DNA of 50,923 nt from Oscillospiraceae bacterium. GTDB lineage: Bacteria; Bacillota; Clostridia; Oscillospirales; Oscillospiraceae. The notes beneath the pieces are model-generated. The model was given only the letters and a program-made list of their open reading frames with translations. It made no database searches and was not told the origin of the DNA. The position numbers and the translations under genes are program-made. Of this stretch, positions 1-50,923 are shown in pieces. The stretch spans positions 1 through 50,923 of the forward strand of contig JAFVVH010000062.1 in NCBI GenBank assembly GCA_017502285.1, in the 5' to 3' direction. Positions within the stretch are counted from its first letter, which is position 1. Every line of letters begins with the position of its first letter.

Positions 1-588
1 ACCGCGGAGCGTCAGTACCGCAACCCGCTGGAATACGGAAGTCAGCGCACCCCCACCGCCCAATGGACGGTGACGGGTTCCGGCGCGGTGGTGCTTGCAA
101 AGGATGGCCCGGGTCCCTATATCACCCACTGCACCATCGGCAAGATCATCGACAAAGGCATCAAGGATGCCAACAATATGGGCGCTGCCATGACGCCCGC
201 CGCGGTGGACACTCTGACGGCCCATTTCCGGGATACGGGCCGCACACCGAGCTATTACGACCTGATCGTTACCGGCGATCTGGGTGTACTGGGTCGAGAG
301 CTGCTGCTGGAGCTGATGGAACGTGAGGGCTATGACCTGTCCGCCAACCATACCGACTGCGGCATCCTGATTTTTGACATTAATGGGCAGGACGTGCACT
401 GCGGCGGTTCGGGCTGTGGCTGTTCGGCCAGCGTACTCACCGGCCATCTGCTTCCGGAAATGAAGCAGGGCCGCTGGGACAACATCCTGTTCTGCCCCAC
501 CGGGGCGCTCCACTCCCCCACCTCCGCCATGCAGGGTGAGTCCATCCCCGGCATCTGCCACGCGGTGGCTATTTCTACCGGCAAGTGA
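1..588 (+). CDS. spoVAD: Stage V sporulation protein AD (3' part)
   Basis: The 5' end lies outside the window; 195 codons in frame 1 are visible, opening with TAERQYRNPLEYGSQ, which is typical of the interior of SpoVAD. The family has a thiolase-like fold and binds dipicolinic acid as part of the SpoVA channel that loads DPA into the forespore and releases it at germination. The visible part holds the glycine/cysteine-rich stretch CGGSGCGCSASV and the conserved end HAVAISTGK. SpoVAE starts 10 bp after the stop, so this is the tail of a spoVA operon whose promoter, usually read by sigma-G, is not in view. Identification is by similarity of the whole sequence to SpoVAD as I know it. Confidence 0.93.
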   Translation, partial: TAERQYRNPLEYGSQRTPTAQWTVTGSGAVVLAKDGPGPYITHCTIGKIIDKGIKDANNMGAAMTPAAVDTLTAHFRDTGRTPSYYDLIVTGDLGVLGRELLLELMEREGYDLSANHTDCGILIFDINGQDVHCGGSGCGCSASVLTGHLLPEMKQGRWDNILFCPTGALHSPTSAMQGESIPGICHAVAISTGK

Positions 589-598
589 GGTCTAACGC

Positions 599-955
599 AT
601 GGAATATGTTAAAGCATTTTTATTGGGAGGCGGCCTGTGTATCATCGGCCAGCTGCTCATTGACCGCACCTCTCTGACACCGGCCCGCATCTTGGTGGCC
701 TATGTGGTCGCCGGTGTGATTCTGGGTGCTCTTGGCCTCTATCAGCCCCTGATCGACTGGGCCGGGGCGGGCGCTACCGTGCCTCTGACCGGTTTTGGCA
801 GTCTGCTTGCCAAGGGGGTCAAAAAGTCTGTTGCGGAAAAGGGACTCATCGGTGCGCTCACCGGTGGCATCACCGCCGCGGCCGGAGGCATCACGGCTGC
901 CATCTTCTTTGGCTTTCTGGTGGCCCTGCTGTTCAAATCCAAGCCCAAACGCTAA
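599..955 (+). CDS. spoVAE: Stage V sporulation protein AE
   Basis: A 118-residue integral membrane protein, the usual length for SpoVAE(b). It has hydrophobic segments near residues 5-22, 30-50 and 95-112 and the family-like stretch VPLTGFGSLLAKGVKK in the middle. It works with SpoVAC and SpoVAD in dipicolinic acid transport across the forespore inner membrane. The start ATG follows a GTGAGG ribosome site just after the spoVAD stop, so translation is probably coupled. The C-terminus is basic (KSKPKR). Order D-E agrees with the reduced spoVACDE operons of Clostridia. Confidence 0.93.
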   Translation: MEYVKAFLLGGGLCIIGQLLIDRTSLTPARILVAYVVAGVILGALGLYQPLIDWAGAGATVPLTGFGSLLAKGVKKSVAEKGLIGALTGGITAAAGGITAAIFFGFLVALLFKSKPKR

Positions 956-974
956 CGAAACGAGGTAACATATA

Positions 975-1145
975 ATGAAGTATCCCGATCTTAACGCACT
1001 ACTGAGTGCTCAGCCGGAGGCAAACGCCTATTTTCGTTCCCTGCCTGACTACGTCCGGGAACAGATCAGCGCCCGCCCGGGCGGAGTCAATTCCTTTGAG
1101 AGTCTGAAGGATTACGCGGAAAATCTGACCCGAGGAGACGGCTGA
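975..1145 (+). CDS. Small protein of unknown function (56 aa)
   Basis: A 56-codon reading frame starting at the ATG behind CGAGGTAAC and ending one base before the next small gene. It begins MKYPDLNALLSAQPEA, continues with a YFRSLPDYVREQI stretch and ends with DYAENLTRGDG. It is soluble and mildly acidic. The spacing (19 bp after spoVAE, 1 bp before the next frame) and shared direction argue for a real gene in the spoVA transcript. I recall similar short hypothetical proteins in Oscillospiraceae but know no function. Being on the transcript does not prove a role in sporulation, because an internal promoter is possible. Confidence 0.7.
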   Translation: MKYPDLNALLSAQPEANAYFRSLPDYVREQISARPGGVNSFESLKDYAENLTRGDG

Positions 1146-1146
1146 T

Positions 1147-1278
1147 ATGGCCAAAAAAGGTATGAAGCGTATTGACCGCACCCACGTCAAACCCAGAAAC
1201 GAGGTCGAGCCTGTGCCCGAGCTTCAGGGGGCGGCCAAGCGCACCAAGCAAAAGGCCAAGCCCATTACCGAACCTTAA
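1147..1278 (+). CDS. Small basic protein of unknown function (43 aa)
   Basis: A 43-codon frame that begins one base after the stop of the preceding small gene, with GAGGAGACGGCTGAT acting as its ribosome site. The product starts MAKKGMKRIDRTHVKPRN, has a proline-rich centre (EVEPVPELQG) and a lysine-rich end. It has no membrane segment. The basic, low-complexity make-up recalls small acid-soluble or nucleic-acid-binding proteins, but no family signature is visible. It is the last gene before a strong terminator, so it shares its transcript with spoVAD-spoVAE and the 56-aa protein. Confidence 0.68.
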   Translation: MAKKGMKRIDRTHVKPRNEVEPVPELQGAAKRTKQKAKPITEP

Positions 1279-1283
1279 ATGCA

Positions 1284-1313
1284 GCCGCCCGGCATCGGTG
1301 CCGGGCGGCTTTT
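1284..1313 (+). terminator. Rho-independent terminator of the spoVA operon
   Basis: An 11-bp perfect stem (GCCGCCCGGCA paired with TGCCGGGCGGC, loop TCGG) followed by TTTT begins 5 bp after the 43-aa gene. It separates the spoVA transcript from the zinc-ribbon gene. Confidence 0.88.
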
Positions 1314-1316
1314 GGG

Positions 1317-1344
1317 TTGAAAATAGCCGGAAAGCTGATATAAT
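1317..1344 (+). promoter_or_regulatory. Sigma-A promoter of the zinc-ribbon/thioesterase operon
   Basis: TTGAAA (1317-1322) and TATAAT (1339-1344) are separated by 16 bp, right behind the spoVA terminator and 35 bp upstream of the zinc-ribbon start codon. Confidence 0.72.
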
Positions 1345-1379
1345 GAGATAAAGTCGTTTGAAGAAAGAAGGACTGTTCC

Positions 1380-1994
1380 ATGCCTGCTCAGCAACCCAAA
1401 CGCACCATCGCCTATATCTGCCCCCATTGCCGCCAGTCCGTGATCGTGGAAAAGGACCTGTTCGCTCTGGCTGCCGCCCCGGCGAAAATCCCTTGTCCCT
1501 GCGGCAAGTCCGCGCTGGAAGTGGAATTTCTGGCCGACAAGGTGAAGCTGGAGGTCCCCTGCCTGTTCTGTGGCCGGGAGCATCGGGTGGCCTGTTCCTC
1601 CACCGCCTTCGTGCGGGAAAAGGCGCTGGCCTTCTCCTGTTCCGCCTCCGGACTGGACTGCTGCTACGTGGGTGAGGAGGGGGCGGTCTTTGCCGCCACC
1701 GCCCGGCTGGAGCAGGCAGTGGACAAGCTGGAGCAGGAGTCCGGGGAGGAAAATGTCTTTCTAGATGAGATCGTCATGCACGAAGTACTCTCCGAGATCA
1801 AGGACATCGCCCAGCGGGACGGCATTTCCTGCGCCTGCGGCAGCAAAGACTGGTCCTTTCAGGTCAATTACAGCTCCGTGGACCTGATGTGTGCCCAGTG
1901 CGGAGCCCAGATGCGCATTCCCGCCGCCACCGCAGATGACATTGACGACATCTGCTGTAAAAACACCATCCTGATCCGGGGAAAAGGTGAGTGA
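1380..1994 (+). CDS. Zinc-ribbon protein of unknown function
   Basis: A 204-residue soluble protein with several cysteine pairs spaced as zinc ribbons: CPHC at 14-17, CPCG at 39-42, CLFC at 61-64 and, near the C-terminus, CACG and CAQC about 25 residues apart. The first and last pairs resemble CpXC/zinc-ribbon folds. The middle (residues about 105-140) is acidic and helical. The GAAAGAAGGACTGTTCC stretch provides the ribosome site. The acyl-ACP thioesterase starts 3 bp after its stop, so the two are probably co-translated. I do not recognise a named family. A role as a metal-binding or nucleic-acid-binding accessory protein is only inference. Confidence 0.8.
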   Translation: MPAQQPKRTIAYICPHCRQSVIVEKDLFALAAAPAKIPCPCGKSALEVEFLADKVKLEVPCLFCGREHRVACSSTAFVREKALAFSCSASGLDCCYVGEEGAVFAATARLEQAVDKLEQESGEENVFLDEIVMHEVLSEIKDIAQRDGISCACGSKDWSFQVNYSSVDLMCAQCGAQMRIPAATADDIDDICCKNTILIRGKGE

Positions 1995-1997
1995 CCT

Positions 1998-2741
1998 ATG
2001 AGCGTTTGGTACGAATATAAAACCAAAATAGATACCCGTGATGTGGACGGCCGCAGCCGCTGCCGCCCCTCCGCCCTGCTGGGTCATCTGCAGGAGGCCG
2101 CCACGCTGGCGGCAGAGAGCCGAGGCTTTGGCCGTGAGGTGCTCATGGCCAATCACGGGGCATTTTGGATGCTGGCCCGGCTGTGGTATCGGCTGGACCG
2201 TCCCCTGCGCTGGGGCGAGGAACTTAATATACATACCTGGCACCGGGGCGGCAAGGGCGCGTCCATGTACCGCGACTTCGACCTGTATGTGGACGGAGTT
2301 CACATAGGCGAAGCGGTGTCGGTGTGGGTACTGGTACAGCTGGAGGACCGCAAGATGCTGCGTCTGTCCCAGATCCCGGAGCTGACGGACACCGACGGCG
2401 GAGAACGCAACAAGAATATCCAGCTTTCCAAGCTGCGTATGCCGGACGAGATGTGTCTTGCCGAGCACCGTCTGATGCACTACAGCGACACCGATATCAA
2501 CGGTCATGTAAACAATACCCGTTATGCCGATTTTGCCTGTGATTCCATTCGCGTCGATTTGCTGCCGGAGGACACCTTTGTCGCCTCCATGCAGTTGGGC
2601 TACAGCGCTGAGTGTCATCCGGGCGAGGTCATTTCCATGCTGCATACATGTCAGGAACAGACACACTTTGTCCACGGTGTAGACGAAAACGGCAAAAGTC
2701 GCTTTGATGTGCGGCTCATTCTTGGTCAAGACATTCCTTGA
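1998..2741 (+). CDS. Acyl-ACP thioesterase (FatA/FatB-like)
   Basis: 247 residues, the usual size for bacterial acyl-ACP thioesterases of the double hot-dog type. The first hot-dog spans roughly residues 1-130 (YEYKTKIDTRDVDGRSRC, then FWMLARLWYRLDRPLRWGEE) and the second follows, with the conserved HYSDTDINGHVNNTRYADF segment (too long to be chance) carrying the Asn/His region of the active site. It releases free fatty acids from acyl-ACP in the cytoplasm. The start lies 3 bp after the zinc-ribbon stop. Its stop codon overlaps the -35 box of guaB. Chain-length specificity cannot be read from the sequence. Confidence 0.9.
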   Translation: MSVWYEYKTKIDTRDVDGRSRCRPSALLGHLQEAATLAAESRGFGREVLMANHGAFWMLARLWYRLDRPLRWGEELNIHTWHRGGKGASMYRDFDLYVDGVHIGEAVSVWVLVQLEDRKMLRLSQIPELTDTDGGERNKNIQLSKLRMPDEMCLAEHRLMHYSDTDINGHVNNTRYADFACDSIRVDLLPEDTFVASMQLGYSAECHPGEVISMLHTCQEQTHFVHGVDENGKSRFDVRLILGQDIP

Positions 2742-2766
2742 CATTCTTCGGTCCGGCCTGTAAAAT
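2738..2766 (+). promoter_or_regulatory. Sigma-A promoter of guaB
   Basis: Consensus TTGACA (2738-2743), 17 bp, then TAAAAT (2761-2766). The -35 box overlaps the TGA stop of the thioesterase gene. The leader carries a short hairpin (GCCCCG-TTCT-CGGGGC, 2793-2808) without a U tract. Confidence 0.82.
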
Positions 2767-2773
2767 AGGTTAA

Positions 2774-4309
<1,536 letters not shown>

Positions 4310-4320
4310 GACAATGTAAA

Positions 4321-4352
4321 CCGGGCCGCACATCTGTGCGGCCCGGTTTTTT
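4321..4352 (+). terminator. Terminator of guaB
   Basis: A 12-bp perfect stem (CCGGGCCGCACA, loop TC) followed by six T residues, 11 bp after guaB. It lies in the convergent gap with the LysR gene and may slow transcription from that side too. Confidence 0.92.
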
Positions 4353-4358
4353 GTTTGC

Positions 4359-5303
4359 TTATTCCATTGTCATGTCGGCCAACGCCTGCCGGGTAATCTC
4401 GATAAACCGTTCGGCATAGTGGGGCAAATATCGATCCTGACGGAAGCCCGCCACCAGCTTGCTGACGGTAGACGGATCGCTCAACGGGAACACATCCACC
4501 TCGCCCTCCGAGGGGGATGACATAGGCTGTGCCCGCAAAAACAGTTCCGGACAGATGGTAATGCCCATACCTGCCTGCGCCATGGCCAGCGTAGTAACGG
4601 TGTTCTCCGTTTCCAGCACCAGCTTGGGTTTGAACCGGCATCTGGTAAAGTACTGGTTTACAATGCTGCGGGTGCGGTTACCCCGTTTAATCAGGATAAA
4701 GGGCAGCTCACGGAAAGGCCCAATGTCCGTGCCCCGTGCAAACTGTTCCCGCATCTGCTCCGCCCTGTCTCCAAACAGGTCATCCATAAAGCCGCGGGGC
4801 ACCACCATCATCAGCCGCTGGTCGGTCAGCTGCGTGATCTGCGCACCTTCCATAATAATGGGCTGAAAACAGATGATCAGATCCACCCGCCGGTGGGACA
4901 GTTCGTCTTCCAGTTGGGTAGAGTTGCCCTCAAACATGGAAAATTCCACCTGTGGAAACTCTGCCCGAAATTTCGGCAGCACCGCGGGCAGCAGAGCCAG
5001 ACCACAGGTGTGGGAAATGCCCACCCGCAGCGTACCGATGTAATTGCGGTTGATGTCCCCTACCTTGACCAGATACTGACTGTGCAGGTCCAAAATCTGG
5101 GTGGCCGTTTCCGCAAACTGCTCCCCCGCATAGGTCAGCGACAGCTTTGGAGAACGGGTAAACAGCTTGGTCTCCAGTTCCCTCTCCAAATTACTGATGT
5201 GATTGGACAGAGATTGCTGCGAAATATAAAGGCGTTCCGCCGCTCGGGTGATATTCAGTTCCTCCGCTACCATGAGAAAATATTTCAGATGCTGAAAATT
5301 CAT
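4359..5303 (-). CDS. LysR-family transcriptional regulator
   Basis: 314 residues, standard LysR length. The N-terminal winged helix-turn-helix starts MNFQHLKYFLMVAEELNIT and contains AAERLYISQQSLSNHI. Residues from about 90 to 300 form the periplasmic-binding-protein-like effector domain (GTLRVGISHTCG at its start). It is divergently transcribed from the D-2-hydroxyacid dehydrogenase across a 200-bp gap, the classic arrangement in which a LysR protein controls its neighbour and itself. The ribosome site is AGGAGG ahead of the ATG. The effector is unknown; a 2-hydroxy or 2-oxo acid linked to the neighbouring enzyme is a reasonable guess. Confidence 0.94.
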   Translation of the reverse strand: MNFQHLKYFLMVAEELNITRAAERLYISQQSLSNHISNLERELETKLFTRSPKLSLTYAGEQFAETATQILDLHSQYLVKVGDINRNYIGTLRVGISHTCGLALLPAVLPKFRAEFPQVEFSMFEGNSTQLEDELSHRRVDLIICFQPIIMEGAQITQLTDQRLMMVVPRGFMDDLFGDRAEQMREQFARGTDIGPFRELPFILIKRGNRTRSIVNQYFTRCRFKPKLVLETENTVTTLAMAQAGMGITICPELFLRAQPMSSPSEGEVDVFPLSDPSTVSKLVAGFRQDRYLPHYAERFIEITRQALADMTME

Positions 5304-5503
5304 GGCGTCCCCTCCTGTTTTTACACACCTAAATTTGAACGCATGACTATTTTACCACAATTAAACGATTGTGGCAACCCTCCGAAAAAACATGCTTTTA
5401 AAAGTGAATGATCTATGTCATAATGATAACAATAGAAGAATATCTGCATATATCATAAACTAAAACTTATTTTAAATAATTTAAGCAGGAAGGAAGACCG
5501 CAT
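5304..5503. promoter_or_regulatory. Divergent regulatory region, LysR gene / hydroxyacid dehydrogenase
   Basis: This AT-rich gap must hold both promoters and the LysR operator. A short dyad (ATGA at 5408-5411, TCAT at 5418-5421) and several AT-rich -10-like stretches (5450-5490) are visible, but no convincing -35 box, as expected for an activator-dependent promoter. The exact operator cannot be fixed from this sequence. Confidence 0.4.
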
Positions 5504-6445
5504 ATGAAAGCTCTGATTATCGACGCCGTCCACTCTGCCATTGCCGAGGAACTGGGCAAGTACATGACTGTGCAGACTAAGATGCTGCCCACCCAAGATG
5601 AGCTGAAGGCCCTCATCCCCGACGTAGATGTGCTTATCATGCGCGTTGACCCCGCTATCAACAAGGACATTCTGGATGCTGCGGCCAACTTGAAGGTCAT
5701 CGGTGTGTGCTCCGTAGGTCTGAATCACGTGGACACCAAGTACGCCGAGGCAAAGGGCATTCAGGTCTTTAACGCCCCCGGCCTGAACGGCAACGCTGTG
5801 GCCGAGCTGACCATTTCCAAGATGCTGGATATTTCCCGCGGCACCATGGTGGCCAATCACGACGTAAAGGTGCTCAAGCAGTGGAACAAGTATAAGTTCA
5901 TTGGCCGCGAGCTGCGCGGCAAGACGCTGGGTGTTCTGGGCTTTGGCCGCATCGGTCAGCGCGTAGGCGAAATCGCCCGGGTGTTCGGCATGAGAATTGT
6001 GGCTTATGATCCCTACTTGCCTGCTGAGATCTTCGCCAAGAATGAGGCCACTTCCATGAGCGTTGCCGAGCTGTGCGAGGTGTCTGACTTTGTCACCATC
6101 CACCTGCCTTTGAATGATGAGACCCGCAATATGTTTAACAAGGAGTCCATCGCCAAGATGAAGGACGATGCCGTTGTTCTGAATATGTCCCGCGGCGGCA
6201 TCGTCAACGAGCAGGATATGTACGAAGCTCTGAAGGCCGGCACCATCGGCGGATACGCCACCGACGTAATGGAGAACGAGTTGGCCTCCGGTGGTCTGAC
6301 CGAGGGCGCATGCTTCGACTCTCCCCTGTTCGAATGCGACAACTTCATTGTGTCCCCCCACATCGGCGCACAGACTGTGGATGCTTCCTATGACATCGGC
6401 CAGCACATTATTTCCAAGGTGAAGGCCGCTCTGAACCTGCAGTAA
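5504..6445 (+). CDS. D-isomer-specific 2-hydroxyacid dehydrogenase
   Basis: 313 residues, in the family of D-2-hydroxyacid dehydrogenases and phosphoglycerate dehydrogenase. The NAD-binding Rossmann motif VLGFGRIGQRVGE lies near residues 145-157. The substrate/catalytic arginine appears in NMSRGGIVNE, and the catalytic histidine in SPHIGAQT. It lacks the C-terminal ACT domain of many SerA proteins. It would interconvert a 2-oxo acid and a D-2-hydroxy acid in the cytoplasm. An AGGAAGG site precedes the ATG. The divergent LysR gene probably regulates it. The substrate is unclear; serA, glyoxylate/hydroxypyruvate reductase or D-lactate dehydrogenase are alternatives. Confidence 0.9.
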   Translation: MKALIIDAVHSAIAEELGKYMTVQTKMLPTQDELKALIPDVDVLIMRVDPAINKDILDAAANLKVIGVCSVGLNHVDTKYAEAKGIQVFNAPGLNGNAVAELTISKMLDISRGTMVANHDVKVLKQWNKYKFIGRELRGKTLGVLGFGRIGQRVGEIARVFGMRIVAYDPYLPAEIFAKNEATSMSVAELCEVSDFVTIHLPLNDETRNMFNKESIAKMKDDAVVLNMSRGGIVNEQDMYEALKAGTIGGYATDVMENELASGGLTEGACFDSPLFECDNFIVSPHIGAQTVDASYDIGQHIISKVKAALNLQ

Positions 6446-6463
6446 TTCAAAGAAACAAAAAAA

Positions 6464-6494
6464 CCGGCAGACAAATAATGTCTGCCGGTTTTTT
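6464..6494 (+). terminator. Terminator after the hydroxyacid dehydrogenase
   Basis: Nine-base-pair stem CCGGCAGAC / GTCTGCCGG with a 7-nt loop, A-rich 5' flank and six T residues. Confidence 0.92.
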
Positions 6495-6584
6495 GTCTGT
6501 CCGCAAAAACAGCGAATAGTCCTTTTTTTGGGATCGGTTTTATGTTAAACTAAAGGCAATCGGAAGCAAAGGAGGGTGAGCAGG

Positions 6585-9500
6585 ATGCTGAACCTTGTGA
6601 TCGGCCGCAGCGGGACGGGTAAGTCCACGCTGCTGCTTCGTCGTGCCTGCGAGCAGACGGACCGTCAAAACGTCCTGCTGGTCCCCGAACCCCAGTCCCA
6701 TGAGATGGAGCGCCGCCTGTGTCAGCAGGGGGGCAGCCGGATCTGCCTGTACGCAGAAGTGCTCACCTTCAGCCGGCTGGCCAACCGCATTTTCCAAACC
6801 GCGGGTGGCCTGGGGCGAAACGAGCTGGATAACGGCGGCCGCCTGCTGCTCATGAGCCGGGCGGTACAGGCCGTTTCCGGCCAACTCAGCGTCTACGCAA
6901 GGCCCTCCCGCCGCCCCGCTTTTCTCACCGGTCTTCTGGAAACCTCGGACGAGCTGAAAAGCTGCTGCATCTCCCCCGATAAACTGAGCCGGGTGGGGCA
7001 GGAAATGGGCGGCAGCACCGGAGAAAAGTTGAAGGATTTGGGTCTGATCTGCGCCACCTACGATGCCATGACGGCCCAAACCGCACTGGACCCCCGGGAC
7101 CGACTGGCCCGGGCGGCGGAAAAGCTTTCCCAATGCCGATGGGCAGAGGGAATGCACCTCTATCTGGACGGCTTTGTGGACTTCACGCCCCAACAGTTGG
7201 AACTGATCGGCCTTTTGCTGGAGCAGGCTGAATGTGTTACCGTGTCCCTCACCTGCGACCATCTGGAAGAGGACGAGGATGGGGCCGGTATTTTCTCTCC
7301 CGCCCGCCGCACCGCCCTGCAGCTGCAGCGCATGGCCCGGGAGCGTGGGCAAACCTGCACCGTAGAGGTATGTGACACCCCCTCCCCCGCCCGTTCCGTG
7401 GCCATGACCGCACTGGAGCAGCGTCTGTTCGGCTCTTTGGACGGTGAGAGCGTACCCTGCGGAACCGACATCCAGCTTTTTTCTGCCCCCGACCCCCGCA
7501 CCGAAGTGGAGTGGGCCGCAGCAAAAATTTTGGAACTGGTGCGTAAAGAGGGGCTGCGTTTTCGCGACATCGGCATTACCGCCCGAGGCTATGGACGGTA
7601 TGACGCGCTGGTGGAGTCGGTCTTTGACCGCTATGACATTCCCGTATTCCGCTCTGCTATGAGCGATATTCTGCAAAAACCGGTGCTCACCCTTGTGGTG
7701 GCCGCGCTGGACGCGGTGTCCGGCAACTACACCTATGACGACATATTCCGCTACCTGAAAACAGACCTGACCGACCTTGACCGGGAGGAACGGGATCTTC
7801 TGGAAAACTATGTCCTTAAATGGGATTTGCGTGGCAGCCGCTGGACGCAGGAACCCCCTTGGACTATGCACCCCAGAGGGTACGGTTTCTCTTTGGATGA
7901 GGAGGACCACGCCCTTCTGATGCGGCTGGATGCCCTGCGGCGCAAGGTGTCCGCTCCCTTGGAACGGCTGCGCACCGCCCGGGACCACACAGGCCGCGGC
8001 AGAGCCATGGCCCTGTACGCCCTGCTGGAGGAGATCGGCCTGCATCAGCGTTTGGAAGAGCGCACCGCTCAACTGCGTCAACAGGGCCAGCTTGTCCTTG
8101 CAGAGGAGTACCGTCAGCTGTGGGAGATCCTGTGCGGCGGTCTGGAGCAGTGTGCCCGGCTTCTGGGTGACTCCCCCATGGAATTGGAGGAATTTTCCGG
8201 CCTGTTCAAGCTGGTGCTCTCCCAGTATGACGTAGGCACTATCCCGGTTTCGCTGGATCGGGTCACCGCAGGCGAACTGGGCCGTCAGAGTGGCCACAAT
8301 ATCAAAGTTTTGTTTCTGCTGGGCGCTGACGACAGTGCCCTGCCTTCCGTCAGCACCGTTTCCGGTCTGCTGTCTGACGACGACAGGGAGCAGCTGGCCG
8401 CCTACGGTGTGGAACTGGGTCTGCGTGGTACAGACCGCCTGTACCGTGAAATGACGGATATTTACATGGCCTGTACCCGCCCGGATCAAAAGCTGCTGCT
8501 CTGCTTCTCCACCCACGGCAGCGGCGGCGAGGAACTCAGGCCATCCTTCCTTGTGGAGCGCCTGCGGCAAATCTTCCCTGACCTTGTGCCACAGGACGAG
8601 GGCGACGGTCTGTTCCGCCTGTGCGCCCCCCACCCCGCACTGGAACAGGCGGGCCACATCCCGCAAGTGCGCAATGCACTCAGCCGCATGCCCCAATGGT
8701 CCTCTCAGGTAGAACGACTGGACCGCGCGCGCAGCTGGCAGCGGGGCAGTCTGTCCCGACAGAGCGTGGAGCAGCTGTACGGCCGCCGTGTCCCCATGTC
8801 CGCCTCCCGCATGGACAAGTATAAATCCTGCCACTTTTCCTATTTTATGCAATACGGTCTGCGGGCGCAGCCCCGGCGCAGCGCCGGGTTCGATGCGCCC
8901 GAATACGGCACCTTCGTCCATTATGTGCTGGAACACGTGCTGCGCGACGGCGGCTGGAAGGGCGAGGACGGCGGTGTAGACCGGGACAAGCTGAAGGAGC
9001 TGACCCGGCAAATCGTTTCCCGCTACGTTCTGGAAGAACTGGGCGGTTTGGAGCATCAGACGGCCCGGTTCCGTTATCTGTTCCACCGTCTGCTGTCCGG
9101 CGTGGAGCAGGTGGTGGACAACGTGGTGCAGGAGCTGGCCTCCTCCCGCTTTGAGCCCATCTCTTTTGAGCTCGGCTTTGGCCGTAACAAGGACCTCCCC
9201 CCCGTGGAGCTGGAGCAGAACGGAGTAAAGCTCAGCGTCACCGGCTTTGTGGACCGGGTAGACGGCTGGCTGCACGAGGACAAGCTGTACCTGCGCGTAG
9301 TGGACTACAAAACGGGCAACAAGAGCTTCGATCTGACGGAAGTGTCCAACGGCATGGGCCTGCAGATGCTGCTGTACCTGTTCACTCTGCGCCAAAAAGG
9401 ACTGGAACTGTATGGCAAGGAAATCGTCCCTGCCGGTGTGCTCTATATCCCCGCCAAAGAGGTTGTCGTGTCCGGCAGCCGGGCCATGACCCCGGAGGAA

Positions 9501-9941
9501 CAGCGCAAGCTGGTGGACAAGCAGCTTCGCCGCAAGGGACTGTTACTGGACGAGCCGGAGGTGCTGGATGCCATGGAGCAGCCCAGCGAAAACGGCATCC
9601 GTTTCCTGCCGGTAAAGGTAAGCAAAAGCGGCGCCGTCTCCGGCGACGCACTGGTCAGCGCAAAGCGCTTTGCCCGGCTGGAACAGCATGTGGAGCGTGT
9701 TCTGCGTGACATTTGCACCGAGCTGGCCGCAGGCAATATCGCCGCCGACCCCTTCTGGCGCGGTCCGGAGAAAAACGCCTGCCGTTTCTGCGATTTTGCT
9801 TCTGCCTGCCACTTTGAGGAAGGCCGGGGCGGCGACTGCCGCCGATGGCTCCCCGGCATGAAGGCGGCACAATTCTGGGACAGTCTGGAAAAGAACACCG
9901 TTTTCCCGGAGGAGGAAACCAAACATGAAGGACATGAGTAA
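6585..9941 (+). CDS. addB: ATP-dependent helicase/nuclease subunit AddB
   Basis: 1118 residues from the ATG at 6585, which has AGGAGG 9 bp upstream; an in-frame GTG at 6576 overlaps that ribosome site and is less likely. AddB pairs with AddA to resect double-strand breaks for RecA. The Walker A motif GRSGTGKS is at residues 7-14. The C-terminal nuclease has the VVDYKTGNKS motif (about residue 904), and four cysteines for an iron-sulfur cluster: one in YKSCHFSYF (about 748) and three in CRFCDFASAC (about 1066-1075). All key nuclease residues are present. It overlaps pdxK by 17 bp, and addA follows, so the subunits form one operon with a kinase between them. Confidence 0.96.
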   Translation: MLNLVIGRSGTGKSTLLLRRACEQTDRQNVLLVPEPQSHEMERRLCQQGGSRICLYAEVLTFSRLANRIFQTAGGLGRNELDNGGRLLLMSRAVQAVSGQLSVYARPSRRPAFLTGLLETSDELKSCCISPDKLSRVGQEMGGSTGEKLKDLGLICATYDAMTAQTALDPRDRLARAAEKLSQCRWAEGMHLYLDGFVDFTPQQLELIGLLLEQAECVTVSLTCDHLEEDEDGAGIFSPARRTALQLQRMARERGQTCTVEVCDTPSPARSVAMTALEQRLFGSLDGESVPCGTDIQLFSAPDPRTEVEWAAAKILELVRKEGLRFRDIGITARGYGRYDALVESVFDRYDIPVFRSAMSDILQKPVLTLVVAALDAVSGNYTYDDIFRYLKTDLTDLDREERDLLENYVLKWDLRGSRWTQEPPWTMHPRGYGFSLDEEDHALLMRLDALRRKVSAPLERLRTARDHTGRGRAMALYALLEEIGLHQRLEERTAQLRQQGQLVLAEEYRQLWEILCGGLEQCARLLGDSPMELEEFSGLFKLVLSQYDVGTIPVSLDRVTAGELGRQSGHNIKVLFLLGADDSALPSVSTVSGLLSDDDREQLAAYGVELGLRGTDRLYREMTDIYMACTRPDQKLLLCFSTHGSGGEELRPSFLVERLRQIFPDLVPQDEGDGLFRLCAPHPALEQAGHIPQVRNALSRMPQWSSQVERLDRARSWQRGSLSRQSVEQLYGRRVPMSASRMDKYKSCHFSYFMQYGLRAQPRRSAGFDAPEYGTFVHYVLEHVLRDGGWKGEDGGVDRDKLKELTRQIVSRYVLEELGGLEHQTARFRYLFHRLLSGVEQVVDNVVQELASSRFEPISFELGFGRNKDLPPVELEQNGVKLSVTGFVDRVDGWLHEDKLYLRVVDYKTGNKSFDLTEVSNGMGLQMLLYLFTLRQKGLELYGKEIVPAGVLYIPAKEVVVSGSRAMTPEEQRKLVDKQLRRKGLLLDEPEVLDAMEQPSENGIRFLPVKVSKSGAVSGDALVSAKRFARLEQHVERVLRDICTELAAGNIAADPFWRGPEKNACRFCDFASACHFEEGRGGDCRRWLPGMKAAQFWDSLEKNTVFPEEETKHEGHE

Positions 9942-10761
9942 GAACATTTTGATCATCAACGATATGCCCGGTTACAGCAAGGTGGCCATGGCTGCCATGC
10001 TGCCCATTCTGTCCCACATGGGCCACAGCGTGTATAACCTGCCCACGGCGCTGGTGTCCAATACGCTGGACTACGGCAAGTTCGCCCTGCTGGACACCAC
10101 CGACTACATGACTCAAGTCATCGGGGTGTGGCGGGAGCTGGGCTTTCAGTTCGACTGCATCACTACCGGCTTTCTGGCCGGTGCCCGGCAGGTGGACATC
10201 ATCCGGGACTTTATCGAAAGTCAGAAAAAGGAAGACCTGCTGGTCATGACCGACCCCATTATGGGCGATGACGGCAAGCTCTATAACGGAGTGACGCAGG
10301 AGACGGTGGACAATATGCGCCGCCTCATTGGCGTGGCGGACGTGATCGTTCCCAACCTGACCGAGGCCCAGTTCCTCACCGGCCTGTATGAGGGCCAGCA
10401 GACGCTGACCACTGTGCAGGCCCGTCAGGTGGTGGATGCGTTGCGCGCCTTTGGCCCCCGCTCCGTCATCGTGACCAGCGGTCAGGATGAGGCCACTGGC
10501 AGCCATACCGTCTGGGGCTACGACCACACCACGGAAGAATATTTCTCCATCCCCTATCACCTGGTCAAAGTCCACTTCCCCGGCACGGGAGACATGTTCT
10601 CTGCCGTTCTTGTGGGTGGTCTGCTGCAGGGCAATCCGCTTCAAGCGGCAGTAAAGCGGGCCATGGATGTGCTGGAAAAGCTGGTCTTTCTGGAAAAGGA
10701 CGAGCTGGACAAGAACAAGGGCATCCGCATCGAAAAATTCTTGGACGTGCTCAACGACTAA
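9925..10761 (+). CDS. pdxK: Pyridoxamine/pyridoxal kinase (PfkB superfamily)
   Basis: 278 residues of the ribokinase-like superfamily, most like PdxY/pyridoxamine kinase. It begins with NILIINDMPGYSKVAM, has the phosphate-binding MTDPIMGDDGKLY in the centre and the catalytic GTGD motif (HFPGTGDMF) near residue 215. It would phosphorylate pyridoxal or pyridoxamine to salvage vitamin B6. The ATG sits 9 bp behind GGAGGAGG and 17 bp inside the 3' end of addB. It is wedged between addB and addA; no functional link to recombination is known to me. Substrate preference between pyridoxal, pyridoxamine and hydroxymethylpyrimidine cannot be told. Confidence 0.88.
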   Translation: MKDMSKNILIINDMPGYSKVAMAAMLPILSHMGHSVYNLPTALVSNTLDYGKFALLDTTDYMTQVIGVWRELGFQFDCITTGFLAGARQVDIIRDFIESQKKEDLLVMTDPIMGDDGKLYNGVTQETVDNMRRLIGVADVIVPNLTEAQFLTGLYEGQQTLTTVQARQVVDALRAFGPRSVIVTSGQDEATGSHTVWGYDHTTEEYFSIPYHLVKVHFPGTGDMFSAVLVGGLLQGNPLQAAVKRAMDVLEKLVFLEKDELDKNKGIRIEKFLDVLND

Positions 10762-10794
10762 CATTGATTCCTTGTCACAAAGGAGGTGGCGCGT

Positions 10795-13700
10795 ATGCCG
10801 TTCCCGCTGACAGACGAACAACGACAGGCAGTAGAAAACCGGGGTGGGGCCCTGCTGGTCTCTGCGGCCGCCGGCTCGGGCAAGACCCGGGTGCTGGTGG
10901 AGCGGCTGCTGGACCGGGTAAGCCGCGGTGCGGACATTGACCGTTTTCTGGTCATCACTTATACCAAGGCCGCGGCGGCAGAGCTGCGCAGCCGCATCGC
11001 GCAGGAGCTGAATATTCGCCTTGCCATGCAGCCGGGCGACCGCCATCTGCGCCGGCAGACCACCCTGCTTTACCGGGCTCAGATCTCCACCGTTCATTCC
11101 TTCTGCGCCCAGCTGCTGCGGGAAAATGCCGCCCTGCTGGATCTGGACCCCGACTTCCGCCTGTGTGACGAGGGTGAGGCTGCCCTGCTGCAGGATCAGG
11201 CCCTGTCCCGGGTACTGGAGGAACGGTACGAGCACCTGCAGTCCGGCGACGGTTTCTCCCTGCTGGTGGACACCATGTCCGCCGGACGAGATGACCGCAA
11301 GCTGATGCAAATCGTGCTGGACATCTTCGGACGCATCCAGAGCCATCCCGACCCAGAAGCATGGCTGACCGAGCAGGAGCAGGTCTGGCAGTTGGAAGAT
11401 ATCAGCGATGTGGCCCAGACCCCTTGGGGCGCGGTCCTTATGGCTGAGATCAAGTCACAGGCACAATATGCTCTGGAACAGCTGGGACAGGCCTACCGTC
11501 TGGCCCAGCTGGACAAGGTGCTGCTGGGCAACTACGGCCCCACCCTGTGTCAGAGCATGGATGCGCTGTCTGCGCTGTTAAAGACCCGTGGTTGGGACGA
11601 GGCCTTCGCACTGCTGCCCATTCCCTTCCCCACCGCAGGGGCAAAACGGGGCATACAGGATGAGCAGGCCGCCCAGCAGGTCAAATCCATCCGCTCCACC
11701 GTATCCAAGCGCATGGACAAGCTGGCAGAACACTTTGGTGCAAACAGCAGTTGGCTGCTGACAGACCTGCGGCAGGCCGCTCCCGCGGTCATCGCCCTGC
11801 TTGCCTTGGTCCGTGATTTCGCAGCGGAATATGACCGGGAGAAACGCCGCAAGGGCGTGGTTGATTTTTCCGATTTGGAGCATATGGCCGTTCGTGCCCT
11901 GTATGAGCCGGACAGCGCTGTCCTGTCCCGGCTTGCCCACAGCTGCAGTCTCCGCTTTGATGAAGTGATGGTGGACGAATTTCAGGACACCAATCAGGTG
12001 CAGAATGCCATCTTCCGGGCCGTGTCCGACGGTGGGCGCACCCTGTTTACCGTAGGCGATGTAAAGCAGTCCATCTACCGTTTCCGACTGGCTGATCCCA
12101 CCATCTTTCTGGACCGCTACGCATCCTTCAAGCTATGGAACGAGGCACAGGCGGGCGAGCCGCGCAAGGTGCTGCTCAAGCGCAATTTCCGTTCCCGGCC
12201 GCAGGTGCTGGATGGGGTCAACGACTTGTTCCGCGACCTGATGAGCAAGCAGTTCGGAGAAATGGACTACACCGAGGATCAGGCCCTTGTGCCCGGTGCC
12301 GACTTCCCCGAGGGGGGCGACTACCGGTTGGAGCTGGATGTGGTGGATACGGGCGAAACCGCAGACGAAGACGGCGAGCAGGAAGATAAAAACCTGCTGG
12401 AGGCCCGCAATGCCGCCCTGCGCATCCGTCATCTGCTGGACGAGGGGCTGCAGGTAGAGGGCCGCAGTCTGAAGCCCACGGACATCATGATCCTGCTGCG
12501 CTCCCCCGGTCCTGTACTGCATCATTATATCCGCGCCCTGAACGAACAATCGATCCCCTGGTCCGCCGACGCGGGAGAGGACTTTTTTGAGTCCACGCAG
12601 ATCAATGTTGCCCTTTCCCTGCTGCGCATTGTGGATAACCCACGGCAGGACGTGGCCCTGATCGCTGCCCTGCGCTCCCCGGTATACGATTTTTCCGCCG
12701 ACCGGCTGGCCCAGCTGCGTGCCCAAGCCACAGGCGACTTCTACTCCGCCGTAGTGCAGGCCGCACAGCGGGGAGAGCAGGACTGCGCGGACTTTCTGGA
12801 GGAGCTGGACCGGCTGCGCTTTGGCGCGGGCGACCGCACCTGCAGCCAGCTCATCTGGCACATCTACCAGCAGACCAATCTGCTCGGCCTGTTCTCCGTC
12901 ATGCCCGAGGGCAAGGCCCGGCGGGCCCATTTGCTGTCTCTTTACGAGCTGGCCCAGCGTCAGGAGAGCGCAGGCTGCCAAACGCTGTTTGAGTTTCTTC
13001 TGCGACTGGACCGCATGCGCGCCAACGGCCAGCGGCTGCTGTCCGGCATTGCCCGGGAGCATGAGGGCGTTCGTATCATGTCCATCCACCGTTCCAAGGG
13101 CTTGGAGGCTCCGGTGGTTCTGGTGTGCGGCCTTGGCCGCCGCTTCAACCGGGATGACTCCATGCGTCCGGTGCTGTTCCACTCCAAGCTTGGCGTGGGC
13201 CCAAAATATCTGGACCCGAAGCGGCACATCGAACTCAACACACTGGCCAGACGGGCCGTGGCGTTGACGCTGGAACGGGAAATGCTGGCAGAAGAACTGC
13301 GCCTTCTGTATGTCGCCATGACCCGGGCGCGGGAAAAGCTCATTCTCTCCATGTCCCTGCCAAAAATGGCACGCACATTGGTCGCTTTACGGGATGAAAC
13401 CGCCAGTCCCGTTCCCCCTCAGGCTCTTGCAGAGTGCCCCTGTATGGGGCACTGGATCCTGTTGTCCGTGCTCAACCGCCGCTGCGGTCAGCCTTTGCGG
13501 GAGATTGCCGGTCTGTCTGCCCCGGCGGATACCGACTATTCCATGGCATGGGATGTGCGGATCGTAAACGGCGGAGCGTTGGAGGAAAATGCGTGCAAAC
13601 ATGCGGCGGACACCTGGAATAACCCGCCTGCGCCGGACGAGGATTCCCTTTTGGACGCCTTCCGCTGGCACTATACCCACCAAAGTGCGGTGGATACCCC

Positions 13701-14337
13701 CTCCAAACTCACCGCCACCCAGCTAAAGGGCAGAGAACTGGACCGGGAAGCGGCAGAGGACACCCCTCCCCCCCTCTCTTCCCTTCCCACACCCTTGTCC
13801 CGACCGCAATTTGCCGCGGAAAAGTTGGGACTCACCTCCGCACAGCGGGGCAATGCCCTGCATCTGGTAATGCAGTATTTGGATTTTGCCCGCACCGGAA
13901 GCAAAGAAGAGATCGCCCAACAGATTCGCGAGCTGGTGGAAGGAGAATTTATCGATGACCTGCAGGCGCAGGCCGCCGACCCGGAACAGCTGGTTCAATT
14001 CTTCCGCTCGGAGCTGGGCCGGGAACTGGCCGCGGTCAATCCCCATCGTGAATTCAAATTTTCCATGCTGGTCCCCGCCGAGGAGTATTATCCCGGTGTG
14101 GAGGGTGAGCAGGTACTTCTTCAGGGTGTGGTGGACTGCTGGTTTGAGGATGCTGACAGCGTCACCGTAATCGACTTCAAAAGTGACCGGGTGGACGAAA
14201 GCACCGTACAGCAGCGCGCCTTGGACTACCGCCCGCAGCTGGAGGCCTATGCTCTGGCCCTGTCCCGGCTGACCGGAAAGCCTGTCAAACGGCGAGTGCT
14301 GTGGTTCTTCGCCCTGAATCAGGCCGTGGAAGTGTGA
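10795..14337 (+). CDS. addA: ATP-dependent helicase/nuclease subunit AddA
   Basis: 1180 residues from the ATG at 10795, 8 bp behind AAAGGAGG; an in-frame GTG at 10786 overlaps the ribosome site. It is a UvrD-like superfamily 1 helicase: Walker A SAAAGSGKTR near residues 23-32, motif II VDEFQDTNQ near 392, then VGDVKQSIYRFR. The C-terminal PD-(D/E)XK nuclease has VIDFKSDRVDE near residue 1124. With AddB it unwinds and degrades broken DNA ends until it meets a Chi-like sequence. Both nuclease domains are intact, as in a genuine two-nuclease AddAB. It ends about 60 bp before the rpmE promoter region. Confidence 0.97.
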   Translation: MPFPLTDEQRQAVENRGGALLVSAAAGSGKTRVLVERLLDRVSRGADIDRFLVITYTKAAAAELRSRIAQELNIRLAMQPGDRHLRRQTTLLYRAQISTVHSFCAQLLRENAALLDLDPDFRLCDEGEAALLQDQALSRVLEERYEHLQSGDGFSLLVDTMSAGRDDRKLMQIVLDIFGRIQSHPDPEAWLTEQEQVWQLEDISDVAQTPWGAVLMAEIKSQAQYALEQLGQAYRLAQLDKVLLGNYGPTLCQSMDALSALLKTRGWDEAFALLPIPFPTAGAKRGIQDEQAAQQVKSIRSTVSKRMDKLAEHFGANSSWLLTDLRQAAPAVIALLALVRDFAAEYDREKRRKGVVDFSDLEHMAVRALYEPDSAVLSRLAHSCSLRFDEVMVDEFQDTNQVQNAIFRAVSDGGRTLFTVGDVKQSIYRFRLADPTIFLDRYASFKLWNEAQAGEPRKVLLKRNFRSRPQVLDGVNDLFRDLMSKQFGEMDYTEDQALVPGADFPEGGDYRLELDVVDTGETADEDGEQEDKNLLEARNAALRIRHLLDEGLQVEGRSLKPTDIMILLRSPGPVLHHYIRALNEQSIPWSADAGEDFFESTQINVALSLLRIVDNPRQDVALIAALRSPVYDFSADRLAQLRAQATGDFYSAVVQAAQRGEQDCADFLEELDRLRFGAGDRTCSQLIWHIYQQTNLLGLFSVMPEGKARRAHLLSLYELAQRQESAGCQTLFEFLLRLDRMRANGQRLLSGIAREHEGVRIMSIHRSKGLEAPVVLVCGLGRRFNRDDSMRPVLFHSKLGVGPKYLDPKRHIELNTLARRAVALTLEREMLAEELRLLYVAMTRAREKLILSMSLPKMARTLVALRDETASPVPPQALAECPCMGHWILLSVLNRRCGQPLREIAGLSAPADTDYSMAWDVRIVNGGALEENACKHAADTWNNPPAPDEDSLLDAFRWHYTHQSAVDTPSKLTATQLKGRELDREAAEDTPPPLSSLPTPLSRPQFAAEKLGLTSAQRGNALHLVMQYLDFARTGSKEEIAQQIRELVEGEFIDDLQAQAADPEQLVQFFRSELGRELAAVNPHREFKFSMLVPAEEYYPGVEGEQVLLQGVVDCWFEDADSVTVIDFKSDRVDESTVQQRALDYRPQLEAYALALSRLTGKPVKRRVLWFFALNQAVEV

Positions 14338-14374
14338 AAAGTGAAAAAATCCCGAAAAAATTCTTGTAAAAGCC

Positions 14375-14403
14375 TTGCAATTCCGAAACGACCATGCTAT
14401 ACT
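14375..14403 (+). promoter_or_regulatory. Sigma-A promoter of rpmE
   Basis: TTGCAA (14375-14380), 17 bp, TATACT (14398-14403), 50 bp upstream of the rpmE start. Confidence 0.8.
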
Positions 14404-14453
14404 ATCACATGCGCTTTCCAGAAAACCCTTATAAATGAAAGAGGTGAACACAA

Positions 14454-14657
14454 ATGAAGGAAGGCATCCATCCCAACTATGAGCAGACCACCATTCGCTG
14501 CGCCTGCGGTAACGTGATCGAGACCGGCTCTACCAAGACCGACATCCGCGTGGAAGTTTGCTCCAAGTGTCACCCCTTCTACACCGGCAAGCAGAAGATG
14601 GTGGATACTGGCGGTCGTGTCAGCCGCTTCAACAAGAAGTTCGGCCTGGACAAGTAA
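14454..14657 (+). CDS. rpmE: 50S ribosomal protein L31
   Basis: 67 residues, full length. It starts [19 protein letters not shown] and keeps both zinc-binding pairs (CACG near residue 16, CSKC near 36), so it is the zinc-containing C+ form rather than the zinc-independent paralogue made under zinc starvation. It bridges the 50S and 30S subunits. AGAGGTG precedes the ATG. It has its own promoter and terminator. Confidence 0.98.
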
Positions 14658-14673
14658 GATCCGCATTCAAAAA

Positions 14674-14697
14674 CCGCACCTTTTGGTGCGGTTTTTT
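14674..14697 (+). terminator. Terminator of rpmE
   Basis: CCGCACC-TTTT-GGTGCGG stem with flanking A and T tracts, 16 bp after the stop. Confidence 0.9.
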
Positions 14698-14743
14698 GTA
14701 TATTGGCATATAATAATACATACGACAGAAAGGAAGCTGCACA

Positions 14744-15286
14744 ATGGATAAAATGAACCTACCCGGTATCGGCATGCGAAAAATCAAAAGTCTGCTGGCA
14801 GTGTCCCTGTCCTTTGTGATCTGGCAGGTGGTGCGCATTTGGCTGCCACAGCTGGAGGTGCATCCCCTGTTCGGCTATGTCTACTCCATCATCGAAATGC
14901 GAGACAGCGCGGAGAAAACCAAAAAGTTCAGCAAATACCGCATCAAAGCCACCCTGCTGGGTCTTGCCATGGGTTTGAGCGCCCTTCCCCTCAGTGTGCG
15001 TTTCGGCGCCTATGCAGGTAGCGGTATTGTCCACCTGTTGGCCGACATGGTCATCATTCTATTGGGCATCCTGATCACCCTTTGGCTCGCCGAGCTTCTG
15101 GGGTGCGAAAACCTCTGCGGTATTGCCGCTGTCATCTTTGTCATCTGTCTGGTGCGGGACAGAAATTCCGTCGTCAACATCTATCTCTATGCCATTTTAA
15201 GAGTGTGTCAGACGCTGTTGGGCATTTTCTCCGCCTGGGTCGTCAACACTCGACTGTTCCCCTATCCGGGCAAGGATGTCGACTGA
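14744..15286 (+). CDS. FUSC / aromatic acid exporter-like membrane protein
   Basis: 180 residues with four to six hydrophobic segments (about 15-33, 65-80, 92-118, 122-138, 145-165). The layout and the segment with RDSAEKTKKF between the first two helices fit the membrane half of the FUSC/ArAE_1 (DUF939-like) family; the longer members carry an additional C-terminal soluble domain that is absent here. The AAAGGAAG site precedes the ATG. A TATAAT-like box lies at 14709-14714 without a clear -35. Its neighbours (flavin reductase-like protein, HflX, YigZ) do not reveal a substrate. Exporter function is inferred from the family only. Confidence 0.75.
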   Translation: MDKMNLPGIGMRKIKSLLAVSLSFVIWQVVRIWLPQLEVHPLFGYVYSIIEMRDSAEKTKKFSKYRIKATLLGLAMGLSALPLSVRFGAYAGSGIVHLLADMVIILLGILITLWLAELLGCENLCGIAAVIFVICLVRDRNSVVNIYLYAILRVCQTLLGIFSAWVVNTRLFPYPGKDVD

Positions 15287-15310
15287 CATATCAAACAGGA
15301 GGGTCATGCT

Positions 15311-15814
15311 ATGCTGCGAAAAATCCAACCCAACGAACTGAAGGAAAACGTGTTCTCCCTCATCGGCGACGAGTGGATGCTCATCACCGCGGGCACCGCG
15401 GAGCGGTGCAACACCATGACCGCCAGCTGGGGTGGCTTGGGTGTGCTGTGGGGCGAGCCTGCCGCCACCATCTACGTGCGCCCCCAGCGCTACACCAAGG
15501 AATTCATCGACCGGGAGGAATACTTCACCCTTTGCTTCTTCGGTCCGGAATATAAAAAAGAGCTGGCCCTGTGCGGCTCCAAAAGCGGCCGTGAGCTGGA
15601 TAAGATCAAGGAGTGCAACTTTACCGTTTCCTGCACACAAGAGGGTGTGCCCTATTTTGAGCAAGCCCGTCTGGTGCTGGTGTGCCGCAAGCGGTACGCG
15701 CAGGAAATGGACGCAGAAGCTATGCCTGCGGATGTGAAAGAAAAGTGGTATCCCAACCGGGATTACCACACCATGTATATGGGCCAGATCGTGGAGGCCT
15801 ACACCGAAGATTGA
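15311..15814 (+). CDS. Flavoredoxin / flavin reductase-like FMN-binding protein
   Basis: 167 residues with the split-barrel flavin reductase-like fold. The early TAGTAERCNTMTASWGG segment and the IYVRPQRYTKEFI stretch are typical of the flavoredoxin-type subgroup common in anaerobes, which bind FMN and carry electrons or reduce small molecules. The cysteines at CNTMT and ALCGSKSG are conserved in relatives as I recall them. The ATG follows CAGGAGGGTCATGCT. hflX starts 13 bp after the stop. The electron donor and acceptor are unknown. Confidence 0.82.
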   Translation: MLRKIQPNELKENVFSLIGDEWMLITAGTAERCNTMTASWGGLGVLWGEPAATIYVRPQRYTKEFIDREEYFTLCFFGPEYKKELALCGSKSGRELDKIKECNFTVSCTQEGVPYFEQARLVLVCRKRYAQEMDAEAMPADVKEKWYPNRDYHTMYMGQIVEAYTED

Positions 15815-15827
15815 CCCGGAGGTTTTT

Positions 15828-17117
15828 ATGACCGAAAACAACACCCAGGAAAAAATCGAAAAGGCTGTGCTTGTGGGTCTGAGTGCCCACAGCCTGAACA
15901 ACGACGAGAATGCCACCGACAGCTCCATGGAGGAGCTTGCCGCCCTGTTGGAAACGGCGGGCGGCAAGTGCGTGGGCGTGGTCACCCAGTCCAAGGACAG
16001 CCCCGACCCCCGCACCTTCATCGGCGAGGGCAAGGTGGCCGAGGTAAAGGAACTGGTACAGGCCATGGGCGCGGACATGGTAGTCTTTGACAACAGCCTG
16101 TCTCCTTCCCAGCAGCGGGTGCTGACGGAGGATCTTGGGGTATCCGTACTGGATCGCTCCGCCCTTATTCTGGACATTTTCGCACAGCGGGCCCGCACCC
16201 GCGAGGGCCGCCTGCAGGTGGAATTGGCCCAGTACAAATACCTGCTGCCCCGGCTGCTGGGCATGTGGAAGCATCTGGAACGACAGGAGGGTGCCATCGG
16301 CACCCGCGGCCCCGGCGAAACCCAGCTGGAAAGTGACCGCCGCCACATCCACCGCAAGATCTCAAAGCTGGAGTCTGAGCTGAAAGAGGTGCGCCGCATC
16401 CGGGGTGTACAGCGGGAACGGCGTATCAAAAACGAAGTGCCCGTGGTAGCCATCGTAGGCTATACCAACGCAGGCAAATCCACCCTGCTCAACAAGCTGA
16501 CCGGGGCGGACATTCCTGCCAACAACCGTCTGTTCGACACCCTGGACACCACCACCCGCACCCTTGAAATCTCTGACACCTGCACCGTGCTCATCTCCGA
16601 TACCGTAGGCTTTATCTCCAAGCTGCCCCACCATCTGGTGGAGGCCTTCAAGGCCACACTGGAGGAGCTGGAATATGCCGACCTGCTGCTGCACGTCATC
16701 GACGCGTCCAACCCCGAGTGGCGGGATCAGGCGGCGGTGGTGGACAACCTGATTCGGGAACTGGGTGCGGAGCAGACACCCCGCCTCGAGGTGTTCAACA
16801 AGTGCGACCGCTACGTGGGCGAAATTCGCCCCCACGGCGAGAATATCGTCTCCATCTCCGCAAAGACCGGCGAGGGCATGGACCAGCTGCTGGAAGCCAT
16901 CGGCAAACGGCTGGACAGCGGCGCAAAACGGGTGACCATTCACCTGCCCTATGACAAGGGCGGTATTCTGGAGGCCCTGTACCGGGACGCAAAGGTGGAG
17001 CAGGTAGATTACACCGAAACCATCGACGTTGTGGCAGTCTGTACCCCCAAGACCATCGGACAGCTTGGTCCGCTGGTGGAGGGTTGGCAGCCCCACAAGG
17101 AGCCTTGGGAAGACTAA
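15828..17117 (+). CDS. hflX: GTPase HflX
   Basis: 429 residues. The N-terminal HflX domain (about 1-190) has GEGKVAEVKELV and the glycine-rich ARTREGRLQVELAQ helix region. The GTPase domain carries G1 GYTNAGKS (about 209-216), G3 DTVGF and G4 FNKCD. HflX binds the 50S E site and can split stalled or heat-damaged 70S ribosomes. The ATG follows CCGGAGG. The gene is in a tight + strand cluster with the FMN protein before it and the YigZ-family gene 19 bp after it. No odd residues seen. Confidence 0.97.
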   Translation: MTENNTQEKIEKAVLVGLSAHSLNNDENATDSSMEELAALLETAGGKCVGVVTQSKDSPDPRTFIGEGKVAEVKELVQAMGADMVVFDNSLSPSQQRVLTEDLGVSVLDRSALILDIFAQRARTREGRLQVELAQYKYLLPRLLGMWKHLERQEGAIGTRGPGETQLESDRRHIHRKISKLESELKEVRRIRGVQRERRIKNEVPVVAIVGYTNAGKSTLLNKLTGADIPANNRLFDTLDTTTRTLEISDTCTVLISDTVGFISKLPHHLVEAFKATLEELEYADLLLHVIDASNPEWRDQAAVVDNLIRELGAEQTPRLEVFNKCDRYVGEIRPHGENIVSISAKTGEGMDQLLEAIGKRLDSGAKRVTIHLPYDKGGILEALYRDAKVEQVDYTETIDVVAVCTPKTIGQLGPLVEGWQPHKEPWED

Positions 17118-17136
17118 AAGACAGGAGGCAATCTCC

Positions 17137-17772
17137 ATGACCGAATATTATATCCCCACCAAACGCAGTGAGGCGCGGCTGGTGGAGAAGCGCTCGGAAT
17201 TCATCGGCCGTGTCTGGCGGGTGGAGAACGAGGAGGAGGCTCGCACCTGCATCGAGGCCACCCGAAAAAAGGACTATGCCGCCAACCACCACTGCTGGTG
17301 CTATCTTATTCAGGACGGCCCGGTGCGTTACTCCGACGACGGTGAGCCCCAGGGCACGGCGGGACAGCCCATGCTCAACGTGTTCCAGCGGGAGGGTGTG
17401 GTCAACGTGTGCTGCGTGGTCACCCGTTACTTCGGCGGCATTCTGCTGGGTGCGGGCGGTCTGGTACGTGCCTACACCCAGAGCGCCAAAGACGCATTGG
17501 ATGCGGCGGGCATTTCGGTGGTGCGCCGCTGGGTGGCCATGGAGCTGCCCTGTACTTACAATCAGTTTGAGACCATGCGCCGTGAGGTCACTTCCTTCGG
17601 CGGCGTAGTAGAAAACATCGACTACGGTGCGGATGTGGTACTGTCGCTACTGCTGCCTGAGGAGCGCTCCGAAGATTTCATTGCCCGAATCATCGACGTG
17701 ACCGCCGGATCGGTGGAGCCGCTGGTCAGCGGCGAGCAGTTCAAGGACGTCCCCTTCCGGGAACCAAAATAA
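17137..17772 (+). CDS. YigZ/IMPACT-family protein
   Basis: 211 residues from the ATG at 17137, 6 bp behind AGGAGGCA; the open frame extends upstream into hflX without a ribosome site. The N-terminal UPF0029 domain has the family signature region DDGEPQGTAGQP followed by TRYFGGILLGAGGLVRAY. The C-terminal ferredoxin-like domain is DUF1949-like. Eukaryotic IMPACT regulates Gcn2; the bacterial role is unsettled, with ribosome or nucleic-acid binding suggested. A convergent terminator follows immediately. Confidence 0.93.
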   Translation: MTEYYIPTKRSEARLVEKRSEFIGRVWRVENEEEARTCIEATRKKDYAANHHCWCYLIQDGPVRYSDDGEPQGTAGQPMLNVFQREGVVNVCCVVTRYFGGILLGAGGLVRAYTQSAKDALDAAGISVVRRWVAMELPCTYNQFETMRREVTSFGGVVENIDYGADVVLSLLLPEERSEDFIARIIDVTAGSVEPLVSGEQFKDVPFREPK

Positions 17773-17779
17773 AATCAAA

Positions 17780-17807
17780 ACACCGCAGCCAACAGGCCGC
17801 GGTGTTT
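17780..17807. terminator. Bidirectional terminator
   Basis: ACACCGC (17780-17786) pairs with GCGGTGT (17799-17805) and the inner GCC/GGC can extend the stem; A and T tracts flank both sides. It lies between two convergent genes and probably serves both. Confidence 0.78.
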
Positions 17808-17813
17808 GTTGTT

Positions 17814-18467
17814 TTATTTCTGCCTTTGCCGCAGATCCAGCCAGATACACCCGGCGCATTGCAGGGCGATCAGCAACAAAATCAGGACGGCACAGTTTTG
17901 GAAAAAGTCCACCGGTAAAATTCGGATGATCCCGTCCGTATGGGGATCAAAGTACCAGTTATATTTGCCGGGGAAAGCCGCTGCGTGAAACAGCAAAAAG
18001 GCCCGCTCAAAATCCAGCGCGGCAAGGCCGCCTATTACCATGATAGCTACCCACAGCCCCACACTTCCCCAAAGGGCGAATCCGTGGCCCAAAAAGCGGT
18101 GCGGACGCACCGGACTTTTGCGTCCCAACAACATCCAGCCCAGCAGAATCAAACCACACACAAGCGCCGTCCTCAGGTCAAACAGGAACAGCCCACGCAC
18201 ATCAACAAAGTGTGCCCGGCCCGATGGCGACCACGGCAGGATGCCTGCGGAAAATTCCTCTGCCCGCCCGGTACAGAAGTCCATCACCTCGTCATAGGCC
18301 TGTACCATCTGCTCCCGGCTCAGTCCGGTCTTTTCCTCCAGCCCCAGTACTCCGATATGGGCATAGTAAAAGGGCCGCAGCAGGACGGGAACTGCAACAG
18401 ACACCGACAGAATAAACACCGCCGTTGTCAGTGCCAGCACCACAGCCAGCAGTTTGCTCCGCCGCAT
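17814..18467 (-). CDS. TIGR01906/DUF1461-like integral membrane protein
   Basis: 217 residues from the ATG at 18467; an upstream TTG in frame would lie inside the ribosome site region. Membrane segments lie near residues 7-28, 95-113, 130-150 and 185-203. The long loop between the first two contains the LSREQMV...YDEVMDF pattern and the later YNWYFDP segment that are typical of this family of clostridial membrane proteins. No function is known. It is a single-gene unit between two terminators. Confidence 0.82.
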   Translation of the reverse strand: MRRSKLLAVVLALTTAVFILSVSVAVPVLLRPFYYAHIGVLGLEEKTGLSREQMVQAYDEVMDFCTGRAEEFSAGILPWSPSGRAHFVDVRGLFLFDLRTALVCGLILLGWMLLGRKSPVRPHRFLGHGFALWGSVGLWVAIMVIGGLAALDFERAFLLFHAAAFPGKYNWYFDPHTDGIIRILPVDFFQNCAVLILLLIALQCAGCIWLDLRQRQK

Positions 18468-18530
18468 AACCTCACCCTTTTCCTCCAAATTACTGCTATC
18501 ATATCACATAAAACAGTCGAATAATAGCAT

Positions 18531-18565
18531 AAAACGGCGCAGACGAGCTTCGTCTGCGCCGTTTT
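18531..18565 (-). terminator. Terminator of the nfnAB transcript
   Basis: A 16-bp perfect stem (AAAACGGCGCAGACGA with its complement, 3-nt loop) lies 10 bp after the nfnB stop. The tail on the minus strand is TTTTATGCTATTATT. Confidence 0.85.
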
Positions 18566-18574
18566 CGGTTTGAA

Positions 18575-19957
18575 TTACTTATTCTTGATATACTCGTCAA
18601 TGGACTTGGCCGCGCTCTTGCCCGCGCCCATGGCCAGAATGACGGTAGCGGCACCGGTGGCCGCGTCACCGCCGGCAAAGATGCCGGGCACGGAGGTGAT
18701 ACCCTTCTCGTCAGCAGCCACACAGCCCTTGCGGGTCTTCTCCAGACCGGGCGTGCCGTTGTAGCTCATCTGGTTGGCCTGAGTGCCCAGAGCCATAATA
18801 ACAGCGTCCACCTCGATATCGAACTCGCTGCCCTCAATGACCACAGGGCTGCGGCGGCCAGAAGCGTCAGGCTCGCCCAGCTCCATCTTCACACAGGTGA
18901 TGGCGCTGACGTGGTTGGTCTCATCACCCTTGATGCATACGGGGTTGGTGAGCAGATCGAAGATGATGCCCTCCTCCTTGGCATGATGCACCTCTTCCTT
19001 ACGGGCGGGCAGCTCAGCCTCGGAACGGCGGTAGATGATATGGACCTCGGCGCCCAGACGCTTGGCACAGCGGGCCGCGTCCATAGCCACGTTGCCGCCG
19101 CCCACCACGGCAACCTTCTTGTTGCGCAGGATGGGAGTGGCAGCGCCTTCCTTATAGGCCTTCATCAGGTTGATACGAGTCAGGTACTCGTTGGCGGAGT
19201 AAACACCCACCAGAGCCTCGCCGGGGATCTTCATGAACATGGGCAGGCCGGCGCCGGAGCCGATGAACACGGACTCGTAGCCCATGTCAAACAGGTCGGT
19301 GATGGTCAGGATCTTGCCGATGACCATATTCAGCTGAATGTCCACGCCCATCTTCTCCAGATTGGAGACCTCCCGGGCCACGATGGCCTTGGGCAGACGG
19401 AACTCGGGGATGCCGTAGCTGAGCACGCCGCCGGCCACGTGGAATGCCTCGAACACAGAGACATCGTAGCCCATGCGGGCCAGCTCACCGGCGCAGGTCA
19501 GGCCGGCAGGGCCGGAACCGACCACGGCCACCTTGTGACCGTTCTTGGGGGCGGTAGCGACGTTGGCAATGCCGTGCTCGGCAGCCCAGTCAGCCACAAA
19601 GCGCTCTACGCGGCCGATGGAAACAGGCTCACCCTTGATGCCGCGCACGCACTTGCCCTCGCACTGGTTCTCCTGGGGGCAGACGCGGCCGGAGATGGCG
19701 GGCAGAGCGTTGGCGTTGGACAGGATCTCGTAAGCGCCGGCAATATCCTCCTCAGCCACCTTGGCCAGGAACTGAGGGATGGGAATGCCCACGGGGCAGC
19801 CGCCCACACAGGCGGGGTTCTTGCACTGCAGGCAGCGCTTGGCCTCGTTCACGGCCTGCTCCAGCGTGTAACCCAGAGCGACTTCCTTAAAATTGGCATT
19901 GCGTACGTTAGGCTCCTGCTCGGGCATGGGAGTCTTGTTCATCTGCATATTAGCCAT
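18575..19957 (-). CDS. nfnB: NADP-dependent flavin oxidoreductase, NfnB/GltD-like
   Basis: 460 residues, like the small subunit of glutamate synthase and NfnB. Two [4Fe-4S] motifs are at the N-terminus (CLQCKNPACVGGC near residues 42-54, CPQENQCEGKC near 92-102), then an FAD site VAVVGSGPAGLTCAGE and an NADP(H) site VAVVGGGNVAMDAA. The start overlaps the 3' end of the NfnA gene by 8 bp. With NfnA it forms the electron-bifurcating NADH-dependent ferredoxin:NADP+ oxidoreductase. No large glutamate synthase subunit is nearby, which favours Nfn over GltD. The name sudA/gltA is used for the same family. Confidence 0.93.
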   Translation of the reverse strand: MANMQMNKTPMPEQEPNVRNANFKEVALGYTLEQAVNEAKRCLQCKNPACVGGCPVGIPIPQFLAKVAEEDIAGAYEILSNANALPAISGRVCPQENQCEGKCVRGIKGEPVSIGRVERFVADWAAEHGIANVATAPKNGHKVAVVGSGPAGLTCAGELARMGYDVSVFEAFHVAGGVLSYGIPEFRLPKAIVAREVSNLEKMGVDIQLNMVIGKILTITDLFDMGYESVFIGSGAGLPMFMKIPGEALVGVYSANEYLTRINLMKAYKEGAATPILRNKKVAVVGGGNVAMDAARCAKRLGAEVHIIYRRSEAELPARKEEVHHAKEEGIIFDLLTNPVCIKGDETNHVSAITCVKMELGEPDASGRRSPVVIEGSEFDIEVDAVIMALGTQANQMSYNGTPGLEKTRKGCVAADEKGITSVPGIFAGGDAATGAATVILAMGAGKSAAKSIDEYIKNK

Positions 19958-20807
19958 TCATGGCACCTCCTCCCAGGCGGCAGGCATGCTTTTCCTTCGC
20001 CTTGGCTTCAAATTCACGGTAAGTAGCATTGCGGGCAATGACCTCGTCAAAGTCCACCTTATGGCCGTCAAAGTCAGGACCGTCCACGCAGGCGAACTTC
20101 ACCTCACCACCCACGGTCAGGCGGCAGCCGCCACACATGCCGGTGCCGTCGATCATGACGGGGTTCATGGATACAGTGGTGGGAATGTTGTACTTCTCAG
20201 TCAGCTTGCAGGCAAACTTCATCATCATCAGAGGACCGATGGCAAACACGTGGTCAAACTTGACCCCGGAGGCGATCAGTTCTTCCAGCTTTCCGGTGAC
20301 GAAACCGTTGTAGCCGTAGCTGCCGTCATCGGTGCAGATGTGCAGGTCGGTGCAGGCATTCTTCATCTCTTCCTCAAGGATGACGATATCCTTGGTCTTA
20401 AAGCCGCCGATCAGGTCCACGGTGTTGCCCGCCTCGGTAAGTGCCTTGGCCACGGGCAACGCGATGGCGCAGCCCAGACCGCCGCCCAGAACGGCCACGC
20501 GGCCCAGGTTTTCCACCTCGGTGGCCTGACCCAGAGGGCCTACAAAGTCATGCAGGCGGTCGCCCTGCTGCAGCTGGTCCAGAGCCAGGGTGGTGCCGCC
20601 GATCTTCTGGAACACCACGGTGACCAGGCCCTTCTCCGCGTCTGCGTTGGAGATGGTCAGGGGAATGCGCTCACCCTCTTCATCCACACGCAGGATGATG
20701 AACTGGCCGGCCTTGGCCTTGGCCGCCACCAGAGGGGCAGACACAGAGATCAGGCTGATCTCGGGTGTCAGCGTCTTTTTTACGACGATTTCGTAAGTCT
20801 GATGCAT
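19950..20807 (-). CDS. nfnA: FAD/NAD-binding subunit NfnA (SudB-like)
   Basis: 285 residues from the ATG at 20807, behind GGGAGGAAAGAG; an ATG and a GTG further upstream lack good sites. The N-terminal FAD domain (about 1-95) has IPLTISNADAEKG, the NAD domain starts at VAVLGGGLGCAIALPV, and the C-terminal cluster region GTGMCGGCRLTVGG with FACVDGPDF binds a [2Fe-2S] centre as in dihydroorotate dehydrogenase electron-transfer subunits. It passes electrons from NADH in the bifurcating complex. The coupling by overlap with nfnB supports one complex. Confidence 0.93.
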   Translation of the reverse strand: MHQTYEIVVKKTLTPEISLISVSAPLVAAKAKAGQFIILRVDEEGERIPLTISNADAEKGLVTVVFQKIGGTTLALDQLQQGDRLHDFVGPLGQATEVENLGRVAVLGGGLGCAIALPVAKALTEAGNTVDLIGGFKTKDIVILEEEMKNACTDLHICTDDGSYGYNGFVTGKLEELIASGVKFDHVFAIGPLMMMKFACKLTEKYNIPTTVSMNPVMIDGTGMCGGCRLTVGGEVKFACVDGPDFDGHKVDFDEVIARNATYREFEAKAKEKHACRLGGGAMNG

Positions 20808-20856
20808 TTGTACTCTTTCCTCCCAATCCATGCGCACTCGCGCAATTAGTTTTCTT

Positions 20857-22842
20857 TTATCTGCTGTCGCCGGACTTTTTGGCCCGGCGGCGGAAGACCA
20901 GTTTTCTTGTCACCCAAACCGCGGCAGTCACCAGCACAAGGGCAACGGCCAGCACCGCAAGGGTGATCCAGTTGGGGTTTTTCAGCAGCTCCACGAGGTT
21001 CAGGCTGCTGCTGACGGACTTTCTGCCGTCGGGGATGACGTAGTGGCCGGGCACACCGTCCTCCCCAAAGGAGTTCAAATAGGCGGCCAGTGCGTACCAC
21101 TCTTTGATTTCGTTGCCCTGCTCATCCCGCAGGATACAGGCATTGAAATCGGTAACAGGAGTACCGTCGGCCATCTTGGGCTCCAGAGAGAGCAGGCCGA
21201 CAGATTTGCTTTTCACCGTACCCAGCATCTGGGCGGAATACATTCCGGTGACCACCCGGTAAAGCCGGTCATCCTCCAGACGAGTCAGGCCGCGTCGGGT
21301 CAACCCGGTATCAAAGGCAGGCTCTTCCAGCCATGCATCGGTCACCCGGTTAAAGAACATACGGTTGGTATTGAAGGAATATGCCATGCCCGACATATAC
21401 AGCTGGGCGGCGGGCATGATAGGAGTAACGGAAGCATCCACCTCAGCAGCGGCTTTCAGTTCCCTTCCCGTGAGATAGACGGCCACCAGCGGAAATCCGG
21501 AAGTGCCATCGCTGCCCACACCCATGGAAAGCACATCAAAGGCCATGGAGGTGGTAATATCCCCCGCAGGCAGGTCGGCCCGAAGCACACCGTCTGCGGT
21601 GACGGCCACGGTCTTTACATCCGGGGCATCCGCCTCCAGATGTCCCACCGCCCACAAAAAGGCATCGGACACCAGCTCACCCAAATTGTTGCCCTGCTGC
21701 ACCCCCGATTCCGGGGTGTTCAGGTCAAAGTCGGTATAAGTAAGCACCTGATCGTAGGTCAGGCCGTAGTTGGCCAGATAGCTTTCGCTCACCTGGCTCT
21801 TCCACTCCTCCACCATCTGGGCGATGGCAGGGTCTTCCTCCACCGTTTCGTCCACGGGGATGAGTTCGTACTCGTTCAGCGTCTTGCCGTTCTCGTCCCA
21901 CTCCAGCGTGATGGAGCCGAGATTTTCTCCGTACTGACCGCAGGAGACGATATAAGTATCGCCCACCACGATGGGTTCTTCCAGTGTGGTGTGGGTGTGT
22001 CCGGAAATAATTAAATCAATGCCGTCCACCGCTTTGGCAAGCAGCTCGTCCTCAGATTTCTCCGGGTCGGGATCAGTGCCGCCGTGGGACAGGCAGATGA
22101 TGAAATCCGCACCCATATCCTTGAGCAGATCCACGCTTTCCCGGGCCGCCTGCACTGGGTCACCCAGTTCAAAGCCGGAGGTGGGGGCACAGTCATGGGC
22201 ATCCCGGCCCATAAGACCGAAGATTCCGTAAGTCACACCGCCCCGCTCCAACAGGAAGGTTTCTTCCACACTCTGGTAGTCGTCCAAAGCCTCCTGGATG
22301 AACAACTGGTCCGGATTGGTAGCCGCAGGCTGATAGTTGTCCCGCAAGACTATGGGCCGGCCAATGGTCAGCGGTCCGTACTGCCGCTCATATTCGGGTA
22401 TCTTGTTGGAATCGGAACTAATCAGCGCCCCCAAGGTAGCCTTGTGAGCTCTGGACACGGCATTGAGCATTTCTCCAAAGCCCCGGCCCGTATGGTCAAA
22501 CTCGTGATTGCCTACCGTGGTGGCATCGTAGCCCATGGCGCCCATAGTGCGCAGCTCCGCTCCCTGCGTGGTATACAGGGTCTGGAACAGGGAACCGATG
22601 GAAAAGTCGCCCCCATCCAGCGTCAGCGCGTCGGGGTACTTCTCCCGCTGGCGGTTGAGCAGGGTGGCCAGACGGGCATAGCCACCCGATTCGCCCCCAT
22701 CTGCCGTAGGTACAGGCAGGAAATGGGAGTGCAGGTCGTGGGTAAAGAGCACCGTGGTGGTTTTCTTCTCGGTCGCAAAGGCCGCCGTGGACAACAGAAC
22801 GCCCAACAGCAATACGGTCAAAAATCGCACAGTACGTCTCAT
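20857..22842 (-). CDS. Membrane-anchored 5'-nucleotidase / 2',3'-cyclic phosphodiesterase
   Basis: 661 residues from the ATG at 22842, 8 bp behind AGGAGG; a TTG two codons upstream is unlikely. It starts with a signal peptide (RRTVRFLTVLLLG ... STAAFA). The metallophosphatase domain has FTHDLHSHF, DGGDF, GNHEFD, SHGG and SGHTHT in order, giving the two-metal centre. A 5_nucleotid_C domain follows (about 340-560). A C-terminal helix near 615-640 and a basic tail (RRRAKKSGDSR) anchor it in the membrane. It would strip phosphate from extracellular nucleotides. No sortase motif is present. The transcript seems separate from nfnAB. Confidence 0.92.
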   Translation of the reverse strand: MRRTVRFLTVLLLGVLLSTAAFATEKKTTTVLFTHDLHSHFLPVPTADGGESGGYARLATLLNRQREKYPDALTLDGGDFSIGSLFQTLYTTQGAELRTMGAMGYDATTVGNHEFDHTGRGFGEMLNAVSRAHKATLGALISSDSNKIPEYERQYGPLTIGRPIVLRDNYQPAATNPDQLFIQEALDDYQSVEETFLLERGGVTYGIFGLMGRDAHDCAPTSGFELGDPVQAARESVDLLKDMGADFIICLSHGGTDPDPEKSEDELLAKAVDGIDLIISGHTHTTLEEPIVVGDTYIVSCGQYGENLGSITLEWDENGKTLNEYELIPVDETVEEDPAIAQMVEEWKSQVSESYLANYGLTYDQVLTYTDFDLNTPESGVQQGNNLGELVSDAFLWAVGHLEADAPDVKTVAVTADGVLRADLPAGDITTSMAFDVLSMGVGSDGTSGFPLVAVYLTGRELKAAAEVDASVTPIMPAAQLYMSGMAYSFNTNRMFFNRVTDAWLEEPAFDTGLTRRGLTRLEDDRLYRVVTGMYSAQMLGTVKSKSVGLLSLEPKMADGTPVTDFNACILRDEQGNEIKEWYALAAYLNSFGEDGVPGHYVIPDGRKSVSSSLNLVELLKNPNWITLAVLAVALVLVTAAVWVTRKLVFRRRAKKSGDSR

Positions 22843-22968
22843 TCCCAAGCCCTCCTTCCACCATCAAACGCTATTTTCCATTACTTTTTATTGTGCCACA
22901 ATTTGTCGGGAATAGCAACCGTATAATCCATAAACTTTTCCGATTTCCGCTCCCTTTGCCGCGCTATC

Positions 22969-22997
22969 TTTACACATTTGCCTTTTTTTGATAGGAT
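22969..22997 (+). promoter_or_regulatory. Candidate sigma-A promoter of the Nudix gene
   Basis: TTTACA (22969-22974), 17 bp with a T7 run, TAGGAT (22992-22997), 33 bp upstream of the start codon. Confidence 0.62.
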
Positions 22998-23030
22998 AAC
23001 CGTAAACAGTTACCGTTTGGAGGAATTCCC

Positions 23031-23654
23031 ATGACCGTTGACCAACTGCAAAAAGCGCTCAACGCGCGTATTCCCGCCCCTATGGATGCCACGGCCAAGT
23101 TTGCCGTCCTGGTACCGCTGGTAGAATTGGAGGGCGAGCTGCACCTGCTGTACGAGGTGCGCGCCGCCACCCTGCACCGCCAGCCCGGCGAGGTCTGCTT
23201 TCCCGGCGGTCACATGGAGGACGGAGAAACTGCCGTACAGTGTGCCCTGCGGGAAACCGCCGAAGAGCTGTCCATCCCCCCTTCCGCCGTACGCGTGCTG
23301 GGCCCGCTGGACTTTATCTGTCACCGGGGCGGTTTTGTCCTCTACCCCGTTTTAGCCATGGTAGATGCCGAAGCTGTTAAGAATATTGTTCCAAACCCCA
23401 CCGAGGTGGACCGGGTCATGACCGTCCCCCTGTCCGCTCTGGGAGCAATGACACCGGAGGAATACTCCTACGACCTCGTTCCCGCGCCCGGAGCGGAATT
23501 TCCCTTTGAGCGCATCGGCATACCAAGAAACTATCCGTGGAATGCGGGTGTGGTGTCCGGCCTGATCTATCCGTGGCAGGACAAGGCCATCTGGGGCATG
23601 ACCGGGCGCATTACCCAGCACGTGCTGTCCCTGCTGGACGCAGAGAGGATGTGA
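23031..23654 (+). CDS. Nudix hydrolase, CoA pyrophosphatase-like
   Basis: 207 residues. The Nudix box reads GGHMEDGETAVQCALRETAE then ELSI, fitting GX5EX7REUXEEXGU with Ile in place of the final small residues, and is preceded by HRQPGEVCFPGG, which is characteristic of the CoA pyrophosphatase (NudL/YeaB) branch. It would cleave CoA or a related nucleotide to 3',5'-ADP and phosphopantetheine with Mg2+. GGAGGAATTCCC precedes the ATG. The methyltransferase gene begins 4 bp after the stop. Substrate is inferred from the subfamily only. Confidence 0.9.
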   Translation: MTVDQLQKALNARIPAPMDATAKFAVLVPLVELEGELHLLYEVRAATLHRQPGEVCFPGGHMEDGETAVQCALRETAEELSIPPSAVRVLGPLDFICHRGGFVLYPVLAMVDAEAVKNIVPNPTEVDRVMTVPLSALGAMTPEEYSYDLVPAPGAEFPFERIGIPRNYPWNAGVVSGLIYPWQDKAIWGMTGRITQHVLSLLDAERM

Positions 23655-23658
23655 CTCC

Positions 23659-24288
23659 ATGGCAAAACCGGAACAGCTTGGCCCTTACACGCTGGAACAG
23701 CCGGATGGCGTGTTCCCTCTGGGTGGCGACACACTGGCGCTGGGCTCTTTCGCCACAGTGCGTCCACGGTGGCAGGTATGTGATCTGGGCACCGGGTCGG
23801 GGGCGCTGCTCCTCCTGCTTGCCGGGCGGGAAGCCACCCTTTCCCTGACTGGGGTAGAACTTGACTCCACCGCAGCGCAGGCCGCCCAAAATAATTTGAG
23901 CATCAACGGTGTGGATGGTCAGGTGGTATGCGGCGATCTGCGTACCGCTCCCCTGCCTTCCGGTCGGTTCGACCTTGTCATCTCCAACCCGCCCTATTTC
24001 GCCGCGGGCAGCGGCAAATCGGGGGGCAGTGCCCGGTGTGAGGAGACCTGCTCACTGGACGAACTGTGCGCCGCAGCCGCCCGACTTGTGAAAAACGGCG
24101 GGCGATTTGCTCTGTGTCACCGTCCGGAGCGGCTGACAGACGTGCTGTGTACCCTGCGCAGGCACGGTCTGGAGCCCAAGCGGCTCAAGATGATCTCCCA
24201 CTCCCCTGCTCACCCTCCATCCACCATACTGGTGGAGGCGGTGCGTCAGGGAAAGCCGGGGCTGGATATTTTGCCTTTACAGGGATAA
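23659..24288 (+). CDS. TrmN6-like SAM-dependent methyltransferase
   Basis: 209 residues of the tRNA1(Val) adenine-37 N6-methyltransferase (TrmN6/YfiC) type. The SAM-binding motif I is VCDLGTGSGALLLLLAG, followed by TGVELDSTAAQAA and the N6-adenine signature SNPPYFAAG near residue 112. The short N-terminal LEQPDGVFPLGGDTLALG segment is typical of this family in Firmicutes. It is 4 bp behind the Nudix gene, so the two are co-transcribed. The GIY-YIG gene that often follows this gene in other Firmicutes is not present here. Confidence 0.88.
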   Translation: MAKPEQLGPYTLEQPDGVFPLGGDTLALGSFATVRPRWQVCDLGTGSGALLLLLAGREATLSLTGVELDSTAAQAAQNNLSINGVDGQVVCGDLRTAPLPSGRFDLVISNPPYFAAGSGKSGGSARCEETCSLDELCAAAARLVKNGGRFALCHRPERLTDVLCTLRRHGLEPKRLKMISHSPAHPPSTILVEAVRQGKPGLDILPLQG

Positions 24289-24304
24289 CACATTCTTTTC
24301 CCCC

Positions 24305-24333
24305 TTTACAAAGCCGCTTTTTTAGGTTAAACT
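24305..24333 (+). promoter_or_regulatory. Sigma-A promoter of ireB
   Basis: TTTACA (24305-24310), 17 bp, TAAACT (24328-24333), 24 bp upstream of the ATG. Confidence 0.72.
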
Positions 24334-24357
24334 GTATGTAATCAAGGAGGTGCCTGT

Positions 24358-24606
24358 ATGGAAATGGATTTTACCCGCAAATTCCGCCTGTCTGACGAGC
24401 GCGATCTGGAGATCAAGGCCATTCTCACCACGGTCTATCAGGCCCTTCAGGAAAAGGGCTACAACCCCATCAATCAGATCGTGGGCTACATTCTGTCCGA
24501 AGACCCCACCTACATCACCAATCACAACAATGCCCGCGCCCTCATCCGTAAGGTGGACAGGGATGAGCTGCTGCAAACGCTGGTCAAGGACTATCTGCTT
24601 CACTGA
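24358..24606 (+). CDS. ireB: IreB-family regulatory phosphoprotein (UPF0297)
   Basis: 82 residues. The strongly conserved core [18 protein letters not shown] and [12 protein letters not shown] identify the IreB/UPF0297 family. In Enterococcus IreB is phosphorylated on N-terminal threonines by the PASTA kinase IreK and opposes beta-lactam resistance. Here the N-terminus (MEMDFTRKF) has only Thr6. AGGAGGTGCCTGT precedes the ATG. The usual neighbours alaS and ruvX are absent; the gene has its own promoter and terminator. Confidence 0.95.
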
Positions 24607-24620
24607 ACATATAAAATTTG

Positions 24621-24654
24621 GCACTCCGCTTTGAGAAAAGCGGAGTGCTTTTTT
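24621..24654 (+). terminator. Terminator of ireB
   Basis: A 12-bp perfect stem GCACTCCGCTTT / AAAGCGGAGTGC with GAGA loop and six T residues, 14 bp after the stop. Confidence 0.94.
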
Positions 24655-24680
24655 GCGCATACTGTACCCGAGGTGACAGT

Positions 24681-24956
24681 ATGTCTGATAAGGAAAAAAC
24701 GACCCCCGCGCCGGACAGCATCCCCTTTTTGGAGGGTCAACCCATTCAAGGTATGCTGCCCGATGCCTTTGATATGGTCAATCGCTACGGCACTTATGAG
24801 ATACAGCCCACCAGCGATTCGGAAAACTTTTTCCCCATCATCGCCGCGGGCCATTACGACAAACAGCGCCTGCATATGCTCCGCCACCAGACAGACATTG
24901 GCAACGACCGGGAAGCAACCCACGATTTGACGGAGGGCAGTCCCTTCCGCAACTAA
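24681..24956 (+). CDS. Small hypothetical protein (91 aa)
   Basis: 91 residues from the ATG at 24681 behind GAGGTGACAGT; the open frame continues upstream but through the ireB terminator. The protein starts MSDKEKTTPAPDSIPF, has a middle with DAFDMVNRYGTYEIQPTSD, and a histidine-rich part (AAGHYDKQRLHMLRHQTD). It is soluble and acidic at the ends. I recognise no family. It must be transcribed by readthrough or by a weak promoter between 24655 and 24680. Codon use resembles its neighbours, so it is probably a real gene. Confidence 0.65.
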   Translation: MSDKEKTTPAPDSIPFLEGQPIQGMLPDAFDMVNRYGTYEIQPTSDSENFFPIIAAGHYDKQRLHMLRHQTDIGNDREATHDLTEGSPFRN

Positions 24957-24961
24957 AAAAA

Positions 24962-24996
24962 GAAGGCTGACAGCATGGCTGTCAGCCTTCTTTTTT
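24962..24996. terminator. Bidirectional terminator (hypothetical gene / argF)
   Basis: A 13-bp perfect stem GAAGGCTGACAGC / GCTGTCAGCCTTC with ATG loop, T tract on the + side and a run of seven A residues before the stem giving a U tract on the minus side. It ends the arg operon and overlaps the argF stop codon. Confidence 0.93.
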
Positions 24997-25915
24997 AGTC
25001 CTTCTTCATCAGCAGATACATGACCGCTTTCTGGGCATGCAGGCGGTTTTCCGCCTCGTCGAAGATCTCCACCGCATGCTCCTCGAACACGTCGGCGGTG
25101 ATCTCCTCGCCCCGGTGGGCGGGCAGGCAGTGCTGGACCATGCAGCCGGGGTTGGTCACCTTCATCAGCTCTGCGTCCACGCAATACACACCGGCAAAGG
25201 CCTTCTCACGCTCGGCTTTTTCGCCCTCCTGACCCATGGAAGCCCACACGTCGGTAAAGATCACGTCGGCATTGACGGCGGCATCGGCAGGCTTGCGGCA
25301 CAAGGTGAACTTGAAGCTGGGGTCGCTGGCGGCAAAGTCCAGCACCTCAGGGGCAGGGTCATAGCCCTCAGGACAGGCCACAGCCACTTCCATGCCGCAC
25401 TTCAGGCCGCCCACGATGAGGGAGTTGGCCATGTTGTTGCCGTCACCGATGTAGCACATCTTCAGGCCGGACAGCTTGGCCTTGTGCTCGCGCACGGTCA
25501 TCAAATCGGCCAGCACCTGACAGGGGTGATACAGGTCGGTCAGTCCGTTGATGACGGGGATATCGGCATACTCGGCCAGCTTCTCCACCGTTTCCTGAGC
25601 GAAGGTGCGAATCATAATACCGTCGCAATAGCGGGACAACACCCGGGCGGTGTCCTCAATGGGCTCGCCGCGGCCGATCTGGCTGTCCTTGCCGGACAGG
25701 AACAGAGCGTGACCACCCAGCTGGTACATACCAGTCTCAAAGGAAACGCGGGTGCGGGTGGAGTTCTTTTCAAAGATCATGGCAAGGGTCATGCCGTTGA
25801 GATAATCGTGCTTGATGCCGTGCTTCTGATTGTATTTCAGCTGGTCGGCGGTGTCCAGAATTTCCAAAATTTCCTCACCGGACAGGTCCAGTAGTTTCAG
25901 CAGGTCTTTTTTCAT
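24995..25915 (-). CDS. argF: Ornithine carbamoyltransferase
   Basis: 306 residues, full length. It makes citrulline from ornithine and carbamoyl phosphate. The carbamoyl-phosphate loop KNSTRTRVSFE is near residue 50, HPCQVLADL near 130, the ornithine loop DVWASMGQE near 220 and HCLPAHRGEE near 260. It is the last gene of the arg operon and its stop lies in the terminator. The ATG follows AGGAGAAGTAAGTT, 18 bp after argD. Anabolic rather than catabolic use is inferred from the operon. Confidence 0.97.
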   Translation of the reverse strand: MKKDLLKLLDLSGEEILEILDTADQLKYNQKHGIKHDYLNGMTLAMIFEKNSTRTRVSFETGMYQLGGHALFLSGKDSQIGRGEPIEDTARVLSRYCDGIMIRTFAQETVEKLAEYADIPVINGLTDLYHPCQVLADLMTVREHKAKLSGLKMCYIGDGNNMANSLIVGGLKCGMEVAVACPEGYDPAPEVLDFAASDPSFKFTLCRKPADAAVNADVIFTDVWASMGQEGEKAEREKAFAGVYCVDAELMKVTNPGCMVQHCLPAHRGEEITADVFEEHAVEIFDEAENRLHAQKAVMYLLMKKD

Positions 25916-25933
25916 AACTTACTTCTCCTAACT

Positions 25934-27112
25934 TCAGCAAAGGGTTGCTTTCATAATGGCAATACCCTTGTCCATCTCCTCTTTGGTGATGGTCAGAGGG
26001 GGCAGCAAACGCAGGCCGGGGCCGGCGGTCAGGCACAGCAAGCCGTTTTCAATGAGCTTTGCGGCCAGCTCCTTGTTGGTCTTGTCGCCCTTGACCTCAA
26101 TGCCGATCATCAGGCCCATGCCACGGGTCTTGCCCAGACAGGGCAGGTCCAGCGCCTCGATTTGCTCACGCAGGTATTCGCCCTTCTCCTGCACCTGAGC
26201 CAGCATGTCCTCGTCCAGCGCGTCCAAAACAGTGATCGCGGCGGCGGCAGCGATGGGGTTGCCGCCAAAAGTGGTGGCGTGGGTACCGGGAGTAAAGACT
26301 CCGGAGCACTTCTCGTTGGCCATGATGCCGCCGAAGGGCAGGCCGCCGGCGATGCCCTTGGCAAAGGACACCACATCGGGCTGGATGCCGTACTGCTGGA
26401 AAGCAAACAGAGAGCCGGTACGGCCCACGCCGGTCTGCACCTCGTCAACCAGCAGCAGCCAGTCCCGCTGGGCGCACAGCTCAGCCACCTTGCTCACATA
26501 CTCCTTGTCCAGGGGCAGCACACCGCCCTCGCCCTGCACCAGCTCCATCATTACCGCGCACACATCGTGACCGGCCACGCTCTCCAGCACGTCCATGTCG
26601 TTGGCATCCGCATGACGGAACCCCTCGGTGAAGGGGAAGAAGTAGTTGTGGAACACATCCTGACCGGTAGCGGCCAAGGTAGTGATGGTACGGCCGTGGA
26701 AAGACTTATTCAGGGTGATGACCGTGCCCCGGCCCTTGCCGTACTTGTCAAAGGAATACTTACGGGCCAGCTTGATCATACCTTCATTGCTCTCGGCACC
26801 GGAGTTGGAAAAGAACACGTTGGACATACCGGTGCGCTGGCACAGCTTCTGGGCCACGTTGATGTAAGGCTCGGAATAGAACAGATTGGAGATATGGCCC
26901 AGCTTCAGAGCCTGATCGTAGATGCTCTTGGCCCAAGCCTCGTTTCCGTAGCCAAGGGAACACACACCGATACCGGAGGTGAAGTCAATGTACTCCTTAC
27001 CCTCCACATCCCATAAGGTGGCATTTTTGCCGTGGTCCACAGCCACGTCAAAGCGGCCATAGGACTGCATGACATATTCATGGTCGCGAATTTTCAGTTC
27101 TTCAAAGCTCAT
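25934..27112 (-). CDS. argD: Acetylornithine aminotransferase
   Basis: 392 residues, class III PLP aminotransferase. FTSGIGVCSLGYGN lies early, VFFSNSGAESNEGMIK in the phosphate-binding region, LLVDEVQTGVGRTG in the centre and the PLP lysine in SFAKGIAGGLPFGG. It converts N-acetylglutamate semialdehyde to N-acetylornithine with glutamate. GGGGGAG precedes the ATG, 12 bp behind argB. In some bacteria it also works in lysine synthesis. Confidence 0.95.
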   Translation of the reverse strand: MSFEELKIRDHEYVMQSYGRFDVAVDHGKNATLWDVEGKEYIDFTSGIGVCSLGYGNEAWAKSIYDQALKLGHISNLFYSEPYINVAQKLCQRTGMSNVFFSNSGAESNEGMIKLARKYSFDKYGKGRGTVITLNKSFHGRTITTLAATGQDVFHNYFFPFTEGFRHADANDMDVLESVAGHDVCAVMMELVQGEGGVLPLDKEYVSKVAELCAQRDWLLLVDEVQTGVGRTGSLFAFQQYGIQPDVVSFAKGIAGGLPFGGIMANEKCSGVFTPGTHATTFGGNPIAAAAAITVLDALDEDMLAQVQEKGEYLREQIEALDLPCLGKTRGMGLMIGIEVKGDKTNKELAAKLIENGLLCLTAGPGLRLLPPLTITKEEMDKGIAIMKATLC

Positions 27113-27124
27113 GGTATCTCCCCC

Positions 27125-27982
27125 TTAGTGCAGCATGGTGCCGATACCTTCATCGGACAAAAGCTCGATGAGGATGGAGTGCTCGATACGGCCGTCCAGA
27201 ATGACCGCGCTTTTCACACCGGAACGGACGGCCTCCACACAGCACTCGATCTTGGGGATCATACCGCCGGATATGATGCCGTCCTGCACCAGCGCATGCA
27301 CCTGAGAGATGGTCAGGCTGGGGATGAGGGTGGACTCGTCCTTGGGGTCACGGAGCAGACCGCGCACATCGGTGAGCAGAATGAGCCGTTCGGCATCCAG
27401 CGCGGTAGCCAGCTTGGCGGCGGCGGTGTCGGCGTTGATGTTGTAGGAACACTCCGCATCCACACCCTGCGCCACGGTAGACACCACGGGGATGTAGCCG
27501 TTGGCCAGCGCGTCTTCCACCACAGTGGCATCCACATGGACGATCTCGCCCACCTGACCGTACTTTTCGTCCAGAACCTTGGCCTGGAACAAACCGCCGT
27601 CCATACCGCACAGACCGATGGCCTTGCCGCCGGTGCGGTTGAGCGTGGCAACAAGGTCCTTGTTCACCTTGCCGCACAGGATCTGCTGGACGATGTCCAT
27701 GGTCTCCTGGTCGGTATAGCGCAGGCCGTCCACAAACTTGGACTCCTTGCCGATCTTTTTCAGCATGCCGCTGATCTCCGGGCCGCCGCCGTGGACGACC
27801 ACCACCCGGATACCGACCAGATGCAGCAGGATAATGTCGGAAATGACCGCATGGCGCAGCCCCTCGGAGATCATGGCATTGCCGCCGTACTTGACCACGA
27901 TGGTCTTTCCGTAATATTTCTGGATGTAGGGCAGAGCTTCGGCCAGCACGTTGGCACGATCTACCTCGTGATTAAAAGACAT
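27125..27982 (-). CDS. argB: Acetylglutamate kinase
   Basis: 285 residues of the amino acid kinase family. The ATP-binding VKYGGNAM and the glycine loop VVHGGGPEISGML are at the N-terminal half; GIISGGMIPKIECC near residue 220 binds the gamma-phosphate. It phosphorylates N-acetylglutamate. An N-terminal helix region (about residues 1-20) that in arginine-inhibited kinases helps form hexamers is present, so feedback inhibition is possible. AGGAGGGAACTCCC precedes the ATG, 26 bp behind argJ. Confidence 0.96.
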   Translation of the reverse strand: MSFNHEVDRANVLAEALPYIQKYYGKTIVVKYGGNAMISEGLRHAVISDIILLHLVGIRVVVVHGGGPEISGMLKKIGKESKFVDGLRYTDQETMDIVQQILCGKVNKDLVATLNRTGGKAIGLCGMDGGLFQAKVLDEKYGQVGEIVHVDATVVEDALANGYIPVVSTVAQGVDAECSYNINADTAAAKLATALDAERLILLTDVRGLLRDPKDESTLIPSLTISQVHALVQDGIISGGMIPKIECCVEAVRSGVKSAVILDGRIEHSILIELLSDEGIGTMLH

Positions 27983-28008
27983 GGGAGTTCCCTCCTGTTA
28001 AGATAAAA

Positions 28009-29238
28009 TTAGGTGCGATAGTCTCCGTTGATCTTCACATAATCATAAGTCAGGTCACAGCCCCAGCACTCGGCGCTGTCCTCACCCTCGTTGACATTGA
28101 TGTCAATGGTGATCTCACTCTGGGTCAGGATCTTCTTGGCCTGCTCCTCGTCAAAGGCCACCGCCGCGCCCTGCTTACACACCAGAATCTCTCCGGCGGC
28201 GGAGGCAAAGGCGATGTCCACATACTCGGGACGGAAAGGCGCCTTAGAATAGCCCATGGCACAGATGACGCGGCCCCAGTTGGCATCGGCACCGAACATG
28301 GCAGCCTTGACCAGAGAGGAACCTACCACAGCCTTGGCTAACCGCTCGGCACATTCCTCGCTGCGGGCATTCTTCACCACGCAGGTAAGCAGGCGGCTGG
28401 CGCCCTCACCGTCGGCGGCGATCTTTTTGGCCATGGTCTTGCAAAGGGTGGACAGCAGCTCATAGAATTTGTGGTAGTCCTCGTTCTTCCACTCGATGAG
28501 CTCATTGCCCGCCATACCGTTGGCCAACACCACGCACATGTCGTTGGTTGAGGTGTCTCCGTCCACGGTGACCCGGTTAAAGCTCTTGCACACGATGTCC
28601 CGCAGGGCATCCTCCAGCATTTCGTGGGTAATGGCACAGTCGGTGGTAACGAAGCACAGCATGGTGCCCATGTTGGGATGGATCATGCCGGAGCCCTTGG
28701 AAATGCCACCCACGGTGACAGTCTTGCCGCCGATCTCACAGGACAGGGCCACTTCCTTTTTCACCGTGTCGGTGGTCATAATGGCCCGGGCCGCACTGTC
28801 GGAAGCCGCCTCATCCGCGGCCAGCTTTGCCGCGGCGGCGGGCAGGCCCTTTTGGATGGCCTCAATGTTGATGGTCTGACCGATGACGCCGGTGGAGGCC
28901 ACTACAAAATCCTCGGCTTTGCGGCCGGTCAGGTCGGCAGCGGCCTGGGCCATGGCCTTGGCATTCTCATGGCTCATGGGGCAGCAGGCATTGGCATTGC
29001 CGCTGTTGGCCACCACACCCCATGCCACACCGTTTTCCAGATGCTCCATAGTCACGTAGACAGGAGCGGCCTTCACCCGGTTCAGGGTATAGGTACCGGC
29101 GGCGGTACATTCCTTCTGGGACAGGATGAGGGCCAGATCGTTCTTATCGGGATCGCTGTTCTTCTTCACGCCGGCATGCACGCCCGCGGCCTTGAACCCC
29201 TTTGCGGCACAGACGCCGCCCTTCACTTCTTTCAGCAT
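28009..29238 (-). CDS. argJ: Bifunctional glutamate N-acetyltransferase/ornithine acetyltransferase
   Basis: 409 residues from the ATG at 29238, 7 bp behind AAGGAG. The protein self-cleaves before a conserved threonine, here in HPNMGTMLCF near residue 190, with Gly in the position where many homologues have Ala. The alpha half has NRVKAAPVYVT and NSGNANAC, the beta half has GEGASRLLTC and DANWGR. ArgJ moves acetyl from acetylornithine to glutamate, which makes the arginine pathway cyclic. argC ends 11 bp upstream. No separate argA is visible, so a bifunctional enzyme is likely. Confidence 0.96.
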   Translation of the reverse strand: MLKEVKGGVCAAKGFKAAGVHAGVKKNSDPDKNDLALILSQKECTAAGTYTLNRVKAAPVYVTMEHLENGVAWGVVANSGNANACCPMSHENAKAMAQAAADLTGRKAEDFVVASTGVIGQTINIEAIQKGLPAAAAKLAADEAASDSAARAIMTTDTVKKEVALSCEIGGKTVTVGGISKGSGMIHPNMGTMLCFVTTDCAITHEMLEDALRDIVCKSFNRVTVDGDTSTNDMCVVLANGMAGNELIEWKNEDYHKFYELLSTLCKTMAKKIAADGEGASRLLTCVVKNARSEECAERLAKAVVGSSLVKAAMFGADANWGRVICAMGYSKAPFRPEYVDIAFASAAGEILVCKQGAAVAFDEEQAKKILTQSEITIDINVNEGEDSAECWGCDLTYDYVKINGDYRT

Positions 29239-29249
29239 AACCAAACTCC

Positions 29250-30193
29250 TTATTCCACGCTCAGCCCGGCCGTTTCTGCAAAGCCAAGCATCAAATTCAT
29301 ATTCTGAACCGCCGCGCCGGAGGCACCCTTGCCCAGATTGTCAAACTGGGCGGTGATGAGGGTCTGCCCCTCATGGCCGGAGACGGTCAGTTCCAGATAG
29401 TCCTTGCCTGCCAGTGCGTTGGCGTATACGCGAGGGCCGCCGCCAAAGGGTGCCATACGCACCATGGTCTGCCCCTCGTAGTAGCCGCACAGCATCTCGT
29501 AGATATTTTGGGCGGTGGGCTTACCCTTGAGCAGATGGTTGTGCAGCAGAACGCTTGTTGCCATGCCTTTGTAAATGTCGCCCAGAATGGGAACGAATAC
29601 GGGTGGATGGTCCAGCCCCGCCAGCTTCTGCATTTCGGGCAGATGCTTATGGGTCAGCCCAATGGCATAGGGGGCGGGGGCATCCAGCAGGGTACTGCGG
29701 TCCGCGGCCTCATACTCGGCAATGAGCTTTTTGCCGCCGCCGGAATAACCGGTCAGGGAATAACAGGTCACAGGATAGTCAGCAGGCAGGATGTTCATCG
29801 CGGACAGAGGTGCCGTTCCCGCCAGAAAGCCGGTGGCATGGCAGCCGGGGTTTGCCACTCGCTTGGCCGTCTTGATACGCTCTCTCTGACCGGCCAGCAG
29901 CTCGGCAAAGCCGTAGACCCAGCCGTCCGCCGTACGGTGGGCGGTGGAGGCATCAATGACCCGGGTGTTGGTGTTGTCGATGAGGGAAACAGCCTCGACC
30001 GCTGCCGCGTCGGGCAAACAGAGGAACACCAGATCTGCGGCATTGATGAGCTTTTTGCGCTCGGCAGTGTCCTTGCGCTTGTCCTCGTCGATGAGCAGCA
30101 GCTCAATATCCTGTCGTCCGCCCAGCCGCTCGTAGATCTGAAGGCCGGTGGTGCCTCCTTGCCGTCTATGTATACCTTTGGTTTGTTGCTCAT
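29250..30193 (-). CDS. argC: N-acetyl-gamma-glutamyl-phosphate reductase, frameshifted in this sequence
   Basis: The reading frame is broken near 30154-30155. The N-terminus MSNKPKVYIDGKE is encoded in one frame from the ATG at 30193 (ribosome site AGGA 9 bp upstream), and the rest, from GTTGLQIYERLGGRQDIEL to the C-terminus, is in another. Adding one G to the run in AAGGAGG-CACC restores a single 314-residue protein of the type 2 ArgC family (YIDGKEGTTGLQIYERL). The catalytic region ANPGCHATGF (nucleophilic Cys) and HKHLPEM are intact. The enzyme reduces acetylglutamyl phosphate. The open frame of the second part runs upstream to 30308, inside argH, and gene callers may start there. A sequencing or assembly indel is the most likely cause. 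Confidence 0.88.
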
Positions 30194-30213
30194 AGCCATC
30201 GTTCCTATCTTGA

Positions 30214-31593
30214 TCAGCCCCGTTGGGCGATGAATTCTTCCATATTGGCGATCTGCTTCTCCACAGATTCCCGGGCAGGACCGCCGTAGACCTTGCGGCC
30301 GTTGACACAAGTCTTCAGCGCCAGAGCCTCGTACACATCCTCGTCAAACAGACCGGAAATAGCACGGAAGTCACGCAGGGTCATGGTGTCCAGCGTCTCG
30401 CCGTTCTTGATGCACATATTGACCAGACGGCCCACAATCATATAGGCCTCACGGAAGGGCATACCCTTCTTGACCAGATAGTCGGCGCAGTCGGTGGCAT
30501 TGATAAAGCCGCCGGAAGCTGCTTTGGCCATGTTCTTGGGCCGGACCACCAGAGTGTCCACCATGGCAGCAAACACAGGCACGCACATCTGGACCGTGTC
30601 AATGGCGTCGAACACCGGCTCCTTGTCCTCCTGCATGTCCTTGTTATAGGCCAGAGGCAGACCCTTCATCACGGTGAGCAGGGTAATGAGAGAGCCGTAC
30701 ACACGGCCGGTCTTGCCACGAACCAACTCAGCCACGTCGGGGTTTTTCTTCTGGGGCATGATGGACGAGCCGGTAGAATAGGCATCGTCCAGATCCACGA
30801 ACTTGAACTCCCAGGAGCACCAGAGAATGATCTCCTCGGAGAACCGGGACAGGTGCATCATCAGAATGGACAGGTCACTGAGCAGCTCCAACGCAAAATC
30901 ACGGTCACTGACACCGTCCATGGAGTTGTCCATGGGTTTGGCAAAGCCCAGTGCCTGCGCGGTCTGGAAGCGGTCCACGGGATAAGTAGTGGTGGCCAGC
31001 GCGCCGGAGCCAAGAGGACACTCGTCCAGCCGCTCCAAACAGTCCTCCAATCGGGTGATATCCCTGCGCAGCATGTTGGCATAGGCCATCATATAATGTG
31101 CAAAGGTGGTGGGCTGGGCACGCTGCAGATGGGTGTAACCGGGCATGACCGTGTCCAGATTTTCTTTGGCCTTGTTGATGAGCACCTTCTCCAGTGCCAC
31201 CACCTGAGCGATGATGACGGGAATCTGCTCGCGCACGTACATGCGGAAATCCACCGCCACCTGATCGTTACGGCTGCGGGCAGTGTGTAGGCGCTTGCCC
31301 GTATCGCCGATGCGCTGGGTGAGCAGCGCCTCAATGTTCATGTGGATGTCCTCGTTGTCCAGAGAGAACTGCACCTGATCGGCCTCGATGTCGGCCAGAA
31401 TGGTTTTAAGCCCCTCGATGATCTTTTCCGCCTCGGACTGCTCGATGATGCCCTGCTTGCCGAGCATGCCCGCATGGGCGATGGAGCCGGTGATGTCCTG
31501 CCGGTACATCCGAGCATCAAAGCCGATGGAGGAGTTAAAATCGTTGACCAGCGTGTCCGTTTCCTTCTGGAACCGTCCTGCCCAGAGTTTCAT
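30214..31593 (-). CDS. argH: Argininosuccinate lyase
   Basis: 459 residues of the fumarase/aspartase superfamily. The HTARSRNDQVA segment near residue 100, TTYPVDRFQTAQALGF (substrate region) and the signature GSSIMPQKKNPDVAELVRG near residue 280 are intact. It splits argininosuccinate into arginine and fumarate. The ATG follows AGGGAGCGATTATT. argG lies 68 bp upstream with a GC-rich hairpin between, and argC starts 20 bp downstream. Confidence 0.97.
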   Translation of the reverse strand: MKLWAGRFQKETDTLVNDFNSSIGFDARMYRQDITGSIAHAGMLGKQGIIEQSEAEKIIEGLKTILADIEADQVQFSLDNEDIHMNIEALLTQRIGDTGKRLHTARSRNDQVAVDFRMYVREQIPVIIAQVVALEKVLINKAKENLDTVMPGYTHLQRAQPTTFAHYMMAYANMLRRDITRLEDCLERLDECPLGSGALATTTYPVDRFQTAQALGFAKPMDNSMDGVSDRDFALELLSDLSILMMHLSRFSEEIILWCSWEFKFVDLDDAYSTGSSIMPQKKNPDVAELVRGKTGRVYGSLITLLTVMKGLPLAYNKDMQEDKEPVFDAIDTVQMCVPVFAAMVDTLVVRPKNMAKAASGGFINATDCADYLVKKGMPFREAYMIVGRLVNMCIKNGETLDTMTLRDFRAISGLFDEDVYEALALKTCVNGRKVYGGPARESVEKQIANMEEFIAQRG

Positions 31594-31620
31594 AATAATC
31601 GCTCCCTAAATATGGATAGT

Positions 31621-31646
31621 AGGGCGGGGGGCAAAGCCCCCGCCCT
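31621..31646. repeat. GC-rich hairpin between argG and argH
   Basis: AGGGCGGGGG (31621-31630) pairs with CCCCCGCCCT (31637-31646), loop GCAAAG. There is no U tract, so it is not a normal terminator. It could protect or process the polycistronic mRNA. It is similar in character to the GCGGGG-AAA-type hairpin in the dgt/dnaG spacer. Confidence 0.7.
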
Positions 31647-31661
31647 ATTGGATTTGCCTGA

Positions 31662-32876
31662 TTAAATCTTGCCCAGGTCGCGCAGACCCAGAACGGTGTC
31701 GGACAGGCCCCACAGGTTGATAAAGCCGGTGGCATCGGCCTGATTATAGTCGCTCTCGCCGAAGGTAACGATATCCTCGGAGTACAGGGTGCAGGGCGAG
31801 GTAACGGAGGAGGTGATGATGTTGCCCTTGTAGAGCTTCAGCTTCACCTGACCGGTAACGTACTTCTGGGTGTCCACAGCAAAGGCCTGCAGCGCCTCAC
31901 GCAGGGGGGTGAACCACTTGCCGTTGTAAATCAGGTCGGCAAAGTCCACCGCCAGCTTGCGCTTGGCATGCATGGTGTCCTTGTCCAGAGTGATCTGCTC
32001 CAGCACCTCGTGGGCGCGGTACAGAATGGTGCCGCCGGGAGTCTCGTACACACCGCGGTCCTTCATGCCGGTCATGCGGTTTTCCACGATGTCCAGCAGA
32101 CCGATGCCGTTGGCGCCGCCCACCTTGTTCAGCTCGGCAATGATCTGGCTGGCCTTCATCTTCTTGCCGTCCAGAGCCACGGGCCAGCCCTTCTCAAAGT
32201 CCAGAGTGACCACGGTGGGCTGCTCGGGAGCCTGGAAGGGAGAAATGCCCATCTCCAGAAAGCCGGGCTTGTCGTACTGCGGTTCGTTGGCGGGATCCTC
32301 CAGATCCAGACCCTCGTGGCTCAGGTGCCACAGGTTCTTGTCCTTGGAGTAGTTGGTCTCACGATTGATCTTCAGGGGGACGTTGTGGGCCTCGGCATAG
32401 TCGATCTCCTCGTCACGGCTCTTGATGTCCCACTCGCGCCAGGGAGCAATGATCTTCATACCAGGAGCAAAGCGCTTGATGGCCAGCTCAAAGCGGATCT
32501 GGTCATTGCCCTTGCCGGTGCAGCCGTGGGCAATGGCATCCGCGCCCTCCTTCTGGGCGATCTCTACCAGACCTTTGGCGATAATGGGACGGGCAAAAGC
32601 AGTGCCCAGCAGGTAGCCCTCGTAAGTAGCACCCATCATCATGGAGGGGATGATCACGTCGTCCACCATCTCGTCCACCAGATCCAGCACATACAGCTTG
32701 GAAGCGCCGGTCTTGATGGCCTTCTCCTCCAAACCGTCCAGTTCGTCATTCTGACCCACGTTGCCGGCCACAGCAATGATCTCGGGGTTGTTGTAGTTCT
32801 CCTTCAGCCAAGGGATAATGATAGAAGTATCCAGGCCACCGGAATAGGCCAGTACGACTTTCTTAATGTCTGCCAT
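31662..32876 (-). CDS. argG: Argininosuccinate synthase
   Basis: 404 residues. The N-type ATP pyrophosphatase loop [15 protein letters not shown] is at residues 10-24; [13 protein letters not shown] and the [11 protein letters not shown]-like [11 protein letters not shown] segment are typical. It joins citrulline and aspartate with ATP. First gene of the arg operon, ATG behind GGAGGAAAAAACA. The ArgR-type palindrome lies about 170 bp upstream. Confidence 0.97.
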
Positions 32877-33048
32877 TGTTTTTTCCTCCGTTTTCGTGGG
32901 GCTGTTGTTGGAAAATCGCCCCTTGTTTTTCAGTCTGGAAGCAGTTTACCACGGCACAGCGCAAAAAGCAAGTGTTTATTTGCATAATTATCCGTGTAAA
33001 TTTCAAATTATTCGTGTTCTTTTCACTATAAATGAATATTATGTGTAT

Positions 33049-33070
33049 ATATGCATATTTTTATGCATAT
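33049..33070. promoter_or_regulatory. Candidate ArgR operator (ARG box)
   Basis: A perfect 22-bp palindrome with 9-bp arms: ATATGCATA-TTTT-TATGCATAT. An AT-rich 18-bp palindrome with TG...CA half sites is the form of ArgR/AhrC boxes, though the arms read TGCAT instead of TGAAT. It lies upstream of argG in a 257-bp AT-rich gap that has no gene. A related half site TTGCATAATTATC occurs nearer argG (32989-33001). Confidence 0.62.
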
Positions 33071-33087
33071 TCGAGCACATATATACA

Positions 33088-33123
33088 AAAAGGACCTCCA
33101 GGAGCATACCCGGAGGTCCTTTT
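33088..33123 (-). terminator. Terminator of the DUF4358 lipoprotein gene
   Basis: AAAAGGACCTCC / GGAGGTCCTTTT stem, 12-nt loop, with a TTTTTG tail on the minus strand. It lies 10 bp after the stop. Confidence 0.86.
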
Positions 33124-33133
33124 CTTTGTGTGA

Positions 33134-33649
33134 TTACGCTTCGATAGCAGCCTTGATGGCATCAAAGACAGTATCCTGCTCGGCAGTCATGACCATGAGC
33201 ACGGTGCCGTCAGCCAGGGTCTCCAGCTTGGCGTTCTTGGCATTCTCGTACTGGTCGGGCAGGTACATCTCAAATGCCTGCTGCTTCTGCTCGATAAAGG
33301 CCTTTAGACCGTTGTTGACAGCCTCCTCCTTGCCCTCGGCGGGCATGATGGCGGCAATGCCATAGGCATGGACCATCATCATGGAGGTGCTGATGGCATA
33401 GGCGGTCACATCCTCAGCGGTCAGACCCATGAGCTCCAGCATCATGGGTCCCTCTTCGGTGGTGCCGTTGAAGGGAGCATTGTACTGGGCCATCTCACCA
33501 CCGTTTTCGGTGATAGCGGTGGTATACAGCTCGTTGAGCTGCTCGGGGGTCTTGGCGCTTCCGTTTTCGCTGCCACCCTTGTTGGTGCAGCCGGCCAGCA
33601 TGGCAACGGTCAGGGCCATGGCCAAGCCCAGAGACAGGATCTTCTTCAT
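33134..33649 (-). CDS. DUF4358-like lipoprotein
   Basis: 171 residues. A lipoprotein signal peptide with lipobox LAGC (cleavage before Cys21) is followed by a Gly/Ser/Asn-rich linker. The globular part has YAISTSMMMVHAYGIAAIMPA and a C-terminal helix and strand pattern (FEMYLPDQYENAKNAKLE, then GTVLMVMT) that I associate with DUF4358, an anaerobe family of unknown function. It is membrane-attached on the outer face. It is a single-gene unit between rfbA and the arg promoter region. AAGGAG is 10 bp upstream of the ATG. Confidence 0.8.
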   Translation of the reverse strand: MKKILSLGLAMALTVAMLAGCTNKGGSENGSAKTPEQLNELYTTAITENGGEMAQYNAPFNGTTEEGPMMLELMGLTAEDVTAYAISTSMMMVHAYGIAAIMPAEGKEEAVNNGLKAFIEQKQQAFEMYLPDQYENAKNAKLETLADGTVLMVMTAEQDTVFDAIKAAIEA

Positions 33650-33761
33650 ACTAACATTTCTCCTTTTGGTTTTTCAGGCATAAAACCTGTGCTTCAAGCT
33701 ACTATGACGCAGGTATACTAAAAAAGTTCCCTCATTTTTATATTTTACCCGATTTTTTCGT

Positions 33762-34619
33762 TTACAGACACTGGATGTACTTGCCGTACAGGGTCATGCC
33801 CAGCTCCGTTCCGGTGGCATGGACCTGCTCGGCGGTGATCCAGCCTTCGCTGTAGCCCAGTTCCTCCAGACAGCCCACATAGCGGCCGGTGGAGTCCTGA
33901 ATGTGCTTAATGGTCTGACCGGCGGTCAGCAGGCTGTCCGCAGTGCCGGCATCCAGCCACGTGAAGTCCTTTTCCAGCGGGACAACCTGCAACTGCTGAC
34001 GGCGCAGGTACTCCAGGTTCACGTCGGTGATCTCCAGCTCACCGCGGGCAGAGGGCTTCAGGTTTCCGGCAATCTCCATGACCTGATTGTCATAGAAATA
34101 CAGGCCGGGAACGATGTAATTGGATTTGGGGTACCGGGGCTTTTCCTCGATAGAGATGGCCTTTCCGTCCTTGTCGAACTCCACCACGCCGAAGGGGCGG
34201 GGATCCTCTACCCAGTAACCGAACACGGTGGCACCCACTTCGTTTTGAGCAGCCTTTTTCAGCGTATCTCCCAAAGTCGGTGCATAGAAGATATTGTCGC
34301 CCAGCACCAGACACACGCTGTCATCGCCCACAAACTCCCGGCCGATGAGCAAGGCATCTGCGATGCCGCGGGCCATAGGCTGCTCGGCATAGTGCATATC
34401 TACGCCAAACTGGCTGCCGTCGCCCAGCAGAGCCTTAAAGGTGTCCGTCTCTCCGGGGGGAACGATGACCATGATCTCGGAAATGCCTGCCTGCATCAGC
34501 ACAGCAATGGGATAGTAGATCAGGGGCTTGTCATACACCGGCAGCAGGGGCTTGCTCACCGGCTTGGTCATAGGATACAGGCGGGTGCCTTTGCCCGCCG
34601 CAAGAACGATACCTTTCAT
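33762..34619 (-). CDS. rfbA: Glucose-1-phosphate thymidylyltransferase
   Basis: 285 residues. The nucleotidyltransferase signature GIVLAAGKGTRLYPMTKP is at the N-terminus, followed by KPLIYYPIAVLMQAGI and LVLGDNIFYAP; EKPRYPKSNYIVPGLYFYD carries the sugar-phosphate site. It makes dTDP-glucose for dTDP-rhamnose. It begins 25 bp after rpoD with AGGAGG, so it seems to be co-transcribed with dgt-dnaG-rpoD. No rfbB, C or D is next to it. Confidence 0.94.
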   Translation of the reverse strand: MKGIVLAAGKGTRLYPMTKPVSKPLLPVYDKPLIYYPIAVLMQAGISEIMVIVPPGETDTFKALLGDGSQFGVDMHYAEQPMARGIADALLIGREFVGDDSVCLVLGDNIFYAPTLGDTLKKAAQNEVGATVFGYWVEDPRPFGVVEFDKDGKAISIEEKPRYPKSNYIVPGLYFYDNQVMEIAGNLKPSARGELEITDVNLEYLRRQQLQVVPLEKDFTWLDAGTADSLLTAGQTIKHIQDSTGRYVGCLEELGYSEGWITAEQVHATGTELGMTLYGKYIQCL

Positions 34620-34644
34620 CTGTCCATTACCTCCTGTTTTTTCT

Positions 34645-35936
<1,292 letters not shown>

Positions 35937-35938
35937 GG

Positions 35939-37693
35939 TCATTCTCCTCCATATGATTTGGCTTGTCTGTATTTGGCCTGGGCGGCGCGCAGCAGCTCCT
36001 CGTCTGTGCCACCCTGTTGTTTCAACCGCTCCATGCGGATGATGGCTATGTAATCCTTGAGCGCCTGCTGGGCATGGCCCAGATTTTCCGGCCGGTCGGT
36101 GATTCGAGCCAGATGGCTCATTTCCTCCGCCGTTAGGATGTTGGCCAAGCCGCCCAGATTGCCCCCTCGTCCCTGCCCGTGGCGGTCGCGCAGCAGGTCA
36201 AACACCTTGCCCAGCAGCGGCGCAGAAAATTCCGACCCGGTCAGATCCTCCGTTCGGTCCAGCAGTTCGGGCTCCAAAAGCACCAGCCTCAACACACCCT
36301 CTTCCGCGGCGGCGGAACGGACATTATCATAGCGCAACCCCTTCTGGTTGGGCTGCATATTGGCCGCAGGGGCCAGATCATGGCGCTCCTGCTTTTTCTT
36401 CTCCTTATAGATGCGCCGGCGCAGTTCCTTTTTGACCTCCTGCGCCATGGCATCCGCGGAGATACCCGCTGCCTGCGCCGCTCTTCCGCCGTAGACCTCC
36501 CGCTCCACCGCGCTGGATAGGGATGCGATCAGACCCGTAGCCTCGTGGAGAAACTCGATGCGCTGGGCATCGTCTTTCAGGTCGTATTTACTTTTGATCT
36601 TTTCCAGCCGATATTCGATGTGATTGGTGCTCTCGTCCAACAGCTTGGCAAAGGCATCCCTGCCATAGCTCTTGATGAACTCGTCCGGGTCCTTCGCTCC
36701 GCGCATCTGGAGCACCTTCACCTTCAGCCCCGCCTTTTCCAGCAGAGGGATGGCCCGCTGAGCGGCGGCTACACCGGCCCCGTCTCCATCGTAGGCAATG
36801 ACCGCCTCCTTGGTGTACCGGGCCAACAGCTGAGCATGGTCGGCTGTGAGTGCCGTCCCCAGACTGGCTACCGCGCAGTCAAAGCCCGCCTGATGCAGGG
36901 CAATGGTGTCCATATAGCCTTCGGTAAGGATGATGCGTCCGGCCTTGGTCTTTTTGGCGATGTTCAGTGCAAAGAGATTGCGGCTTTTGTTATACACCGG
37001 GCCTTCCGGCGAGTTGAGGTACTTGGGCTTGGAGTCGTCCATGACCCGCCCGCCAAAGCCGATGACCGAGCCGCGCACATCGATGATGGGAAACATGACC
37101 CGGTTGCGGAAGCGGTCATAAATGCGGCCCTTGTCGTTGCTCACCGCAAGTCCGCCTTCCAGCACCAGCTTCTTGTCGTATCCCTTTTCCGCCAAAGCGG
37201 TCAAAAGTCCGTCCCAGCTGTCCGGAGCAAAGCCCAGCCCAAAGTTGGTCAGGGTGGCCTGAGACAGGCCGCGCCTGCGCAGATAGTCCAGCGCCTGCGC
37301 ACCCTGTGGGCCGTAGAGTTGGGAGTGGAAGTACCGGGCCGCCTCTTTATTCATTTCCAGAAGCCGCTCCCGTTTTTCCTTGCGTCCCTTGTCATAGTCG
37401 CTTTCCGGCACCTGCATCCCAGCCCGCTGGGCCAAGTTGCGCACCGCGTCCACAAAGGAGAGATTTTCCGTCTCCATCACAAAGTTGATGGCACCGCCGC
37501 CCTTGTGACAGCCAAAGCAGTAATAGATCTGCTTGTCCGGAGAGACGGAGAAGGAGGCAGTCTTTTCGCTGTGAAATGGACACAGGCCCCAGTAGTTGTT
37601 GCCTTTTTTATTCAGCCGGACATAACTGCCCACCAGATCTACGATATCTGTTCTGGACACCAGCTCGTCCACAAATTGTTCGGGGATGGCCAC
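35939..37693 (-). CDS. dnaG: DNA primase
   Basis: 584 residues from a GTG at 37693, 7 bp behind GGAGG; an open frame upstream runs into the duplicated dgt tail and lacks a ribosome site. The N-terminal CHC2 zinc ribbon has C38, H41, C59 and C62. The Toprim part shows [13 protein letters not shown] and [11 protein letters not shown], and the C-terminal DnaB-interaction domain is present. It makes RNA primers at the replication fork. It overlaps the first possible rpoD ATG by 4 bp. The order dnaG-rpoD is the conserved macromolecular synthesis operon. Confidence 0.97.
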
Positions 37694-37732
37694 ACACTCT
37701 CCTCCTCTCTTATGTTTCAAAAAGCGAAACCC

Positions 37733-37807
37733 GCTTATTTCACCGTCCACCCCATAGGGATAAACAGTTCCTCAAATTTCTGCACCGCAAACGGATCGGT
37801 CATGCCG
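37733..37807 (-). repeat. Second copy of the dgt 3' end (dnaG-side)
   Basis: A 75-bp direct repeat of 37957-38031 that encodes GMTDPFAVQKFEELFIPMG plus WTVK and stop. It differs from the dgt copy at three bases, all third codon positions and all synonymous (Phe, Ala, Gln codons). It is not attached to a full dgt gene. Confidence 0.9.
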
Positions 37808-37956
37808 TTTTCCCACGGGGCAGGCCCCGCGGGAGCCCTGTTTTTGATTTGAAATGCTCGGCGAAAATGAATTCCGCCTGCGCCAAGGTTCTGCGCAAGC
37901 GCAGAACGCTTGTACGCGCTTATGCGCGCCCCGCTTTGCGGGGACCCCCATCGCCG
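37808..37956. repeat. Hairpin-rich spacer between two dgt tails
   Basis: 149 bp packed with inverted repeats: CCC(A)CGGGGC-AG-GCCCCG(C)GGG (37814-37833), GTTCTGCGC-AA-GCGCAGAAC (37888-37907), CGCGC-TTAT-GCGCG (37915-37928) and CCCCGC-TTT-GCGGGG (37929-37943). None has a U tract. On the minus strand the region is open in one frame and joins the second dgt tail, but no ribosome site is seen. It looks like a small repetitive element or the relic of an insertion. Confidence 0.7.
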
Positions 37957-38031
37957 GCTTATTTCACCGTCCACCCCATAGGGATAAACAGTTCCTCAAA
38001 TTTTTGCACGGCGAACGGATCGGTCATGCCG
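37957..38031 (-). repeat. dgt 3' end, copy belonging to the intact gene
   Basis: The 75-bp segment that forms the last 23 codons and stop of dgt. It repeats at 37733-37807 with three mismatches. Repeat offset is 224 bp. Confidence 0.9.
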
Positions 38032-38963
38032 GCGATGTAATCGCACACGGCCCGCTCCACGCCTTCCTCCATGCGGATGTTCTGGAAGTCGGAGGGAAGC
38101 TCGTCCGGGTTGGTGCGGTAATATTCAAACATGGCCTGAAGCATGGTCTGCGCCTTGCCTTCCTCGCCCTTGGCAAGGGGGTTGGTGTAGACATTGGCAA
38201 ACATAAATTCCTTCAGCGCCAGCATGGCCTCGCCCACCTCGGGGGTCTGAAGGATGCAGTCCTGCTCCCGGCTTGCCCGGATCGCATCCAGCACCAGCGT
38301 ATTGATACGCTCCCCATGCGTGAAGCCCAGCACGTTGGATATCTCCAGAGGGATGTCCATGGGATAGATGATTCCGCCCCGCAGAGCGTCTTCAATATCG
38401 TGATTGATGTAGGCGATGTGGTCAGCAAGGCGGACCACCTGACCCTCCAGTGTGGCGGCATCCTTTCCCTTGGTGTGGCACAGGATGCCGTTGCGCACCT
38501 CCCAGCTCAAATTGAGTCCTTCGCCGTTTTTCTCCAGCCGCTCCACCACCCGCACGGACTGCTCATAGTGAGCAAAACCAACCGGCATCACCGCCGCCAG
38601 CGCCCGCTCTCCTGCGTGGCCGAAGGGAGTGTGCCCCAGGTCGTGGCCCAGGGCGATGGCCTCGGTCAGGTCCTCGTTGAGCCGCAGAGCCCGGGCAATG
38701 GTTCGGGCAATGCGGTTGACCTCCAGCGTATGGGTCATGCGGGTGCGGTAATGGTCGCCCTCCGGCTGAAGAAACACCTGTGTCTTGTGCTTCAGACGGC
38801 GGAAAGCCTTACAGTAGACGATGCGGTCCACATCCCGCTGAAAGCAGGTGCGTACCTCGCTCTCCTCCTCCGGCCGCTGACGGCCTTTGGAATTCATCGC
38901 AAGGCAGGCCCGTTCACACAGGCTCTGTTCCTCCAGCGCTTGTATCTGTTCTCTCAGGGTCAT
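37959..38963 (-). CDS. dgt: dGTP triphosphohydrolase-like protein
   Basis: 334 residues, the shorter type of deoxyguanosinetriphosphate triphosphohydrolase. The HD-domain residues are in RTRMTHTLEV (H), GHDLGHTPFGHAGE (HD) and, near residue 195, VRLADHIAYINHDIED (D). It cleaves dNTPs to deoxynucleosides and triphosphate. It is upstream of dnaG and rpoD in the conserved cluster. Its last 23 codons are duplicated downstream. The ATG follows GGGAGGGTGGAAC. Confidence 0.93.
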   Translation of the reverse strand: MTLREQIQALEEQSLCERACLAMNSKGRQRPEEESEVRTCFQRDVDRIVYCKAFRRLKHKTQVFLQPEGDHYRTRMTHTLEVNRIARTIARALRLNEDLTEAIALGHDLGHTPFGHAGERALAAVMPVGFAHYEQSVRVVERLEKNGEGLNLSWEVRNGILCHTKGKDAATLEGQVVRLADHIAYINHDIEDALRGGIIYPMDIPLEISNVLGFTHGERINTLVLDAIRASREQDCILQTPEVGEAMLALKEFMFANVYTNPLAKGEEGKAQTMLQAMFEYYRTNPDELPSDFQNIRMEEGVERAVCDYIAGMTDPFAVQKFEELFIPMGWTVK

Positions 38964-39068
38964 GTTCCACCCTCCCGTACGCTTTTTTCGTGTATTTGTT
39001 ATATACGCTTTATAATTGAAATATCCTGCAAAGTTCGCAGATTTTTTTGAAATTTTCTTTTAAAAAGA

Positions 39069-39099
39069 CAAAACAGCCGTGTTACACACGGCTGTTTTG
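39069..39099 (-). terminator. Terminator of the carboxyltransferase gene
   Basis: CAAAACAGCCGTG / CACGGCTGTTTTG stem, 5-nt loop; on the minus strand a TCTTTTTAAAA tail follows. It lies 17 bp after the stop. Confidence 0.9.
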
Positions 39100-39115
39100 C
39101 ATTTTACATCAATTT

Positions 39116-40969
39116 TCAACCAAGAGTGACCAGCAGGTCATCGGTATTGACAGTAGCACCCACAGTGGCAGGGATGGCCTTGACGGTACCGGCACAAGGG
39201 GCAGACACCTCAATTTCCATCTTCATGGCCTCCAGAATGACCAGAGTGTCGCCTTCCTTCACAGACTGGCCCACCTGACACTCCACCTTAAACACGTTAC
39301 CGGGCATGGGGCTGTTCACCGCAGTCTCGCCGGCCGCAGGGGCGGCAGGAGCGGCCTTGGGAGCCTCAACCTTGGGCGCAACGGGAGCGGGGGCAGGGGC
39401 GGGAGCGGCAACAGGTGCCTTCACCGGTGCGGGGGCGGCAACGGGAGCGGCTGCAGGAGCGGCGGCAGGAGCGTCCCCCACAGCCACAGCTACGGCATAG
39501 TTCTTGCCGTTGACGGTGAGCACGTAATTCTTGGTTTTGCCCATAACAGGGCCGGTGGGGGCGGGCTTGGGAGCAGCGGCAGGGGTGGCGGGAGCGGCCT
39601 TGGGCGCTTCCGCCTTCTTGGGGAAGCCGGCCTCACGGTCCTTGAAGAAGGACATGGCCACCTGGGGGAAGGCGATATAGCTCAGCACATCCTCATCGCT
39701 CTTGGCAGTGGCACCCAGCTCCTTCTTGGCGGCCTCAAAGCCGGGCTCCAGACTGTCGGCATAGCGTCCCTTGACCAGAGGCGCGTCGCCCACGATCTTC
39801 TTCTGGATGTCGGGGTCGATGGGTGCGGGAGTACGGCCGTACTCGCCGCGGCAGTAGGCCTTGATCTCCTTGCCCACCACTTTGTAGCGCTCGCCGGCCA
39901 GCACGTTCTGCACGGCCTGAGAGCCCACCAGCTGGCTGGTGGGGGTGACCAGAGGAGGATAGCCCAGATCCTTGCGCACCTTGGGGGTCTCAGCCAGCGC
40001 CTGATCCAGCTTGTCGATGGCGTTCATCATCTTCAGCTGGGAGATCAGGTTGGACAGCATACCGCCGGGGATCTGATAGGTCAGGCACTGGGTGTCGGTA
40101 GCCATGGAGATGGGATCCAGCAAACCGTCCTTGAGCGCATCGGCGCGCACACCCTTGAAGAAGTCGGCCATTTGGATGAGCACCTTGTCGTCCACATCCA
40201 CCTGATAGCCCATCTCACGCAGAGCGTAGGCCATGGTTTCGGTGGCAGGCTGAGAAGTGCCGCCGGACAGAGGAGAAATGGCGCAGTCCAGCACATCAGC
40301 ACCCGCCTCCACGCACTTCAGATAGGTCATAAAGGCAAGGCCCGTGGTGCAGTGGGTGTGAATGACCACAGGCATGTCAGGCTCCGCGTCCTTGATGGCA
40401 GACACCAGATCATATGCCTCCTGAGGGCCCATGATGCCGGACATGTCCTTGATGCAGATGGAGGACGCACCCATGCTCTTCAGGTCCTTGACCATACCCA
40501 CAAAGGTCTTTTGGGTGTGGACGGGGCTGGTGGTGTAGGAGATGGTGCCGGATGCGTGGGCGCCCTGCTTGACGGTCTCGTCAATGGCCACTTCCAGATT
40601 GCGCACGTCATTGAGCGCGTCGAAAATACGGATGATGTCGATGCCGTTTTTCACGGAATGCTCCACGAACTTGCGCACCACATCATCGGGATAGTGCTTG
40701 TAGCCCAAAATGTTCTGGCCGCGCAGGAGCATCTGGAGCTTGGTATTGGGCATCTTGGCGCGGATCTTGCGCAGACGCTCCCACGGATCTTCCTGCAGAT
40801 AGCGCAGGCATACGTCAAAGGTAGCACCGCCCCACACTTCAGCAGAATAAAAACCGGCCTTATCCATGGTCTCCAGAATGGGCTCGAACTTGCTGTAGGG
40901 CAGGCGGGTAGCGATGAGAGACTGGTTTGCATCGCGCAGAACCGTCTCAGTCAAATGCACTTTTCTCAT
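39116..40969 (-). CDS. oadA: Oxaloacetate decarboxylase / pyruvate carboxyltransferase alpha subunit with fused biotin carrier
   Basis: 617 residues from the ATG at 40969, 7 bp behind GGAGG. The carboxyltransferase barrel (about 1-460) shows LRDANQSLIATR, the metal ligand HTHCTTG and DMSGIMGP. A 100-residue Ala/Pro-rich linker follows, and a C-terminal biotinyl domain with EAMKMEIE (biotinylated Lys) completes the protein. It may decarboxylate oxaloacetate with a sodium-pumping membrane subunit, or serve as the carboxyltransferase of a split pyruvate or methylmalonyl-CoA system. No oadB, oadG or biotin carboxylase lies in the window, so the reaction direction is open. Confidence 0.93.
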   Translation of the reverse strand: MRKVHLTETVLRDANQSLIATRLPYSKFEPILETMDKAGFYSAEVWGGATFDVCLRYLQEDPWERLRKIRAKMPNTKLQMLLRGQNILGYKHYPDDVVRKFVEHSVKNGIDIIRIFDALNDVRNLEVAIDETVKQGAHASGTISYTTSPVHTQKTFVGMVKDLKSMGASSICIKDMSGIMGPQEAYDLVSAIKDAEPDMPVVIHTHCTTGLAFMTYLKCVEAGADVLDCAISPLSGGTSQPATETMAYALREMGYQVDVDDKVLIQMADFFKGVRADALKDGLLDPISMATDTQCLTYQIPGGMLSNLISQLKMMNAIDKLDQALAETPKVRKDLGYPPLVTPTSQLVGSQAVQNVLAGERYKVVGKEIKAYCRGEYGRTPAPIDPDIQKKIVGDAPLVKGRYADSLEPGFEAAKKELGATAKSDEDVLSYIAFPQVAMSFFKDREAGFPKKAEAPKAAPATPAAAPKPAPTGPVMGKTKNYVLTVNGKNYAVAVAVGDAPAAAPAAAPVAAPAPVKAPVAAPAPAPAPVAPKVEAPKAAPAAPAAGETAVNSPMPGNVFKVECQVGQSVKEGDTLVILEAMKMEIEVSAPCAGTVKAIPATVGATVNTDDLLVTLG

Positions 40970-41006
40970 GGTCAAACCTCCATGTATTGATTTTTCTGAT
41001 GGTGCT

Positions 41007-41036
41007 ATTATACCGCCTGGGTCCGGTAAAAATCAA
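41007..41036 (-). promoter_or_regulatory. Sigma-A promoter of the carboxyltransferase gene
   Basis: On the minus strand TTGATT (41031-41036), 18 bp, TATAAT (41007-41012), 37 bp upstream of the start. Confidence 0.75.
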
Positions 41037-41074
41037 CCCGCCCGGCCAAATTTGGCAAATTCACACAACCGCCT

Positions 41075-41106
41075 GGCAAGGATATACAATTATCCTTGCC
41101 TTTTTT
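41075..41106. terminator. Hairpin at the 3' end of the glycosyltransferase gene
   Basis: GGCAAGGATA-TACAAT-TATCCTTGCC followed by TTTTTT on the + strand. The minus-strand stop codon of the glycosyltransferase lies in the hairpin and no U tract follows on that strand, so it looks more like a terminator for rightward or antisense transcription. Confidence 0.6.
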
Positions 41107-42193
41107 GTTCCAACTGTTCCTGTATTAACCTGACATTTCCGCTCAGCCGATCGTCCTGCGGCGCGATCCGAGCCGCTTCCTGTGCCGCCTTCAGCGCCTG
41201 CTCCAACCGCCCGGTATGATAAAAGGCCATGGCCCGCAGATCCCACGGCAGGCTTCCCCACGCAGACGCTTCGCAGATATAGGTCCGAGGCCGTTCCCTG
41301 ACCTTCAGTGCACAGCCGGTGAAATAGAGCACCCCATCCCACTCCTGCCGCTCATAGAGAAAAGCAGAAAGATCCATGTAGGGCTCCCGCAGATGGGATG
41401 CCTGAACGACGGCACGCAGATACCAAACCAGCGCCTGATGTTCCTCCCCCTTATTGGCATAGGCCCGGGCAATATAGCGCATGGATGCCGCCCGTTCATC
41501 CGCCCAGACAGCACTTGGCAGTTCCAGATGCCGCTTCAGCGTGCGGATACAGTCATCCCAGCGACCTCTATACATGTACTCCCGGCCCAGATAATGCATG
41601 TTCCGGTCATCCTCCGGCGACTCCGCCACCGACAGCTCCAGCAAGGGCAGATACTGGCCTCTGGACTTGGTCGGGTCCGGGTAATGGTCCAGCTGGATCC
41701 CCTCCACCGGCACGATAGCAGGTCGTTCCCCCTTCCCTGTCCACTCCAGCACCTCGTGGACAGGATGGGTCCAGCGGTAACCATGCCGGGCATGGATCTT
41801 CTCACTCCAGAACACACACCCCTCCTTCCCGTCCGGTTCAAACGACCATGTGTATCGATAGGATACCTGTCCCATGCCGGGCCGCCAGGCCCGCTCCAGC
41901 CGTTCCCGCCAACCGGGTCGAAACACCTCATCCAGATCGGTGCATACGCAGATGTCCACATCCTCCGGTACCAGTTCAAGCGAGCGGTTGCGGGCCGTGT
42001 CAAACCGCCACGGCTCGATCTTTTCTACCGTCACCTGCGCCCCCGCCTGCCGCAGAAGCTCTGCAGTATCGTCCGTTGAGCCGGTGTCCAGCACCACCAC
42101 CAGATCAGCCTCGGACATGGATCGCATCCATCGCTGTACAAACTGCCCTTCATTCTTGCAAATGGCATAAACACAGACCTTGCAGTTTCCCAT
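41090..42193 (-). CDS. Family 2 glycosyltransferase with TPR-like C-terminus
   Basis: 367 residues. The GT-A domain (about 1-200) has AICKNEGQFVQRWMRS at the nucleotide-binding start, VLDTGSTDDTAELLR and the metal motif TDLDEVF near residue 88. The C-terminal half (200-360) is helical with TPR-like repeats (YIARAYANKGEEHQALVWYL and YHTGRLEQALKAAQEAARI). It would transfer a sugar to a protein or glycan on the cytoplasmic side. It follows the collagen-like gene by 60 bp, and that gene is Thr-rich, so it may glycosylate the collagen-like protein; this is inference. No membrane segment seen. Confidence 0.9.
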   Translation of the reverse strand: MGNCKVCVYAICKNEGQFVQRWMRSMSEADLVVVLDTGSTDDTAELLRQAGAQVTVEKIEPWRFDTARNRSLELVPEDVDICVCTDLDEVFRPGWRERLERAWRPGMGQVSYRYTWSFEPDGKEGCVFWSEKIHARHGYRWTHPVHEVLEWTGKGERPAIVPVEGIQLDHYPDPTKSRGQYLPLLELSVAESPEDDRNMHYLGREYMYRGRWDDCIRTLKRHLELPSAVWADERAASMRYIARAYANKGEEHQALVWYLRAVVQASHLREPYMDLSAFLYERQEWDGVLYFTGCALKVRERPRTYICEASAWGSLPWDLRAMAFYHTGRLEQALKAAQEAARIAPQDDRLSGNVRLIQEQLEQKRQG

Positions 42194-42216
42194 CGGTTTT
42201 CCTCCTATTGATTTAG

Positions 42217-42244
42217 AAAACGGCGCCCCGAAGGGCGCCGTTTT
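42217..42244 (-). terminator. Hairpin between collagen-like gene and glycosyltransferase
   Basis: AAAACGGCGCCC / GGGCGCCGTTTT stem, CGAA loop. On the minus strand the tail is TTTTCTAAATC, a weak U tract, so termination may be partial and let some transcripts reach the glycosyltransferase. Confidence 0.72.
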
Positions 42245-42252
42245 GAGTCACA

Positions 42253-43173
42253 TCAGCTCTCGATGACTCCGGCGGCACGCAGGGATGCCAGCAGGGCATT
42301 GAACTGCGCGATCACCTCATCCAGCGTTGCAGTAGCGACCAGATCAGCCACCGCAGGACCGGGAGTGATCGTTCCAGCAGGGCCGACAGGTCCGGTTGGA
42401 CCGGTGGGGCCTGTTGCACCGGCAGGACCGGTAGGGCCGGTCTCACCGGCAGCACCCGTTGCTCCGGTGGGGCCAGTTGGACCAGTAGGTCCGGTAGGAC
42501 CGACTGCACCGGTGGCACCCGTTGCCCCGGTAGGGCCGGTGGGACCAACAGCGCCGGTAGCGCCAGTGGCTCCGGTAGGACCGGTGGGACCGACTGCACC
42601 GGCAGCGCCCGTTGCCCCGGTAGGGCCGGTGGGACCGACCGCACCGGCAGCGCCCGTGGCTCCGGCAGGACCGGTGGGACCGACTGCACCGGTGGCACCC
42701 GTTGCCCCGGTAGGACCGGTGGGACCGACTGCGCCGGTGGCACCCGTTGCCCCGGTAGGACCGGTGGGACCGACTGCGCCGGTGGCACCCGTTGCCCCGG
42801 TAGGACCGGTGGGGCCGACTGCGCCGGTAGCGCCAGCGGCTCCGGTAGGACCGGTGGGGCCGACTGCGCCGGTAGCGCCTGTGGCTCCGGTAGGACCGGT
42901 GGGGCCGGCTGCGCCGGTAGCGCCTGTGGCACCGGTGGGACCGGTGGGGCCGTCAGGCCCGGGGATACCCTGAGGGCCGGTGGGGCCGGTAGGCCCATTG
43001 GGACCCGGAATCCCCTGTGGCCCCGTTGGGCCGGTAGGCCCGACTGCACAAGTTGGCGGGCAGGGCGGGGCGGGTGGGCAGACCGGGGTGCAGCTGCATC
43101 CACAACTGTTCACACCGTTTGCCGTCACTGTCAGAAAGCCCTGACCGCAGTCAGAGGAAAAATAATGATTCAT
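42253..43173 (-). CDS. Collagen-like, Cys-rich surface protein (BclA-like)
   Basis: 306 residues from the ATG at 43173, 6 bp behind AAGGAG; the frame is open further upstream, but through the preceding terminator. Residues 1-44 contain seven cysteines (9, 24, 26, 28, 32, 38, 42) and prolines. Residues 45-266 are 74 uninterrupted G-X-Y triplets, mostly GPT, GAT and GAV. The last 40 residues form a hydrophobic helix-rich domain ([16 protein letters not shown]) ending GVIES, which probably trimerises the collagen stalk. No signal peptide or sortase motif is visible. This plan is like exosporium or spore-coat filament proteins of Firmicutes, with the Cys-rich start as the anchor. Thr-rich triplets are candidate glycosylation sites. 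Confidence 0.9.
42502..42906 (-). repeat. 45-bp tandem repeats in the collagen region
   Basis: Nine imperfect units of 45 bp encode [15 protein letters not shown] with Ala/Thr variants (codons 90-224). The units differ mostly by third-position changes, so the array is a candidate site of length variation. Confidence 0.85.
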
Positions 43174-43259
43174 GGAATTCTCCTTTTCGCTTGATTTCAG
43201 CGATGTGGCTTTGCCACATACCAGTCTATTCCTCACTTGCGCAGATGGTGCAGGCAAAA

Positions 43260-43289
43260 AAATATCCCGACCCAAAGGTCGGGATATTT
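43260..43289 (-). terminator. Terminator of the coaD-operon
   Basis: AAATATCCCGACC / GGTCGGGATATTT, CAAA loop, followed on the minus strand by TTTTTTT. It ends the coiled-coil protein transcript and isolates the collagen-like gene. Confidence 0.94.
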
Positions 43290-43298
43290 CAGGGTGGA

Positions 43299-43820
43299 TC
43301 ACACTTCGTCCGCCTCGGCATCGTAGACCGGGCGAGTGGGGGCCGCAGATGTGGCTGCAGGAGCACCGGCAGCGGCGCGGAAGCGAATGCGGGACTTTTT
43401 GATCTCGTCATAAGCCTCGGCCACAGCCTCCTCGGTGCGGCGCAGGGCATCCTCGCAATACTCGTTGGCAGAACGCTTGAGCTCACGGCTGCGTTCCTCC
43501 GCCTGCTTCATCATGTCGTTGCTCATCTGGCGGGCCTGATTGAGCACCTCGTTCTCGGCCAGCATCTGCTTGGCCTGCTCCTCCGCCTGCTGGCGGATCA
43601 GGTCAGCCTCGCGCTTGGCGGAAGCAATGTACTCCACCCGGGCGGCCAGCAGCTTTTTGGCCTCTGCCAGTTCCATAGGGAACTGGGCACGGATATCGTC
43701 GATCAGGTCCAGGGCCCGATCACGCTCGATCATACACTTGTCGCTGGACAGGGGGACGTTCTTTGCCTCGTCCACCAGTTCAAATAACATATCCAGTAAT
43801 TCTTCCACTCCGCTTGCCAT
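43299..43820 (-). CDS. Coiled-coil protein downstream of coaD
   Basis: 173 residues. Residues about 45-145 form a continuous heptad-rich helix with [18 protein letters not shown] and a pattern like DivIVA or the ATP synthase b subunit, but without a membrane segment. The C-terminus is Ala/Pro-rich and disordered, ending DAEADEV. It starts one base after the coaD stop (site GGAAGG), so co-translation is likely. Clostridial genomes often have such a gene behind coaD; its function is unknown. A role in division or in cell-shape scaffolding is speculation. Confidence 0.8.
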
Positions 43821-43821
43821 T

Positions 43822-44322
43822 TCAGGGTCCCTTCCTTTCCTGTAACTGTTTCATTCGTGCATTTACATCGTCCACGATCTCTCTTGGGACAAAATCGGAC
43901 AGGTCGGCCCCGTAGCGGGCCATCTCCTTGACGATGGTAGAGCTGAGGTAGGTATACTTCTCGCTGGAGGCCAGAAACATGGTTTCCAGCCGGGGGTTCA
44001 GCTTGCGGTTGATAACCGCCATCTGGACCTCCTGTTCAAAGTCGGACACAGCGCGCAGGCCCTTGACCACCACGTGCGCCTTTCTGCGCTTGGCATATTC
44101 AGCCAGCAGTTCGTCGGAAAAGTCCACTTCCACGTTGGAGAATCGCTCGGTGGCGCGGCGTAGCAGTTCCACCCGCTCCTGAGGAGTGAATACCCCTTGC
44201 TTGTTGGAGTTGATCATGACGCACACGATCACCTTTTCAAAGCATTGGCTTGCCCGCTTGATGATGTTCAAATGGCCCAGAGTGACCGGGTCAAAACTTC
44301 CGGGATAGATGGCAAAGCTCAC
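43822..44322 (-). CDS. coaD: Phosphopantetheine adenylyltransferase
   Basis: 166 residues. The nucleotidyltransferase motif is YPGSFDPVTLGHL (residues 6-18) and the second site SSEKYTYLSSTIVKE near 120-134 is intact. It makes dephospho-CoA from phosphopantetheine and ATP. It overlaps rsmD by 4 bp (ATGA), giving tight coupling. The order rsmD-coaD is standard in Firmicutes. Confidence 0.97.
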   Translation of the reverse strand: MSFAIYPGSFDPVTLGHLNIIKRASQCFEKVIVCVMINSNKQGVFTPQERVELLRRATERFSNVEVDFSDELLAEYAKRRKAHVVVKGLRAVSDFEQEVQMAVINRKLNPRLETMFLASSEKYTYLSSTIVKEMARYGADLSDFVPREIVDDVNARMKQLQERKGP

Positions 44323-44876
44323 AGTTCCTCACTCCCCCGCCGGCGGTATACGGTCAGCTTGATCTTGCCGTAACGGTACTCTCTGCCCTTCTCATAAGGG
44401 GCGACCAACTCCGGCAATTGCTTTTCCAGCGCACTTTCACACACCATTATACCATGTTCCGACAGAATGTCAAACTTTGCGACAGCCTGAATGCAGTTTT
44501 CCAGCAGCTGGGTCTGGTAAGGGGGATCGAGAAAAATCAGGTCGTATTTCTCCCGGCAGCCGGACAAAAAGGCCATGGCATCCCCCTGCTGCACCGCAGC
44601 ACGGTCTGCAAAGCCCACCGCAGCCACATTCTCCCGGATGATAGCCGCCGCCTGACGGTTCATATCCACAAAGGTGCATCGGGCCGCGCCCCGGGACAGG
44701 GCCTCGATGCCCAGTTGTCCGGTGCCGCCGAACAGGTCCAGCACCTTCCTGCCCTCAATATCAAACTGGATGATATTAAAAAGAGATTCCTTCACCTTGT
44801 CGGTGGTGGGTCTGGTATCCATGCCGGGCAACTCCTTCAGCCGCCGGCCACGGGCCGTTCCGGAAATCACTCTCAT
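44319..44876 (-). CDS. rsmD: 16S rRNA (guanine-966-N2)-methyltransferase
   Basis: 185 residues. MRVISGTARGRRLKE and RPTTDKVKESLFNI at the N-terminus are the RsmD signature, motif I is VLDLFGGTGQLGIEA and the catalytic motif is FLDPPYQ near residue 118. It methylates G966 of 16S rRNA in small-subunit assembly. It overlaps the uvrC end by 4 bp and coaD by 4 bp. Confidence 0.97.
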   Translation of the reverse strand: MRVISGTARGRRLKELPGMDTRPTTDKVKESLFNIIQFDIEGRKVLDLFGGTGQLGIEALSRGAARCTFVDMNRQAAAIIRENVAAVGFADRAAVQQGDAMAFLSGCREKYDLIFLDPPYQTQLLENCIQAVAKFDILSEHGIMVCESALEKQLPELVAPYEKGREYRYGKIKLTVYRRRGSEEL

Positions 44877-46705
44877 ACTTCCTTCTCCTTTTCCCGAAAG
44901 TATTCATACACCGCCTTGGCGGTATTTTGTGGCACAACCGCTGCCAACTGCTCCAAACTCGCACTTTTAATTGCCTTGAGGGTCTTAAAATGCTTCAAAA
45001 GCTGCTGTCTGCGCTTTTCCCCCACCCCGGGGATTTTGTCCAGCACCGAGGTTTTCACATGGCCCGATCGGAGCTGACGGTGGTACTCGATGGCAAAGCG
45101 GTGGGTCTCCTCCTGTATTTGTCCGATCAGAGCAAACAGGGCAGGCACCGTCTGAATACCGATCTCCCGTCCGTCCGGATGGACAAGGGCGCGGGTGCGG
45201 TGCCGGTCATCCTTGACCATGCCGTAGGCGGGAATATCAAGTTCCAGCTCCTTCAGCACGCTGTGTGCCACCCGAACATGTTCCTGTCCCCCGTCGATCA
45301 ACAGCAGGTCAGGCGCTTCCACAAACTTCTCGTCTCCGTCCAGCATGCGCCGGAAGCGGCGCTTAAGCACCTGCTCCATGGCGGCATAGTCGTCAGGTCC
45401 GTCCATGTCCTTCAACTTAAATCGGCGGTAATCCCGCTTCAGCGGCTTTGCGTCCACATAGACCACCATGGAGGCCACAATGTCGCTGGAGCCGGTGTTG
45501 GAAATGTCGTAAGATTCCATGCGCCGGGGCGGATTTTCCATGTTCAGCATATGAGCCAGTGTCACAAGCAGCTTGTTCTGACGCTCCTCCCGGGTGGTTG
45601 CCCGCTCCACTTCCTCTTTGGCATTGCCGTTTGCCATACGGATCAGGTCCATTTTCGCCCCGCGCTGAGGGGTCAGCAGCTCCACTTTGCGCCCCACCTG
45701 CTCGCTGAGCAGCCGGGTCACCGGTACCCGGTCCGGGATCTCACAGGGGAGCAGGATCTGTTTGGGCAGGCTGTTTCGCCCACCGTAGTATTGTTTCACC
45801 AGCGAGGAGACGATATCCTCCGTCTGCTCCTCCACAGGCGTTTCCAGCAGTTCCATGTCCTTGGCCGCCAAATCGCCGTCCACATAGTGCAGCACCACGA
45901 AACAGCTTTTTGCCTCTCCACGGAAGAAGCCGGCCACATCAGTGTCTGCCAGCGAGCCGGCCACCACCTTCTGCCGCTTGCCCAAAAGTTCGATGGCCCG
46001 CAGCCGGTCACGAATTTGAGCCGCCTTTTCAAATCGCAGTTCCTCCGCCGCCCGCTTCATTTCCGCTGTCAGGTCGGCCACGACCTCTTTATACTGCCCT
46101 TCCAGCAACGAGACCGCCTGAGCCACAGCCTCATCATGGTCGGCTTTCATCTGCGCGTCACGGCAATAGCCATCGCACTGACCCATATGGTGATTCAGGC
46201 AGGGCCGTTCTTTGCCGATATCCCGAGGAAACTTTTTCCCGCAGGAGGGTAGCTTCAGGGCGCTGCGCAGAGCTTCGATGATAGCCTGCGTGCTGCCACG
46301 ACTGCCGTAAGGACCGAAGTATCTCGCGCCATCTTGCGCCGGGCGGTTGACCAGCGAAAAACGGGGATACTCCTCCTGCACGGACAGGCGGATATAGGGA
46401 TACCCCTTATCATCCTTGAGCAGAATATTATACCGGGGCTGATGGCGCTTGATGAGGGAACACTCCAGCACCAGTGCCTCGAACTCGCTGTCGGCCACGA
46501 TCACATCAAAGTGGTCAATCTGGCTGACCATGGCCCGGGTCTTTTCCGTGTGGGAAGCGGAGTCCTGAAAATACTGGCTGACCCGGTTTTTCAGGGCCTT
46601 GGCCTTGCCAATGTAGATCACAGCCGACTGCTTGTCCTGCATGATATACACACCGGGCTTCAGGGGCAGGCTGTGGGCTTTTTCCTTTAATTCCTCCAGG
46701 GTCAT
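44873..46705 (-). CDS. uvrC: Excinuclease ABC subunit C
   Basis: 610 residues from the ATG at 46705, 7 bp behind AAAGGAGG; the frame continues upstream but through the HPr terminator. The GIY-YIG nuclease (PGVYIMQDKQSAVIYIGKA) is at residues 17-35, the UVR segment near 205-240 and the C-terminal helix-hairpin-helix (IPGVGEKRRQQLLKHF) near 565. The RNase H-like nuclease, with SYDISNTGSSDIVASMV, lies in the second half. It cuts both sides of bulky lesions with UvrA and UvrB. It heads the uvrC-rsmD-coaD unit. Confidence 0.97.
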   Translation of the reverse strand: MTLEELKEKAHSLPLKPGVYIMQDKQSAVIYIGKAKALKNRVSQYFQDSASHTEKTRAMVSQIDHFDVIVADSEFEALVLECSLIKRHQPRYNILLKDDKGYPYIRLSVQEEYPRFSLVNRPAQDGARYFGPYGSRGSTQAIIEALRSALKLPSCGKKFPRDIGKERPCLNHHMGQCDGYCRDAQMKADHDEAVAQAVSLLEGQYKEVVADLTAEMKRAAEELRFEKAAQIRDRLRAIELLGKRQKVVAGSLADTDVAGFFRGEAKSCFVVLHYVDGDLAAKDMELLETPVEEQTEDIVSSLVKQYYGGRNSLPKQILLPCEIPDRVPVTRLLSEQVGRKVELLTPQRGAKMDLIRMANGNAKEEVERATTREERQNKLLVTLAHMLNMENPPRRMESYDISNTGSSDIVASMVVYVDAKPLKRDYRRFKLKDMDGPDDYAAMEQVLKRRFRRMLDGDEKFVEAPDLLLIDGGQEHVRVAHSVLKELELDIPAYGMVKDDRHRTRALVHPDGREIGIQTVPALFALIGQIQEETHRFAIEYHRQLRSGHVKTSVLDKIPGVGEKRRQQLLKHFKTLKAIKSASLEQLAAVVPQNTAKAVYEYFREKEKEV

Positions 46706-46732
46706 TGTGTTCCCTCCTTTCCCTCGATACTG

Positions 46733-46761
46733 AAAAAGGCACCGCATAGCGGTGCCTTTTT
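46733..46761 (-). terminator. Terminator of ptsH
   Basis: AAAAAGGCACCGC / GCGGTGCCTTTTT stem with ATA loop; T tract on the minus strand. It separates HPr from uvrC. Confidence 0.93.
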
Positions 46762-46771
46762 TGTGCGTTGC

Positions 46772-47035
46772 TTATTCAGCAAAATCGGAAGAGATCAGCT
46801 TGATCAGCGCCTCGACAGCTTCTTTCTCGTCGGAGCCGTCTGCGATCAGATTGATCTCGGTACCCTTGACGATACCCAGAGAAAGAACGCCCAGCAGGCT
46901 CTTGGCATTGACCTTGCGCTCCTCGCGCTCCACCCAGATGGAGCTTTTGAACTCGTTAGCCTTCTGGATAAAGAACGTCGCGGGTCTGGCATGCAGGCCG
47001 ACCTGATTGTTCACGACCGCCTCTTTGCTATACAT
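46772..47035 (-). CDS. ptsH: HPr-family phosphocarrier protein
   Basis: 87 residues. The active-site histidine is His15 in GLHARPAT, and the regulatory serine is Ser46 in KVNAKSLLGV, so it could be phosphorylated by both EI and HPr kinase, as true HPr, not Crh. It carries phosphate in the PTS and mediates carbon catabolite control. No ptsI is next to it. Promoter with dyads upstream; own terminator. GGAGGTGCAAGT precedes the ATG. Confidence 0.95.
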   Translation of the reverse strand: MYSKEAVVNNQVGLHARPATFFIQKANEFKSSIWVEREERKVNAKSLLGVLSLGIVKGTEINLIADGSDEKEAVEALIKLISSDFAE

Positions 47036-47073
47036 ACTTGCACCTCCGCCTCACTCGGCAAATTTACATTCAT

Positions 47074-47153
47074 AGCATATCAAATTCGATCTCTGTTCGT
47101 CAACGGCATTTTCAACAAAATGCAGCCCGCCACTTGTTGAAAATCACAACAAG
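47074..47153 (-). promoter_or_regulatory. Promoter with two upstream dyads for the HPr gene
   Basis: On the minus strand TTGACG (47098-47103), 18 bp, TATGCT (47074-47079). Right upstream lies the dyad GCATTTT-GTTG-AAAATGC (47106-47123) and then CTTGTTG-TGATTTT-CAACAAG (47133-47153). Both share the core TTTTCAACAA or its complement, which suggests a repeated protein-binding site. Confidence 0.6.
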
Positions 47154-47214
47154 ACGCGACTTCGCACATTTTTAATTCCATGTTTTTCTCATTTTACCGT
47201 TTTTTCGACACTTT

Positions 47215-49593
47215 TTATCTCAGTTCCGCCACCGTCACGCCATCCTCACCTTCACCATAGCGGCCGGGGCGGAAAGATTTGACATAGCGGCTGCGCTTGA
47301 GATGCTCCCGCACGGCACTGCGCACCGCGCCGGTACCCTTTCCGTGAATGATGCGCACGCTCTCCAGATGGGCCAGCAAAGCATTGTCCAAAAACAGGTC
47401 TAGGCTTGCCAGTGCCTCGTCCACCATCATGCCCCGCAGGTCCACTTCATAGGAAGCTCCGGCAGTGCGCAGTTTGTGCTCCGCCTGACGGATGATGCGT
47501 TTGGCATCCTGCTTGGCCTTGGCGTCACTGCCTTCCACCACCCGCACTTCCTCCTGCTTGGCGGATATCTTTAAAATACCTGCCTGCAGCTGCAGACTGC
47601 CATCCTTGTTCACCGCGATGACGGTGGCCTTTGTCCCCATGGACACCAGCTCCACCGTATCTCCGGCCACGGCAGGTCGGGTGGGAGGCGGCGCATCCTC
47701 CTCCGGGGCGGGTCCGCCAATGCCCCGCTCCGCCTCGTTGAGCAGATGCCGGGCAGCCGCTCTGCGGTCGTTCACCGCCTGCCAGTTGTCCTCTTTGCGC
47801 TGCTGGCGGCGCATATCCTTCAATTCGGCAAAGACCTGGTCGCTGGCATCCCGGGCCTGCTGGATGATATCCCGGGCCTCGGCCTGGGCCTTTTGGACCA
47901 CCTTGGCCCGCTCCTCCTCCAGCTTTTTTCGGTATTCCCGTGCGGTCTTGGCGCTGTCCTCCATCTCACGGCGCAGTCTGGCCGCCTTTTGCTTTTCCTG
48001 CTCCATCTCCTGACGCTGCAGGTCCAGCTTGGTCAGCACGTCTTCAAAGCGTACATTTTCCGCATCCAGCCGGGCGGCAGCCTTCTGAATGATGTCTTCC
48101 GACAGACCCAGGCGGCGGGAAATAGCAAAGGCATTGGACTTGCCGGGAATGCCGATAATGAGCCGGTAGGTAGGAGCCAGTGTCTCCACATCAAATTCGC
48201 AGGAGGCATTCTCCACCCCCGGTGTGGTCATGGCATATACCTTCAGCTCCGCATAGTGGGTGGTAGCGGCCACCAGTGCACCCAGACGGCGAGCCTGCTC
48301 AATGATGGCCGCAGCCAGAGCCGCGCCCTCCACCGGGTCAGTGCCCGCACCCAGCTCGTCAAACAAAATCAAAGTCTCGTCATCTGCCTGCTCCAAAATT
48401 CCTACAATGGTAGTCATGTGAGAGGAAAAGGTGGACAAAGATTGGGCAATGGACTGCTCGTCACCGATGTCGGCCAGCACCCGCTTAAAGATTCGCACTG
48501 TACTGTCCGCACCGGCAGGGATGTGCAGACCGCACTGGGCCATCAGAGTCAGAAGGCCCATGGTCTTCAGCGTCACCGTCTTACCGCCGGTGTTGGGGCC
48601 GGTGATCATCAGCGTGTCAAACTCCTCACCCAGAGTCAGATCATTGGCTACCGCTTTTTTCTTGTCCAGCAGGGGATGTCTGGCCTTCACCAGACGCATC
48701 CCCTTCTCTGACAACCGGGGCTGTGTTCCTTCCATCTGTACGGACAGTCTGGCCCGGGCAAAAATGCAGTCCAGCAGCACCAGCAGGTGGTAGTCCTGCA
48801 GAATATCCTCCTTATGGGCCGCCGCTTCTGCGGACAGTTCGGCAAGGATGCGGTCAATTTCCTTTTTCTCCTTGGTCTGTAATTCACGCAGCTCGTTATT
48901 TGCCTTGACCACACCCATGGGCTCGATGAAGAAGGTGGCTCCGGTGGAAGATACGTCATGGACAAGACCGGGTATCTCATTTTTATATTCCGACTTGACC
49001 GGCACCACATAGCGGTCGGAGCGGATGGTAATGATGGACTCCTGCAGGTAGCGGGACTGGTTGGAGGAGACGATCTTCTGCAAAATCTCCCTCGCTTTTG
49101 CTTCCGTTGCCCGGATATGGCGGCGGATAGAGGCCAGCTCCGCGCTGGCCGAATCGGCGATCTCGTCATCACCCAGAATGGAGCCGCTGATGCGTTCTTC
49201 CAAAGAGCGGTTGGCGGTCAGCGAGCGGAACAGGTGGTCGATACAGCTTTTCTCTCCCGCTCCGTCACCGTACTCCTTTACACCTCGGGCACAGCGCAGC
49301 ACCCCGGCAATATCCAGCAGCTCCCGGGTGTTCAGACTGCCCCCCATATCCGCCCGCTGGAGGCTGGCTCCCACCGGCTTGACCCCGGACAGGGCCGGTG
49401 TGCCCCGCAGGGTCAGCATGGCCACGGCGGCAGAGGTCTCCTCCTGCGCCCGGCGCACATCATCCCCATCGGTCATGGGACGGAGGGTGGCAGAGCGTTC
49501 CTTCCCCTCCCCGGTCACGGCCTGCTGGGCAAGCAACTCCAGCACCTGGGGCAGTTCCAGCGTCTGTATGGATTTCTCAAACAGGTCGGTCAT
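47215..49593 (-). CDS. mutS2: Endonuclease MutS2
   Basis: 792 residues from the ATG at 49593, 6 bp behind GAGGGG; the open frame upstream has no good site. The MutS core and ABC ATPase carry Walker A GPNTGGKT (about 330) and the LILFDELGAGTDP Walker B; a long coiled coil follows (about 510-620), and the C-terminal Smr nuclease has the VDLRGMMVDEA and HGKGTGAVR motifs. MutS2 has no mismatch-binding domain and suppresses recombination or splits collided ribosomes. No neighbour on the same transcript. Confidence 0.97.
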   Translation of the reverse strand: MTDLFEKSIQTLELPQVLELLAQQAVTGEGKERSATLRPMTDGDDVRRAQEETSAAVAMLTLRGTPALSGVKPVGASLQRADMGGSLNTRELLDIAGVLRCARGVKEYGDGAGEKSCIDHLFRSLTANRSLEERISGSILGDDEIADSASAELASIRRHIRATEAKAREILQKIVSSNQSRYLQESIITIRSDRYVVPVKSEYKNEIPGLVHDVSSTGATFFIEPMGVVKANNELRELQTKEKKEIDRILAELSAEAAAHKEDILQDYHLLVLLDCIFARARLSVQMEGTQPRLSEKGMRLVKARHPLLDKKKAVANDLTLGEEFDTLMITGPNTGGKTVTLKTMGLLTLMAQCGLHIPAGADSTVRIFKRVLADIGDEQSIAQSLSTFSSHMTTIVGILEQADDETLILFDELGAGTDPVEGAALAAAIIEQARRLGALVAATTHYAELKVYAMTTPGVENASCEFDVETLAPTYRLIIGIPGKSNAFAISRRLGLSEDIIQKAAARLDAENVRFEDVLTKLDLQRQEMEQEKQKAARLRREMEDSAKTAREYRKKLEEERAKVVQKAQAEARDIIQQARDASDQVFAELKDMRRQQRKEDNWQAVNDRRAAARHLLNEAERGIGGPAPEEDAPPPTRPAVAGDTVELVSMGTKATVIAVNKDGSLQLQAGILKISAKQEEVRVVEGSDAKAKQDAKRIIRQAEHKLRTAGASYEVDLRGMMVDEALASLDLFLDNALLAHLESVRIIHGKGTGAVRSAVREHLKRSRYVKSFRPGRYGEGEDGVTVAELR

Positions 49594-49612
49594 AAGCGTC
49601 CCCTCTGCTTTG

Positions 49613-49620
49613 CATACATT
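49613..49620 (+). promoter_or_regulatory. CATACATT box 1
   Basis: An exact match to the -10 consensus of sigma-E promoters (CATACAHT) on the + strand, upstream of the P-loop ATPase gene. No good -35 box at the right distance. Confidence 0.25.
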
Positions 49621-49680
49621 GTTTTTCTTATCATACACCAAAGTCCCCCTCCTATGCAAGAACCACCCCCCGTCCACCAA

Positions 49681-49688
49681 CATACATT
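49681..49688 (+). promoter_or_regulatory. CATACATT box 2
   Basis: A second exact CATACATT, 34 bp upstream of the ATPase start, in the position of a -10 box. The -35 region (49658-49668) is not consensus. Together the two copies suggest but do not prove sporulation control. Confidence 0.35.
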
Positions 49689-49721
49689 GGGGCAGATACT
49701 GTTCAAAACGGAGGGTCGGTC

Positions 49722-50792
49722 ATGCCGAACATTCAATACTTTCTCGGAGCAAACTCGCCCCGGGGCTTTTATTCCCTATACGACCAGCTGATCAACCTTG
49801 AAGATGCCTCCGCCGTCTACATTCTGAAAGGCGGGGCCGGATGTGGAAAATCTACGCTCATGCGTCAGGTGGCGCTGGCCGCCGAGGACTCGGACGTGGA
49901 GGTGGAATACATCCTGTGCTCCGGTGATCCGGACTCTCTGGACGCGGTGGTGCTGCCCCAACTGGGCACCGCATTGGCAGACGGCACCGCGCCCCATGTG
50001 ATAGAACCGAAATACCCCGGCGTTGTCGAACGTTATGTCAACCTTGGAGACTGCTATGACACCGCTGCGCTGTCCCCTCTGCGTCACGAGATCATGGGGT
50101 GCATGACTGGATATAAGCAGTGCTATCAGCGTGCCTACCGCTGTCTGGGTGCGGCGGCACAGATCATGGCGGATATGCGCGACACCCTGCTCACCCCCAT
50201 GTTGGAGGAAAAAATGCACAAGCGTTCAGCAGGTATCCTAAGCCGGGAGGTTCGCCGTCAAAAAGGGCACACGCCCGGCAAGGTGACACAACGTTTCCTC
50301 AGCGCCATTACTCACAAAGGGCAGATCACCCTGTTTGAAAGCGCTCAGGCCCAATGTTCCCGAATTTATGAGTTGTCTGACAGCTACGGTCTTGCTCACA
50401 CCATGCTCACCTACCTGCTTTCCGGCATTACCGCCGAGGGCTATGACGTGGTGGCATGTCCCTCTCCCATGGCTCCGGAACGGCTGGAGCATCTGATCGT
50501 TCCCCAGCTGTCACTGGCTTTTCTGTCCGTCTCCCCCGCGCAGACCCTCCCCGTCCGGCCTTACCGTCGCATTCGGCTGGATGCCATGGTGGACGCGAAT
50601 CTGCTGCGCCGCAGCCGCCCCCGGCTTCGCTTTTCCGGAAAGGTGGTCGCCTCCCTCATAGAAGAGGCGGTCGCTTCCCTGTCGCAAGCCAAGTGCATGC
50701 ATGATGAACTGGAAGCACTCTACAACCCACATGTAAATTTCGATCGAGTTCATGCCACTGCCCGCTCTATTATTGCAGAAATTTTGACATAA
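49722..50792 (+). CDS. P-loop ATPase of unknown function (PRK06851-like)
   Basis: 356 residues. The N-terminal P-loop is GGAGCGKST at residues 37-45, preceded by a short NIQYFLGANSPRGFYSLYDQ motif that I recall from a clostridial and bacillar family of about 360 residues known as PRK06851. The middle has a helix-rich insert (YKQCYQRAYRCLGAAAQIM), and the second half repeats a GITAEGYDVVACPSP stretch like a second nucleotide fold. It has no membrane segment. The gene is divergent from mutS2. Its role is unknown. GGAGGGTCGGTC precedes the ATG. Confidence 0.8.
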   Translation: MPNIQYFLGANSPRGFYSLYDQLINLEDASAVYILKGGAGCGKSTLMRQVALAAEDSDVEVEYILCSGDPDSLDAVVLPQLGTALADGTAPHVIEPKYPGVVERYVNLGDCYDTAALSPLRHEIMGCMTGYKQCYQRAYRCLGAAAQIMADMRDTLLTPMLEEKMHKRSAGILSREVRRQKGHTPGKVTQRFLSAITHKGQITLFESAQAQCSRIYELSDSYGLAHTMLTYLLSGITAEGYDVVACPSPMAPERLEHLIVPQLSLAFLSVSPAQTLPVRPYRRIRLDAMVDANLLRRSRPRLRFSGKVVASLIEEAVASLSQAKCMHDELEALYNPHVNFDRVHATARSIIAEILT

Positions 50793-50825
50793 AAAAGTGC
50801 CGCTCCCCATGGGAGCGGCACTTTT
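50793..50825. terminator. Bidirectional terminator (ATPase / gdhA)
   Basis: AAAAGTGCCGCTCCC / GGGAGCGGCACTTTT, CAT loop. Begins directly after the ATPase stop and serves both convergent genes. Confidence 0.9.
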
Positions 50826-50841
50826 GGCAAGTTGATTCGAA

Positions 50842-50923
50842 TTAGAACACACCCTGAGCCATCATGGCGTCAGCAACCTTCTGGAAGCCAGCGATGTTGG
50901 CACCGGCCACCAGGTCGTAACCC
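50842..50923 (-). CDS. gdhA: NADP-specific glutamate dehydrogenase (3' end)
   Basis: Only the last 27 codons are inside the window. They read GYDLVAGANIAGFQKVADAM then MAQGVF and stop, which is the conserved C-terminus of the GdhA family. The enzyme links ammonium and 2-oxoglutarate to glutamate. The gene continues beyond the right edge. The short length limits certainty, but the motif is characteristic. Confidence 0.82.
   Translation of the reverse strand, partial: GYDLVAGANIAGFQKVADAMMAQGVF

Follow-up and report, generated by a model that had tools for sequence, protein, structure and literature searches.

The window analyzed here is a whole stretch of 50,923 nt taken from an Oscillospiraceae MAG of 1.49 Mb (83 contigs, 78% complete). 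On its reverse strand, to which the parts of this locus belong, it carries dgt, encoding a dGTP triphosphohydrolase (positions 37959 to 38963; identified as an ORF with matches to NCBIfam dGTPase models), followed by the open frame of dnaG, the native downstream neighbor of dgt (35939 to 37750). A repeat search of the window retrieved a pair of repeats at 37730 to 37807 and 37954 to 38031, which are 78 nt long, 95% identical, and spaced 224 nt apart. The core of this repeat comprises 75 nt (37733 to 37807 and 37957 to 38031), with a spacer of 149 nt between the two copies (37808 to 37956). We refer to the copy inside dgt (37957 to 38031) as proximal; it is the end with which the gene terminates, and we read it as having arrived with the element described below. 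The distal copy (37733 to 37807) is an orphan gene end adjoining dnaG and is read as the native one. These data bear out the preliminary description of the locus as a tail-spacer-tail layout in which the last 75 bp of dgt recur 224 bp downstream. They likewise confirm that the three differences between the tails, TTC/TTT (Phe), GCC/GCG (Ala), and CAA/CAG (Gln), are all synonymous third-position changes; codon comparison found no nonsynonymous change between the two tails of this locus (L001). The openness of the dnaG frame from the second copy onward, which had been offered as further support, carries no weight, as it merely reflects an ORF extending back to a GTG at 37750.

The sequence between the two gene ends, together with the last two nucleotides of the proximal repeat, forms a compact element (37808 to 37958) in which five parts can be recognized. 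Immediately 3′ of the dgt stop codon lies X′ (GCCGGCGATG, 37949 to 37958), a putative guide that is the reverse complement of X, the target sequence CATCGC|CGGC spanning the insertion point (38028 to 38037; inverted-repeat score, 10). X′ is followed by a hairpin, P1 (GGGGTCCCCGCAAAGCGGGGC, 37928 to 37948), found by sequence, fold, and family alignment in many but not all elements, and by a hairpin of approximate limits, P3 (37883 to 37912; fold and family alignment). Next comes P4 (GGCGGAATTCATTTTCGCC, 37860 to 37878), which pattern matches and covariation mark as the most conserved part of the family. The right end is formed by the P5 hairpin (37811 to 37834, limits approximate), defined from right-end stem counts across 79 elements. 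Folding of positions 37805 to 37958 gave a stability z-score of −4.07 relative to shuffled sequences, and no Rfam family was found in the window at gathering score. Elsewhere in the window, from 42302 to 42900 and onward, lies a long array with 9-nt periodicity that produced 50 overlapping 300-nt matches; among the 29 matches shown besides the reference, identity to the reference was 61 to 81%.

The preliminary description had proposed insertion at the 3′ end of dgt with restoration of the gene, and had suggested inspecting the same junction in relatives. Empty-site alleles do exist: 17 of the 19 dgt loci first examined are empty and have a single gene end, which in 16 of these 17 is followed by dnaG within ∼250 nt. 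The two occupied loci, those of the window and of genome G128, carry insertions at different points. Two further genomes (G334 and G351) are occupied at exactly the same point of dgt as the window and have the same X′ (GCCGGCGAT). A 9-nt X is present without mismatch in 10 of the 17 empty loci. The element is thus an insertion at dgt, with empty and occupied alleles of the same site, and the inserted DNA restores the end of the gene.

Distribution and anatomy of the element family

As the preliminary description had also recommended, the spacer was searched for elsewhere in the genome. It matches three further places in the same MAG, at the 3′ ends of aspS, asnS, and hfq, each flanked by a duplicate of the end of its own gene. 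When 300 Oscillospiraceae genomes were searched with a core pattern of 30 bases, allowing up to 2 mismatches, 26 contained it (reversed-pattern control, 0), and in the genus of the window 30 of 64 genomes gave element matches, at up to 15 places per genome. Complete genomes of this genus include G309, with 12 matches, and G305, with none. An exact scan of genome contigs returned at least 120 stretches with the core; the 80 titles listed belong to Oscillospiraceae or other Clostridia (Flavonifractor, Pseudoflavonifractor, Intestinimonas, Oscillibacter, and Dysosmobacter) or bear broader or unclassified names, and isolates with copies include Flavonifractor sp. An10 and F. plautii ATCC 29863. 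Among 160 distinct cores, 13 lacked enough flanking sequence and 12 lacked any seed match. Gene-end duplication was found around 80 of the 147 with enough flank, compared to 5 of 147 in a chimeric control, in which the left flank of one locus was joined to the right flank of another. The duplication noted at dgt is therefore far beyond chance for the family as a whole.

For detailed comparison, we curated a set of 79 unique elements at 40 sites, 21 of which have two or more members. Elements were selected by a duplication score of at least 20 or 22 together with an X′ score of at least 8.5, a choice by which the set cannot measure how often X′ is absent, and at least two members (L082 and L261) resemble low-complexity chance matches. 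The hfq copy (L004) and a phage copy (L157) lie outside the 79, the script thresholds having missed both; their X′ was read directly. Identical loci were merged, and some loci from the two collections may represent the same species. The target genes are mostly housekeeping genes: lepA (both ends), uvrB, uvrC, asnS, aspS, infB, efp, tuf, secA, argG, argH, tpiA, gpmI, eno, serC, lysA, nadE, ilvD, ilvN, tsaD, ychF, truB, typA, and others. Gene 5′ ends are used too (lepA, uvrC, truB, arcC, eutA, and typA). The same point is used repeatedly, in seven loci for argH, six for the P-loop of lepA (HGKST, 5′ end), five for uvrB, and four for asnS. Tandem units with three gene ends occur at two loci (L126 and L150). 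At one locus (L271; G308:C200:79600-84562), the neighboring glycolysis genes tpiA, gpmI, and eno each have their own element at the 3′ end.

A copy also occurs on a phage contig from IMG/VR (L157), where the element, with an X′ read by eye, sits at the end of a terminase-like gene (NCBIfam E = 2e−8, below the model cutoff; no Pfam match). Downstream lie a portal-like gene (PF04860, E = 1.9e−6, below cutoff) and a capsid gene (PF25209, above cutoff), and phage carriage is a possible vehicle for the element. Searches of a phage and a plasmid collection gave one partial match each, to an unannotated phage scaffold and to a stretch beside truB in Vescimonas, respectively. Cores were also seen in two other settings. 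In Candidatus Metalachnospira gallinarum (L046, L054, L072, L086, L096, L097, and L115), the P3-P4 core occurs within MITE-like elements with ends AGACTGTCAAAAA...TTTTTCGACACGCTG, several of which have a terminator-like hairpin duplicated on both sides; no X′ was found in them by eye. At five loci (L010, L011, L012, L014, and L024), cores lie just beyond the terminator-like hairpins of opposite-strand tRNA genes (recognized by eye), mostly without a left gene-end copy, and perhaps represent a second landing mode.

Read in the direction of the core, the left part of an occupied locus has the order gene...X1|X2, rest of the gene end with its stop codon, X2′X1′, and, in many elements, P1 (often GGGGCCCC..GGGG). 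The gene end preceding X′ sometimes has its own terminator-like hairpin, as at asnS. The right part continues with P2, the P3 hairpin, (S)CGCA, P4 (GGCGGAATTCAYTTCCGCC), GAG, a linker, the P5 hairpin, and 0 to ∼5 nt before the right junction, followed by X2, the orphan gene end, and the next gene. Across the 79 curated elements, the duplicated gene ends are 27 to 109 bp long. In 38 clean elements, the stretch between X′ and the right junction covers only 84 to 147 nt, which is too short for a protein gene.

Pairing in the hairpins is maintained across sequence change. The P4 stem is the commonest stem in 59 of 77 classified elements and shows the compensating variants GGCGG/CCGCC, GGGCG/CGCCC, and GGTGG/CCACC; among 36 elements, the adjoining outer pair is C-G in 18 and G-C in 15. 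RNAalifold, run on the whole family alignment, returned only P4 and two flanking pairs, and the pairs of P5 and P3 were counted by script. A right-end stem of at least 8 bp is present in 65 of 79 elements, compared to 5 of 79 after shuffling. The sequence of this stem varies between elements while its pairing is kept, with all four standard pairs at the inner positions. Nonstandard pairs in P5, counted on the X′-first strand, comprise 34 G-T and 1 A-C, an excess that suggests an RNA of X′-first polarity, although 20 of the 34 G-T pairs fall at one position and P3 shows no such excess (2 G-T, 1 A-C). These counts suggest that the element acts as RNA. Among 10 element loci, Rfam gave no omegaRNA-type (HEARO) family at E values up to 5 and nothing else of relevance.

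The inverted site copy and the origin of the gene ends

X′ measures 9 to 25 nt (median, 14; curated set) and is the reverse complement of the sequence across the insertion point, placed directly after the used tail. Of the 80 duplicated cores, 46 have an X′ whose match to the junction region scores at least 9, compared to 2.8% when X′ regions were swapped between elements; the other 34 score below 9. In 40 of the 80, the match spans both sides of the junction and scores 8 or higher. X′ also follows its target: pairwise comparison of elements at the same site gave 82 differing positions, and X′ changes along with the X of its own element at 67 of them, a count that comes from nonindependent pairs and is favored by the selection of the curated set for a match. 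Some X′-X mismatches are common to three elements (L229, L230, and L238) in spite of this tracking, and X′ therefore looks as if it were inherited with the element and kept matched, rather than rewritten at each insertion. The fit of X′ to the proximal copy is as good as its fit to the native one (6 mismatches per 300 positions in each case), so that a nuclease cutting at X would attack its own host. In a search for a PAM or TAM beside X in 38 elements, no motif was strong enough to qualify, and only a weak G-W|G-G tendency was seen at the junction. With regard to the features of group I introns, X′ pairs across the junction, and the last base of X1 is T in 12 of 38 elements; the intron families of Rfam gave no match in the window or in 10 element loci.

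The preliminary description had further taken one of the two tails to come from a relative. Differences between tails fall mostly at third codon positions: a first family set gave 17/571, 9/576, and 89/590 at positions 1, 2, and 3, with frames chosen by script and at least one locus (L017) misframed, which added 4 of 27 nonsynonymous codons. A larger set, comprising 62 elements whose tails have homologs elsewhere and likewise using script-chosen frames, gave 61, 24, and 188 differences at the three positions, the last two in 1,378 and 1,392 sites, respectively. Because between-species dgt tails are only 67 to 89% alike, family-wide polarization is noisy at third positions, and we placed weight on second positions only: the 24 second-position differences could be placed on the orphan in 11 cases and on the used copy in 2, with the other 11 unassigned. 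Were all 24 taken as drift, this would still amount to ∼2% since insertion, too little to account for 188 third-position differences. The two ends had thus probably already diverged as working alleles, and one tail was probably imported from a relative, although selection on an orphan that is reused after excision could mimic this pattern. At dgt itself, third positions vary freely among the relatives, and polarization of the three differences against them was uninformative as to the ancestral tail. The dgt tails within one genome are 92 to 96% alike, closer than those of different species, which argues either that the donors are close relatives or that the tails have been homogenized.

Candidate partner proteins and larger versions

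Profile searches for IscB, Y1 transposases, and reverse transcriptases covered 46 genomes, namely, 26 carriers (25 of the 26 pattern-positive genomes plus G128) and 20 pattern-negative genomes, some of which may hold diverged copies, as G128 did. IscB (PF14239) exceeded the cutoff in none of the 46, with one weak match below it. Y1 transposases (PF01797) were present in 13 of 26 carriers versus 9 of 20 pattern-negative genomes, and reverse transcriptases (RVT_1, PF00078) in 10 of 26 versus 10 of 20; neither was found in the MAG of the window. Searches for RAYT and TnpB covered 18 genomes of the window's genus, 8 rich in elements and 10 without a match: the RAYT profile was found in 5 of 8 versus 6 of 10, and canonical TnpB in 1 of 8 versus 5 of 10. 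Accordingly, none of IscB, TnpB, Y1, RAYT, and reverse transcriptase tracks the element. A weak match of the zinc-ribbon profile PF07282 to a 294-amino-acid protein, present in 8 of 8 element-rich and 1 of 10 other genomes, was rejected, as the protein is AccD, encoded in an acetyl coenzyme A carboxylase operon (the G309 copy was confirmed as accD). RAYT-like genes were also seen beside housekeeping genes in several genomes (L188 to L194; neighbors read by eye), with no association with the element.

ORFs lying within 2.5 kb of the cores were compared all against all, and the best 45 clusters contained no mobile gene in common. No larger or autonomous version was recognized in the loci read, including a search that reached 5 kb to the left and right of 80 cores lacking a near duplication. 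The 5-kb search did return five distant repeat pairs (L029, L054, L070, L113, and L154).

Proposed mechanism and comparison with known systems

We consider it probable that these sequences constitute a family of noncoding homing elements in which X′ guides insertion and the carried gene end repairs the target. The mobile unit would consist of X2 with the rest of the gene end, X2′X1′, the structured core, and the right hairpin. It would enter between X1 and X2, at a conserved position close to one end of a gene, in most cases a housekeeping gene, and supply its own version of the gene end, leaving the host gene intact and the native end displaced downstream as an orphan. X′ (X2′X1′), complementary to the intact target across the cut, would select the target in an element-free allele; we assign it the guide role because no other variable part was seen to match the target on both sides of the cut. 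The core and X′ would probably act as an RNA, with a 5′ guide, a scaffold, and a terminal hairpin, to be used by a protein provided in trans. Since elements located at gene 5′ ends run opposite to the gene, such an RNA would there have to be transcribed independently. The tandem units with three gene ends indicate that a restored site can be used again, which favors an insertion reaction over a host-sparing nuclease. Loss by recombination between the two gene ends would presumably also restore the gene.

Among other explanations, transposition through single-stranded DNA ("peel and paste"), as in IS200/IS605, would make X′ a DNA guide, with the unit and gene end leaving as a single-strand circle and reentering at X elsewhere. 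The layout is similar: on the left, X′ adjoins the 5′ base of the hairpin and pairs with the junction on that side, and the right end is closed by another hairpin. This model accounts for the match of X′ to the proximal X and for tandem units, and strand-specific tolerance of G-T pairs is also compatible with single-stranded DNA. We nonetheless regard it as unlikely: Y1 transposases are absent from half of the carriers, including this MAG (which is 78% complete), and the median guide has 14 nt here versus 4 nt there. Nor is there a lagging-strand rule, the orientation relative to the replication fork being mixed (6 codirectional, 11 head-on, for 17 core matches in two complete genomes, counting matches not all confirmed as complete and taking the terminus to lie opposite the located dnaA). 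A nonmobile origin, in which fold-back synthesis during local break repair created the second gene end and a functionless X′ beside an ordinary hairpin repeat, would copy X in exactly the observed orientation and would fit the absence of any mobilizing protein in the searches of 46 and 18 genomes, as well as the low X′ scores of 34 duplicated cores. We hold this to be distinctly improbable, as it predicts tails that start identical and an orphan that drifts evenly, rather than the observed 188 third- versus 24 second-position differences; moreover, X′, where present, lies 5′ of the same structured core, tracks its X, and marks single nucleotides used in up to seven loci.

If the elements were one-off insertions that did not home actively and spread merely as strains exchanged gene ends by ordinary homologous recombination, homology on both sides (gene body and downstream region) would permit transfer after DNA uptake. 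The phage-contig copy and the likely origin of any imported dgt tail in a close relative agree with such exchange, but it leaves unexplained a conserved core at ∼40 sites, each with a matching X′, and the tandem units, and we judge it very improbable. The first reading of the locus, a relic of a larger integrase-type element using the gene 3′ end as its attachment site, had drawn on the tail-spacer-tail layout, and can now be given almost no credence. The unit from X′ to the right end could not hold a protein gene, and no larger version was recognized in the loci read, the five distant repeat pairs aside. In place of one att site, there are ∼40 unrelated sites; many genes are hit at the 3′ as well as the 5′ end, and each such insertion has a guide-like inverted copy of its own site.

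The homing reading thus preferred can be stated in a more specific form, which we advance tentatively, as a real possibility that falls short of being probable: a natural, RNA-programmed "home-and-rescue" system in gut Clostridia, in which ∼150-nt RNAs with a ∼14-nt 5′ guide insert themselves, together with a spare gene end, at conserved points of essential genes, are reprogrammed for each gene by recopying the target as X′, and are moved by a protein not yet recognized. If this holds true, a mobile element invades the coding ends of essential genes harmlessly, bringing the cure along, and encodes its target within itself as a short complementary stretch; common gut bacteria would then contain the logic known from engineered home-and-rescue drives. 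It would open to testing how the guide is recopied for a new gene and would point to an undiscovered enzyme. For annotation, it warns that duplicated gene ends in such genomes are not simply assembly errors.

Overall, the element looks like a new kind, with a putative protein motor acting in trans, although several known systems share parts of its design. IS200/IS605 elements have terminal hairpins and a short internal sequence (4-nt guides) that pairs with the junction; here, the guide is ∼14 nt, Watson-Crick, and gene specific, there is no fixed target tetranucleotide and no link to Y1, and a gene end is carried along. OMEGA systems (IscB/TnpB) use a structured RNA whose guide corresponds to the insertion site, favoring the spread of small elements. 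Unlike in these systems, the guide here is an inverted internal copy and not the flank, and our searches gave no Rfam match, no IscB above cutoff, and no TAM. Integron cassettes (attC) likewise occur as tandem units, each of which starts with a stretch complementary to a box in the hairpin region at its own 3′ end, but the present units have no common core site, and each matches one gene. A literature search found no description of the family; most subscription journals lay outside its coverage, and an earlier description is possible.

The nearest known systems are fungal mitochondrial mobile ORFs and home-and-rescue drives, neither of which, as far as the cited accounts describe them, has a noncoding 150-nt unit with an inverted, gene-matched guide. 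The fungal elements, known from atp6 of Allomyces and from atp6, atp9, cox2, and nad3 of Glomus, lie near gene ends, where they supply a foreign C-terminal coding end in phase and leave the native end duplicated downstream, with diverged DNA and a largely conserved protein; they encode LAGLIDADG or GIY-YIG endonucleases, and the gene hybrids measure 1.2 to 1.9 kb (PMC3630166). Insertion near a gene end, the imported end, and the native end left downstream are common to both, as these accounts have it, whereas the present element is ∼150 nt long, lacks an ORF, and bears an inverted guide matched to its gene. HomeR, a synthetic home-and-rescue drive, inserts DNA with a recoded, rescuing gene end and an exogenous 3′ untranslated region (PMC7968924). 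As described there, it is an engineered, Cas9-based system of flies whose rescuing end is recoded, whereas the X′ of the present element still matches the copy that it restores.
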